A stretch of 64,000 nucleotides of DNA, from contig NW_027062649.1 of assembly GCF_032884065.1 (NCBI RefSeq), positions 3,517,355 through 3,581,354 of the forward strand, read 5' to 3'. The DNA is from Artemia franciscana (taxonomy: Eukaryota; Arthropoda; Branchiopoda; Anostraca; Artemiidae). Made by a program: the position numbers and the translations under genes. The notes beneath the pieces are model-generated. The model saw only the letters and a program-made list of their open reading frames with translations. It was not told where the DNA came from and made no database searches. Shown piece by piece: positions 1-64,000 of this stretch (within the stretch, counting starts at the first letter, position 1; each line of letters opens with the position of its first letter).

Positions 1-2
1 AC

Positions 3-182
3 AAACGTTACGTTGACGATGGCTTTGAAATTATTCTATTTGGCGCCAGAGGAGTGGCAGAGGAGCTAAATATTCAACCAACATTTGAAACAGAAACCCT
101 GCCAACTCGCTTGAAAAAGAAGAAAAAACAGTCTGATTACGAAGCAGATGATGAACCTTACCACCCGTTGCTTACACTTAAC
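3..182 (+). pseudogene. hAT/ZMYM-like transposase C-terminal fragment
   Basis: An open frame enters from the left window edge and ends in a stop at 240-242. Its first ~55 residues have the pattern of the C-terminal part of ZMYM/TTF-type hAT transposases: an alanine-containing helix, the stretch ELNIQPTF, an arginine followed by a run of lysines (RLKKKKK), then SDYEADDEPY. After about base 182 the frame reads low-complexity LNYTLNYN sequence that looks non-coding. Only the tail is visible, because the window starts inside it. It could also be an exon end of a host gene domesticated from such a transposase. The family call rests on remembered motif shape. Confidence 0.4.
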
Positions 183-283
183 TATACACTTAACTATAAT
201 ATATCTTTACACTTAAACTATAATTGTGTCCCAATTCCTTAAGAGAATGGCCCCTGGATCACAGAGGCTGAAAAATAAATAGT

Positions 284-1262
284 TGAAATTACTAAAAATA
301 CTTTAGCGTAAAGAGCCAGGTATTACGAGGAGGTGAGCCCCTCATATGCGTAATAATTTCTGTTCGTTTTATGTTTTAATGCTGCTCCTTACTCTCAGTC
401 GAAAAAGTTTTTCATATTTATTTATTTTTTTTTTTTTTAAACAGTGTTAGAAAGTCCTGTGCCCCCTTCATTGAAATTCTCTTCCCCCATGACAAATTTC
501 TTGATGGAAAGATCCTCCCACGTCCCCTCCCTTCATTTTCTCCCCCCTCCGCCCTCCTCAAATCAAAAAAGTCGACCTGAAAACGTCTGTATACTTCCCA
601 ATAGCCATTAGTATATGTAAACAACAGTCAAAGTTTGTAACTTATAGCCCCTCCCACGGGGAATGTGGGGGAGTAAGTCGTCCCCAAAGACATAGTTATT
701 AGGTTTTTTGACTATGTTGAATAAAATGACTATCTCAGAATTTTTACCAGGTGACTTTGGGGGAAAATGAGCGTGGGAGGGGGCCTAGGTGCCCTCCAAT
801 TTTGTTGGTCGCTTAAAAACGCACTAGAACTTTTAATTTCTGTTAGAAGGAGCCCTCTCGCGACATTTTAGGACCACTGGGTCGATATGATCATTCCTAA
901 AAAAAAAATAAACGCGCATCCGTGATCTCTCTTCTGGCAAAAAATGGGAAAATGCACATCTTTGTCGATATGAGCTTGAAACTTCTACAATAGAGTTCTC
1001 TGATACGCTGTATCTGATGGTTTGATTTTCGTTGCGATGACTTTTAAGGGGTGTTTCCCCACTAACGGCAAATTTTCTCAGGCTCGTAACTTTTGATGGG
1101 TAAGACTAAACTTGATGAAACTTATATGCTTAAAATTAGCATTGAAATGTGATTCTTTTGATGTAACTATTTGTATCAAAATTTCATCTTTTAGAGTTTC
1201 GGTTACTATTGAGCCGGGTCGCTGCTTACTACAGTTCGTTACCACGAACTGTTTAATAGGGC
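284..1262 (+). mobile_element. Dispersed ~1-kb element X, near full-length copy
   Basis: Begins with a head motif (ACTTTAGCGTAAAGAG, then GAGGAGGTGAGCCCCT and TTTCTGTTCGTTTTA) and ends with a perfect hairpin at 1231-1252, stem ACAGTTCGT, loop TACC. Parts recur elsewhere in the window. Heads: 17233-17335, 17515-17640, 19272-19391 (minus), 20288-20408, 63418-63522 (minus), 63563-63668. Tails: 30545-30870 and 18880-19255 (minus). No long ORF is present, so it is non-autonomous. The class is unknown; the 3'-terminal hairpin would suit a rolling-circle derivative. Short ORFs inside it are not credible genes. Confidence 0.7.
1231..1252 (+). other. Terminal hairpin of element X
   Basis: Perfect 9-bp stem (ACAGTTCGT / ACGAACTGT) with a 4-nt loop. 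The second X tail, at 30838-30859, keeps the left arm and loop but carries ACGAACCGC on the right arm, so that copy has decayed. Confidence 0.75.
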
Positions 1263-2089
1263 TCGTGACTCACCTGCGGAGTTTTGTGGCAGTAGGTGTT
1301 ATAAAGTACTCGCTCTAGACCCTTTGATGGTGATAGCTACCTCTTCTGTCAGGTCGTTAACTATTTGTGTCTTATGAGACAGTTCCTTCAGTGGGAATTT
1401 TTTGTCTATTGCCAAGAGAAAAATAGATCTTCAACACAAAATTTTCTGTCCAAAACATTGATAATTTAGAACCGTTTCTAAAAACTCAACTACCTAAAGT
1501 TTACCTGAACAATAGAAATTAATACCATTCCCAAAAAATGCTATCTATCTTCTGTGACAACCTGGATGTGCTTGCACCCATTTGTTTTATTGAAATATAA
1601 CGGCTGAAGTAGTAATAGAAGTAACTTTGAATGTTGCCACTTAATATCCCCATTCGTTCTCGAGATATAGCTGAGATGTCTTATTGACAACAACATACAC
1701 AACGTCTTTTGTTTTAGTTTCAAATAAACATTTAGCTTTAAAGTATAAAGGTGAAATTGCATAATTGTGGTGGGTTGTTATATAAAATATCCCCTAGACA
1801 CATAGTAAATGGGCCGCTCTACTATGCTGAAAGAAATGGCTGTCTCAAAATGTTTATTCGACATGTTTAGAAAACGAATTGGCTTGCGAGGAATGTTGCC
1901 TGTCCCTAATCCCTTTTGACCCTTCAAAAGGGCACTAAGACTTTTAATTTCCTATCGAATTGCTCTGTTCTTTAAAAGTTCTAATTATATTACCAGTTAC
2001 TGTAGACTGGTGCTGCCTACTATAATGCTTGTAAGCCCTTTTGAAAACCTGCATGCGTAAAGGTCCTGCGTAAACCTTTACGTATGAGC
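1263..2089. other. No gene; AT-rich sequence with a faint diverged repeat
   Basis: No credible coding region. Around 1850-1970 there is a faint match to the 'CCCTTTTGACCCTTCAAAAGGGCACTAAGACTTTTAAT' type of repeat seen better at 16530-17050 and 63840-63900 (positions and shape given; exact similarity not measured). The 73-aa minus-strand frame at 1541-1762 has no recognisable domain. Confidence 0.5.
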
Positions 2090-2260
2090 AAATACCATAT
2101 GAGCTCTTGGCTCTTTCGACCTCGTTACAAGTGCCATATGAGCTCTTAGCTCTTGTTGTTTAATTGAAACTCCCAAAAACTATGCCCCTACAGTTTCACC
2201 TTAATACCCTTAGCGTCATTAGTTACATTAACGGTAGTGGTAGTATTAACTATTTTTAAT
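2090..2260 (-). repeat. 5' end of element P plus flank (second copy)
   Basis: On the minus strand this carries the P head (AACAAGAGCTAAGAGCTCAT then ATGGCACTTG) starting at 2157. About 100 bp of flank at 2158-2260 is also homologous to 3535-3630. Because flank and head are both shared with 3462-3630, this looks like a local duplication rather than an independent insertion. Confidence 0.65.
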
Positions 2261-2294
2261 TATTTTTATTTCAGAAGTGGTAGTATTAATTATT

Positions 2295-3534
2295 TTTTAA
2301 CTTTGATTTGGGGGGACCGAAAATCTATGAAAACGCTTAAAGCGGAGGGATGAGGATGAAACTTGGTGGAAAGAATAAGCACAAGTCCAAGATAGATGAC
2401 TGATATAACCGAACCAGATCCGCTCTTTTTGGTGGAGTTGGGTAAAAAGGAAAAATTAGGAAAAATAAGGTATTTGTAACTTACGAACGGGCGATCTTAA
2501 TGAAATTTTTTATCTAGAAGGATCTTGTCCTTTAGAACTCTCATTTTAAATTTCGACCAGATCCGGCGACACTGAAAGGAGTTGGAGGGGGAAACCGGAA
2601 TTCTTGGAAAACGTAATTCTTGGTAGATCTTAATAAATATCTAACGATCCGGGTGATCGGATCTTAAAGAAACTTGATATATAGAAGAATCTTATGTCTC
2701 AGATGTTCCATTTTCAATTCGAATCGGATCCGGGGACATAGAGGGTTGGAGGGGGAAAACCGAAATCTTGGAAACCGGAAATCTCGGAAAACCCTTAGAG
2801 GGGAGAGTTCGGAATGAAACTTGATGGGTAGAATAAGCACAAGTTTTAGATACAAGATTGACATAATTGGTACGGATCCGTTCTATTTTAGGGAGCTGGG
2901 ATTGTTAATTTGGAAAAATCAGAAAAATTGAGGTATTTTTAACTTGAGAACTGGTGACCGGATCTTAATGAAATTTGATATTTAGAAGGAACTCATGTCT
3001 AAGAGCTCTTATTTCAAATCCCGACCAGATCTTTTGACATTGGGGAAGTTGGAGGGAAAAACAGGATATCTTGGAAAAATTTATAAATGTCGTAGATATG
3101 TTATTGACGTAACCGGACTGGATCCGCTCTCTTTAGTGGAGTTTGGTTGTGGGGTTCAGTGCTTTGGTGAATTTTGTGCTTTCGGACGTGTTGGGACAAT
3201 GAAAATTGGCAGGCATGTCAGGGAACTACACAGATTGACTTGATTAAGTAGTTTTCTTCGATTCAACCGTCTGGGGGGCTGAGGAGGGTGGAAAAAGTAG
3301 AAAAAATGAGGTATTTTCAACTTACGAGTTGGTGATCGGATCTTAATGAATTTTAATATTTAGAAGGACCTCGTGACTCAGAGCTCTTATTTTAAATCCT
3401 GACCGGCATTAAGCTTCTGATTTTCCTTTTAAAGTAATCTATTGATTCTTAGAATTTTGCTAGAGCTCATACCATATGAGCTCTTGACTCTTTCGACCTC
3501 GTCACAAGTGCCATATGAGCTCTTAGCTCTTGTT
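2295..3534 (-). mobile_element. Element P copy A, 3'-truncated
   Basis: Minus-strand copy of the P repeat. Its head is at 3534 and its 10-bp subterminal repeat (seen as CAAGTGCCAT on the plus strand) at 3505-3514. It then runs through about four diverged internal units (key pieces: GGATCCG, GATCTTAATGAAATTTGATAT, AGAGCTCTTATTT) to about 2295. The GACA microsatellite and the 3' hairpin found in copies B and C are missing. The 82-aa frame at 2995-3243 crosses repeat units and is not a gene. Confidence 0.7.
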
Positions 3535-3630
3535 GTTTAATTGAAACTCCCCTAAAAGTTTCTTTTTATTACCCTTAGCGTTATTAGTTACATTAAAGGT
3601 AGTGGTAGTATTAATAGTAATCGTGTATTG
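3462..3630 (-). repeat. P head and flank, duplicate of 2090-2260
   Basis: Shared landmarks in the same order and spacing: CATATGAGCTCTTG, CACAAGTGCCATATGAGC, TTGTTGTTTAATTGAAACTCC, then TACATTAA-GGTAGTGGTAGTATTAA. The offset between the two copies is about 1.37 kb. Confidence 0.65.
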
Positions 3631-3750
3631 CCTTCTGGCTAGTTCAAATTTTGCCAAAACTTACCCAAATTTTTATAGAGGCGTTCCTTGGACGAGCGAA
3701 AATCGTGGCTGAACAAATTCCTTTCTAATCTAACAGCTTGAGCAAAATCA

Positions 3751-3880
3751 ACCGTGGACAGGTTATCTAGTAAAGATAAGACCCCAGTTACTCGCCAAAG
3801 AGGGGTTTATCAAATACCCTGTGACTGTGGCAATTACTGTGTCGGCAGGACCCATCAGAATCTAGATCACGATCTTAGAT
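3751..3880 (+). pseudogene. Penelope-like element GIY-YIG endonuclease fragment
   Basis: The reading frame through this segment contains SKDKTPVTRQRG, then GVYQIPCDCGNYCVGRTHQN. This is the GIY-YIG core (GVY ... CVG) with the CxC pair that Penelope-like elements carry between the two halves. It matches the start of the domain whose remainder is preserved at 19711-20139. After about residue 40 the frame runs into unrelated repeat sequence (WRHHWLNTTTLG...), so the endonuclease is cut short. Upstream, 3640-3750 may be degraded reverse-transcriptase-to-endonuclease linker but has stops. Pseudogene. Confidence 0.65.
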
Positions 3881-3884
3881 CTAG

Positions 3885-5790
3885 ATGGCGCCATCATTGG
3901 CTCAATACAACCACCCTGGGAAAAATACAAATTCTTTCTTAAAGCTATGGCCTATTAAGGTATTTTTTGGCTTGAAATGTCAATATGCCAGTTTTAAGAA
4001 AAAAATGCAACCAATTTCAAGGCCGGTTACTGGCAAAACTACATGGCATACTTGTATACATTGATTCTTGTTACCCTTGCCTTGTAACCCCATACAATTT
4101 GATCCTATTGAAGTTATGGTGCCATCATTGGTTCAATACAACCACCCTGGGAAAAATACAAATTCTTTCTTAAAGTTATGGCCCATCAAGGTATTCTTTG
4201 GCTTGTAAAGTCAGTATGCCAGTCTTAAAAAGAAAACATTTAGCCAATTTCAATGCCAGGGCCATCACGTGGTTTGCCGCAAACATCGGTACATTGAATT
4301 TTGTTGTAAGTAGCAACGTCTAATTGAATCACCTTTGTCTGCTTCTCTCTTTTCGGGAAAATGTAGGGCTCTACAGAGAATATGTATAAAGTTAAAGGGT
4401 CCCAGTGACGTTATTAATATATACGTAGTTTTCGGTATCTTTTAAAGTTTATAGGGCTTTGCACCATATGTCGTTAGCATAGAAGGGTATGATGGGGTTT
4501 TTCCTCAACCATAACATTTCCTTCTTCTTTACTTTCATTTTTGACTTTTTAATTTGTTCTACTCCGCGTTTTTGCAGGTCTTGTAACTGCAAGTTTCTTT
4601 GTCCTTCATTTTTTTTAATATATATTGTTACCTTTTTTACACAAATATTCTAGCTGGATATTTATTTATTCTTCATTCCCGTACTATGAAACTGCTGAAA
4701 ACACGTTTTACAAATAGGCTCATTACGCTTGATACTTTTTCCTTGACTATAGTTCTTATGTAATTTTGCCTTTCATTAACTGTAAAAAAGATTTGAGTAC
4801 TCTTGTGTCAAAAGTAACGTAAATAAGCTCTTGAAATGTGCTCATTAAATTGACGTTACATATGGTATTTTCCCCCAAAAGTATGGCTCTAACAAATTCC
4901 CTCAAACCTGCTAGAGATCACCTGGATCACCATTCTATTGTCGCTTGTCTTCAAATTGCAGCATATTCTTGATGTCCTGGCGTCAGCAGAGGTTTGATAC
5001 AACCACCTTGGAGAAAATTCAAAGTTTCGTTTAAAGTTTTTACCTGTTTAATTTGTTTTTGGTGCCAAAGATATCCACCTGCACGTTTTAACAAAAAAAA
5101 AAAAAAAAACAAAAAAAAAAACAACTATGCAGTCAATTTAGAGGCTAGACCCCGGCACGGCTACGTGGCAAGTTTTTATCTATTGATTTTTGTTGTCACT
5201 TGTCACTTGTCTTCTAGCCGCAGCCAGTGGGGGCGGCTTGATGATTCATTTTATGAAATCAACATAGGCTCGATACAACTATCCCGAGAAGAAAAAATAC
5301 AAATTCTTCCTTAAAGCTGTGATCTATTTTTGATCATTTTCTGTTAAAATTTTTGATATGCCAGTTTTCAAAAGAAAAACTATATGGCTGATTTTGAGGC
5401 CGGAATCCTGCGTGGCTATGCAGCAAGGTTGTATATACTTATCCTAATTATCACTTATCCTCTAGCTTCAGGCAATTTGAGCATCTTCTCGATGTCATGG
5501 TCTGGGGCCCGATATAGCTACACAGCAGGCTAGTATTTATTGATTCTAATTGTCGGTTATCTCTTAAGTGTTGACAATGCATGCCTCTTTTTAATTTCGT
5601 TGTATTGCCAAGGGTTCGATAGAACCACCCTTGGAAAAATAAAAGTTTTGACCTATTTGGATCGTTTTTGTTTTGTGCTAGAAATATCAATTTACCAGTT
5701 TTACCAAAGTAAAAACCCATGTAGCCAATTTCGATGGCTCTGGTACTGGGCATGGAGAAGGCTTGTATATATTGATTCTCGTTTTAAGTA
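3885..5790 (+). repeat. Cluster of five diverged ~200-240 bp repeats
   Basis: Units start near 3890, 4128, 4988, 5265 and 5605. Each has a TCAATACAACCACCCTGGG-like start, then AAATACAAATTCTTTCTTAAAG, a YATGCCAGTTTTA block, CCAATTT-AGGCC, and a TTGTATACATTGATTCTTGTT end. The first two are close; the others are strongly diverged and carry insertions. Several short ORFs here end in the same peptide (TLGKIQILS) only because they sit on the same repeat. No gene is supported. Confidence 0.65.
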
Positions 5791-6850
5791 AAAACTTTCA
5801 AATAATTCACCTTTTCGCTGCTTTTTCCTCGGGAAAATAGAAAGTTCTACAGGGAATATTCATAACTTTGAAAGGTCCCAAAGACATAATTAATTTTTTT
5901 GTAGTTAATAGTATTTTAGGTTTGTAGAGAATTTGTGCCAAATTTCGTTGGCGTCGAAGATTATGATAGTGCTGTTTCTCTAATGTAATACTTCTTTTTT
6001 TCTTCTGCATTTTTTGTGACTAAAAAAAGAAAATTCTCCTCTTTTTTGTCGCGCGTCTTGTAACTGCATGTTTCTTTATGCTTTACTTTTGCTTTTGTCT
6101 CGTTGTAGTTGGCGTTGATACTGGCATTCTAACAATATATTTCTTTGTTCCGCATTTTGATTATCATTACTTTAGATATTTTTTTAATACCCTTTTCCTT
6201 AATTGCTCGGTTTGGTCTTGTTACATTCGATGGTCCAGGTTTTTCATTTGTGCTCTAGGCATTACCAAACTACATAAAATTCCTTTGTAAATAAACTCAT
6301 TACACTTGAACAGTACTTTACAAATAGCTATATTTTTTCGTAATGTTGCATTTGTAATCAATTAAAAATCGATATGATCACTTTGGGGGCGGGGGAGATC
6401 ATAATTTATTTTATTGAAACGTTTTCTTAAGTGCAACGTCATTGAGATAATTTTTTCCAAAATTGAATTTCTAAGCGAATTATGTCTGTCTCGTGATATA
6501 TTGTTCTGATTCTCGCTGCTGTTACATGTCATGTATTCACATTTTTGTTTTCACTTTTGCTTTTGACTTGCTTTATTTCTCGCTGTCGCTTACTTCTAAC
6601 TGGATATTTTTTGTCCCTCACTTTCAGTTTTGACTCGTTCTACTTATCACTTTCGCAAGTATTTTAACCTTATATTATTTTTTGGCTATTTTTCTAAGTT
6701 ATTCATTGGTCATATAAGCATTATGAAGCTATATACTGAAACTATAAAACTATATACTATATACTGAAAATGCCTTTTGTAAATAGACTCATTACCCTTG
6801 GCATTTTATTCTTGACCTATGTTTCTGCGTCATTGACATTAAAATTGATA
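4310..6850. repeat. Diverged large duplication, roughly 4.31-4.76 kb versus 5.79-6.33 kb
   Basis: The same landmark order appears twice: an AATTCACCTTT-like start, CTCGGGAAAATAGAAAGTTCTACAG, GGTCCCA-GACRT, TGCACCATATGTCGTTAGC, then CTTCTTCTTT and TGTAACTGCA. The tail block, with TTTACAAATAGGCTCATTAC, recurs near 4707, 6285 and 6780. It appears to belong to the same repeat complex as 3885-5790. No ORF in it has a recognisable domain. Confidence 0.5.
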
Positions 6851-7286
6851 CAATCACTTTTATGGCGAATAAAGACGTATGTAAGCACATGGAATGTGCT
6901 TAAGATCCAAAATTAAAGCTCTCCATAAATTTTGTTAACTAGTTTTCCACATAGATTCTTATAGGCAAAAAAAACATATGAGAAATATATATTATAGAGA
7001 AATATATATTATGAGAAAAATATACTTATAGGCAAAACATATCAAGAAAGATATGAAGCCTTTTTCGAGAAAGATATAAAAATTCAAATATATAGGCCAA
7101 TTATTACTTGTTTATAGAGACAAGATATTAAATATAGTTCGTGATAAAATAAAACATGACTGGTAAAACTGCCGCTTAAGACGTGTAACAAATTAGCCAT
7201 GACATGGAAAAGAATTATAAAATTTAATATTATTTATCAAGCTTACCCTCTGAAACTAAACCCTAAACAAAATTTACATCATGCAG
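6851..7286. other. No gene; AT-rich
   Basis: AT-rich sequence with local ATATATTATAGAGAAATATATATTATGAG repetition near 6985-7020 (short tandem). Nothing else recognised. Confidence 0.5.
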
Positions 7287-7535
7287 AAAGTTACACAAAT
7301 GTGGTAGAATCCCCAGACATTATAAACCATTTCTGAATCATTACAACAATGTAGTAAGGTTTTTGTAACTTACCAATATGGTAAGTTACACAAATGTGGT
7401 AGAATCCAAAGACATTATAAACCATTTCTGAATCATTACCACAATGTGGTAAAGTTTATGTAACTTACCAATATGTCAAGTTACACAAATGTGGTAGAAT
7501 CCAAAGACATTATAAACTATTTCTAAATCATTAGA
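7287..7535 (+). repeat. 95-bp tandem repeat, about 2.6 copies
   Basis: GTTACACAAATGTGGTAGAATCC recurs at 7290, 7385 and 7480, an exact 95-bp period. Each unit boundary carries a perfect inverted repeat, GTAACTTACC-AATAT-GGTAAGTTAC (7364-7388), and there is a smaller ACCACAATGTGGT palindrome within the unit. Non-coding. Confidence 0.85.
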
Positions 7536-8198
7536 AAATTACAAAAAGGATAAAAAAACCTAAATAAGAATTGTCAAAGAAAAACATAAGGAAATTGCAT
7601 CAAAAGTGCTTAAAAAGTTTTGTTGTAATTTAAAAATATGCAGTCTCAGATGTATTCTACTGAAATTCAGAATTGCTTAATTTTTTGAACATAACAACTT
7701 TGTTTAGAAATGTCTCGGTGCATAGATGTAAATTTCATATCTATGTAAGAAACGAATTCAACTCTTATCTCTATTCGCTTGTTAAGAGACGAAGGCCAAA
7801 GTTATTAATCATAGCAAGGGATGAGTCAATAAAACATCTGTTCTAAGACTCAAGAGATAAACTAAACCATGAAAAAGGCGGCCATGTCTGCCATAGGCCA
7901 CATTTAGGCACAAGGCTGAAGACACAAGCTGCTTATCCTAGTGATTAAAATGAGTCAAAGAAGAATAGAAAGACTCATGAAGAGGCCTTTGGACGGCCAT
8001 AATATCCGCAAATCAATGCTTACATTATTTTAAGCCTAAACTGACAGGGTGAAAAAAAGAGCCTGACTGGAAAATGGGGCTGGCTAATGGACCCCAGTCT
8101 AAAAAAATTTGAAAAAATACCGTTTTAAATGTATTGCCATTTTGCTCAAGACACTCAGATCAATCAGTTAGAAATACTTAAATACAAAAATACTCCCA
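7536..8198. other. No gene recognised
   Basis: AT-rich flank on the 3' side of the piggyBac remnant. It should contain that element's 3' inverted repeat if one survives. I found no TTAA followed by CCC-type terminal sequence here. Confidence 0.4.
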
Positions 8199-9290
8199 CT
8201 ATTCGCATTTGAGGCATACAAGCTTGTCATGTTCCATGCACATATTTTATTGACAAGCACTGCAGGTATACTTTGATTTTCTCTCCTTTCTTCGGGGGCT
8301 AGCTTTATCAGCACTTTTCTTCTAGCTAATTCATTTTCTTGGAGTCTTGAGTAGCTCAGAATTACGTTGGCATTTACTCAGGCTATTTCCATGATCGTAA
8401 GTCACACCACCATGGACCATCTTCTTATGCGGTGGCTAGTCAGGTAATTTGAAAAAAAATTGTCTAGAGAGTCTCCACTTTTTGTTGGGTTGTAAGTCAT
8501 AATTATCTCTCATTTACTAGTCTCATGATCAATAAATACTAAAAAGTAAATCGATAAAGCATGAAAGATAAAAAAAGAGGAAGCCAGAAGATGGACGAGT
8601 TGGGTTCCCTTTTATGACTAGCTAGGATATGGGTGAGATTTTACTTTTTTTCTCACTGTGCCTACATAGGTAATTCCCAAGGGTTTAAGCATTTCTATAA
8701 GCTCTACTGATGGAAATCAGCTGTTGGCTTTAATGTTGCTGTTTAAACCCTTCAAGTGATCGACAAAGGTCATGAGAGTTAACATTGGAAATGAAGCATT
8801 CTGGATTTCAACCACAGGTGTTTCCTTTCCATCATAGACAAAGGCATTAGACCTTAGGTGGAAGACCTTTAGGCACAAAATTTTTATTCCATACTTTGTT
8901 AGGTTTTGAGGGTTAGGTTTAGGTTTTGCATTTTAAATTTGCACCGTCCTCTAAATGCAGCTAACATTGTATCAATCGTTAAGTACTTGTCTGGTGAGTA
9001 ATATGCTTTGCAGTATGTGATGAAGAGGTCAAAAATCTTTTTGATGGGAGCTAGAGGTCCACCTCTCTTATGGCGTGTGTGCCTATTATTGAACTGAAGA
9101 CAATTTTCCAAATAATGGAATCGTACAAGGCTAATCGTAGTGCGGAAAATATCTAGTACAATTCCATCAGATGCAAAGGAACTTTCAAAATCCTTACTGC
9201 CTGACTTGAATCCTCCCTACAGAAGGCCTAAAAAGGCTTGACTCTCTTTGACATCAACTGAGTATAAGTCATTACATCTTCAGACTCAGT
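8199..9290 (-). pseudogene. piggyBac-type transposase, decayed
   Basis: Reading the minus strand across frame breaks gives, in order: QAFLGLL, then an in-frame TAG (9219-9217); IFRTTISLVRFHYLENCLQF; LAPIKKIFDLF; YLTIDTMLAAFRGRCKF (first catalytic Asp region); KYGIKILCL after a frameshift near 8895; NAFVYDGKE; FPSVELIEML and ITYVGTVRKK, with a stop where the conserved DN is expected; ETSK, IIMTYNPTKSGDSLDNFF and RIRRWS; and a C-terminal Cys-rich tail with CSAC, CMEH and CLKC ending at 8199. This is the full order of the piggyBac catalytic core and cross-brace domain. Several stops and frameshifts make it non-functional. The longest open piece is 8899-9111 (70 aa). Confidence 0.85.
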
Positions 9291-10069
9291 ATGACTTCCA
9301 AGGTATTAGGGAGAGATCCAAGTGTTGTAAATAAAAAAAATTTAAGATGACAGTAGACTGTTAAATCAAAAAAATCTTTGCTGTGATTTGACGTTTTGGG
9401 AACATAGCAATTTATTTTGCCAAGTTTTTATTTGTAAAATATCAAGACCAATATTAATATTTTAAGATAAACGCAATTCGGGTATACTTTTGCAGGGGAA
9501 TACATTATGATTTAGGTCCTTTCTTTCTCAGCTTTTATTTTCCTTTTGTTATGATATGTGTTCAAGGCTTGCAAAAACACTAATGTTCTTTAAACTAATT
9601 ATAATTTTTATTCTTTATCAATCAAACTTTCGTCATTTTTTTCTTATGCTACAACAAACATCTCTTAGTTTCCCTATTTTACCCAAATTTATAAGCTAAA
9701 GGATTTTGTCATGAATCGTTGAAAAAGATGTAGAGGTCAAATTAAAATAGTTACATGGAGCAAGAAAAGGCATTGCATCAGCTAAAGTTACACTAAGTTT
9801 ATTTTATAATAAAAAAAAAGGTTCATTATCCAGTACTTGCCTATCCAAAAGTATGCTTTAATTATAATGATTTTCTCGAACCAATAAGCCTGCAATATTC
9901 CTCATTTCTGAAGCACAAACAACTTAGTGTTTTTCAAAATAAGCCTATACATTAAATTCTGAAGGGGTCTAGCCTGGCATTATTTTAAATAAATTAAAGC
10001 GAGAGTAATTGTTCTCTAAAAAGCGTTTAAAATTAAACCTAGTTTATCTGCTAAGTCATAAACAAGTGA
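9291..10069. other. No gene; 5' flank of the piggyBac remnant
   Basis: Probably the N-terminal and 5' non-coding part of the piggyBac element. I could not trace recognisable protein sequence beyond about 9290. Confidence 0.4.
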
Positions 10070-10084
10070 CACATACTGCTGGGT

Positions 10085-10173
10085 GGGGTCTATCAAAACC
10101 CTGCAGGGTACGAGATCAACAAAACACTGTGTGCTGAGATCTAATAGACCTCACTTTACCAGTTAAGGGTTAA
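10085..10173 (-). mobile_element. Candidate piggyBac 5' terminal repeat with TTAA target site
   Basis: On the minus strand TTAA (10173-10170) is followed by CCCTTAACTGGTAAAGTGAG, then a subterminal inverted pair (GTGAGGTCTATTAG near 10150 and the GTGGGGTCTATCA form near 10085). piggyBac elements insert at TTAA, and many begin with a C-rich terminal repeat. The orientation suits the transposase remnant 0.8 kb away. The matching end was not found, so this is an inference. Confidence 0.4.
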
Positions 10174-10663
10174 AAATCAATCTTCTTTTTTTTTATTATA
10201 GACGGATATGAGGGAGATTTCCTCATGAGGAGACTTCTCTCATGAGGGAGATTCAAGTGGAATCGTAGTCCTTTCCATTAGTGAGTTGAAGTTTTTTTTT
10301 AAATTTTAATCTTAGGATTAAGGATTATTAGTTTCCATCTTTCTAGTGACATAGTAGGCCATGAAGCGACAAAATTTTTGGAATTTTGAGGATTACAAAG
10401 CGTCCTTTTCCGTAAAAAAATTTCTACCTTCTTAAAATGACCGCACATTACTATCTATTAACAAAAGTTTTGAACTGCTGGCATATATGATAGTATTGAA
10501 AAGCCATAACAGTTTTGATTTGTTCTCGATTTTGTATACTGAAATTTGGGGGGATAATACCTTAAATAATTTTTTTTTTAAACGCCGATGAAAATTTTAG
10601 CTCAGATCAACGATTATAAATTATAATATTTATACGTTATATCGATTTATAATATATACAATT

Positions 10664-10698
10664 TTGTCATGTCTGGCCAGTTCGGCTTAAGAACTTTC
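10664..10698 (+). repeat. 35-bp motif shared with the GIY-YIG element end at 20235-20269
   Basis: Runs from TTGTCATGTCTGGCCAG to GGCTTAAGAACTTTC and is identical over 35 bp to the extension outside the right inverted repeat of the element at 19418-20269. Here it stands alone beside a TA microsatellite, as would a solo terminus of the same element. Confidence 0.7.
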
Positions 10699-10710
10699 AT
10701 TATACAATAT

Positions 10711-10870
<160 letters not shown>

Positions 10871-11440
10871 CATATAACGTTATAATATACTATAAGTTAT
10901 AACGATTATAAGTTACAATATAACAAGATATAATATTTGTAAGAAGCCACGAGTTGAAAGTACATTCTTGAACCTTTGCAACCAAGGCCATATTTTGCTT
11001 ATTTTATTCTGTTCCTCACTGATCAACTTTGGTGAAAAAGAATAGAAAAAATAAAATAGGTTAAATCAGTGCAAAAGTAATACATTCGGTAAGCAAATAG
11101 CTTATTTTAGGTCAGAAACAGATTTTACTCTCTTAGTTTAAATTAAGCCGATTTGACGAAACTGCAAGGGAAAATTGTGAGAATACTTAGTTGCAAATAT
11201 GATCTATAGGCGCAATAAAAAAGAAAAAACTAATCAAAAGAATAGACATGTCAGCATGAAACAAAGATTGAGAAATATAATTTTCTATATCAGCTTCTAA
11301 ATCAGTTTCTGAATGAAAACCATACTGGGCTGAAAGCAGGTCTCAATTAACAACAATTTTAAAGTAGCCATTTATATTAAATGTAATTTTAAAGTAACCA
11401 TCAATTTTTACGTAGTTTGAAACACATATATAAATCTATT
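10871..11440. other. No gene; possible 3' flank of the Helitron
   Basis: AT-rich, no ORF and no recognised repeat. If the Helitron remnant next to it is on the minus strand, its true 3' terminus could lie in here; I see no clear hairpin plus CTRR end. Confidence 0.4.
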
Positions 11441-11530
11441 TATATTCACAGGTGGGACACAGGGACACAACTACAATGGCGCGTAACTAATATGGTGCGT
11501 AACGACTTACGCGCGCGTGGGGAGCTTGGG

Positions 11531-11547
11531 GGGGCGCGAAGCGCCCC
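11531..11547. other. GC-rich hairpin 1 in Helitron terminus
   Basis: GGGGCGC-GAA-GCGCCCC, a perfect 7-bp stem with a 3-nt loop. A third, weaker hairpin, GCGTAA-CGAC-TTACGC, lies just to the left near 11495-11515. Confidence 0.8.
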
Positions 11548-11558
11548 ACCAAATACGT

Positions 11559-11694
<136 letters not shown>

Positions 11695-11851
11695 TTATAT
11701 ATATGTTTTGACTACGTAAAGCTTGCGAATATACAACATTCTTCGCTGTCCCATTGTCTGTACATATAAATAGATTGTCAGGTTTACCGACTCTTGAACA
11801 TGCAACATATAATTGCCCATGGGAAAAACAATCCGTATTCAGATCTATACC
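11695..11851 (-). pseudogene. Helitron Pif1-like helicase, C-terminal fragment
   Basis: The minus-strand frame reads GIDLNTDCFSHGQLYVACSR, then [14 protein letters not shown] and AKNVVY. The block GQLYVACSR is the conserved C-terminal motif of the superfamily 1 helicases of Helitrons and Pif1. A TGA stop sits immediately upstream (11854-11852), where sequence unlike the helicase begins, marking the deletion breakpoint. The frame runs on into the TA tract without a proper stop. The fragment is too short for activity. Confidence 0.85.
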
Positions 11852-11868
11852 TCATTAATCTAATGATG

Positions 11869-12380
11869 TGTCCCTGTTTCCCGTTCGTCATTTATATTCC
11901 CTGTGTCCCGGTCGTCATTTGTTTCCCGGTGTCCCAGTTTGTAATTTCTGTTTGAGTGTCCCGGTCGTCATTTATATTCCCAGTGTTTCGGTGTTCCGGT
12001 CGTCATTTGTGTCCCGGTGTCCCGATCTGTAATTTCTATTCGAACAATCCCTGTGTCCCGGTCGTCATTTATATATTCCGCCTGTGCCCTCGGCGTCTCC
12101 GTTGTAGTTGTGTCCCTGTGTCCTGGTTGTCATTTATATTCCCTGTGTCCCGGTCGTTATTTGTGTCCGGGTGTCCCAGTCGTCATTTATATATTCCGCC
12201 TGTGCCCTCGGCGTCTCCGTTGTAGTTGTGTCGCTGTGTCCTGGTTGTCATTTATATTCCCTGTGTCCCGGTCGTTATTTGTGTCCGGGTGTCCCAGTCT
12301 GTAATTTCTCTTTGAGGTTCCCGGTCGTCATTTATATTCCCTATGTCTCGGACGTCATTTGTTTCCCGGTCTATATTTTC
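11869..12380. repeat. Minisatellite in the Helitron deletion
   Basis: Built from variants of GTGTCCCGGTCGTCATTTATATTCC (about 27 bp). Two longer composite units with a 118-bp period (ATATATTCCG at 12071 and 12189) include TGTGCCCTCGGCGTCTCCGTTG. The plus-strand frames of 89-102 aa here are read from the repeat and are not genes. Confidence 0.85.
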
Positions 12381-12577
12381 TCTTTGAATGTTTTTTTCTT
12401 TTTAGTTTTTTTTTAGTTTTTTACCTTTTTTCTTCTTCAGTTTTCTTTTTCTTCTTTATTTTTCAGCGTCACTATGAAGTACATATTGCCGAACCTTTTT
12501 TTTTTAACTTATATCTGGTAGGCATTGATGACCTTATCTAAGTCAAAATCTCAAACCCAATCATCATCGCTATCATT

Positions 12578-12940
12578 TTAAGTTTGGATATGTTTTGACT
12601 CTCGCTGTCCAGGTGGATTTTCATCTAACTGCGTGGTTTTGCGTTCTTGAGCCGCAAGCCTGTTTTCTTGCTGTTCTTGTGATTCCTCGGCACGCTTTCT
12701 TTTCTTACTTTCTCTATCAGCCGCAAGCCTGTTTTCTTGCTGTTCTTGTGATTCCTCGGCACGTTTTCTTTTCTTACTTTCTGTATCAGCAGCAAGCTTT
12801 TTGCCATAGACTCTTTGAGCAGCTTCCTCGGCTGTTGCCATTGTAGGTTCTTCAGTCATTTTACAATTAAACATTTTTCCGTGAACGAATGTCTTAAATA
12901 TTTTTAGTGACATCATCGTCATAACAAACATTAATGACAA
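12578..12940 (-). pseudogene. Helitron N-terminal ORF with 23-aa tandem repeat
   Basis: 120-aa open frame. It has a lead sequence, then MATAEEAAQRVYGKK, then two near-identical 23-residue charged repeats (LAAD-ESKKRKRAEE, then SQEQQENR; 69-bp DNA period, GCCGCAAGCC at 12651 and 12720), then a diverged third start. Lysine- and arginine-rich repeats of this kind occur at the N terminus of arthropod Helitron proteins (from memory). It is cut off before any Rep domain. A more proximal Met at MATAEE may be the original start. Function of the repeat is unknown; it could be a nuclear localisation or DNA-binding region. Confidence 0.55.
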
Positions 12941-12972
12941 CTAACTTCATGACGTCAGTAGACACACAAACA

Positions 12973-13066
12973 TGACGTCACTCGACACACACACACACAC
13001 AGACAACTTATTTTTATATATATAGATAGATAAGTTGTCTGTGTGTCTGTGTGTCGAGTGACGTCA
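12973..13066. repeat. Long inverted repeat with CRE-like palindromes
   Basis: Arms 12973-13011 and 13030-13066 are near-perfect inverted copies, each with TGACGTCA, CTCGACACAC and CAGACAACTTAT in order, around an 18-bp TA/GATA loop. It lies at the presumed 5' end of the Helitron. TGACGTCA is the cAMP-response element consensus, but here it is more likely element structure than host regulation. Confidence 0.8.
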
Positions 13067-13110
13067 CTGTTCGCATATGTCGTCTGAATTATTTGATCAC
13101 ATACCAATTC

Positions 13111-15871
13111 AACAAGAGCTAAGAGCTCATATGGCATTTGTGACGAGGCAAGAAGAGCTAAGAGCCAAGAGATCATATGGTATGAGTTCTAACAAAATTC
13201 TATGAATCAATAGATTGATTTAAAAAGGAAAATGAGAGGCTTAATGCCGGTAAAGATTTAAAATAAGAGCTCTGAGTCACAAAGTCCTTCTAAATATCAA
13301 AATTCATTAAGATCCGATCACCCACTCGTAAGTTATAAATACCTAATTTTTTCTAATTTTTCCTCTCCCTTTTGCCCCCCAGATGGTCGAATCTGGGAAA
13401 ACGACTTTATCAAGTCAAATTGTGCAGCTCCCTGACACGCCTACCAATTTTCATCGCCCTAGCACGTCCAGAAGCACCGAACTCGCCAAATCACTGAACC
13501 CAACCCCCCAACTCCCCAAAGAGAGCGAATCCTGTACGATTCTGTCAATCACGTATCAAGGAAATTTGTTTATTCTATCTACCAAGCTTCATCCTGATTC
13601 CTACACTCCAAGTGTTTTTCCAAGATTTCCCCCTCAAAATCCCCACAATGTCAAAAGATCTGGTCGGGATTTGAAATAAGAGCTCTGAGACATGAATTCC
13701 TTCTAAAAATCAAATTTCATTACGATCCGATCATCTATTCGTAAGATATAAATACTCCAATTTTCATGTTTTCAAGAATTCCGGTTCCCCCCTCCAACTC
13801 CCCCGAATGTCACAGGATCTGGTCGGAATTTGAAATTAGAACTTTAAAGCACAAGATCCTTCTAAATATCAAATTTCATTAAGATCTGGTCACCCTTTCG
13901 TAAGTTACAAATACCTCAATTTTCAAAATTACCTCCCCCCCAATTCCACCAAAGAGAGCAGATCCGGTCCAGTTATGTCAGTCACGTATCTTTGACAGGT
14001 TTCTATTCTTCCCATCCAGTTTCATCCTGATCTCACCGCTTTAAGTATTTTCTAAGATTTCCGGTCCCCCCAACTGCCCCCCCCCCAATTACGCATGATC
14101 CCGTTGAGATTTAAAATAAGATATCGGAGTTACGAGGTCCTTCTAAATATGAAGTTTCATGAAGATCCGATCACTCCTTCGTAAGTCAAAAATACGTCAT
14201 TTTTCTTATTTTTCAGAATTACCCCCCCCCCCGCAATTGAGCGGATCCGTTCCAATTATGTAAATTTTGTATGCAAGACTTCTGCTTATTTTTCCAACCA
14301 AGTTTCATCCCAATCCCTCCAATCTAAGCGTTTCCCATCATTTTAGGTCACCCCACCCCAAACTTCCCCCAATGTCACCAGATCCGGTCGGGATTCAAAA
14401 TAAGAGCTTTGAGACACGATATCCTTCTAAAAATCAAATTTCATGGAGATCCAATCACCCGTTCGTAAGTTAAAAAAACCTCATTTTTCTAATTTTTCAG
14501 AATTAACCCCCCCCCCCCCAACTACCCCAAAGAGAGCGGATCCGTTCTGGTTATGTCAATCATGTATCTAGGACTCGTTTTTTTTCCACCAAGTTTCATC
14601 CCGATCCCTCCACTCTTAAGTGTTTTCCAATTTTTAGGTTTCTCCCTCCCAACTCCCCCCCCAATGTCACCAGATCCGGTCGGGTTTAAAATAAGAGCTC
14701 TGAGCCACGATATCCTTCTAAATATCAAATTTCATTGAGATCTGATCACCCGTTCGTAAGTTAAAAATACCTCATTTTTTTCAGAAATACCCCCCCCCCC
14801 AACTACCCAAAAGAGAGCGGATCCGTTCCGTTTATGTCAATCATCTATCTAGGACTTGTGTTTATTTTTCCCACCATATGTTTCATCCCGATCCCTCCAC
14901 TCTAAGTGTTTTCCAAGTTTTAGGTTTCCCTCTCCCAACTCCCCGCCCCCATCACCAGATCCGGTCGGGATTTAAAATAAGAGCTCTTAGACACGATATC
15001 CTTCTAAACATCAAATTTCATTGAGATCTGATCATCCGTTCGTAAGTTGAAAATACCTCATTTTTCTAATTTTTAAGACTTACTCCCCCCCCAACTATCC
15101 CAAAGAGAGCAAATCAGTTCCGATTATGTCAATCATGTATCTGGGACTTGCGCTTATTTTTTCCATCAAGTTTCATCTCAATCCCTCTACTCTAAGTGTT
15201 TTCCAAGATTTTAGGTTTCCCCCCTCCAACTCCCCCCAATGTCATCAGACCCAGTCGGGATTTAAAATAAGAGCTCTGAGACACAATATCATTCCAAACA
15301 TCAAATTTCATTAAGATCCAATCACTCGCTCATAAGTTAAAAATACTTCATTTTTTCTATTTTTCCGAATTAACCGACCCCTACTGCCCCCCAGATGGTC
15401 AAATCGGGAAAACAACTATTTCTAATTTAATCTGGTCCGATCCCTGATACGCTTGCCAAATTTCATCGTCCTAGCTTACCTGGAAGTGCCTAAAGTAGCA
15501 AAACCGTGACTTTAGGTTTTCCCCCTCCAACTCCCCCCAATGTCATCAGATCCGGTCGGGATTTAAAATAAGAGCTCTGAGACACAATATCATTCCAAAC
15601 ATCAAATTTCATTAAGATCCAATCACCCGCTGATAAGTTAAAAACACTTCATTTTTTCTATTTTTTGCGAATTAACCGGGCCCCCACTCTCCCCCAGATG
15701 GTCAAATCAGGAAAACGACTATTTCTAATTTAATCTGGTCCGGTCCCTGATACGCTTGCCAAATTTCATCGTCCTAGCTTACCTGGAAGTGCCTAAAGTA
15801 GCAAAACCGGGACCGACAGACCGACAGAATTGGCGACTGCTATATGTCACTTGGTTAATACCAAGTGCCAT
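13111..15871 (+). mobile_element. Element P copy B, full length (2.76 kb)
   Basis: Starts AACAAGAGCTAAGAGCTCAT, with subterminal repeat ATGGCATTTG at 13131-13140 (one mismatch from its partner). The body is about nine copies of a ~290-bp unit (TCCTTCTAAA-type landmark at 13290, 13701, 13856, 14130, 14420, 14710, 14999, 15288, 15587) with C-homopolymer tracts. It ends with a short GACCGACA microsatellite, a perfect hairpin at 15848-15867 and CAAGTGCCAT at 15862-15871. No transposase. Architecture matches Helentron-derived non-autonomous elements; see the findings. Confidence 0.8.
15848..15867 (+). other. 3' hairpin of element P copy B
   Basis: CACTTGGT-TAAT-ACCAAGTG, perfect 8-bp stem. Its right arm overlaps the 3' subterminal inverted repeat (CAAGTGCCAT). 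An identical hairpin ends copy C. Confidence 0.9.
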
Positions 15872-15889
15872 AAAAACGAATGTATTCAA

Positions 15890-16135
15890 GCCGAAGTAGC
15901 TCAGTTATATAACTACCTGTGTTGGCGCAGTGGGTTTGACCTTAGCGTGGTAATACGGGACCCAGAGATCGAACCATGCTGCAGGAATGCACTACAGGGC
16001 CGACGCAAAGACCTTAGTAGTCAAGAAGCGTCGTTAATCCGATACAAATACGAATACAGTTGCTCAGCTGGTAAAGCGTTATGTTGCTGGTTCTAGGTCC
16101 GAGAGGTTCCAGGTTCGAACCTTGGCTTTAGCATT
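15890..16135 (+). mobile_element. tRNA-derived SINE-like segment
   Basis: Two Pol III-type promoter pairs. The first has an A-box-like TGGCGCAGTGGG (near 15932) and a degraded B box GATCGAACC (near 15988). The second has TGCTCAGCTGG at 16061-16071 and a perfect B box GGTTCGAACC at 16112-16121, followed by CTTGGCTTTAGC. Neither folds into an intact tRNA cloverleaf, so they are tRNA-derived repeats, not tRNA genes. The 88-aa ORF over this stretch is not meaningful. Confidence 0.55.
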
Positions 16136-16530
16136 AATACAAAATAAAACTAAAAAGAAAAAAACTAAAAACTAATAAAAAAAACTAAAAAAACTAAAAA
16201 CTGAAAAAGAAAAAAAACTAAAAAAAGGAAAAAACTGAGAAATGAAGAAAAAGAAAACTAAAAAAAAGTAGCTGAGTTGGTAAAGTATTATGTTCCAGGT
16301 TCTAGGTCCGAGAGGTTCCAGGTTCAAACCTTGGCTTTAGAATTAATACAAAAGAAGAAAAAAACACTAAAAAAGAAAAAAACTAAAAAAAATAAAATTT
16401 TTAGTTTTTTACCTTTTTTTTATTTTATTTTTTAGTTTTTTAGCTGTTTTAGTTTTTTTAGTATTTTCTTTTTAGTTTTTTTGTAGTTTTCACCTTTTTT
16501 ACATTTTTTCTTCTTTTGTATTAATGCTAA
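16136..16530 (+). repeat. CTAAAAAA simple repeat with a second tRNA-like copy
   Basis: A-rich tracts (AACTAAAAAA) at 16136-16265, then a second, degraded copy of the tRNA-like unit at 16268-16340 (AGCTGAGTTGG, GGTTCAAACC, CTTGGCTTTAG). T-rich reverse-complement tracts follow at 16390-16515. The A-rich stretches look like SINE tails. Confidence 0.6.
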
Positions 16531-17060
16531 AGCCAAGGGGACTAGCTGCCCTCCATTAATTTTGACTCTTAAAAAGGAAATAGAGCTTCAAATATTCAAT
16601 CAAATAAGCCTCCTCTTAAGTTCACAAAGCCACCCCTTCTATAAAAATCTTATATGTTCCTGGGGCATAACTTACAACCCTTGTTCCCAGAATCAGGGTG
16701 TTATGTCAACCCTTAATGCCTTGTTATGTGACCTTTATACTGTTTTTCAACAAGTGGCTATTTCGAAATTTCCATCGGATGCATTTGGAAAAAATATACC
16801 GCAAGGGGAGGGGGCTAGTTGCCCTCTGATTATTTTGACTCTTAAAAAGGGCATTATAACTTCTGATTTCCAATCCAATGATCCCCCTCAGTAGTTCATA
16901 TGACCACCTTTCCATTTAAATCTTATATGCCCTCGGGGCATAGCTTACAGCCCTTGCCCTGAGAGCTGTGGGGAGGGCTGTCATCTTCAAATACATAGTT
17001 ACTGGACCTTTCAACTTCTTCCCTCTGTCACTTTCTACAATTAAAAAGATCACTTGTCTC
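16530..17060 (+). repeat. Two diverged units of a ~250-bp dispersed repeat
   Basis: Landmarks AGCTGCCCTCC, TTTTGACTCTTAAAAAGG, TCTTATATG-TCCTGGGGCATA and ACTTACARCCCTTG occur at about 16545-16690 and again at 16810-16960. Reverse-orientation relatives lie at 59800-60560. The short ORFs of 63-110 aa across it are repeat shadows. Confidence 0.6.
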
Positions 17061-17232
17061 TTTAATTTCCATCTGAATGAGCCACTTCTGAAGTTTCTAC
17101 GACAACTCCTTCCATACGAAGTTCCCTGGTCTAAAAGAAAAGAAAAAAACAACAATACATTGCGCCCACATCGCTCTTCACTTAGGCAGTGCTATTATGC
17201 TGCCTATGATAAGAAGTTTTTTTCGAATTCCT

Positions 17233-17640
17233 AAAAAGCATTAGCGTAAAAAGTGAGATTTTAAGGAAGCCCCCCCCCCCCCACATAAATAATAATTTCT
17301 GTTCGTTTTAAGTTGTAATGCTGCTTCTAACTTTTTTTTATCTAATTAAATAGTTTGTTGTCACGAAATATACGTAAGAAGCGATGCGGCTCAATAGTAA
17401 CCGGAACTTTAAGAAACTGAGTCTTGACAAGAGTAGATCCGTCAAAAAAATTGAATTTTGATGCTGAATAAAAATATATAAATTTAATTAAGTTTTATTA
17501 ATTAGTTCATTAATTATTTAAAAAGCTTTAATGTGAAGAGCAAGCTGTTGACGAGGGACACAACCCCTAAACATACGGAATTATTTCTGTTTATTTTCAG
17601 TTTTAAAATTGCTCTGTACTTCTAATTTAAAAAACAGTGT
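17233..17640 (+). mobile_element. Element X fragments
   Basis: X head at 17233-17335 with a 16-bp C tract inside; an inverted X tail piece around 17348-17420 (CGGCTCAATAGTAACC); then another X head at 17515-17640. Between them, 17425-17515 is AT-rich. No coding potential. Confidence 0.6.
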
Positions 17641-17679
17641 TTTTTTAAATTAAAGACAGAATGGACAAATAGAGAACAG

Positions 17680-18330
17680 AGCCTCAATTAGTGATAGCGA
17701 AAAAGTTAAAGCAAAATAAAGTAGACAAAGTGTTGAAGGGCAAAATACATTAAAACACGAATTAAGGAGGCGTAAAGTGGAGGTTATGGATAAAACTACC
17801 GAAGATCTGGAAAATGCAGCAAGATAGTATAATACTAAAATACTGTGTTGTCATATTTAAAAGTTGAAAAAGAGTATTCAATATGGAATAATCCCAGTTA
17901 AAGACAGGAAAGAGTCCACAAGCAGCGACAGCGAAATTGTTAAAGCAATATAAAAAAGAGAAAGTAATGAAGTACAAAACACATTGAAACACGAACTAAC
18001 AAAGTGGAGGTCATGGATAAATCTGGAAGATGCAGCCAGACGGCATAATACTAAAATGCTGCATTACCATGTTGAAAAAATGAGGAGTTTTCAACTCCAC
18101 TCCTTGTGGTCCCAGGAAAGGGACCACAAGTATTGATAGCAAAAGTGTTAAAGCGATATAAAGTAGAGAAAGTATTGAAGCACAAAATACATTAAAACAC
18201 AAATTAAAGAAGCGTGAATTGGATATCATGGTAAAATTGCCGATGATCAGGAAGATGCGGCAAGATGGCACATTACTAAAATACTGTATTGTCATGTTGA
18301 AAATTTGAGGAGGAGCATTCAATATGGACT
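17680..18330 (+). repeat. Tandem repeat of about 207-237 bp, three copies
   Basis: GATAGCGAAA-GTTAAAGC landmarks at about 17690, 17925 and 18133. Each unit also has CAAAATACATTAAAACACGAATTAA, GGAGGTTATGGATAAA and GCAGCAAGATAGTATAATACTAAAATACTGT. The 158-aa minus-strand ORF (18011-18487) and the 76-aa one (17762-17992) are read through this repeat and have no recognisable domain. Confidence 0.75.
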
Positions 18331-18879
18331 TGCCCCAGTATGACATTGAACCCTTTTGGCTCTTATCTATAGGATTTAAAGAGATTCGTAAAGCTTTCAA
18401 TTTCCCTTCTAATGAACATCCGGAAATATCCAGAGAGAATGGGGGGGAATTATCGGGAGGAATTTTCCGTGGGGGTGTATTATCCACGGGGTATTTTCAA
18501 TGGGGTGGGTAGGTAACCGTCGACTCTCAGAAAACCCTTTATCAAAGAACATTCAATAAAGGCTTAAAATAGTAATAAAAGCTTATAAGATTTATGGGGA
18601 TTTTCCCAATTGTCCTTAATTTAATCAGTTCTATGCTTCAACATTGTTTAATTTGGTAAAACCTGAATATAAACTTATAATCTCGATTGTAAAATATGCC
18701 ATTTTCAATGGATTGTTACTTCCACTGACATTAGCTGTTATGCTTTATTACACACGTCACTCTATCAATAAATCCTACAGACAAACACCTTGTGACAGCC
18801 TAGTGGATGTGACTGGGCCTTTCAACTGAGAACGCTCTGGTTCGCTCCCTACTGTCACAAGGAAGGTTTGCTGATAAAA
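18331..18879. other. No gene recognised
   Basis: Contains a G-rich stretch at 18438-18515 (GGGGGGGAATTATCGGGAGG) that looks like dispersed repeat, and otherwise AT-rich sequence. Confidence 0.4.
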
Positions 18880-19391
18880 TTCGTTGAATAATTTTTTTTT
18901 TTTGCAACAAATTTAGTAAACTTCGTTAGCAATAACCATGAGGTATTGTTAGGACCGTACTCGCACAAGAATTGAGCGATTTTTTCTTTGAAAATTTTAA
19001 AATTGCTGCCAAACATTTTATTTTTCCCCATAAGATAAGACATAGCAGAAAACTTCATAAGTAGCCTAAACTGAAAGAAGCAGAGTCTTGATAATAATGA
19101 ACGCAAGAAACGAATCAAATTTTGATGCTTAGTTAAAATGTATAGAATTCCTCATGTTTAATGTGACCCATCAAAAGCTGCGTGACTGAAAAAATTTCCC
19201 TGATTTTCTAAAAAGGGGATAACTCCCCAAAAAGTCAATGGATCCTAATGAAAATCAGAAATTAAATAAAAAAAAAACAATTTTTTAACTGAAAAAAAGG
19301 ACCGACATTAAAACTTAAAACGAGCAGAAATTAGCCCGTATATGAAAGGGGCTGTTCCCTCTTCAACGCCTCGCTTTTTACGCTAAAGTTT
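18880..19391 (-). mobile_element. Element X copy, minus strand, internally deleted
   Basis: Head (19391 to 19272, minus strand) followed directly by tail sequence to about 18880 (GACCCATCAAAAGCTGCGTG, AAAAAGGGGATAACTCCCC). The middle of X is missing. It is head-to-head with the X head at 20288-20408. Confidence 0.65.
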
Positions 19392-19417
19392 GACTCTTTC
19401 TCTCAAATCTTCTTTTT

Positions 19418-19511
19418 AATAAACAATCAAGAGAGATAAAACTCTACAAAAAGAAAACTTAAAACGAGACGATGGCCAGTAGAATTAAAAGACTAAAACA
19501 ACGTGGATATT
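19418..19511 (+). repeat. Left inverted repeat of the GIY-YIG element
   Basis: Pairs with 20142-20236 over its whole length with few mismatches (for example ACGTGGATAT here against ATATCCGCGT there). Confidence 0.85.
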
Positions 19512-19710
19512 TCGCCTGTATAAAACAAGGCGTCTTCAGCACAAGATAGAAAATTAAAAGAAAACTAATCTAAAAACAAATAAAAACCACCACCAAATAT
19601 AATAAATACAATTGTTGCTACTTATCCACGCAAGGAAAAGCAGCTATACGAGTTACTTCAATGAGAATCAAAGAGCAACTGAGGAAAAATTTATGAAAAT
19701 TGAAACTTAG

Positions 19711-20139
19711 TTAATTATTCTGTTGCGAAATAATCCTCTTGTAAGCTAACATTGAATCAACTCTTTCTGGTCTAGTGGGTAATCTTGTCCCCTGGTGATT
19801 GTGTAAAATTCTAATTCCCCCATCGACTATTGGCTCATTTTTTAAAAGAATATCGTAAATTGGGTCAATTTTTAAATTCCCTGTGTCTCTATTTATTGAA
19901 GTATTAGCAAATATATGTTTTTTAATTTCTATAGCCTCCTTCGCCCACTGAGAAAAACCTCTATCATTAGAAATAGCTGTAGCCTCATCAAATTGTATAA
20001 AATGTTTAGGATAAAAGAATGTGTGTTCAGCTAGAGCCGAAACAAAAGTTTCGGGAGGCTTTCTTAGTTGTAGGGTTTTTTCTATTGAGTTGCGATGCTC
20101 AATAAATCTTTCAGTAAATTGTTGGTGAGTTCTACCAAT
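19711..20139 (-). pseudogene. Penelope-type GIY-YIG endonuclease, C-terminal 142 residues
   Basis: Uninterrupted 142-codon frame, with no usable ATG at its 5' end. It starts IGRTHQQFTERFIEHRN, i.e. the second half of GIY-YIG with the conserved Arg and the Glu-His of the helix. It continues with VSALAEHTFF, WAKEAIEIKKH and INRDTGNLKI, the usual order in Penelope-like element endonucleases, and ends at TAA 19713-19711. A TAA lies directly upstream (20142-20140) at the junction with the inverted repeat, so the GIY half and the reverse transcriptase are gone. The segment at 3751-3880 preserves the missing GIY half of a related copy (same GRTHQ). An open frame this long suggests recent activity. 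Confidence 0.75.
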
Positions 20140-20141
20140 TT

Positions 20142-20236
20142 AAATATCCGCGTTGTTTTAGTCTTTTAATTCTACTGGCCGTCGCCTCGTTTTAAGTTTT
20201 CTTTTTGTAGAGTTTTATCTCTCTTGATTGTTTATT
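20142..20236 (-). repeat. Right inverted repeat of the GIY-YIG element
   Basis: Reverse complement of 19418-19511. It abuts the endonuclease frame on one side and the 35-bp extension on the other. Confidence 0.85.
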
Positions 20237-20287
20237 GTCATGTCTGGCCAGTTCGGCTTAAGAACTTTCTACTTTTTAAAACAGTAA

Positions 20288-20408
20288 AAACTTTAGCGTA
20301 ACGACCAGGGCGTTGAAGAGGGAACAGCCCCTTTCATATACGGGGTAGTTTCTGCTCATTTTAAAATTTAATGTCGCTCCTTACTTTCAGTTAAAAAAAA
20401 CTTTTTTT
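20288..20408 (+). mobile_element. Element X head
   Basis: ACTTTAGCGTAACGACCAGG, CAGCCCCTTTCATATACGG and ATGTCGCTCCTTACTTTCAG in order. It is the inverted partner of 19272-19391. Confidence 0.7.
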
Positions 20409-22644
20409 TTTTAAATTTATAATTCGATAAGGTGCTGATTTTGTTTGTTTTATCTTGAAAATATAATGCTACACCCGTACTCTATAGTGTGTTTCTTCAC
20501 TTGCTTGGTAAAAGTATATAGAATATATTACAACACTCTCATCTTTCAGCTTCTAAAGTGCTAACAAAAAACTCTTAACATCAGGATCCAATGTCGAGAA
20601 AATTGAATTCAGAACTGTTGTTAGATAATAGCAATTGTGGAATAATATTGATTTGGCTGTTGCTTTGATTCGAAGAACCTTGGCTTGAAATAATTATGTA
20701 CGGGTATTTTTTATTATTATTTTTTATAACAAAATTCTTCCCTCGCCTCATACGTTAAATCCAATATTTTCAATAAAATGTTTAATTCTTTACTTTTCCA
20801 ACGTCTAATTTAATCTTTTAATTAATCTTTTTAATTACAATTTAATCAATTTAATAATTACAATTACTCAATTTAATCTTTCCAACTACAAAGCAGTAAA
20901 AATTCTCATTGTGACGACGAGCTAAGTACTTTGGAATAAATTCACTTCCCATATCTAACAAATATGAGCATTTTGGAGCCACAAAATAGGGACCGGTACA
21001 AGGGAAGGGAGACCACTTTCATCAGTTGCTGATTTTTCCCAAAATTTCGGTCATGTTTCAGTCAAGTTATCAAACAAAATTTGTTTATTTACTATCCCCG
21101 CCCCCATGAAAAAAAAAATCTGCGACCGTGCCTGCCATAAAAGGTCAGCGGAGTTTTCCGTGCAGGATAATTATGAGGCGACTTCAACTGACAAACCGAA
21201 CTGTAGATTCATTATCTGTCTAGCTGGGGTAAAAAAGATCAAAAGTTTTGGCAAATTGCTATTGTATTATAAATTTTGCTATTGCAAAGTTAACAATTCC
21301 AAAATCCAGTTTTAAAAAACTCGTTTTGTAAACTTTTTTGTTCCACTGATAGTTCTCAATCCAGTTTTAAGAATCTGGCTCGTCAGTGGAAAAGGAACAT
21401 GACCAGTTTTTTTGCGTTTATTAGGGCATGTTGTTCAAATGTACAATTGCTTTTTTTCTATAAAATAAATGTTTTGCATAGTAACGTTTTTTGTTACTTG
21501 TATTATATAGGCACTACCTATAATTCTTCTAATATGTTTCTCTGACGCAAAATCCTAATTAAATATACCTAAATATGATAAAAATATAGTACTTTACAAA
21601 CAAATTTAGACTATATACTTGCGTATTAGGGGGAGGGGGTAAAGTATAGAGGGTCTGAATGCCTAATGTGTTAGGTATAATTATTCTGCATTTTATGAAG
21701 CAAAAATTGTTTTCTAACTTATCATGTCACTTCTCTTTGTCTTGTCTCACGCTTATCTGAAAAAATGTAACGAAAAAAAAAACGGTTTTATTATGCGTCA
21801 ATGAATGAACAACTTGGGCGATAGGGGCTATATCGTACAAGTACCCGTTTTTTAAAACTATATTTGAGGTACTTTTATGTGAAGTTCAAACTTCTATGTG
21901 AAGTTACTTTATCTGAACAGACTTATGTTTGTTTACATTTTTTTTGCAAATTGAATCACAAGTATCTTAAACTTTGTGTTTCCTCTGAAACAAGCAAATT
22001 TGCGGCAAGACAAGCCTACCGCCTGTTACTTATACCGAAAGGACGAAATACTTAAACCTCTGGACCCATTAGCACCAAACTCACCAAAGCCCGAAACCAG
22101 ACTTTAAATTTAAGTTTTAATTTCCTTAAGAGTATTATAAACTCTCTTCAAAAATAGAAAAATTTGCACAGCTTCTGGCAGATTCAGGCGGGAGGGGAAC
22201 CCTGGGTCTCCTAAGATGTAATTTTGACATCCTCATCCTTTGTTGTTTTTTTTCCCGACTTTCCCGACTTTTTCCGACTTTCGTCTTAGATTGGATTAAT
22301 AAAACCGTCGGTCGGAACAAAAATAACATCAATAGTTTCTACAGGGATGGTAAGCCTTTACGGGATTGTTTATTAACATCTCAATCGTGTATTTCTCTTG
22401 GGTTATTGATTTGTCTACAATCAATCGAGGTCATTTTTATTTTAGGATCTGTCTCGCAGTTCAAATCTATTAATTCTACTATCGATGGCCAGAGCTGTGA
22501 CAGAAATACTCTGTAAAAAAGTCAGTTACATACCCAGGAGGGCTTTCGAGTTTAGAGCCTCTAGATTTTAGAATTTCCATTTTTTCTAATAATATATACC
22601 TATGTTTCCAATTTTGCCGGATTCCCAAACCAATAATAAAAAAA
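20409..22644. other. No gene recognised in 2.2 kb
   Basis: AT-rich. There is a local ATTTAATCTTT-AATTACAATTTAATC repetition at 20805-20890 and a TTTCCCGACT short repeat at 22250-22280. Frames of 60-70 aa exist (21106-21315, 21864-22055, 22135-22332) but none shows a domain or intron signals I trust. Confidence 0.5.
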
Positions 22645-25430
22645 AACAAGAGCTAAGATTTCATATGGCACTTGTGACAAGGCGAGAAGAGCTAAGAGCC
22701 GAGAGATCATAGGGTATGAGCTCTAAAAAAATTCTATTAATATATAGATTGATTTAAAAAGGAAAATAAGAGGCTTAATGCCGGTCAGGATTTAAAATAA
22801 GAGCTCTGAGTCACGATGTCCTTCTAAATATCAAAATTCATTAAGATCTGATCTCCCACTCGTAAGTTATAAACACCTAATTATTTCTAATTTTTCCTCT
22901 CCCTTTAGCACCCCAGATGGTTGAATCTGGGAAAACGACTTTATCAAGTCAAATTGTGCAGCTCCCTGACACGCCTACCAATTTTCATCGTCCTAGCATC
23001 CAGAAGCACCAAACTCACCAAATCACTGAACCCCTTCCCCCAACTCCCCCAAAGAGAGCGAATCCAGTACAATTCTGTCAATCATGTATCAAGGACATTT
23101 GTTTATTCTATCCACCAAGCTTCATCCCGATTCCTCCACTCCAAATGTTTTTCCAAGATTTCCACCTCAAACTCCCCCCAATGTCAAAATATCTGGTCAG
23201 GATTTGAAATAAGAGCTCTGAGACATGAATTCCTTCTAAAAATCAAATTTCTTTAAGATCCGATCATCTATTCGTAAGATAAAAATACCCCAATTTTCAC
23301 GTTTTCCAAAAATTCCGGTTTCCCCCTCCAACTCCCCCCAATGTCGCAGGATCTGGTCGGAATTTAAAATTAGAACTTTAAAGCACAAGATCCTTCTAAA
23401 TATCAAATTTCATTAAAATCTGGTCACCCTTTCGTAAGTTACAAATACCTCAAATTTCAAAATTACCCCCCCCCCCATTCCACCAAATAGAGCAGATCTG
23501 GTCCGGTTATGTCAGTCACGTATCTTAGACAGGTTTCTATTCTTCCCATCCAGTTTCATCCTTATCTCACCGCTTTAAGTATTTTCTAAGATTTCCGGTC
23601 CCCCCAACTCCCCCCCCCCCAATTACGCTTGATCTGGTTGAGATTTAAAATAAGAGATCTGAGTTACGAGGTCCTTCTAAATATGAAGTTTCATGAAGAT
23701 CCGATCACTCCTTCGTAAGTTAAAAATACGTCTCTTTCTTATTTTTCAGAATTACCCCCCCCCTCCCAATAGAGCGGATCCGTTCCAATTATGTATATCA
23801 CGTATGTAAGACTTCTGATTATGTTCCCTACCAAGTTTCATCCCGATCCCTCCAATCTAAGCGTTTTCCATGATTTTAGGTTCCCCCACCCCAAACTTCC
23901 CCCAATGTCACCAGATCCGGTCAGGATTTAAAATAATTGCTTTGAGACACGATATCCTTCTAAATATCAAATTTCATTGAGATCCGATCACCCGTTCGTA
24001 AGTTAAAAATACCTCATTTTTTCTAATTTTTCAGAATTAACCCCTCCCCCAACTACCCCAAAGAGAGCGGATCCATTCCGTTTATGTCAATAATGTATCC
24101 AGGACTTGTGCTTATTTTTTCCTTCAAGTTTCATCCCGATTCCTCCACTCTAAGTGTTTTCCAAGTTTTAGGTTTCCCCCTCCCAACTCCCCCCCAATAT
24201 CATCAGATCTGGTCGGGTTTAAAATAAGGGCTCTGAGCCACGATATCCTTCTAAATATCAAATTTCATTGAGATCCGATCACTCGTTCGTAAGTTAAAAA
24301 TACCTCATTTTTTCTAATTTTTCAGAAATACCCCCCCCCCCCCAACTACCCCAAAGAGAGCGGATCCGTTCCGTTTATGTCAACCATGTATCTAGGACTT
24401 GTGTTTATTTTTCCCACCAAGTTTCATCCCGATTCCTCCACTTTAAGTGTTTTCCAAGTTTTAGATTTCCCCCTCCCCCCCCAATGTCACCAGATCTGGT
24501 CAAGCTTCAAAATGAGAGCTCTAAGACACGATATCCTTCTAAACATCAAATTTCACTGAGATCCGATCCATGTTTAGAAGGAGTAAGTTAAAAATACCTC
24601 ATTTTTCCTAATTTTTCAGAATTACCCCCCCCCCCCCAACTACCCCAAAGAGAGCGAACCCGTTCCAACTATGTCAATCGTGTATCTGGGACTTGTGCTT
24701 ATTTATCCCATCAAGTTTCATCCTGATCCCTCCACTTTAAGTGTTTTCCAAGTTTTAGATTTCCCCCTCCCAACTCCCCCCCCCCAATGTCACCAGATCC
24801 GGTCAAGCTTCAAAATGAGAGCTCTAAAACACGATATCCTTCTAAACATCAAATTTCACTGAGATCCGATCCATGTTTAGAAGGAGTAAGTTAAAAATAC
24901 CTCATTTTTCCTAATTTTTCAGAATTACCCCCCCCCCCCCCAACTACCCCAAAGAGAGCGAACCCGTTCCAACTATGTCAATCATGTATCTCGGACTTGT
25001 GCTTATTTATCCCATCAAGTTTCATCCTGATCCCTCCACTCTAAGTGTTTTCCAAGATTTTAGGTTCCCCCCTCCAACTCCCCCCAATGTCATCAGATCC
25101 GGTCGGGATTTAAAATAAGAGCTCTGAGACACAATTAAATTCCAAACATCAAATTTCATTAAGATCCCATCACCCGCTCACAAGTTAAAAATACTTCATT
25201 TTTTCTATTTTTTCCGAATTAACCGGCCCCCACTCCCCCCTCCAGATGGTCAAATTGGGAAAACGACTATTTCTAATTTAAGCTGTCATGTCCCTGATAG
25301 GCCTGCCAAATTTCATCGTCCTAGATTACCTGGAAGTGCCTAAAGTAGCAAAACCAGGACCGACAGACAGACAGACAGACTGACAGAATTGGCGATTGCT
25401 ATATGTCACTTGGTTAATACCAAGTGCCAT
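22645..25430 (+). mobile_element. Element P copy C, full length (2.79 kb)
   Basis: Same architecture as copy B: start at AACAAGAGCTAAGA; subterminal repeat ATGGCACTTG at 22665-22674; about nine ~290-bp units (landmarks near 22821, 23232, 23392, 23670, 23958, 24248, 24535, 24835, 25140) with poly-C tracts; GACAGACAGACAGACAGACT microsatellite at about 25361-25386; hairpin at 25407-25426; and CAAGTGCCAT at 25421-25430, a perfect partner of the 5' subterminal repeat. Two adjacent units (24535 and 24835) share a duplicated ATGTTTAGAAGGAGTAAG variant, evidence of recent unit duplication inside the element. Confidence 0.82.
25407..25426 (+). other. 3' hairpin of element P copy C
   Basis: CACTTGGT-TAAT-ACCAAGTG, identical to the hairpin of copy B. 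Confidence 0.9.
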
Positions 25431-26342
25431 AAAAAATACATACCTGGCCAGCACCTATTATATTCTTCACCTATTAGACCGCACACAGTCGGTACAAGTT
25501 GCATCTGGTAAAAAGAATACTAATCAACTACTTTAATACAATGTAGCATTGAATTACTTTTAATATAATGTAACATATCAGAGGCAAGCACAAATGTAGA
25601 GGGAAGGACTCGGACCCCAACTTATTTCCTTCAAAAATCTTTGAAGAAAATCAAACCTCAATACTTAACTATAGGCTAATTCAATAGTTTTTCATTGCAT
25701 TAAATCCCCTCCACCTTTAAAAAATTCCCATATTTGTGTCTGACTGCTATGTTTTATTAAATAGTTTTGATTAGTTATAGACACTCCCACTGGGCAACTT
25801 TTGGGGATGCACCAATGTCCTGATATTGCAAATTGGTAGCTGAGAATACTACTACTAAGAAATCACTCCAGCAACAAAACGCCCAAGGCAAATAAAACTA
25901 TCAATAATTCTCCACCATCTCAACCTATTTAAGCCTCCCTCAGTACACCCTCCCAAGAAATTTCCATTCCGCTTAAATCTTTCCTTAGAATATCCTGCAG
26001 TCCCATTCGAGAATCAGCCACTTTTCGTTTGCCCTTAGAGGGTTTTCCAACAAGGATAATTTCTGCGAATCTATCACTCTTGACCCATCAACTTATTACA
26101 TTTCAGAGATAAAAAAAAAAAAAAAATCCGTAACAATTAAAAATTCTAAACAAATCAGAGTTTGATTTCGTATTCCAAGTCGTTACTCGAATCGGGCAAA
26201 TAAGCACGTCCCTAGCGAGGAAACACTAAATAGTACAACTTATACTTATTAACAGATGTATTATTCCATGTATTTTTACCAGGATTAAATATTTAGCTCT
26301 TCAACCATTTTTGGACTGACTTAAAAGAGACGAATTAGGAGA
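25431..26342. other. No gene; 3' side of TBCC
   Basis: AT-rich. The 3' UTR of the minus-strand TBCC gene should lie here. Near 26321 the minus strand has sequence that can be read as SPK-like, recalling the SPNW tail of TBCC proteins, but it is only 34 bp from a GTAAGG donor-like site (26353-26348), too short for a normal intron. Confidence 0.4.
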
Positions 26343-27029
26343 TTAACCCTTACTCAGCCAATTGAAATCATCTACTTTTTTATGACTTTCTGGATCAAAC
26401 TTAAATCCACGCACATCAAATTTATCAGTCTCAGAATATTTAAGTGGCAAAGGACCAAAGCGAATCTTGCTACAATCCTCTATGATAGCACGACTGTTGA
26501 CATGAAGAGAGACATCACAATCTGTTGAAGCATGCATTCGCAATTGCTGACAAGAAAGATAGAACTGGCAGTTCTTACAATCGCGGATGAAAATTGATGT
26601 TTTCACTGGTGATGCAACTATCACAGAATTTGATAAATTTATAAGATGAACAGTTCCAGGTATTTCGTTTATCGTTATTGTAGCATTTTTGCAATCTTTA
26701 ATAAGAACATCCTCATCCTTACAGTTCAATATAGTTTTTTGGTCATTCTGGAGTCCCTCAAGGACGAATTTGGGAACTGTGTTTATATCTTGTTCAATAT
26801 TTCTTTCTATTTTTGCAGTCTCTCTCTTCAGCAACTCCCTATCTACGACAACTTTCTTTAAATCACTTTCGACTGCGTTGCGGCGAAATCCAAACTTTTT
26901 AGGTTTCACATCAATGGCTTGGGTAAGATCAGCACTATACTTCTGGAGGTTGGACTGTATTTTACACCTCTCGTAAGATTGCAATACCACTAAGGACTCA
27001 TTTAATATACGGCTAACTTCACTAATGTT
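26343..27029 (-). CDS. TBCC: Tubulin-specific chaperone C (cofactor C), C-terminal exon
   Basis: TBCC is the GTPase-activating cofactor in the tubulin folding pathway. With cofactors D and E it triggers GTP hydrolysis by beta-tubulin and release of the alpha/beta heterodimer in the cytosol. The frame is open for 228 codons. The segment NESLVVLQSYERCK through KPKKFGF matches the end of the N-terminal helical domain. The rest is the C-CAP/cofactor-C beta-helix: IKDCKNATITI, SIFIRDCKNCQFYLSCQQLR, SRAIIEDCSKIRFGP and KVDDFNWL. The Arg of QQLR is the catalytic arginine finger and is present. Homologues end with ~20 more residues after DDFNWL, so the C-terminus may be shortened or finish in another exon. 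The frame has no ATG at its start; it continues the upstream exon (see 27030-27304). Identity is firm; functionality is not. Confidence 0.88.
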   Translation of the reverse strand, partial: NISEVSRILNESLVVLQSYERCKIQSNLQKYSADLTQAIDVKPKKFGFRRNAVESDLKKVVVDRELLKRETAKIERNIEQDINTVPKFVLEGLQNDQKTILNCKDEDVLIKDCKNATITINEIPGTVHLINLSNSVIVASPVKTSIFIRDCKNCQFYLSCQQLRMHASTDCDVSLHVNSRAIIEDCSKIRFGPLPLKYSETDKFDVRGFKFDPESHKKVDDFNWLSKG

Positions 27030-27304
27030 TTATTTAATTAATTCAATATCTTCCTCGGCTTTTTTTTCTTGATACTTTTTAATAGTTCCTCTACTTCATC
27101 TTGAATTCCACCTTCCTGAGATAAGATTTTTTCTATTTCACTCATGTCATCAAGTATATAAGATTTAAATGGAAAATTAATCTAATCTTTCTTCATTCTC
27201 CAGATGGGATCTCCTTCTGTGGTTTTTTTAATTGCGTTCATTAAATCTTTATTTCGCTTCTTTTCTTCTGATTCTGTATGTCCCCCTTCAACTCGTCTCA
27301 GCTC
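27030..27304 (-). pseudogene. TBCC: TBCC upstream exon region, with frame breaks
   Basis: Preceded by a good acceptor (CCTTTTTCAG, ending at 27305). The sequence reads ELRRVEGGHTESEEKKRNKD and DPIWRMKKD, then TAG (27184-27182). The same frame then continues FPFKSYILDDMSEIEKIL and DEVEELLK, shifts frame near 27085 in an A-rich run, reads KYQEKKAEEDIELIK, and meets TAA (27032-27030) just before the intact C-terminal frame. The order fits the N-terminal spectrin-like helices of TBCC, which are charged and contain VEELL. Three breaks in 250 bp could mean a decaying copy, assembly errors (one is at a homopolymer), or an exon model I have wrong. An ATG at 27145-27143 could serve as a start only if the later breaks are errors. 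The first exon was not found. Confidence 0.6.
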
Positions 27305-28740
27305 CTGAAAAAGGAATTAAAATTTAAAGCTAATAAACTACCATCCCCTAGGAGTGACTTTAAAAAGTCAATGGATAACGCAGCTTAGCCTTTCTTCCCT
27401 TTAATATTGGAGGTTTCAAGATACTGAGACTGAATAAAAGCTTAAGCAAAGCTGCCTATTATAATAACGTAGTAGCATATTATCTACGTGGGTCCTGTCC
27501 TTGTATTAGTAGAATAGTACATTTGGCTTAGCGTACATGATTTGAGCACCCTAATTATTTTTTTTAGATAAATAAATGAATTTGTGGTGGTTTTGAGACT
27601 TCAGAATGAGAAAAAAGATTAAAAAATCCTTAGTAGGCTAATTTGCTTAGACTAGGAATAAATAAGGGTGAAAAGGTGATGTTAAGTAACGAAAAAATAA
27701 AAAAGACTTGGAGCATCCTACAAAATGTTGAACATAAACACCAAAGCAGATCTTCCGGGTTACCACTTGCTTTGCTATGGAATCCAAAAATAATTGCAGT
27801 TGCTTTTGAGGCAAGTAATGGGAATACAAATTCTACCCAGTTAGTCTCCTATACAAACCCAATAAATTATAGTAACAAGATATACTAGCGCCTAAAGTTA
27901 AGAGCAGAGTAAAGCGGCTACAGGAGCCAACAGTAATATCAATCTATTTGTGGTAAATAATAGGAATAAAAATCCCATCGAATTAGCCCCCTATAGCTGA
28001 TTGTAAAATGATACATTTGTTCTAAAATTAAGAAGCTATTATCCCACTTTTGTCGCCGTAGAGTTCGAATTTCTCCTGAGGAATGGGCTCGAACTTGGTG
28101 CAAAAAGAGGGTATTTTTTTCAGAAATCTCAAAGATATTTCAGAGCTGAATCTTAAGTTCATTAGAGACTGACCCACTTTCAGGTTTCACCTGAAAGAAG
28201 CCTGGGCAACGAGGCCTCACGTATTTGGGCCTGTGATAGGTTTTAAACTGAGCTAAGGTTAATAGAAAACTGACGAGAACGGTAAATTGAGTTTATAATA
28301 GGGGGAACAACAAAAGTTACCAATTTTTAAAGAAAATCCTGATGCAAATCGAAAAAAACAAATTATTCGTTAGCATAATTAAGAAAAACATTTACAATAC
28401 ATTAAAAAAAAGAAAATAAAAGACCATTGCTATCGGAAGACAACAAAATTTTTTAATTTTTGAGATTTTTTTTTGATTAGCCATACAATCGTTGAATCGT
28501 TATGATTATAAAGCTATTATGTTGCTAGAAAGAGTCTAATGTTACATAAATTTAGCCATGTATAGATTATAGTAAGGTTACACCATAGTTATAACAAAAA
28601 ATTACATTCAATTCCCCGACCCGGGGTCTCACCTCTAGCCTACTAGCTCTCACAAAAATATTTAGAAATAGTTTATTATCAAGGAGGCACACTCGTGCCT
28701 CTATAAAGAGGCGACACACGACAATGTTAAGCGATCTTCG
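27305..28740. other. No gene recognised; upstream intron or 5' region of TBCC
   Basis: Begins with the splice acceptor of the TBCC exon. The rest is AT-rich. The 81-aa plus-strand frame (27643-27888) and 60-aa minus frame (27647-27829) overlap each other and have no domain. Confidence 0.45.
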
Positions 28741-28744
28741 GTTC

Positions 28745-29315
28745 CAGTGGTCGCAGAGGGATGGGGAGGGATGCATTTCGTAGCCCGAGCTCCAACTAAG
28801 AAACCTGAAAAATTTCATCCCCCTCCAACTTTTCCTTCATGGGGAAAATCTGGCCGAAAGTTTCGACCCGTCAACCCCAGCCCCCCTTTAACGTTGTTCG
28901 ATCGGGCTGAAATTCACAAGTTAAGGTCCCCTAGGGCCCAGGAGCGTATCCGCGAAATTTCAGCTCGATCCGATAACTCCTTTCCTGTTTTCCAGAAACC
29001 ACGCATAGCCACTTAAAATTCATGTTCTTTTTTTTTCTAGACGCCTACAGGTCACATCCGACATCGGATCTGGGTGTACGAAGACTCATTCGATGCGGAA
29101 TTCTCCGAGTAATTTTCCTGGACAGTTTCGTAGGAAAATCTGAACCCCCCGAAAGTTTCGACCCTCCAACCCCCCCCCCCCTTTTAACGTTGTCTGATCG
29201 GGCTGAAATTCACAAGTTAAGGTCCCCTACATCCCAGGAGCTTATCAGCGAAATTTCAGCTCGATCCGATAACTCCTTCCCTGTTTTCCAGAAACCACGC
29301 ATTAGCTACTTAATT
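28745..29315 (+). repeat. Two direct copies of a ~160-bp repeat, 292 bp apart
   Basis: CGAAAGTTTCGACCC, then GATCGGGCTGAAATTCACAAG, GCGAAATTTCAGCTCGATCC and CCTGTTTTCCAGAAACCACG occur at 28855-29013 and 29149-29310. Both carry C-tract interruptions, as in element P. The overlapping 89- and 125-aa frames share residues only because they read the same repeat (KLRSP, EISARSDNSFPVFQKPRI). Non-coding. Confidence 0.8.
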
Positions 29316-29393
29316 AACGCATTTCTCTCCATAAGAGGCCATGTTAATTTGAAATTTTTAAAATTTATTGAGAAGTTATATTTACACACATGC

Positions 29394-29466
29394 AAGTGAT
29401 TAGCTCAGTCGGTAGACCGTGGGACTTTTAATCCTCGGGTCAAGGGTTCAAGTCCCTTACGGGCGG
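29394..29466 (+). tRNA. tRNA-Lys(TTT)-like sequence, degraded
   Basis: A box TAGCTCAGTCGGT (29401-29413), anticodon loop CTTTTAA, B box GGTTCAAGTCC (29446-29456), T stem AAGGG/CCCTT intact, and a T9 Pol III terminator right after the acceptor arm. The 5' acceptor strand does not pair with ACGGGCG, the D stem has GACC for GAGC, and the anticodon stem has a mismatch. It is a pseudo-tRNA or a young tRNA-derived repeat head rather than a working tRNA-Lys gene. Confidence 0.6.
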
Positions 29467-29722
29467 TTTTTTTTTCACAACATCAAAAAAATTTTGATAA
29501 CACCTGGACAGCTTATCATTTGAGAGATAACAGAATATTAGCTTCTTATGAGCAAAAGAAACATTTCGGTCATTCTATCTATTTTTTTTTCTATTTTATA
29601 CAACGATTTAAAAGCGGGGGGGGGGGGGGCGGCAGCCAAACAAGTTCCTCTCCTAATTCCTGTACGAGGAGTACAGGAATTATTAAATTACATCCACCAT
29701 GGATTGTAGAAAAACGTACAGT

Positions 29723-30192
29723 AATAATATGAAAAAAACTTCGTTTTCTTAAAGAGTTAAAGAGGCTGCGTCCCAAAGTCGAACCTTAAAACGTACAGGA
29801 ATTAGAAGAGGCAATTGGGGGCTGCCGCCCCCCAAACCCCCAGCTTTTAAAGACTCTTTTGTACAGGTTTTTTGTTTTTTTGCTAACCCCCCGCTCTTGG
29901 CTTCGGAAAGGCCCTCTTTTAATTAACAAAAAATTGAAATGAATGAATAATGGAATAACTTCGAAAAATGTTAAACACAAGAGGACAGGAGAACCATTGC
30001 GCCGAAACTAGTAATTAGTAACAATGAAGTCCCCCCACAAAAAAAACCTGTACAAAAGAGTCTTTAAAAGCTGGGGGTTTGGGGGGCGGCAGCCCCCCAA
30101 CTGCCCCTTCTAATTACTGTACGTTTTAAGGTTCGACTTTGGGACGCAGCCTCTTTAACTCTTTAAGAAAACGAAGTTTTTTTCATATTATT
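29723..30192. mobile_element. Fold-back element with ~155-bp inverted repeats
   Basis: Arms 29723-29877 and 30037-30192 pair as inverted copies, from AATAATATGAAAAAAACTTCG on the outside through AAGAGGCTGCGTCCCAAAGTCG and AAAGACTCTTTTGTACAGG on the inside, with a ~160-bp centre. Each arm contains a GC-rich palindrome (TTGGGGGGCGGCAGCCCCCCAA on the right arm, minus two bases on the left). No ORF of substance. A MITE or the fused ends of a larger transposon; the class is not recognised. Confidence 0.8.
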
Positions 30193-30544
30193 CTCATAAA
30201 AACCTTAAACTGGAGAGGGATAAAATAAGACTGTGACGTCATTTGATTGAATAATGATGTAGATGAAATGATAGTGCGACAGTAGTGATAATTTGATTTA
30301 AACAATAAAAAATAAACTAATCATAGTTAAGCACCATTAGCTCAGTTTACCAAACCTGCTGTTGACCTAGCCTTCTTTATATTGGAATCTTTAAACCTAA
30401 AACACAAAATAGAAAACCACGTAGATAATGACAAATAGGATATTTACTTTAAAAAACCCGCTTATACAAGCTCAGAAGCCCTGATTTAGAAACTAACCAA
30501 AAAATAGAAAATTTGAAAGTAGCCAAAAACATTTTATATTCAGA
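30193..30544. other. No gene recognised
   Basis: AT-rich unique-looking sequence between the fold-back element and the element X tail. Confidence 0.4.
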
Positions 30545-30870
30545 TCAATGCATTATACATTTTTGTAGATAGGAGCTACTGTAGGGCTCTCTGATACGCT
30601 AAATCTGATGGTGTGATTTTCGTTAAGATTCTATGACTTTTAAGGGGGTGTTTCCTCCCTATTTCCAAAAATAAGACAAATTTTATCAGGCTCGTAACTT
30701 TTGATGGGCAAGACTAAACTGGATGAAACTTATACATTAAAATCAGCATTAAAATTCGGTTCTTTTGATGTAGCTATCGGTATCCAAATTTCGTTTTTTA
30801 GAGTTTTGGTTACTATTGAGCCGACTCGCTCCTTACTACAGTTCGTTACCACGAACCGCTTGATAGCGGC
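30545..30870 (+). mobile_element. Element X tail fragment
   Basis: Same landmark order as 958-1262: CTCTGATACGCTAAATCTGATG, TTTTATCAGGCTCGTAACTTTTGATGGG and GTTACTATTGAGCCGACTCGC, ending in the degraded hairpin at 30838-30859. Between it and the satellite is an 85-bp stretch that I cannot assign. Confidence 0.75.
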
Positions 30871-30961
30871 AACACTCAAGTTCATCCATTGACGCACCAT
30901 GGAACCGATTTCATTCGTTAGTTTCTTGCAGCTTAGCGTGAGACAAGACAACGACAAGTCA

Positions 30962-33900
30962 GAGCCTTTAATCACATTCTTTACCATTTGCAATCATAAA
31001 ATAGTCTAATATCTTCATTTTTTTAACAAACTCAGCTATTACCCTCGAAAACTAAAACTTTTGAAATAGGAAAAGAGCCTTTAATCACATTCTTTACCAT
31101 TTGCAATCATAAAATAGTATAATATCTTCATTTTTTCAACATACGTAGCTATTACCCTCGAAAACTAAAACTTTTGAAATAGGAAAAGAGCCTTTAATCA
31201 CATTCTTTACCATGTGCAATCATAAAATTGTCTAATATCTTCATTTTTTCCACAGACAAAGCTCTTACCCTCGAAAACTAAACATTTTGAAATAGGAAAA
31301 GAGCCTTTAATCACATTCTTTACCATTTGCAATCATAAAATAGTCTAATATCTTCATTTTTTCGACATACGTAGCTATTACCCTCGAAAACTAAAACTTT
31401 TGACATAGGAAAAGAGCCTTTAATCACATTCTTTACCATTTGCAATCATAAAATAGTCTAATATCTTCATTTTTTCAACATACGTAGCTATTACCCTCGA
31501 AAACTAAAACTTTTGACATAGGAAAAGAGCCTTTAATCACATTCTTTACCATTTGCAATCATAAAATAGTCTAATATCTTCATTTTTTCAACATACGTAG
31601 CTATTACCCTCGAAAACTAAAACTTTTGACATAGGAAAAGAGCCTTTAATCACATTCTTTACCATGTGCAATCATAAAATTGTCTAATATCCTCATTTTT
31701 TCCACAGACAAAGCTCTTACCTCCGAAAACTAAAACTTTTGACATACAAAAAGAGCCTTTAATCACATTCTTTACCACGTGCAATCATAAAATTGTCTAA
31801 TATCTTCATTTTTTCAACACAGGTAGCTATTACCCTCGAAAACTAAAACTTTTGACATAGGAAAAGAGCCTTTAATCACATTCTTTACCATTTGCAATCA
31901 TAAAATAGTCTAATGTCTTCATTTTTTCAACATAGGTAGCTATTATCCTCGAAAACTAAAACTTTTGAAATAGGAAAAGAGCCTTTAATCACATTCTTTA
32001 CCATTTGCAATCATAAAATAGTCTAATATCTTCATTTTTTCAACATACGTAGCTATTACCCTCGAAAACTAAAACTTTTGAAATAGGAAAAGAGCCTTTA
32101 ATCACATTCTTTACCATTTGCAATCATAAAATAGTCTAATATCTTCATTTTTTCAACATACGTAGCTATTACCCTCAAAAACTAAAACTTTTGAAATAGG
32201 AAAAGAGCCTTTAATCACATTCTTTACCATGTGCAATCATGAAATAGTCTAATATCTTCATTTTTTATACATACGTAGCTATTACCCTCGAAAACTAAAA
32301 CTTTTGAAATAGGAAAAGAGCCTTTATTCACATTCTTTACCATGTGCAATCATAAAATAGTTTAATATCTTCATTTTTTCAACATAGGTAGCTATTACCC
32401 TCGAAAACTAAAACTTTTGACATAGGAAAAGAGCCTTTAATCACATTCTTTACCATGTGCAATCATAAAATAGTCTAATATCTTCATTTTTTCAACATAC
32501 GTAGCTATTACCCTCGAAAACTAAAACTTTTGAAATAGGAAAAGAGCCTTTAATCACATTCTTTACCATTTGCAATCATAAAATAGTCTAATATCTTCAT
32601 TTTTTCAACATACGTAGCTATTACCCTCAAAAACTAAAACTTTTGAAATAGGAAAAGAGCCTTTAATCACATTCTTTACTATGTGCAATCATGAAATAGT
32701 CTAATATCTTCATTTTTTAAACATACGTAGCTATTACCCTCGAAAACTAAAACTTTTGAAATAGGAAAAGAGCCTTTAATCACATTCTTTACCATGTGCA
32801 ATCATAAAATAGTTTAATATCTTCATTTTTTCAACATAGGTAGCTATTACCCTCGAAAACTAAAACTTTTGACATAGGAAAAGAGCCTTTAAGCACATTC
32901 TTTACCATGTGCAATCATAAAATTGTCTAATATCTTCATTTTTCAACATACGTAGCTATTACCCTCGAAAACTAAAACTTTTGAAATAGGAAAAGAGCCT
33001 TTAATCACATTCTTTACCATGTGCAATCATAAAATAGTCTAATATCTTCATTTTTTCCACAGACATAGCTATTACCCTCGAAAACTAAAACTTTTGAAAT
33101 AGGAAAAGAGCCTTTAATCACATTCTTTACCATGTGCAATCATAAAATAGTCTAATATCTTCATTTTTTCAACATACGTAGCTATTACCCTCGAAAACTA
33201 AAACTTTTGAAATAGGAAAAGAGCCTTTAATCACATTCTTTACCATATGCAATCATAAAATAGTCTAATATCTTCATTTTTTCAACATACGTAGCTAATA
33301 CCCTCGAAAACTAAAACTTTTGAAATAGGAAAAGAGCCTTTAATCACATTCTTTACCATTTGCAATCATAAAATAATCTAATATCTTCATTTTTTCAACA
33401 TACGTAGCTATTACCCTCAAAAACTAAAACTTTTGAAATAGGAAAAGAGCCTTTAATCACATTCTTTACCATTTGCAATCATAATATAGTCTAATATCTT
33501 CATTTTTTCAACATACGTAGCTATTACCCTCGAAAACTAAAACTTTTGAAATAGGAAAAGAGCCTTTAATCACCTTCTTTACCATGTGCAATCATAAAAT
33601 TGTCTAATATCTTCATTTTTTCAACATACTTAGCTATTACCCTCGAAAACTAAAACTTTTGAAATAGGAAAAGAGCCTTTAATCACATTCTTTGGCATGT
33701 GCAATCATAAAATAGTCAAATATCTTCATTTTTTCCACAGACATAGCTATTACCCTCAAAAACTAAAACTTTTGAAATAGGAAAAGAGCCTTTAATCACA
33801 TTCTTTACCATGTGCAATCATAAAATAGTCTAATATCTTCATTTTTTCAACATACCTAACTATTACCCTCGAAAACTAAAACTTTTTAAATAGGAAAAGA

Positions 33901-36900
33901 GCCTTTAATCACATTCTTTACCATGTGCAATCATAAAATAGTCTAATATCTTCATTTTTTCAACATAGGTAGCTATTACCCTCGAAAACTAAAACTTTTG
34001 ACATAGGAAAAGAGCCTTTAATCACATTCTTTACCATTTGCAATTATAAAATAGCTTAATATCTTCATTTTTTCAACATACGTAGCTATTACCCTCGAAA
34101 ACTAAAACTTTTGACATAGGAAAAGAGCCTTTAATCACATTCTTTACCATGTGCAATCATAAAATAGTCTAATATCTTCATTTTTTCAACATACCTAACT
34201 ATTACCCTCGAAAACTAAAACTTTTTAAATAGGAAAAGAGCCTTTAATCACATTCTTTACCATGTGCAATCATAAAATAGTCTAATATCTTCATTTTTTC
34301 AACATAGGTAGCTATTACCCTCGAAAACTAAAACTTTTGACATAGGAAAAGAGCCTTTAATCACATTCTTTACCATTTGCAATTATAAAATAGCCTAATA
34401 TCTTCTTTTTTTAAACATACGTAGCTATTACCCTCGAAAACTAAAACTTTTGACATAGGAAAAGAGCCTTTAATCACATTCTTTACCATGTGCAATCATA
34501 AAATAGTCTAATATCTTCATTTTTTCAACATACGTAGCTATTACCCTCGAAAACTAAAACTTTTGAAATAGGGACAGAGCCTTTAATCACATTCATTACC
34601 ATGTGCAATCATAAAATAGTCTAATGTCTTCATTTTTTCAACATACGTAGCTATTACCCTCGAAAACTAAAACTTTTGACATAGGAAAAGAGCCTTTAAT
34701 CACATTCTTTACCATTTAAAATTATAAAATAGTCTAATATCTTCATTTTTTCAATATACGTAGCTATTACCCTCGAAAACTAAAACTTTTGACATAAGAA
34801 AAGAGCCTTTAATCACATTCTTTACCATTTGCAATCATAAAATAGTCTAATATCTTCATTTTTTCAACATACGTAGCTATTACCCTCGAAAACTAAAACT
34901 TTTGAGATAGGAAAAGAGCCTTTAATCACATTCTTTACCATGTGCAATCATAAAATTGTCTAAAATCCTCATTTTTTCCACAGACAAAGCTCTTACCCCC
35001 GAAAACTAAAACTTTTGACATAGGAAAAGAGCCTTTAATTGAAAACTAAAACTTTTGAAATAGGAAAAGAGCATTTAATCACATTCTTTACCATGTGCAA
35101 TCATAAAATAGTCTAATATCTTCATTTTTTCAACATACCTAACTATTACCCTCGAAAACTAAAACTTTTTAAATAGGAAAAGAGCCTTTAATCACATTGT
35201 TTACCATGTGCAATCATAAAATAGTCTAATATCTTCATTTTTTCAACATAGGTAGCTATTACTCTCGAAAACTAAAACTTTTGACATAGGAAAAGAGCCT
35301 TTAATCACATTCTTTACCATTTGCAATCATAAAATAGTTTAATATCTTCTTTTTTTCAACATACGTAGCTATTACCCTCGAAAACTAAAACTTTTGACAT
35401 AGGAAAAGAGCCTTTAATCACATTCTTTACCATTTGCAATCATAAAATAGTCTAATATCTTCATTTTTTCAACATAGGTAGCTATTATCCTCGAAAACTA
35501 AAACTTTTGAAATAGGAAAAGAGCCTTTAATCACATTCTTTACCATTTGCAATCATAAAATAGTCTAATATCTTCATTTTTTCAACATACGTAGCTATTA
35601 CCCTCGAAAACTAAAACTTTTGAAATAGGAAAAGAGCCTTTAATCACATTCTTTACCATTTGCAATCATAAAATAGTCTAATATCTTCATTTTTTCAACA
35701 TACGTAGCTATTACCCTCAAAAACTAAAACTTTTGAAATAGGAAAAGAGCCTTTAATCACATTCTTTACCATTTGCAATCATAAGATAATCTAATATCTT
35801 CATTTTTTCAACATACGTAGCTATTACCCTCAAAAACTAAAACTTTTGAAATAGGAAAAGAGCCTTTAATCACATTCTTTACCATGTGCAATCATGAAAT
35901 GGTCTAATATCTTCATTTTTTAAACATACGTAGCTATTACCCTCGAAAACTAAAACTTTTGAAATAGGAAAAGAGCCTTTAATCACATTCTTTACCATGT
36001 GCAATCATGAAATAGTCTAATATCTTCATTTTTTCAACATACGTAGCTATTACCCTCAAAAACTAAAACTTTTGAAATAGGAAAAGAGCCTTTAATCACA
36101 TTCTTTACCATGTCCAATCATGAAATAGTCTAATATCTTCATTTTTTCAACATACGTAGCTATTATCCTCGAAAACTAAAACTTTTGAAATAGGAAAAGA
36201 GCCTTTAATCACATTCTTTACCATATGCAATCATAAAATAGTCTAATATCTTCATTTTTTCAACATAGGTAGCTATTACCCTCGAAAACTAAAACTTTTG
36301 ACATAGGAAAAGAGCCTTTAATAACATTCTTTACCATTTGCAATCATAAAATAGTCTAATATCTTCATTTTTTCAACATTTGTAGCTATTACCCTCGAAA
36401 ACTAAAACTTTTGAAATAGGAAAAGACCCTTTAATCACATTCTTTACCATTTGCAATCATAAAATAGTCTAATATCTTCATTTTTTCAACATACGTAGCT
36501 ATTACCCTCGAAAACTAAAACTTTTGAAATAGGAAAAGAGCCTTTAATCACATTCTTTACCATGTGCAATCATAAAATTGTCTAATATCTTCATTTTTTC
36601 AACAGACAAAGCTATTACCCTCGAAAACTAAAACTTTTGAAATAGGAAAAGAGCCCTTTAATCACATTCTTTACCATGTGCAATCATAAAATTGTCTAAT
36701 ATCTTCATTTTTCAACATACGTAGCTATTACCCTCAAAACTAAAACTTTTGAAATAGGAAAAGAGCCTTTAATCACATTCTTTACCATGTGCAATCATAA
36801 AATAGTCTAAACATCTTCATTTTTTCCACAGACATAGCTATTACCCTCGAAAACTAAAACTTTTGAAATAGGAAAAGAGCCTTTAATCACATTCTTTACC

Positions 36901-39900
36901 ATGTGCAATCATAAAATTGTCTAATATCTTCATTTTTTCCACAGACAAAGCTATTACCCTCGAAAACTAAAACTTTTGAGATAGGAAAAGAGCCTTTAAT
37001 CACATTCTTTACCATGTGCAATCATAAAATAGTCTAATATCTTCATTTTTTCCACAGACATAGCTATTACCCTCGAAAACTAAAACTTTTGAAATAGGAA
37101 AAGAGCCTTTAATCACATTCTTTACCATGTGCAATCATAAAATAGTCTAATATCTTCATTTTTTCAACATACCTAACTATTACCCTCGAAAACTAAAACT
37201 TTTTAAATAGGAAAAGAGCCTTTAATCACATTCTTTACCATGTGCAATCATAAAATAGTCTAATATCTTCATTTTTTCAACATACGTAGCTATTACCCTC
37301 GAAAACTAAAACTTTTGACATAGGAAAAGAGCCTTTAATCACATTCTTTACCATGTGCAATCATAAAATAGTCTAATATCTTCATTTTTTCAACATACGT
37401 AGCTATTACCCTCGAAAACTAAAACCTTTGAAATAGGGAAAGAGCCTTTAATCACATTCTTTACCATGTGCAATCATAAAATAGTCTAATGTCTTCATTT
37501 TTTCAACATACGTAGCTATTACCCTCGAAAACTAAAACTTTTGACATAGGAAAAGAGCCTTTAATCACATTCTTTACCATTTAAAATCATAAAATAGTCT
37601 AATATCTTCATTTTTTCGTAGCTATTACCCTCGAAAACTAAAACTTTTGACATAAGAAAAGAGCCTTTAATCACATTCTTTACCATTTGCAATCATAAAA
37701 TAGTCTAATATCTTCATTTTTTCAACATACGTAGCTATTACCCTCGAAAACTAAAACTTTTGAGATAGGAAAAGAGCCTTTAATCACATTCTTTACCATG
37801 TGCAATCATAAAATTGTCTAAAATCCTCATTTTTTCCACAGACAAAGCTCTTACCCCCGAAAAATAAAACTTTTGACATAAGAAAAGAGCCTTTAATCGA
37901 AAACTAAAACTTTTGAAATAGGAAAAGAGCATTTAATCACATTCTTTACCATGTGCAATCATAAAATAGTCTAATATCTTCATTTTTTCAACATACGTAG
38001 CTATTACCCTCGAAAACTAAAACTTTTGAAATAGGAAAAGAGCCTTTAATCACATTCTTTACCATGTGCAATCATAAAATAGTCTAATATCTTCATTTTT
38101 TCAACATACGTAGCTATTACCCTCGAAAACTAAAACTTTTGACAATAGGAAAAGAGCCTTTAATCACATTCTTTACCATTTGCAATCATAAAATAGTCTA
38201 ATATCTTCATTTTTTCAACATACGTAGCTATTACCCTCGAAAACTAAAACTTTTGAATAGGAAAAGAGCCTTTAATCACATTCTTTACCATTTGCAATCA
38301 TAAAATTCTAATATCTTCATTTTTTCAACATACGTAGCTATTACCCTCGAAAACTAAAACTTTTGAAATAGGAAAAGAGCCTTTAATCACATTCTTTACC
38401 ATGTGCAATCATAAAATAGTCTAATATCTTCATTTTTTCAACATACCTAGCTATTACCCTCGAAAACTAAAACTTTTGAAATAGGAAAAGAGCCTTTAAT
38501 CACATTCTTTACCATGTGCAATCATAAAATAGTCTAATATCTTCATTTTTTCAACATACTAGCTATTACCCTCGAAAACTAAAACTTTTGAAATAGGAAA
38601 AGAGCCTTTAATCACATTCTTTACCATGTGCAATCATAAAATAGTCAATATCTTCATTTTTTTCAACATACGTAGCTATTACCCTCGAAAACTAAAACTT
38701 TTGACATAGGAAAAGAGCCTTTAATCACATTCTTTACCATGTGCAATCATAAAATAGTCTAATATCTTCATTTTTTCAACATAGGTAGCTATTACCCTCG
38801 AAAACTAAAACTTTTGACATAGGAAAAGAGCCTTTAATCACATTCTTTACCATTTGCAATCATAAAATAGTCTAATATCTTCATTTTTTCAACATAGTAG
38901 CTATTACCCTCGAAAACTAAAACTTTTGAAATAGGAAAAGAGCCTTTAATCACATTCTTTACCATTTGCAATCATAAAATAGCTAATATCTTCATTTTTT
39001 CAACATACGTAGCTATTACCCTCGAAAACTAAAACTTTTGAAATAGGAAAAGAGCCTTTAATCACATTCTTTACCATGTGCAATCATAAAATAGTCTAAT
39101 ATCTTCATTTTTTCAACATACCTAACTATTACCCTCAAAACTAAAACTTTTGAAATAGGAAAAGAGCCTTTAATCACATTCTTTACCATATGCAATCATA
39201 AAATTGTCTAATATCTTCATTTTTTCAACATACGTAGCTATTACCCTCGAAAACTAAAACTTTTGACATAGGAAAAGAGCCTTTAATCACATTCTTTACC
39301 ATTTGCAATCATAAAATAGTCTTAATATCTTCATTTTTTCAACATACGTAGCTATTACCCTCGAAAACTAAAACTTTTGAAATAGGAAAAGAGCCTTTAA
39401 TCACATTCTTTACCATGTGCAATCATAAAATAGTCTAATATCTTCATTTTTTCAACATACGTAGCTATTACCCTCGAAAACTAAAACTTTTGAAATAGGA
39501 AGAGCCTTTAATCACATTCTTTACCATGTGCAATCATAAAATAGTCTAATATCTTCATTTTTTCAACATACGTAGCTATTACCCTCGAAAACTAAAACTT
39601 TTGACATAGGAAAAGAGCCTTTAATCACATTCTTTACCATTTAAAATCATAAAATAGTCTAATATTTTCATTTTTTCAATATACGTAGCTATTACCCTCG
39701 AAAACTAAAACTTTTGACATAAGAAAAGAGCCTTTAATCACATTCTTTACCATTTGCAATCATAAAATAGTCTAATATCTTCATTTTTTCAACATACGTA
39801 GCTATTACCCTCGAAAACTAAAACTTTTGAGATAGGAAAAGAGCCTTTAATCACATTCTTTACCATGTGCAATCATAAAATAGTCTAAAATCCTCATTTT

Positions 39901-42900
39901 TTCCACAGACAAAGCTCTTACCCCCGAAAACTAAAACTTTTGACATAGGAAAAGAGCCTCTAATTGAAAACTAAAACTTTTGAAATAGGAAAAGAGCATT
40001 TAATCACATTCTTTACCATGTGCAATCATAAAATAGTCTAATATCTTCATTTTTTCAACATACCTAACTATTACCCTCGAAAACTAAAACTTTTTAAATA
40101 GGAAAAGAGCCTTTAATCACATTGTTTACCATGTGCAATCATAAAATAGTCTAATATCTTCATTTTTTCAACATAGGTAGCTATTACTCTCGAAAACTAA
40201 AACTTTTGACATAGGAAAAGAGCCTTTAATCACATTCTTTACCATTTGCAATCATAAAATAGTTTAATATCTTCTTTTTTTCAACATACGTAGCTATTAC
40301 CCTCGAAAACTAAAACTTTTGACATAGGAAAAGAGCCTTTAATCACATTCTTTACCATTTGCAATCATAAAATAGTCTAATATCTTCATTTTTTCAACAT
40401 AGGTAGCTATTATCCTCGAAAACTAAAACTTTTGAAATAGGAAAAGAGCCTTTAATCACATTCTTTACCATTTGCAATCATAAAATAGTCTAATATCTTC
40501 ATTTTTTCAACATACGTAGCTATTACCCTCGAAAACTAAAACTTTTGAAATAGGAAAAGAGCCTTTAATCACATTCTTTACCATTTGCAATCATAAAATA
40601 GTCTAATATCTTCATTTTTTCAACATACGTAGCTATTACCCTCAAAAACTAAAACTTTTGAAATAGGAAAAGAGCCTTTAATCACATTCTTTACCATTTG
40701 CAATCATAAGATAATCTAATATCTTCATTTTTTCAACATACGTAGCTATTACCCTTAAAAACTAAAACTTTTGAAATAGGAAAAGAGCCTTTAATCACAT
40801 TCTTTACCATGTGCAATCATGAAATAGTCTAATATCTTCATTTTTTAAACATACGTAGCTATTACCCTCGAAAACTAAAACTTTTGAAATAGGAAAAGAG
40901 CCTTTAATCACATTCTTTACCATGTGCAATCATAAAATAGTCTAATATCTTCATTTTTTCAACATACGTAGCTATTACCCTCAAAACTAAAACTTTTGAA
41001 ATAGGAAAAGAGCCTTTAATCACATTCTTTACCATGTGCAATCATAAAATAGTCTAATATCTTCATTTTTTCAACATACGTAGCTATTACCCTCGAAAAC
41101 TAAAACTTTTGACATAGGAAAAGAGCCTTTAATCACATTCTTTACCATTTGCAATCATAAAATAGTCTAATATCTTCATTTTTTCAACATACGTAGCTAT
41201 TATCCTCGAAAACTAAAACTTTTGAAATAGGAAAAGAGCCTTTAATCACATTCTTTACCATATGCAATCATAAAATAGTCTAATATCTTCATTTTTTCAA
41301 CATAGGTAGCTATTACCCTCGAAAACTAAAACTTTTGACATAGGAAAAGAGCCTTTAATAACATTCTTTACCATTTGCAATCATAAAATAGTCTAATATC
41401 TTCATTTTTTCAACATTTGTAGCTATTACCCTCGAAAACTAAAACTTTTGAAATAGGAAAAGACCCTTTAATCACATTCTTTACCATGTGCAATCATAAA
41501 ATTGTCTAATATCTTCATTTTTTCAACATACGTAGCTATTACCCTCGAAAACTAAAACTTTTGAAATAGGAAAAGAGCCTTTAATCACATTCTTTACCAT
41601 GTGCAATCATAAAATTGTCTAATATCTTCATTTTTCCACAGACAAAGCTATTACCCTCGAAAACTAAAACTTTTGAAATAGGAAAAGAGCCTTTAATCAC
41701 ATTCTTTACCATGTGCAATCATAAAATAGTCTAATATCTTCATTTTTTCAACATACGTAGCTATTACCCTCGAAAACTAAAACTTTTGAAATAGGAAAAG
41801 AGCCTTTAATCACATTCTTTACCATGTGCAATCATAAAATAGTCTAATATCTTCATTTTTTCAACATACATAGCTATTACCCTCGAAAACTAAAACTTTT
41901 GAAATAGGAAAAGAGCCTTTAATCACATTCTTTACCATGTGCAATCATAAAATAGTCTAATATCTTCATTTTTTCACAGACAAAGCTATTACCCTCGAAA
42001 ACTAAAACTTTTGAGATAGGAAAAGAGCCTTTAATCACATTCTTTACCATGTGCAATCATAAAATAGTCTTAATATCTTCATTTTTTCAACATACCTAGC
42101 TATTACCCTCGAAAACTAAAACTTTTGAAATAGGAAAAGAGCCTTTAATCACATTCTTTACCATGTGCAATCATAAAATAGTCTAATATCTTCATTTTTT
42201 CAACATACGTAGCTATTACCCTCGAAAACTAAAACTTTTGACAATAGGAAAAGAGCCTTTAATCACATTCTTTACCATGTGCAATCATAAAATAGTCTAA
42301 TATCTTCATTTTTTCAACATACGTAGCTATTACCCTCGAAAACTAAAACTTTTGAAATAGGAAAAGAGCCTTTAATCACATTCTTTACCATGTGCAATCA
42401 TAAAATAGTCTAATATCTTCATTTTTTCAACATAGGTAGCTATTACCCTCGAAAACTAAAACTTTTGACATAAGAAAAGAGCCTTTAATCACATTCTTTA
42501 CCATTTGCAATCATAAAATAGTCTAATATCTTCATTTTTTCAACATACGTAGCTATTACCCTCGAAAACTAAAACTTTTGACATAAGAAAAGAGCCTTTA
42601 ATCACATTCTTTACCATTTGCAATCATAAAATAGTCTAATATCTTCATTTTTTCAACATACGTAGCTATTACCCTCGAAAACTAAAACTTTTGAGATAGG
42701 AAAAGAGCCTTTAATCACATTCTTTACCATGTGCCATCATAAAATTGTCTAAAATCCTCATTTTTTCCACAGACAAAGCTCTTACCCCCGAAAAATAAAA
42801 CTTTTGACATAAGAAAAGAGCCTTTAATCGAAAACTAAAACTTTTGAAATAGGAAAAGAGCATTTAATCACATTCTTTACCATGTGCAATCATAAAATAG

Positions 42901-43173
42901 TCTAATATCTTCATTTTTTCAACATACCTAACTATTACCCTCGAAAACTAAAACTTTTTAAATAGGAAAAGAGCCTTTAATCACATTGTTTACCATGTGC
43001 AATCATAAAATAGTCTAATATCTTCATTTTTTCAACATAGGTAGCTATTACCCTCGAAAACTAAAACTTTTGACAAAGGAAAAGAGCCTTTAATCACATT
43101 CTTTACCATTTGCAATCATAAAATAGTTTAATATCTTCTTTTTTTTCAACATACGTAGCTATTACCCTCGAAA
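30962..43173 (+). repeat. 113-bp AluI-type satellite, left array (~108 monomers)
   Basis: The monomer starts GAGCCTTTAATCACATTC in this orientation and is 113 bp (for example 31075 to 31188). It contains GTAGCTATTACCCTCG, with one AluI site AGCT, and a phased set of A and T tracts. A subset reads CCTAACTATT and has lost the AluI site. The array starts abruptly at GAGCC (30962). It is homogeneous, with higher-order structure: a truncated-monomer junction (AATT or AATC directly joined to GAAAACTAAAAC) recurs at 35040, 37898, 39965 and 42829. Shorter 3- and 4-monomer duplications occur at 33780-34460 and 32239/32691. It matches, from memory, the Artemia franciscana AluI heterochromatin satellite. 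No coding capacity. Confidence 0.97.
35041..43173 (+). repeat. Higher-order repeat, ~4.93 kb period, within the left satellite
   Basis: The block beginning at 35041 (GAGCATTTAATC, then CCTAACTATT, TTTTTAAATAGG, CATTGTTTACC, ATTACTCTCG and CTTCTTTTTTTC) repeats in the same order from 39966 and starts a third time at 42830 before the gap. Junction distances are 2858, 2067 and 2864 bp, so two ~2.86-kb blocks alternate with a ~2.07-kb block. A one-monomer offset appears within the second copy (AATAACATT at 36320 and 41359), showing later indels of whole monomers. Confidence 0.85.
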
Positions 43174-43273
43174 NNNNNNNNNNNNNNNNNNNNNNNNNNN
43201 NNNNNNNNNNNNNNNNNNNNNNNNNNNNNNNNNNNNNNNNNNNNNNNNNNNNNNNNNNNNNNNNNNNNNNNNN
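43174..43273. other. Assembly gap, exactly 100 N
   Basis: 100 N is a conventional placeholder for a gap of unknown size. It lies inside the satellite, where the monomer orientation flips. Confidence 1.
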
Positions 43274-46200
43274 ATTAAGGCTCTTTTCCTATTTCAAAAG
43301 TTTTTGTTTTCAAGGGTAATAGCTACGTCTGTGGAAAAAATGAAGATATTAGACTATTTTATGATTACGCATGGTAAAGAATGTGATTAAAGGCTCTTTT
43401 CCTATTTCAAAAATTTTAGTTTTCGGGGTAATAGCTATGTCTGTGAAAAAATGTAGATATTAAACTATTTCATGATTGCAAATGGTAAAGAATGTGATTA
43501 AAGGCTCTTTTTCTATTTCAAAAGTTTTAGTTTTCGGGGGTAATAGCTACGTCCGTGGAAAAATGAAGATATTAGACTATTTTATGATTGCACATGGTAA
43601 AGAATGTGATTAAAGGCTCTTTTTCTCTTTCAAAAGTTTTAGTTTTCGGGGGTAATAGCTACGTCCGCGGAAAAATGAAGATATTAGACTATTTTATGAT
43701 TGCACATGGTAAAAAATGTGATTAAAGGCTCTTTTCTATTTCAAAAGTTTTAGTTTTCGGGGGTAATAGCTGCGTCTGTGGTAAAAATGAAGATATTAGA
43801 CTATTTTATGATTGCAAATGGTAAAGAATGTGATTAAAGGTTCTTTTCCTATTTCAAAAGTTTTAGTTTTGGGGTAATATCTACGTCCGTGAAAAAATTA
43901 AGATATTAAACTATTTTATGATTGCACATGGTGAAGAATGTGATTAAAGGCTCTTTTCCTATTTGAAAAGCTTTAGTTTTCGGGGGTAATAGCTACGTCC
44001 CTGGAAAAAAATGAAGATATTAGACTATTTTATGATTGCACATGGTAAAGAATGTGATAAAGGCTCTTTTCCTATTTCAAAAGTTTTAGTTTTCGGGGGT
44101 AATAGCTACGTTTGTGGAAAAAATGAAGATATTAGACTATTTTATGATTGCAAATGGTAAAGAATGTGATTAAAGGCTCTTTTCCTATTTCAAAAGTTTT
44201 AGTTTTCGGGGGTAATAGCTACGTCCGTTGAAAAAATTGAAGATATTAGACTATCTTATGATTGCACACGGTAAAGAATGTGATTAAAGGCTCTTTTCCT
44301 ATTTCAAAAGTTTTTGTTTTCAAGGGTAATAGCTACGTCTGTGGAAAAAATGAAGATATTAGACTATTTTATGATTGCACATAGTAAAGAATGTGATTAA
44401 AGGCTCTTTTCCTATTTCAAAAGTTTTAATTTTTGGGGGTAATAGCTACGTCTGTGGAAAAAATGAAGATATTAGACTATTTTATGATTACGCATAGTAA
44501 AGAATGTGATTAAAGGCTCTTTTCCTATTTCAAAAATTTTAGTTTTCGGGGGTAATAGCTATGTCTGTGGAAAAAATGTAGATATTAAACTATTTCATGA
44601 TTGCAAATGGTAAAGAATGTGATTAAAGGCTCTTTTTCTATTTCAAAAGTTTTAGTTTTCGGGGGTAATAGCTACGTCCGTGGAAAAAATGAAGATATTA
44701 GACTATTTTATGATTGCACATGGTAAAGAATGTGATTAAAGGTAGCTACGTCCGCGGAAAAAATGAAGATATTAGACTATTTTATGATTGCACATGGTAA
44801 AAAATGTGATTAAAGGCTCTTTTCCTATTTCAAAAGTTTTAGTTTTCGGGGGTAATAGCTGCGTCTGTGGTAAAAATGAAGATATTAGACTATTTTATGA
44901 TTGCAAATGGTAAAGAATGTGATTAAAGGTTCTTTTCCTATTTCAAAAGTTTTAGTTTTGGGGGTAATATCTACGTCCGTGGAAAAAATTAAGATATTAA
45001 ACTATTTTATGATTGCACATGGTGAAGAATGTGATTAAAGGCTCTTTTCCTATTTGAAAAGCTTTAGTTTTCGGGGGTAATAGCTACGTCCCTGGAAAAA
45101 AATGAAGATATTAGACTATTTTATGATTGCACATGGTAAAGAATGTGATTAAAGGCTCTTTTCCTATTTCAAAAGTTTTAGTTTTCGGGGGTAATAGCTA
45201 CGTTTGTGGAAAAAATGAAGATATTAGACTATTTTATGATTGCAAATGGTAAAGAATGTGATTAAAGGCTCTTTTCCTATTTAAAAGTTTTAGTTTTCGG
45301 GGGTAATAGCTATGTCTGTGGAAAAAATGAAGTATTAGACTATTTTATGATTGCATATGGTAAAGAATGTGATTAAAGGCTGTTTTCCTATTTCAAAGTT
45401 TTGTTTTTGTGGTTAATAGCTACGTCCTTGGAAAAAAAATGAAGATATAAGACTATTTTATGCTTGCATATGGTAAAGAATGTGATTAAAGGCTCTTTTC
45501 CTATTTCAAAAGTTTTAGTTTTCGGGGGTAATACCTACGTCTGTGGAAAAAATGAAAATATTAGACTATTTTATGATTGCAAATGGTAAAGAATGTGATT
45601 AAAGGCTCTTTTCCTATTTCAAAACTTTTAGTTTTCGGGGATAATAGCTATGTCTGTGGAAAAAATGAAGATATTAAACTATTTTATGATTGCACATGTT
45701 AATGAATGTGATTAAAGGCTCTTTTCCTATTTGAAAAGTTTTAGTTTTCGGGGATAATAGCTACGTCCCTGGAAAAAAATGGAGATATTAGACTATTTTA
45801 TGATTGCAAATGGTAAAAAATGTGATTAAAGGCTCTTTTCCTATTTCAAAAGTTTTATTTTTCGGGGGTAATAGCTACGTCCGTGAAAAAATGAAGATAT
45901 TAAACTATTCATGATTGCACATGGTAAAGAATGTGATTAAAGGCTCTTTTCCTATTTCAAAAGTCTTTTTTTTCGGGGGTAATAGCTACGTCCGTGGAAA
46001 AAATGAAGCTATAGACTATTTTATGATTGCCCACGGTAAAGAATGTGATTAAAGGCTCTTTTCCTATTTCAAAAGTTTTTGTTTTCAAGGGTAATAGCTA
46101 TGTTTGTGGAAAAAATGAAGATATTAGACTATTTTATGATTGCACATAGTAAAGAATGTGATTAAAGGCTCTTTTCCTATATCACAAGTTTTAATTTTTG

Positions 46201-49200
46201 GGGGTAATAGCTACGTCTGTGGAAAAAATGAAGATATTAGACTATTTTATGATTGCGCATGGTAAAGAATGTGATTAAAGGCTCTTTTTCTATTTCAAAA
46301 GTTTTAGTTTTCGGGGGTAATAGCTACGTCCTTGGAAAAAATGAAGATATTAGACTATTTTATGATTGCAGATGGTAAAGAATGTGATTAAAGGCTCTTT
46401 TCTATTTCAAAAGTTTAGTTTTCGGGGGTAATAGCTACGTCTGTGGAAAAAATGAAGATATTAGACTATTTTATGATTGCAAATTGTAAAGAATGTGAAT
46501 AAAGGGTCTTTTCCTATTTCAAAAGTTTTAGTTTTCGGGGGTAATAGCTACGTCCGTGGAAAAAATGAAGATACTAAACTATTTCATGATTGCACATTGT
46601 AAAGAATGTGATGAAAATCTCTTTTCCTATTTCAAAAGATTTTTTTGGGGGGTAATAACTACATCTGTGGAAAAAATGAAGATATTAGACAATTTTATGA
46701 TTGCAAATGGTAAAGAATGTGATTAAAGGCTTTTTTCCTATTTCAAAAGTTTTAGTTTTCGGGGTTAATAGCTACGTCTGTGGAAAAAATGAAGATTTTA
46801 GACTATTTTATGATTGCGCATGGTAAAGAATGTGATTAAAGGCTCTTTTCCTATTTCAAAAGTTTTAGTTTTTGAGGGTAATAGCTATGTCTGTGGAAAA
46901 AATGAAGGTATTAGACTATTTCATGATTGCACATGGTAAAGAATGTGATTAAAGGCTCTTTTCCTATTTCAAAATTTTAGTTTTCGGGGGTAATAGCTAC
47001 ATCCGTGGAAAAAATGAAGATATTAGACTATTTTATGATTGCAAATGGTAAAGAATGCGATTAAACGCTCTTTTCCTATTTCAAAAGTTTTAGTTTTCGG
47101 GGGTAATAGCTATTGTCTGTGGAAAAAATGAAGATATTAGACTATTTTATGATTGCAAGAGGTAAAGAATTTGATTAAAAGCTTTTTTCCTATTTCAAAA
47201 GTTTTAGTTTTCGGAGGTAATAGCTACGTCTGTGAAAAAATGAAGATATTAGACTATTTTATGATTGCAAATGGTAAAGACTGTGATTAAAGGCTCTTTT
47301 ACTATTTCAAATGTTTTAGTTTTCGGGGGTAATAGCTATGTCTGTGGGAAAAATGAAGATATTAGACTATTTTATGATTGCAAGAGGTAAAGAATTTGAT
47401 TAAAAGCTTTTTTCCTATTTCAAAAGTTTTAGTTTTCGGAGGTAATAGCTACGTCTGTGGAAAAAATGAAGATATTAGACTATTTTATGATTGCAAATGG
47501 TAAAGAATGTGATTAAAGGCTCTGATCCTATTTCAAAAGTTTTAGTTTTCGGGGTAATAGCTATATCTGTGGAAAAAATGAAGATATTAGACTATTTTAT
47601 GATTGCACATGGTAAAGAATGTGATTAAAGGCTCTTTTCCTATTTGAAAAAATTTAGTTTTCGGGGGTAATAGCTACGTCCCAGGAAAAAAATGAAGATC
47701 TTAGACTATTTTATGATTGCACATGGTAAAGTATGTGATTAAAGGCTCTTTTCCTATTTCAAAAGTTTTAGTTTTCGGGGGCAATAGCTACGTCTGTGGA
47801 AAAAATGAAGATATTAGACTATTTTATGATTGCAAATGGTAAAGAATGTGATTAAAGGCTCTTTTCCTATTTCAAAAGTTATAGTTTTCGGGGGCAATAG
47901 CTACGTCTGTGGAAAAAATGAAGATATTAGACTATTTTATGATTGCATATGGTAAAGAATGTGATCAAAAGCCCTTTTCCTATTTTAAACAATTAGTTTT
48001 TCGGGGTAATAGCTACGTCCGTGGAAAAAATGAAGTATTAGACTATTTTATGATTGCACATGGTAAAGAATGTGATTAAAAGCTGTTTTCCTATTTCGAA
48101 AGTTTTAGTTTTAGGGGGTAATAGCTACGTCTGTGGAGAAAATGAAGATATTAAACTATTTCATGATTGCACATGGTAAAGAATGTGATTAAAGGCTCTT
48201 TTCCTATTTCAAAAGTTTAGTTTTTGGGGTTAATAGCTACGTCTGTGGAAAAAACGAAGATATTAGACTATTTTATGATTGCAAATGGTAAAGAATGTGA
48301 TTAAAGGCTCTTTTCCTATTTCAAAAGTTTTAGTTTTTGGGGGTAATAGCTATGTCCGTGGAAAAAATGAAGATATTAAACTATTTTATGATTGCACATG
48401 GTAAAGAATGTGATTAAAGGCTCTTTTCCTATTTCAAAAGTTTTGGTTTTCGGGGGTAATAGCTATGTCCGTGGAAAAAATGAAGATGTTAGACTATTTT
48501 ATGATTGCGCATGGTAAAGAATCTGATTAAAAGCTCTTTTCCTATTTCAAAAGTTTTAGTTTTCGGGGGTAATAGCTACGTCTGTGGAAAAAATGAAGAT
48601 ATTAGACTATTTTATGATTGTACATGGCAAAGAATGTGATTAAAGGCTCTTTTCCTATTTCAAAAGTTTTAGTTTTCTGGGGTAATAGCTATGTCCATGG
48701 AAAAAATGAAGATATTAAACTATTTCATGATTGCACATGGTAAACAATGTGATTAAAGGCTCTTTTCCTATTTCAAAAGTTTTGGTTTTCGGGGGTAATA
48801 GCTATGTCTGTGGAAAAAATGAAGATATTAGACTATTTTATGATTGCGCATGGTAAAGAATGTGATTAAAGGCTCTTTTCCTATTTCAAAAGTTTTGGTT
48901 TTCGGGGGTAATAGCTACGTCTGTGGAAAAAATGAAGATATTAGAATATTTTATGATTGTACATGGCAAAGAATGTGATTAAAGGCTCTTTTTCTATTTC
49001 AAAAGTTTTAGTTTTCGGGGGTAATATCTACGTCCGTGGAAAAAATGAAGATATTAGACTATTTAAGATTGCACATGGTAAAGAATGTGATTAAAGGTTC
49101 TTTTCCTATTTCAAAAGTTTTAGTTTTCGGGGGTAATAGATACGTCTGTGGAAAAAATGAAGATATTAGACTATTTTATGATTGCAAATGGTAAAGAATG

Positions 49201-52200
49201 TGATTAACGGCTCTTTTCCTATTTCAAAAGTTTTAGTTTTCCGGGGTAATAGCTACGTCCGTTGAAAAAATTAAGATATTAAACTATTTCATGATTGCAC
49301 ATGGTAAAGAATGTGATTAAAGGCTCTTTTCCTATTTCAAAAGTTTTAGTTTTCGAGGGTAATAGCTACGTCTTTGAAAAAATGAAGATATTAGATTATT
49401 TTATGATTGCGCATGGTAAAGAATGTGATTCAAGGCTCTTTTCCTATTTCAAAAGTTTTAGTTTTCAGGGGTAATAGCTTTATCTGTGGAAAAAATGAAG
49501 ATATTAAACTATTTTATGATTGCAAATGGTAAAGAATGTGATTAAAGGCTCTTTTCCTATTTCAAAAGTTTTAGTTTTCGGGGGTAATAGCTACGTCCTT
49601 GGAAAAAATGAAGATATTAGACTATTTTATGATTGCACATGGTAAAGAATGTGCTTAAAGGCTCTTTTTCTATTTCAAAAGTTTTAGTTTTCGGGGGTAA
49701 TAGCTACGTCCGTGGAAAAAATGAAGATATTAGACTATTTTATGATTGCACATGGTAAAGAATGTGATTAAAGGCTCTTTTCCTATTTCAAAAGTTTTAG
49801 TTTTCGGGGGTAATAGCTACGTCTATGGAAAAAATGAAGATATTAGACTATTTTATGATTGCAAATGGTAAAGAATGTGATTAAAGGCTCTTTTCCTATT
49901 TCAAAAGTTTTAGTTTTCGGGGGGTAATAGCTTCGTCCATGGAAAAAATGAAGATATTAAAATATTTCATGATTGCACATGGTAAAGAATGTGATTAAAG
50001 GCTCTTTTCCATTTCAAAACTTTTAGTTTTTGGGGATAATAGCTATGTCTGTTGAAAAAATGAAGATATTAATCTATTTTATGATTACACATGGTAAAGA
50101 ATGTGATTAAAGGCTCTTTTCCTATTTCAAAAGTTTTAGTTTTCGGGGGTAATAGCTACGTCTGTGGAAAAAATGAAGATATTAGACTATTTTATGGTTT
50201 CAAATGGTAAAGAATGTGATTAAAGGCTCTTTTCCTATTTAAAAGTTTTAGTTTTCGGGGGTAATAGCTACGTCTGTGGAAAAAATGAAGATATTAAACT
50301 ATTTCATGATTGCACATGGTAAACAATGTGATTAAAGGCTCTTTTCCTATTTCAAAAGTTTTAGTTTTCGGGGGTAATAGCTACGTCTGTGGAAAAAATG
50401 AAGATATTAGACTATTTTATAATTGCAAATGGTAAAGAATGTGATTAAAGGCTCTTTTCCTATTTCAAAAGTTTTAGTTTTCGGGGATAATAGCTATGTC
50501 TGTGGAAAACATGAAGATATTAGACTATTTTATGATTGCATATGGTAAAGAATGTGATTAAAGGCTCTTTTCCTATTTCAAAAGTTTTAGTTTTCGAGGG
50601 TAATAGCTATGTCTGTGGAAAACATGAAGATATTAGACTATTTTATGATTGCACATGGTAAAGAATGTGATTAAAGGCTCTTTTTCTATTTCAAAAGTTT
50701 TAGTTTTCGGGGGTAATAGCTACGTCCGTGGAAAAAATGAAGATATTAGGCTATTTTATGATTGCACATGGTAAATAATGTGATTAAAGGCTCTTTTCCT
50801 ATTTCAAAAGTTTTAGTTTTCGGGGGTAATAGCTACGTCTGTGGAAAAAATGAAGATATTAAACTATTTCATGATTGCACATGGTAGAGAATGTGATTAA
50901 AGGCTCTTTTCCTATTTTAAAACTTTTAGTTTTCGGGGATAATAGCTATGTCTGTGGAAAAAATGAAAATATTAAACTATTTTATGATTGCACATGGTAA
51001 AGAATGTGATTAAAGGCTCTTTTCCTATTTGAAAAGTTTTAGTTTTCGGGGGTAATAACTACGTACCTGGAAAAAATGAGGATATTAGACTATTTTATGA
51101 TTGCACATGGTGAAGAATGAGATTAAAGGCTCTTTTCCTATTTCAAAAGTTTTAGTTTTCGGGGGTAATAGCTACGTCTGTGGAAAAAATGAAGATATTA
51201 GACTATTTTATGATTGCAAATGGTAAAGAATGTGATTAAAGGCTCTTTTTCTATTTAAAAGTTTTAGTTTTCGGGGGTAATAGCTATGTCTGTGGAAAAA
51301 ATGAAGTATTAGACTATTTCATGATTGCACATGGTAAAGAATGTGATTAAAGGCTGTTTTCCTATTTCAAAAGTTTTAGTTTTGGGGGGTAATAGCTACG
51401 TCCTTGGAAAAAAATGAAGATATTAGACTATTTTATGATTGCACATGGTAAAGAATGTGATTAAAGGCTCTTTTCCTATTTCAAAAAATTTAGTTTTCGG
51501 GGGTAATAGCTACGTCTGTGGAAAAAATGAAGATATTAAACTATTTCATGATTGCACAGGGTAAACAATGTGATTAAAGGCTCTTTTCATATTTCAAAAG
51601 TTTTAGTTTTCGGGGTTAATAGCTACGTCTGTGGAAAAAATGAAGATATTAGACTATTTTATGATTGCAAATGGTAAAGAATGTGATTAAAGGCTCTTTT
51701 CCTATTTCAAAAGTTTTAGTTTTGGGGGGTAATAGCTACGTCCTTGGAAAAAAAATGAAGATATTAGACTAGTTTATGATTGCACATAGTAAAGAATGTG
51801 ATTAAAGGCTGTTTTCCTATTTCAAAAGTTTTAGTTTTTGGGGGTAATAGCTACGTCCTTGGAAAAAAAATGAAGTTATTAGACTATTTTATGATTACAC
51901 ATGGTAAAGAATGTGATTAAAGGCTCTTTTCCTATTTCAAAAGTTTTAGTTTTCGGGGGTAATAGCTAAGTCCCTGGAAAAAAATGAAGATATTAGACTA
52001 TTTTATGATTGCACATGGTAAAGAATGTGATTAAAGGCTCTTTTCCTATTTCAAAAGTTTTAGTTTTCGGGGGTAATAGCTACGTCTGTGGAAAAAATGA
52101 AGATATTAGACTATTTTATGATTGCAAATGGTAAAGAATCTGATTAAAGGCTCTTTTCCTATTTAAAAATTTTAGTTTTTGGGGCTAATAGCTATGACTG

Positions 52201-55200
52201 TGGAAAAAATGAAGTATTAGACTATTTTATGATTGCACATGGAAAAGAATGTGATTAAAGGCTGTTTTCCTATTTCAAAAGTTTTAGTTTTAGGGGGTAA
52301 TAGCTACGTCTTTGGAAAAAATGAAGATATTAAACTATTTCATGATTGCACATGGTAAAGAATGTGATTAAAGGCTGTTTTCCTATTTCAAGAGTTTTAG
52401 TTTTCAGGGGTAATAGCTAAGTCTGTGGAAAAAATGAAGATATTAAACTATTTCACGATTGCACAGGGTAAAGAATGAGATTAAAGGCTCTTTTCCTATT
52501 TCAAAAGTTTTTGTTTTCGGGGGTAATAGCTACGTCCGTGGAAAAAATGAAGATATTAGACTATTTTATGATTGCACATGTTAAAGAATCTGATTAAAGG
52601 CTCTTTTTCTATTTCAAAAGTTTTAGTTTTCGGGGGTAATAGCTAAGTCCTTGGAAAAAATGAAGATATTAGACTATTTTATGATAGCACATGGTAAAGA
52701 ATGTGATTAAAGGCTCTTTTTCTATTTCAAAAGTTTTAGTTTTCGGGGGTAATAGCTACGTCTGTGGAAAAAATGAAGATATTATACTATTTTATGATTG
52801 CAAATGGTAAAGAATGTGAATAAAGGCTCTTTTCCTATTTCAAAAGTTTTAGTTTTCGGGGTAATAGCTACGTCCATGGAAAAAATGAAGATATTAAACT
52901 ATTTCATGATTGCACATGGTAAAGAATGTGATGAAAGGCTCTTTTTTATTTCAAAAGATTTTGTTTTCGGGGGTAATAGCTACGTCTGTGGAAAAAATGA
53001 AGATATTAGACAATTTTATGATTGTACATGGTAAAGAATGTGATTAGAGGCTCTTTTCCTATTTCAAAAGTTTTAGTTTTCGAGGGTAATAGCTATGTCT
53101 GTGGAAAACATCAAGATATTAGACTGTTTTATGATTGCACATGTTAAAGAATGTGATTAAAGGTTCTTTTTCTATTTCAAAAGTTTTAGTTTTCGGGGGT
53201 AATAGCTAAGTCCTTGGAAAAAATGAAGATATTAGACTATTTTATGATTGCACATGGTAAAGAATGTGATTAAAGGCTCTTTTTCTATTTCAAAAGTTTT
53301 AGTTTTCGGGGGTAATAGCTACGTCTGTGGAAAAAATGAAGATATTATACTATTTTATGATTGCAAATGGTAAAGAATGTGAATAAAGGCTCTTTTCCTA
53401 TTTCAAAAGTTTTAGTTTTCGGGGGTAATAGCTATGTCCGTGGAAAAATGAAGATATTAAGCTATTTCATGATTGCACATGGTAAAGAAAGTGATGAAAG
53501 GCTCTTTTCCTATTTCAAAAGATTTTGTTTTCGGGGGTAATAGCTACGTCTGTGGAAAAAATGAAGATATTAGACAATTTTATGATTGTACATGGTAAAG
53601 AATGTGATTAGAGGCTCTTTTCCTATTTCAAAAGTTTTAGTTTTCGTGGTAATAGCTATGTCTGTGGAAAAAATGAAGGTATTAGACTATTTCATGATTG
53701 CAAATGGTAAAGAATGTGATTAAAGGCTCTTTTCCTATTTCAAAAGTTTTAGTTTTCGGGGGTAATAGCTATGTCTGTGGAAAAATGAAGATATTAAACT
53801 ATTTTATTTTTGCCAATGGTAAAGAATGCGATTAAAGGCTCTTTTCCTATTTCAAAAGTTTTAGTTTTCGGGGGTAATAGCTACGTCTGTGGAAAAAATA
53901 AAGATCTTAGACTATTTTATGATTGCAAATGGTAAAGAATGTGATTAAAGGCTCTTTTCCTGTTTCAAATGTTTTAGTTTTCGGGGGAATAGCTATGTCT
54001 GTGGAAAAAATGAAGATATTAGACTATTTTATGATTGCACAAGGTAAAGAATGTGATTAAAGGATCTTTTCCTATTTCAAAAGTTTTAGTTTTCGGGGTT
54101 AATAGCCACGTCTGTGGAAAAAATGAAGATATTAGACTATTTTATGATTGCAAATGGTAAAGAATGGGATTAAAGGCTCTTTTCCTATTTCAAAAGTTTT
54201 AGTTTTTGGGGGTAATAGCTATGTCTGTGGAAAAAAAGAAGAAGTTAAACTATTTCATGATTGCACATGGTAAAGAATGTGATTAAAGGCTCTTTTCCTA
54301 TTTGAAAAGTTTTAGTTTTCGGGGGTAATAACTACGTCCCTGGAAAAAATGAAGATATTAGACTATTTTATGATTGCACATGGTAAAGAATGTCATTAAA
54401 GGCTCTTTTCCTATTTCAAAAGTTTTAGTTTTTGGGGGTAATAGCTACGTCTGTGGAAAAAATGAAGATATTAGACTATTTTATGATTGCAAATGGTAAA
54501 GAATGTGATTAAAGGCTCTTTTCCTATTTAAAAGTTATAGTTTTCGGGGGTAATAGCTATGTCTGTGGAAAAAATGAAGTATTAGACTATTTTATGATTG
54601 CACATGGTAAAGAATGTGATTAAAGGCTGTTTTCCTATTTCAAAAGTTTTAGTTTTTGGGGGTAATAGCTACGTCCTTGGAAAAAAATGAAGATATTAGA
54701 CTATTTTATGATTGCACATGGTAAAGAATGTGATTAAAGGCTCTTTTCCTATTTCAAAAGTTTTAGTTTCCGGGGGTAATAGCTACGTCTGTGGAAAAAA
54801 TGAAGATATTAGACTATTTTATGATTGCAAATGGTAAAGAATGTGATTAAAGGCTCTTTTCCTATTTCAAAAGTTTTAGTTTTCGGGTTTAATAGCTATG
54901 TATGTGAAAAAATGAAGGTAATAGACTATTTCATGATTGCACATGGTAAAGAATGTGATTAAAGGCTCTTTTCCTATTTCAAAAGTTTTAGTTTTCGGGG
55001 GTAATAGCTACGTCCGTGGAAAAATGAAGATATTAGACTATTTTATGATTGCAAATGATAAAGAATGTGATTAAAGGCTCTTTTACTATTTCAAAAGTTT
55101 TAGTTTTCGGGGGTAATAGCTATGTCTGTGGAAAAAATGAAGGTATTAGACTATTTCATGATTGCAAATGGTAAAGAATGTGATTAAAGGCTCTTTTCCT

Positions 55201-55555
55201 ATTTCAAAAGTTTTAGTTTTCGGGGGTAATAACTATGTCTGTGGAAAAAATGAAGATATTAAACTATTTTATGATTGCAAATGGTAAAGAATGCGATTAA
55301 AGGCTCTTTTCCTATTTCAAAAGTTTTAGTTTTCGGGGGTAATAGCTACGTCTGTGGAAAAAAGGAAGATATTAGACTATTTTATGATTGCAAATGGTAA
55401 AGAATGTGATTAAAGGCTCTTTTACTATTTCAAAAGTTTTAGTTTTCGGGGATAATAGCTATGTCTGTGAAAAAAAAGAAGATATTAAACTATTTCATGA
55501 TTGCACATGGTAAAGAATGTGATTAAAGGCTCTTTTCCTATTTCAAAAGTTTTTG
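43274..55555 (-). repeat. 113-bp AluI-type satellite, right array (~108 monomers, inverted)
   Basis: The same 113-bp monomer on the opposite strand (plus strand reads GATTAAAGGCTCTTTTCC ... TAATAGCTACGTCTGTGG). Consensus differs from the left array: reverse-complemented it has ACCCCCGAAAAC for ACCCTCGAAAAC and CCACAGACGTAGC for CAACATACGTAGC. Monomers are more diverged and indel-rich; one is cut by about 47 bp at 44741. A ~10-monomer duplication relates 43290-44230 to 44410-45320 (offset about 1.09-1.13 kb), and a 5-monomer one relates 52610-53060 to 53190-53610. The array ends at about 55555, where TTTTTGTCTAATTTTTT begins. The 78-aa frame at 52798-53034 is a two-monomer artefact. Confidence 0.97.
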
Positions 55556-56480
55556 TCTAATTTTTTATTTACTGCTATTAACGGAATTTTCTCTGATCAC
55601 AATCCTGGTCTGTTGCGTCAATTTCATGTATTTTAAAAAAAAGCTAGTGTACAAGTTTTATAGATATAAAGACATATCACCTGCCATTTTTTTTGGAATA
55701 GTTTGTCGGAAATATATTAAACTTCACTCTTGGTAATAAAACGTTAATCTATTTAAGCTTATATATAAGAAGAACATGATATGTCTCCCCTTAGTACGAT
55801 AAGTAACATTAGACTCGAAGCAAAATACCATTTTTAAATGTTTTAAGAGGTTAGGCCACCTTTAAAGCCACTTTATCAAGCAACACATAGTGATCTGAAT
55901 TTCGTTTCAAATGTGAGCGAAAGAGCCAATATGAATATTATGAAACGCTAGATATTTAATGCCAGAATTGAACCACAGACCAGTAGTGTAGTTATTATTT
56001 AGCTCTTTGAATTACTCAGCCGATCTATTAACGTCTAAAGAATATGAAGGGGGGCTCTTAAATCAACTATGGGACCTAAAAGATGAGCTTAGCTTCATTG
56101 TCAGACATTCTGCAATTCTATATTGTATTTCTCAGCTGCAAATAATTATTTAGTAGTAACAGCAATTATTCAAACTTTTAAGTAATCGTTGACACAAGCA
56201 GTTAAATTCTTAGTCCAACGTTTTTGCAAATATTAACAGTCACAGTCATAAGTAGTCGCAATCGCAAGTAATCAGAGTCGCAAGTAATCATGGTCACGGT
56301 ACTTGAAATTAGTAGTTGCATTAATAACTTGCAAATAGTGTTTTTCGTTTAGTTCAACAGGGTCTGAAACTTCCGACTTATATCTTAGGCCGTTTCTATT
56401 ATAGTCCCAGATTAAATATAAGTTGCACCCTTGTATCCTAGGCCTTAGTAAAAGTAATAGTACTAATAGCACTACAGATT
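55556..56480. other. No gene; right flank of the satellite
   Basis: AT-rich, with TAGT/AAGTAATC short repeats around 56240-56290. The 66-aa minus frame (56272-56472) has no domain. Confidence 0.5.
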
Positions 56481-56484
56481 TAGT

Positions 56485-57135
56485 GCTTTTTAACTAATTC
56501 AACATTCCCCTCAACATGTACTAAAAGTTTCAACATAATACACTAAAAATGCTTGTGAAACGCTGTACTGATTACCTGCGTAAGCTCATTTTGTTCTTAT
56601 TTTATCACAACACTCCCCTTAACATTCCCTGAAAATTTTGTACTGACACCCTCATACTAGGCCGCAACAACAGTTATAATAGCAGCAGTGTTATGAGTAG
56701 ATGTAGTATCGGTAGCTTGCAAACAATTTCTGGTTTGTCCAATCTCCACTCCATTCCCCCAGAAGTTTCCAACTTAATATCCTAAGGCATACCTATTATA
56801 TTCCTGGTACTCCTTTTTTTATAATCAGCCTGCACATAGTACATCTTGATTTAGTTTAATGTCCCCCTGAACATTCCCTAAGAGTTTCAGATTAATATCC
56901 CTAGCTTCAATAGTAGTATTAGAAAAATTTAGTAGTACTACTAGTAGTAGCTGTAGTGTACACATGATTTATTCAGAAGTTTAACATCCCCCTTAGCATA
57001 CTCGGGAAGTTTTGACTTAATACCTTAGGCTGTTACTGAGACCATATTGATAAATTCTTATGAATATCTGCAAGTACCTAGCGTTTTGATTTTATTCAAC
57101 ACTCCCCTCAAGCACTAGCTAAAGGTCATTTAGAG
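56485..57135 (+). repeat. Degenerate ~110-bp tandem repeat, about six units
   Basis: A CAACAYTCCCCTYAACATTCCCTRAAAGTTT-like phrase recurs near 56500, 56610, 56745, 56860, 56980 and 57095, each followed by a TTAATATCCTAGG-like phrase. Strongly diverged; AGTAGTA trinucleotide runs sit between units. Confidence 0.55.
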
Positions 57136-59157
57136 TATTAAGCTGAAGCTTTCCTGGCACTTTGAGGGGTGGCTGCGTTAAATCAAAACACACTATGAAC
57201 ATTTAGGTATAGAAAGGAGTATATTGGCAAAATCCCAGCAATGGGGTATGAAGCTAATCTTAAAGGGGTAGTAGTATTCCTAATTGTTTTGTTACTACTT
57301 TTACAACTATTACTTCAGCGATTGAACTAAATCAAAGTAGTTTAAACGCGTCCAGGTTCTCAAAATGTCCAGGTGGGATATATTAAAACTAGAATAGGTT
57401 ACATAATTGAAAATTTCAGGGAAAGCTTCTGTAGCATTAAAACCAAATCAAAAGGTACTAAGAGTATGCTTGTTGACAATAAGAAGTCTGAAATATCTTA
57501 ACAACGCCTGAGGATATTCAGTTGAGACCTTCAGGGCTGTGAATATTAATACTTCTGCTCTTTCTATTAGACTAAACCAAAAAGGGTGTACGTAAATCCA
57601 TGTTTTCGAAATAGCATTGATACAATATCTTATTAACAGAAAAATTTTTGTTTTTCTTTTTCAAGGTAAGTTACGGTGTGAAACTATACCAAAATAGACT
57701 ATGTCTATCCGGATATTCCATTGGGCGTATACTATTAAAAAATTTTGAAAGATTTTGTCAGTCATAAATATAGCAGATAAAATTTCAGATTCTTAGAGGA
57801 GAAACCGAAAAGATTTAAAATATTATTTGAATAAGGAAAAATAATCCATTACCAAAAATTGTTAACTTAGAATCCATAACACAAATTTTTTCAGAGGAAA
57901 TTAATGTACTAAATTCAGCCGAAGATAAGCAGAAATAGTCAAATAATTTTTCAAGCTAAATACTACCATAAATCATTATAAACAGATAAATGAGACCCGA
58001 AACGAAGAGGTGCTACAGTAAAAATGGATTCAGACTCTAACCGAGCAGAAACTAACAGGAGTAGAGTTGACTTTCTCTGTGCCTTCCTTAGGGATTGGTA
58101 TATTAGTTAACTGATGATCCACATTCATCTGTTTTTTAAGAAATGTCAGTTATGATGGAGTCTATTTTTATTTTTCGATATTATGAGAAATAAAACACAT
58201 GGTTTGAAATAGAAATTGTTTTCAGTAAATTGCAAGTTATATCTAGTTATATTGAAGGCACGAGGAACATCAGCTGTACTCTTCTCTTTTCTGCAAGTTT
58301 TGCGATCGAGTCAGTTATTTATAGGAATTTATGCATTTATTTTGGTATTCATTTATATATTTATGGTTGTCTTGCATTTGACAAATTATGTCGTATATTT
58401 GATACACACTCATAATATTCCAGCAATTCGTAATTTTGAATTCTCTATAAGCAAAGGTGTCCAAAGGGTGGGGGAGAAAGGGCAACCTAGACATTAGCCT
58501 CGTGACTTGAAGGGCTAGGGGATTTCCCACTTTGATAAAAAAAATTTCTTTTTTACTTGATATTCAAGTCAGGAGGGGACGCTGCAAAAAATTTTCTCGG
58601 GCAACAAAAGCCACAAGAAAAACTTTGTCTGCAAGGCTGCTATTAAGCAATTTTTTTCCAGATTGCAAGAAATGGGTTTCAATTTTAATTTCAACATTAA
58701 AAAGCTTCCTACGTAGCTTCTTAAGGCATCTTAATTCTGTTTTGTTTTTCAAGAAATTTGAGCGAGTTTCGATAATTCCAAAAATTACTCGTATTTAGAA
58801 CTAAATTCTTTAATTATGTAAATAAAATGGACAACATACATGAATTTAGAAAATACTTATATAAAACGATCAGCCACAACTTATTGCTTAATAAAAATCA
58901 AATAAGACAGTCTCAGCTTGAAAGACCGTTAAACTAAAAACTACCTTCACTGCAAAAGTTACAATGATTATAGTACAAATAATACAGATTATTGATTAGT
59001 AGTAGTAGAACAACTTTTATCATCAAAACAATGAAATATCATACTGATAGCACAGCAAAAGCATAGCTTGCGAGACTGTGCTAATGGACAATAAAAAATC
59101 ACGAGAAAAAAATATTGAAGTAATCTTCATCGTCAGAGTAATAATATTGCAACAATC
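57136..59157. other. No gene recognised
   Basis: AT-rich. Frames at 58216-58497 and 58532-58798 are opposed by frames on the other strand and carry no recognisable domain. This may be the 3' UTR and downstream region of the LRR gene at 59158. Confidence 0.45.
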
Positions 59158-59322
59158 TTAGAAATCATAATCAGGGACGAAATCCAATTTCAGTAACGGC
59201 GGACTATCCAACGAATTTGGTTCTGAAATACGTCTGACATAATCTGACATACGTAGGTATCGAAGCTTTGGACAATATGTCTTCACAGTATCGAGCGTTT
59301 TGCTAGTCACTCCACGACAACC
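59158..59322 (-). CDS. Last exon of a leucine-rich-repeat protein, probably F-box/LRR type
   Basis: A strong acceptor (TTTCTCTCCTTCTTTCCAG, ending at 59323) is followed by a 54-codon frame ending in TAA (59160-59158). The start, GCRGVTSKTLDTVKTYCPKL then RYLRMS, fits the cysteine-containing LRR pattern (C..VT...L..+...CP.L..L.+S) of FBXL proteins, which recruit substrates to SCF ubiquitin ligases. The last ~25 residues (RRISEPNSLDSPPLLKLDFV...) form a polar tail. Phase-0 join to the previous exon if the splice site is right. Upstream exons should lie at higher coordinates on the minus strand. Other LRR proteins are possible. Confidence 0.55.
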   Translation of the reverse strand, partial: GCRGVTSKTLDTVKTYCPKLRYLRMSDYVRRISEPNSLDSPPLLKLDFVPDYDF

Positions 59323-59800
59323 CTGGAAAGAAGGAGAGAAAATAAAGCTCAAGATTTCAAAAAAGAGACAAAACTTCTAGGGCAAGTAAACGAAACTAAC
59401 ATTAATTTAAAATGCTTCTCAATGCTTTCACCTAAAAAAATTATTTCTTTAAGCGTTCATGTTCATTTTCATCTTTTTTCTATCTTTTTTTTTCGTTGAA
59501 AATGTAAAACAATTAAACTGTAAAATAATATGTAAAAAAATAAAAAAAAGGAATATGAAGTATTCATTATTAATTTTATAACACATTTACTCTTTTTATT
59601 TGACAATTAATATTCAAAACTTTGTCTTTCCATTTATAAATACTTTTGAAGACATATCAATTTTTAAATGACTATTCCCATTAGTAATTTAATATTAGCA
59701 AAAATTATAGCAGAGCAATTGGACTGCCTAAGTAAAGAACAATGTTAGGACAATGTATACTTTTCTTCTGACCAAAGCACAGCGTAGAGAAGGGATTGTC
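59323..59800. other. Probable intron sequence, AT-rich
   Basis: Follows the acceptor of the LRR exon. T-rich and A-rich runs; no second LRR exon recognised. Confidence 0.4.
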
Positions 59801-60560
59801 ATATAATCTTCCAAAGGCGCTCATTTGATTGGAAATTGAAAATTTTTATCCCCTCTTTTAGAGTCAAGTTGATTTGAGGGCAATCAGCCTCCCCTCATGA
59901 CCACAATTTCCCTAAACATACCGAAACAAAATTTATGATCACCATTTCGTTCAACAGAGTTGAAAGATCTTTGGGCTTTTGGGAATCACCCCAAAGCCCA
60001 CAGGGGCAGGGGCTATAAGTTATACTAATTGCCCATTGTTAACATATAAGGTTTTTGTGGAAGAGGTGAGGGGACTAGTTCTATTGGAATTAAGAAGTTC
60101 CAAAACCCTTTTTGATAGTTAAAAGTGATCGGAGGCTAACTAGTGCCACCCGGTCCTCTTCTCCCGAAATGCATCAAATAGAAATTTTGAGATAAGCCAT
60201 TATATTTAAAATATTACAAAGATCATATAACAAGATCTTCATGGTTGATAGAAAACCCCAGAGCACGAGAGAAAGGGTTGTAAGTTATGCCCCATGGTAC
60301 GTAAGATTTTTGGAGAAAGGGTGGTCGCATATATTTTAGAGTAGGCTCATTTGATTGGAAACTAAAGGTTCTGGTTCACTTTTTAAGGGTCAAAAGTGAT
60401 AGACGCCAAATAACATCCCCTCACCCGAATTCCACTTTTACCTAACAAATCTGATGAATACTTTGAGATAGCCATCGAAAATAAGTTCAAAGAACATATA
60501 GCAGTGCCTCCAAGGTTGACAAAATCCTCCAGGGCTTAGGGGTAAGGGTTTGTAAGTTTA
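59800..60560 (-). repeat. Three diverged units of the 16530-17060 dispersed repeat
   Basis: Units near 59800-60060, 60060-60340 and 60340-60560. Each has a TCATTTGATTGGAAA-type phrase, a CTTTT-AGRGTCAAR-TGAT phrase, GGGGCAGGGGCTATAAGTTATRC-like text, and a CCCTCACC block. The reverse orientation matches the repeat described at 16530. Confidence 0.55.
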
Positions 60561-61012
60561 TGCTCCGGGGACGTATATTATGGGTGGATCCAGGGGACAG
60601 GAGGGGCCTAGACCCCCTAGAGTTTTTTGCGCCCTCAATCTCATTCCGTTCTTTTTCACTTTTTTTTAGGTAAACTTGACAATTTGGTCAATTATTCGTT
60701 GCTTATTTAACCAATTAACAACAACAACAAAAAACAAAAAAACTTTCCTATGAACGTAAAGAGCAAAGTTGAAACTTAAAACGAAAAAAAAAATAATTAC
60801 CTTCAGCCGGTTCATCTGCAAAATTAGCATCAAAAAATTTTTGATTGCTGCTAGCTTCCTCCTATTTTACGAACGTAGAAACTAATATTTCGATGAATCA
60901 GTTTTTCCTCGTATTACCAGATAAACATTCGGTAACACCGGAACTTATAGCTATTGGTCAATTCACAATTTGACATTAGATTGAAAAGTAGCTTTGTAGC
61001 TAAAATTTCAAA
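60561..61012. other. No gene recognised
   Basis: AT-rich. It contains a 15-bp ATG-started segment on the minus strand (60815-60801) framed by TTTTGCAG and GTAATT, which I do not accept as an exon. Confidence 0.4.
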
Positions 61013-61177
61013 ATGGATAAAAAGAAACAATCTGGATACGAGCATAGAATGGATAAGAGACGAAGTCTGATGGCTGAAAGTGGAAGGAAATCTAAGGATA
61101 TTTTAGTAAAATATCCGGAAATCGAAAGGCAAGTTTTGACAAATAATAAACCCCCTCCCCCTCAAATAAATCTTTAA
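61013..61177 (+). CDS. Short ORF resembling the N-terminus of a ZMYM/hAT-type transposase
   Basis: 54 codons, ATG 61013 to TAA 61175-61177. MDKKKQSGYEHRMDKRRSL recalls the K..SG...RK.+. start common in TTF-type hAT transposases and their domesticated relatives. The charged run is followed by ILVKYPEIERQ and then the proline run PPPPQ. It could be a first exon truncated by a missed donor, or a decayed start. No downstream TTF or catalytic region follows on this strand until the separate fragment near 63.0 kb. Confidence 0.35.
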   Translation: MDKKKQSGYEHRMDKRRSLMAESGRKSKDILVKYPEIERQVLTNNKPPPPQINL

Positions 61178-61586
61178 TTTTAGTTTTACGACTAATTAAA
61201 TAGCAAATGACCTAATAGGGCTTTCGTGTGAATAAATCTATCCTTCAATTTATTTTAATTTCAATTTATTTTTATTTTAATTTACTTTATTTTAATTATT
61301 TTATTTTAATTTCGAAATTAAATGAAAGAAAGAGTTAAGAGCAATTTAGTCCAAGAACAGATCCACGGGGTCGGAGGGAGCGACCCTCCCCCAAGATATT
61401 TCTGGCACTCTTATTCCGTTCTTTTTCTTTTTTTAATCTTTTTAAAAATAAACTTATCAACTTAGTGCCCACCTCGAGTCACATTTGCACCCTTGGTAAA
61501 GTGGCCCCCTCACCCAAGATTTGTTCTTGATCTGTTAGAGATTTAGACATGAAACAACTCGCAAGATCAGTTTACAAATCATTTCG
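61178..61586. other. No gene; AT-rich
   Basis: ATTTTAATTTCAATTTATTTTTATTTT-type runs at 61245-61315 and a dispersed-repeat piece near 61360-61510. Nothing else. Confidence 0.45.
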
Positions 61587-61651
61587 TCACAAAATTATAA
61601 TAAAAACCTCGTTTTCGAAGAAATTATTCATATAATTAAACTTGCTTACTA

Positions 61652-61805
61652 GTTGAAGTACTGATTCTGAGGGCAGATCTTCATCTTCAGATTGTGTTTT
61701 CTTTTTTAGGTTTTTGGCACATTTTTTCGATTCTCTTTCTGAAGAGCGCGTCGATTTAGTGTACGGTTTCCAGGAGTTATTGATAGGGGCGTGAGGATGG
61801 GTCAT
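61652..61805 (-). CDS. Candidate first coding exon (unknown or F-box protein)
   Basis: ATG at 61805-61803, then a Ser/Lys-rich stretch (STRSSERESKKCAKNLKKK), acidic SEDEDLPSESVLQL, and a GTAAGC donor directly after. DLPSESVLQL recalls the first turn of an F-box (LP.E...I), and the exon is on the same strand 2.3 kb upstream of the LRR exon, so together they could be the ends of one FBXL gene. No middle exons were found. This is inference, and the 72-aa frame may be chance. Confidence 0.25.
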
Positions 61806-61950
61806 GGGAGAGGAGACACATTAAAAACGGGGTTTGGGGAAATGTGTTTCATATTTAAGTTTGCCGAGTGGGATTTGGGAGAGCTAATTCACATGCTCTA
61901 TCTTATTGAGTTTCCTTACTGTAGTAAGATACAGGGTAGAATACCATCTT

Positions 61951-61992
61951 CCTAGGACGAAGTCCTAGGCGACTCCCAAGACAACTTGGGAG
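61951..61992. other. Two adjacent perfect hairpins
   Basis: CCTAGGAC-GAA-GTCCTAGG (61951-61969), then CTCCCAAG-ACAA-CTTGGGAG (61973-61992). Both stems are 8 bp with 3- and 4-nt loops, and only 3 bp separate them. Confidence 0.8.
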
Positions 61993-62935
61993 ACTATTCA
62001 GATTTTTTTTATTGCCCTTGTCTCCTTCCCTTTCGTCATTGACTACCCCGATATTACCCCCATATTTTTTTAATTATTACCCCAACAGATTCTTTGATAG
62101 AAGCACATTTCTTGGGACCAATCTGCAAAAAAAGAAGTGATCGCCTGCAACGAAACATGTGAATATTCTTAGGTCTGCAAAACACCCATCGTTCCCAGTT
62201 GGGAGGACTTTTGGTTAACTGATAATGCATCCTCTATTTCCTGACATTTTGGTGCAATTATTTCATAGATTCGAAGTGTGATGATTATAGAAGAACAAAA
62301 CCCTACAACAAGAGGTTTCAACCGCTTGTATTCCCTGGTACTCCATTAGAAACCGACAGCTTTCAAAAAACATACTTTTTCCCATATTTCAAAAAAAAAA
62401 TCCAGAGAACAAAACTAAACCAAATCCTAAACCTAAACCAGAGCAATGGAAATTATTAATAAACGTCTAAAAACAGCATTTTGACCATGTTTCGGCACTA
62501 CGACATATATTGAGAGAAGGCGGAACATTCATTTCTGAAGTGAACAATATCATCATAAGAAAACAATGTATCTCTACTTAGGGCGCATTTTGAGAAAATT
62601 TTTCTTATTTTTCACTGCTTAATGGGGAATTTTAGAAAGAAAAAATGACCTAACTGGTTGTAACGAGAGGAATACTCAGAATTGATAATTTAGAACTTGA
62701 TTGAGAACTGGGGGTCAATATACTAATCAGACAGAATTAATGAGACCCTATAAACTCGTTTAAAAAAAAGCTAACTCAGAAAAACAAATTTGCCTTGACA
62801 CTGTCGATTTACGGTCGACGAGTGTCGAGAAAAATATCAGTTATTTTGAGTTGCCTACCTTCACTAGGATTTTCAATGTTTTTTTAACAAGAAAAAGGTT
62901 TTTTTACCAGAACGATCGAGAGATAATACAAGAAC
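61993..62935. other. No gene recognised
   Basis: AT-rich with small repeats such as AAACCAAATCCTAAACCTAAACC at 62417-62441. Upstream of the zinc-finger fragment there may be a promoter, but no motif stands out. Confidence 0.4.
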
Positions 62936-62939
62936 CAAG

Positions 62940-63383
62940 ATGCAGCAGATGGAGACGACAGACCCAAGTTTCAGTACATCATCCTCGCTTGACACCGGCA
63001 TCACGCCCTCCCCTGACTTCGGCTTCGCAGTGGTACTAAAAGAAACAAACCGACTAACATCTGGAGATATTAAATTTTTTCTTAAGAAAAGATGGAAGCC
63101 AAAGAACCAAGCCGAAGTTCCGACAAAGATGAAAAGTGGATGAAGTTACTCGTCGACTTAACATTGAGCTTCTTGTCCAGTTTCCCTGGCTGTGGTGAGT
63201 CGTTACCAAGAAGACGAGGTACTTTGGTGTAGTGTTTGTGTCATAATAAGAACCTCCAATAGTGGCAGGGGGTGGTCGGCTGTGTCTGGGGGAAAAGATG
63301 TTACACTTACAAAACATGCCAAGTCAGAGCATTATATGAATTACCAGTATAGAGCTGGAGCCCTTTTAGCGTCGTTCAAATAA
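62940..63383 (+). pseudogene. TTF/hAT-like zinc-finger fragment, frame broken
   Basis: The first frame, from about 62940, gives a polar leader (METTDPSFSTSSSLDTG) and DIKFFLKKRWKPK. After a frame change, NIELLVQFPWL precedes a further frame change at about 63190. The frame to TAA 63381-63383 then reads VSRYQEDEVLWCSVC and DVTLTKHAKSEHY. W-x-C-x2-C followed by T.H..SE.H, with a preceding PWL, is the usual arrangement of TTF-type zinc fingers of hAT transposases and KIAA1586/ZMYM-like proteins. GTGAGT at the second frame change is donor-like, so a missed intron is possible, though the frame resumes within a few bases. Only the finger is left; no catalytic domain follows. Confidence 0.45.
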
Positions 63384-63417
63384 GAGGATTAAATAAAAAA
63401 AAACTAGTTTTTTTTTT

Positions 63418-63668
63418 AACTGAGAGTAAGGAGCGACATTAAAACTTAAAACGAGAAGAAATTACTCCACATATGAAATGGATTGTCCCCTCCGTAATCC
63501 CTCACTCTTATCTCTAAAGTTTTTAATTGTTTTAAAAAGTAGAATTGTGGCAAAGAGTCAAACTTTAGCTTAAAGAGCGAGGGATTGCGGAGGGGACAGC
63601 CCATTTCATATGCGGAGTAATTTCCGTTCGTTTTAAGTTTTAGTGTCGCTCTTTACTTTCATTTCAAA
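63418..63668. mobile_element. Head-to-head pair of element X heads
   Basis: Minus-oriented head at 63418-63522 and plus-oriented head at 63563-63668, each about 105 bp, with a 40-bp spacer containing TTTTAAAAAGTAGAATTG and AAAGAGTCAAA. The spacer matches the two flanks of the GIY-YIG element at 19392-19417 and 20265-20287, so the palindromic arrangement is shared by two loci. Confidence 0.75.
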
Positions 63669-64000
63669 AACTTTGTTTCTTTTTTATTTAATTTCTGAAA
63701 ATTTTTGAATTAATGCATGTCTGATTTTGGCTCTCCGTACATAAATTATTGAAATGAAATTTGCATATTAATTCTTTTTTTGGCTAAATGGCTATCTCTT
63801 AGTTTTGATCAGACGATTTTGAGAAATAAGGGGTGGGGAAGGAGGCATAGTTGCCCTCCAGTTTTTCGGTTACTTAAAAAGGCAACTAGAACTTTTAATT
63901 TTTAACGAATGTTTTTATTAGTAAAAAATATACGTAACATAAGAATTAACTTACGTAACAAACTTTATGTTTTTATATTTTATATTTTACTTTATATTTT
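63669..64000 (+). mobile_element. Continuation of element X, running off the window
   Basis: GGGGTGGGGAAGGAGGC, AGTTGCCCTCC, CTTAAAAAGGCAACTAGAAC and TTTTAATTT follow the same order as 730-840 in the X copy at 284. Degenerate TTTATATTTTATATTTTA at the very end. Confidence 0.6.

Follow-up and report, generated by a model that had tools for sequence, protein, structure and literature searches.

Element P of Artemia franciscana, a probable non-autonomous Helentron-type element with a satellite-like tandem core

The window, a stretch of 64,000 nt from the 1.27-Gb genome of Artemia franciscana (G000:C63:3517355-3581354), contains two complete copies and one decayed copy of a repeat designated element P. 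Copy B (13111–15871, 2,761 bp) and copy C (22645–25430, 2,786 bp) share exact ends, as the first-pass annotation of this DNA had stated, and the agreement holds to the base: both start with AACAAGAG, at 13111 and 22645, and both end with GCCAT, at 15871 and 25430. The two copies align with 87.4% identity over 2,832 bp, from the first base exactly to five A past the last. The third copy, absent from the first-pass annotation, is a stub on the plus strand (2089–3534), which comprises two 3' ends (AACAAGAG; at 2157 and 3534) and core sequence, and in which no 5' end was found. The flank beside copy B (15872–16000) appears SINE-like by eye, and the host sequence of this copy is a high-copy repeat, the joined flanks having 1,422 first-look candidates in the genome. 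Between the repeats lies an open frame with a TBCC domain (tubulin-binding cofactor C; 26343–26990, minus strand; PF07986, E=7.6e-34), likely a host gene. An array of 113-bp units, which we take to be, probably, the classical AluI satellite of Artemia (Cruces et al.), occupies 24.6 kb between 30961 and 55553; its orientation switches near 43.2 kb and short register breaks of 40/153 bp recur within it. No tRNA genes were detected in the window by ARAGORN.

Copies B and C both read on the minus strand of the window, with the 5' end at 15871 or 25430 and the 3' end at 13111 or 22645. In this direction the layout is a T-run, ATGGCACTTGG-TATTAA-CCAAGTG, a (GTCN)n microsatellite, an array of ~290-bp units and finally CAAGTGCCATAT-GAGCTCTTAGCTC-TTGTT, the ends being ATGGCACTTGGTATTAACCAAGTG and CAAGTGCCATATGAGCTCTTAGCTCTTGTT. 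The 5' end of copy B (15842–15871) is formed by the 5' subterminal inverted repeat (subTIR) TATGGCACTTG, the first T of which lies in the flanking T-run, and by the inverted repeat (IR) CCAAGTG, giving a hairpin at 15848–15867. Inside it follow the microsatellite (15811–15828), the core array (13240–15810, approximate limits) and the 3' end (13111–13140), which consists of the 3' subTIR with one mismatch, the palindrome GAGCT-CTT-AGCTC and the final CTTGTT. Copy C is built likewise, with its 5' end at 25401–25430 (hairpin 25407–25426), its microsatellite at 25358–25387 and its 3' end at 22645–22674, where the palindrome lacks an exact stem and the last letters are again CTTGTT. The inverted pair of subterminal repeats given in the first-pass annotation thus exists, but its size is 11 bp rather than 10 bp when one flanking T is counted (TATGGCACTTG / CAAGTGCCATA), with one mismatch in copy B and none in copy C. 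Similarly, a microsatellite does lie beside the hairpin, but instead of pure (GACA)n the plus strand reads a mixture of GACA and GACC, plus GACT in copy C, with 4 units in copy B and 7 in copy C.

The hairpin itself, CACTTGGT-TAAT-ACCAAGTG, is exact in both copies and had been read as the 3' terminus. This orientation was rejected, because the order subTIR, IR, microsatellite, array and palindrome fits the HINEs, non-autonomous elements of the Helentron type, on the minus strand only; the polarity is reversed, the hairpin being the 5' subTIR together with its inverted repeat, and the 3' palindrome stands at the opposite end. Genome-wide, the exact 20-bp hairpin occurs at 7,814 places and its reversed control at none, and no match arose in 100 dinucleotide shuffles of the window. 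When folded as DNA, the 5' hairpin reaches a z-score of about -5, with an equally good fold in none of 200 shuffles. The short 3' palindrome (GAGCT..AGCTC) folds near chance (z -1.1; equalled by 30 of 200 shuffles).

For a wider view of the family, 20 stretches were fetched, representing 26 of the first 100 of the 7,814 hairpin places; all 100 lie within the first 17.7 Mb of contig C1, so that the sample of loci is non-random. With the 5' (left) end as bait and up to 2 mismatches allowed, the window and these stretches yielded 30 5' ends. A 3' (right) end, for which up to 5 mismatches to the pattern were tolerated, followed within the stretch in 18 cases, the complete copies examined here; in the other 12 the copy is truncated, the end has diverged too far, or the element continues beyond the stretch. 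Both ends are conserved in all 18, as is the CCAAGTG repeat, which belonged to the bait and whose presence is therefore not independent. The minus-strand order is TT (mostly TTTTT), ATGGCACTTGG, TATTAA, CCAAGTG, ~20 bp, GTCN, array, CAAGTGCCATA and TGAGCTCTTAGCTCTTGTT. In 11 of the 18 copies the 11-bp subTIR pair matches perfectly, and in 16 it shows one mismatch or none; the exact stem of the 3' palindrome is present in 11. Each copy carries 3 to 16 GTCN motifs after CCAAGTG, in an uninterrupted run of at least three in 16 copies and without such a run in two. Lengths range from 1,838 to 4,782 bp (median 2,270), and the terminal letters at the T-rich sites are ATGG or ATGA at the 5' end and GTT at the 3' end throughout. 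A variant hairpin (CACTTGGTAGATACCAAGTG), followed by apparent unit sequence, was seen near position 6271 (plus strand) of locus L054, together with its complement, and possibly represents a second HINE family.

All 30 5' ends are preceded by TT, and 25 of them by TTTTT. Empty sites could be matched for four insertions, namely copies B and C and those termed L043- and L058+. For copy B, the best 40 of the 1,422 candidates for the joined flanks are all contiguous and 93–99% identical; counted from coordinates, 34 show no net length change and 6 differ. The empty site of copy C (C8:44972075-44972277) is one contiguous match of 96% identity, in which an A-run of 16 corresponds to 7+6 beside the element in the filled site; hence nothing was duplicated. 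For L043-, the empty paralog in L053 is 94% identical over 401 bp and gapless at the junction, other empty paralogs being 4 bases (L049) or 2 bases (L058) shorter at the junction. At least six empty paralogs of L058+, 73–78% identical, agree at the junction except L042, which has 2 extra T. Spanning matches of L048 and L056 were left uncounted, being poorer or in simple sequence. At these four insertions the element entered a T-run without deletion and without a duplication of 3 bp or more, in accordance with the insertion without target duplication foreseen in the first-pass annotation; since the left flanks (30 of 30) and the elements (18 of 18) both end in TT, a 2-bp TT duplication is indistinguishable from none.

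With a probability of about 0.88, element P of Artemia franciscana belongs to the non-autonomous Helentron-type elements (HINEs), and in the window its mobile unit lies on the minus strand. The pearl/HINE-like, Helentron-type class with a tandem core, proposed in the first-pass annotation, is right in view of the ends, the T-rich insertion and the layout: subTIR, IR, microsatellite, array, 3' subTIR and palindrome follow one another as in the HINE and DINE-1 elements described in PMC4067079 and PMC7492417. For such an element, a Helentron Rep/helicase supplied in trans would nick at the T-run ends and the element would be copied by rolling circle, the 5' subTIR/IR hairpin and the 3' palindrome presumably serving as recognition and stop signals; slippage or unequal exchange might later alter the number of units within individual copies.

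The most serious rival, itself very unlikely, is that element P derives from a canonical, non-Helentron Helitron and is mobilised by the RGLPH-type Helitron that abounds in this genome. That family would be an obvious source of Rep enzyme, being very abundant and having long open frames. A search for its rolling-circle Rep domain, Helitron_like_N (PF14214), which the Helentron-type system of element P would share, gave 7,436 first-look candidates, the best 150 of which all scored above the cut-off. The 30 loci examined (L009-L038) are one canonical Helitron family with open frames of up to 2,091 aa; among the rows shown, the main alignments to L009 are ~94.6–96.9% identical. Their Rep motif reads RGLPHAH in 28 loci, RGLPHTH in one and RGLSHAH in one, the RGL form in 30 of 30 and not the RGS of Helentrons. 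A hairpin near the 3' end, as in the orientation first given, also looks superficially Helitron-like. However, unlike element P these loci are coding, and none of the 30 contains P sequence within 2.7–3.5 kb, in which matches do not exceed 22 bp at E values of 0.11 or higher and the family's own ends did not come into view; the RGL-type Helitron was rejected as the partner on this ground and by its motif. Canonical Helitrons have 5' TC and 3' CTRR ends and insert between A and T. The ends of element P have no TC...CTRR termini in either orientation and lie in T-runs instead of A/T sites, and the order subTIR-IR-microsatellite-array-subTIR is that of HINEs, against a canonical Helitron. The N-terminus of the L009-L038 proteins carries a variable PEQR..RLAAKRE peptide repeat, and L044 contains a Helitron helicase fragment.

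An autonomous Helentron with the ends of element P, which the first-pass annotation had proposed to look for, was not found, although Helentron-type Rep genes occur in the genome. A query with the Helentron Rep motif gave 12 matches with E <1e-7 among the 150 matches listed; five of those listed fall within open frames 2,446 to 2,701 aa long, and some of the weak ones are the canonical Helitron again, two coinciding with Helitron_like_N places. Long Helentron-type frames are located at C4112:13378, C76:535734, C3032:15641, C10:1770712 and C6:2730483. The last has a neighbour at C6:2740919, on the same strand and 10.4 kb apart, the frames measuring 2,701 and 1,747 aa. In L059, situated on C6 between these two strong matches, the frame reads DYFWRIEYQTRGAPHVHC / FWRIEYQTRGAPHVHC, with PF14214 (E=1.4e-26) and DUF6570; its Rep motif has Ala where the published Helentron signature (PMC4067079) has Ser. 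No P-like end was found in the 4.5 kb of L059 that were read, which include 1.7 kb before the open frame and a 100-base N gap. Helentron-type enzymes are thus encoded in the genome, but none could be linked to the ends of element P. Rep motif 2 was absent from all six frames of the window and of the 20 loci.

A second rival, less probable still, returns to the earlier class of pearl-type elements and treats element P as a MITE, descended from a DNA transposon that moves by cut and paste and has short inverted ends. Its short length, high copy number and inverted arms (TATGGCACTTG/CAAGTGCCATA) would fit, and a 2-bp TT duplication is formally possible. However, the TIR-type ends that the first-pass annotation had named as counter-evidence are missing: the 3' arm of the 18 complete copies sits 30 bp inside the end. 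Moreover, the four insertions lack any duplication of 3 bp or more, and hairpin, microsatellite and 3' palindrome are placed as in HINEs.

The core of this HINE is a tandem array, as first described, with units of about 290 bp. A regular series of nine units was not recovered, the main TRF rows comprising 5.6 (copy B) and 6.6 (copy C) periods of 290–293 bp with 77–82% match, while BLAST covers 7.1 and 7.8 unit lengths, respectively. Towards the AACAAGAG end, TRF reports a half-period of 159/160 bp. A self-comparison of half-units (~145 bp) gave a local score of 43, against a maximum of 40 in 500 mononucleotide shuffles and in part due to C-tracts, and is only suggestive of an origin of the 290-bp unit from a ~145-bp half-unit, perhaps as an old dimer. 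In the first-pass annotation the core was said to have grown to ~2.5 kb; such a size is nothing exceptional, since oyster HINE arrays comprise up to 29 monomers of ~166 bp (PMC7492417). A tandem interior is found in all 18 complete copies, two of which (L048 and L053) also hold long foreign stretches.

From these 18 copies, 53 units of 270–310 bp were excised. The closest relative of a unit is located in another element in 48 cases and in its own element in 5, and the arrays were therefore mostly inherited by transposition and not regrown in each copy: the core array moves as a block. Four copies (L043-, L050, L051 and L052) are 97.6–99.6% identical over their full length, gaps ignored; the family has thus been recently mobile, and these copies form a young subfamily.

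Several candidate concatemers were considered. The triple in L039 was rejected as a rolling-circle concatemer: a 2.98-kb locus, its flanks near-identical, is duplicated in tandem there, and the elements are not joined head to tail. Close pairs of hairpins number 6 against 2.8 expected among the 100 places on C1; 53 of 1,000 random draws gave at least as many, and the excess is not convincing. In L040 (~960–4607, minus strand) the start of one P copy falls exactly in a T-run within a core unit of a second, outer copy, the rest of which could not be located. The locus has two 5' ends but a single 3' end; with only 83% identity between the halves, a one-step rolling-circle product was rejected.

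Copy C offers a view of the array after insertion. Its flanks recur at C63:3392046-3392147 (96%) and 3394644-3394743 (99%), enclosing ~2,498 bp instead of the 2,786 bp of copy C, about one unit (~288 bp) shorter. To judge by its flanks, this sister locus (C63:3392046-3394743) looks like the same insertion within a duplicated locus. In copy C, the two complete, adjacent units closest to the 5' end (24440–25045, outer limits approximate) are 98.6% alike, and a 25-mer at 24565–24589 and 24868–24892 has exactly two occurrences in the genome, one in each of these units. On the simplest account, one unit of copy C apparently gained a private change and was then duplicated in tandem in place, after the insertion. 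Loss of a unit from the sister locus would be the alternative; the private 25-mer argues for gain. Plain misassembly is unlikely, as several substitutions and differing C-tract lengths set the two units apart.

Mutually closest adjacent unit pairs were found in copy C (98.6%) and in L042-1964 (95.2%), and in both cases no other complete units lie closer to the 5' hairpin and microsatellite. Likeness to the reference unit is lowest towards the 3' end; the reference was taken from copy C, which biases this gradient. An array growing from its 5' end, with hairpin and (GTCN)n as a standing replication-stalling site that produces new units, would match this arrangement; it is a doubtful reading, weakened by the fact that only one of the two pairs is recent.

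It had also been suggested that such elements provide a route by which satellite DNA is seeded. The idea that Helentrons carrying tandem repeats feed satellite DNA is already in print (PMC7492417, PMC12628747), and no free satellite of the unit was seen in the small sample covered here. A 20-mer of the unit occurs at 16,861 places genome-wide and its reversed control at none. The first 100 of these places form 67 clusters within 10.2 Mb at the start of C1, the largest with 5 exact anchors and none longer than 2.7 kb, and whole-unit matches (best 40 of 4,439 candidates) are scattered, with at most two full-length units adjacent. Within this 10.2-Mb sample no long free satellite array was seen, in an assembly of a kind that collapses long arrays. 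An exact hairpin lies within 4.5 kb on the expected side and strand in 26 of the 67 clusters (random mean 0.6, largest 5 in 1,000 draws) and on the wrong side or strand in 2. The tandem core, together with the 41 clusters that have no exact hairpin within this distance on the expected side and strand, and whose ends may have been lost or mutated, would suit a satellite whose dispersed short arrays merely resemble elements, but this least probable of the rivals is contradicted by sharp, conserved non-repeat ends on both sides, by the contiguous empty sites of copies B and C and by the 26 clusters with a correctly placed hairpin.

Among described elements, Cg_HINE of the oyster Crassostrea gigas resembles element P in many respects (PMC7492417): a 5' subTIR of 11–12 bp with a complementary IR nearby, a 4-nt microsatellite in the left flank (GTCY in several), satellite-like central repeats in one fixed orientation, a 3' subTIR followed by a palindrome, T-rich insertion without target-site duplication, and no autonomous partner identified. 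In contrast, Cg_HINE belongs to another phylum and has consensus units of 138–181 bp against ~290 bp in element P; moreover, some oyster repeats match Cg170 (PMC7492417), whereas no related free satellite of element P was seen in the sample. The pearl elements of bivalves (CvE, CvA), DTC84 and MgE are placed among the HINEs in the same text (PMC7492417). Like element P, pearl is modular with central tandem repeats (PMC7492417); it is described with up to six repeats of ~160 bp (PMC7492417, PMC5139131). With Artemia franciscana as host, the comparison to pearl therefore crosses phyla and is not one within bivalves. HINE-Mo and DINE-1 share with element P the subTIRs, apparently the 3' stem-loop, the microsatellite, the non-coding character and insertion at TT or T-rich sites without modification, and DINE-1 in addition an IR nested against the 5' subTIR (PMC4067079). 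The subTIR is 11 bp long in element P and 12–15 bp in HINE-Mo and DINE-1, and the distance from the 3' subTIR to the end is 30 bp as compared with 38–60 bp in the mite HINE (PMC4067079). A further difference from HINE-Mo and DINE-1, as described there, is the large tandem core in every complete P copy examined; the partner of element P was not found.

Rolling-circle elements account for 8.81% of the Artemia franciscana genome (PMC11492255). No earlier report of a HINE with a satellite-like core in a branchiopod was found in the titles and abstract openings surveyed. The architecture as such is already known; new here are the host, the empty sites, the block-wise inheritance of the array and the apparent gain of one unit in place. 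Element P represents, in a branchiopod crustacean, a HINE family that has a satellite-like core, is very abundant and was active recently. If arrays did grow from the hairpin and microsatellite, a transposition signal would double as a satellite generator. Copy C represents an ordered case, in which an insertion, its empty paralog, a sister about one unit shorter and a unique marker of the duplicated unit come together. It separates the copying of arrays by transposition, which accounts for most of the units examined, from growth in place, which apparently occurred at least once.
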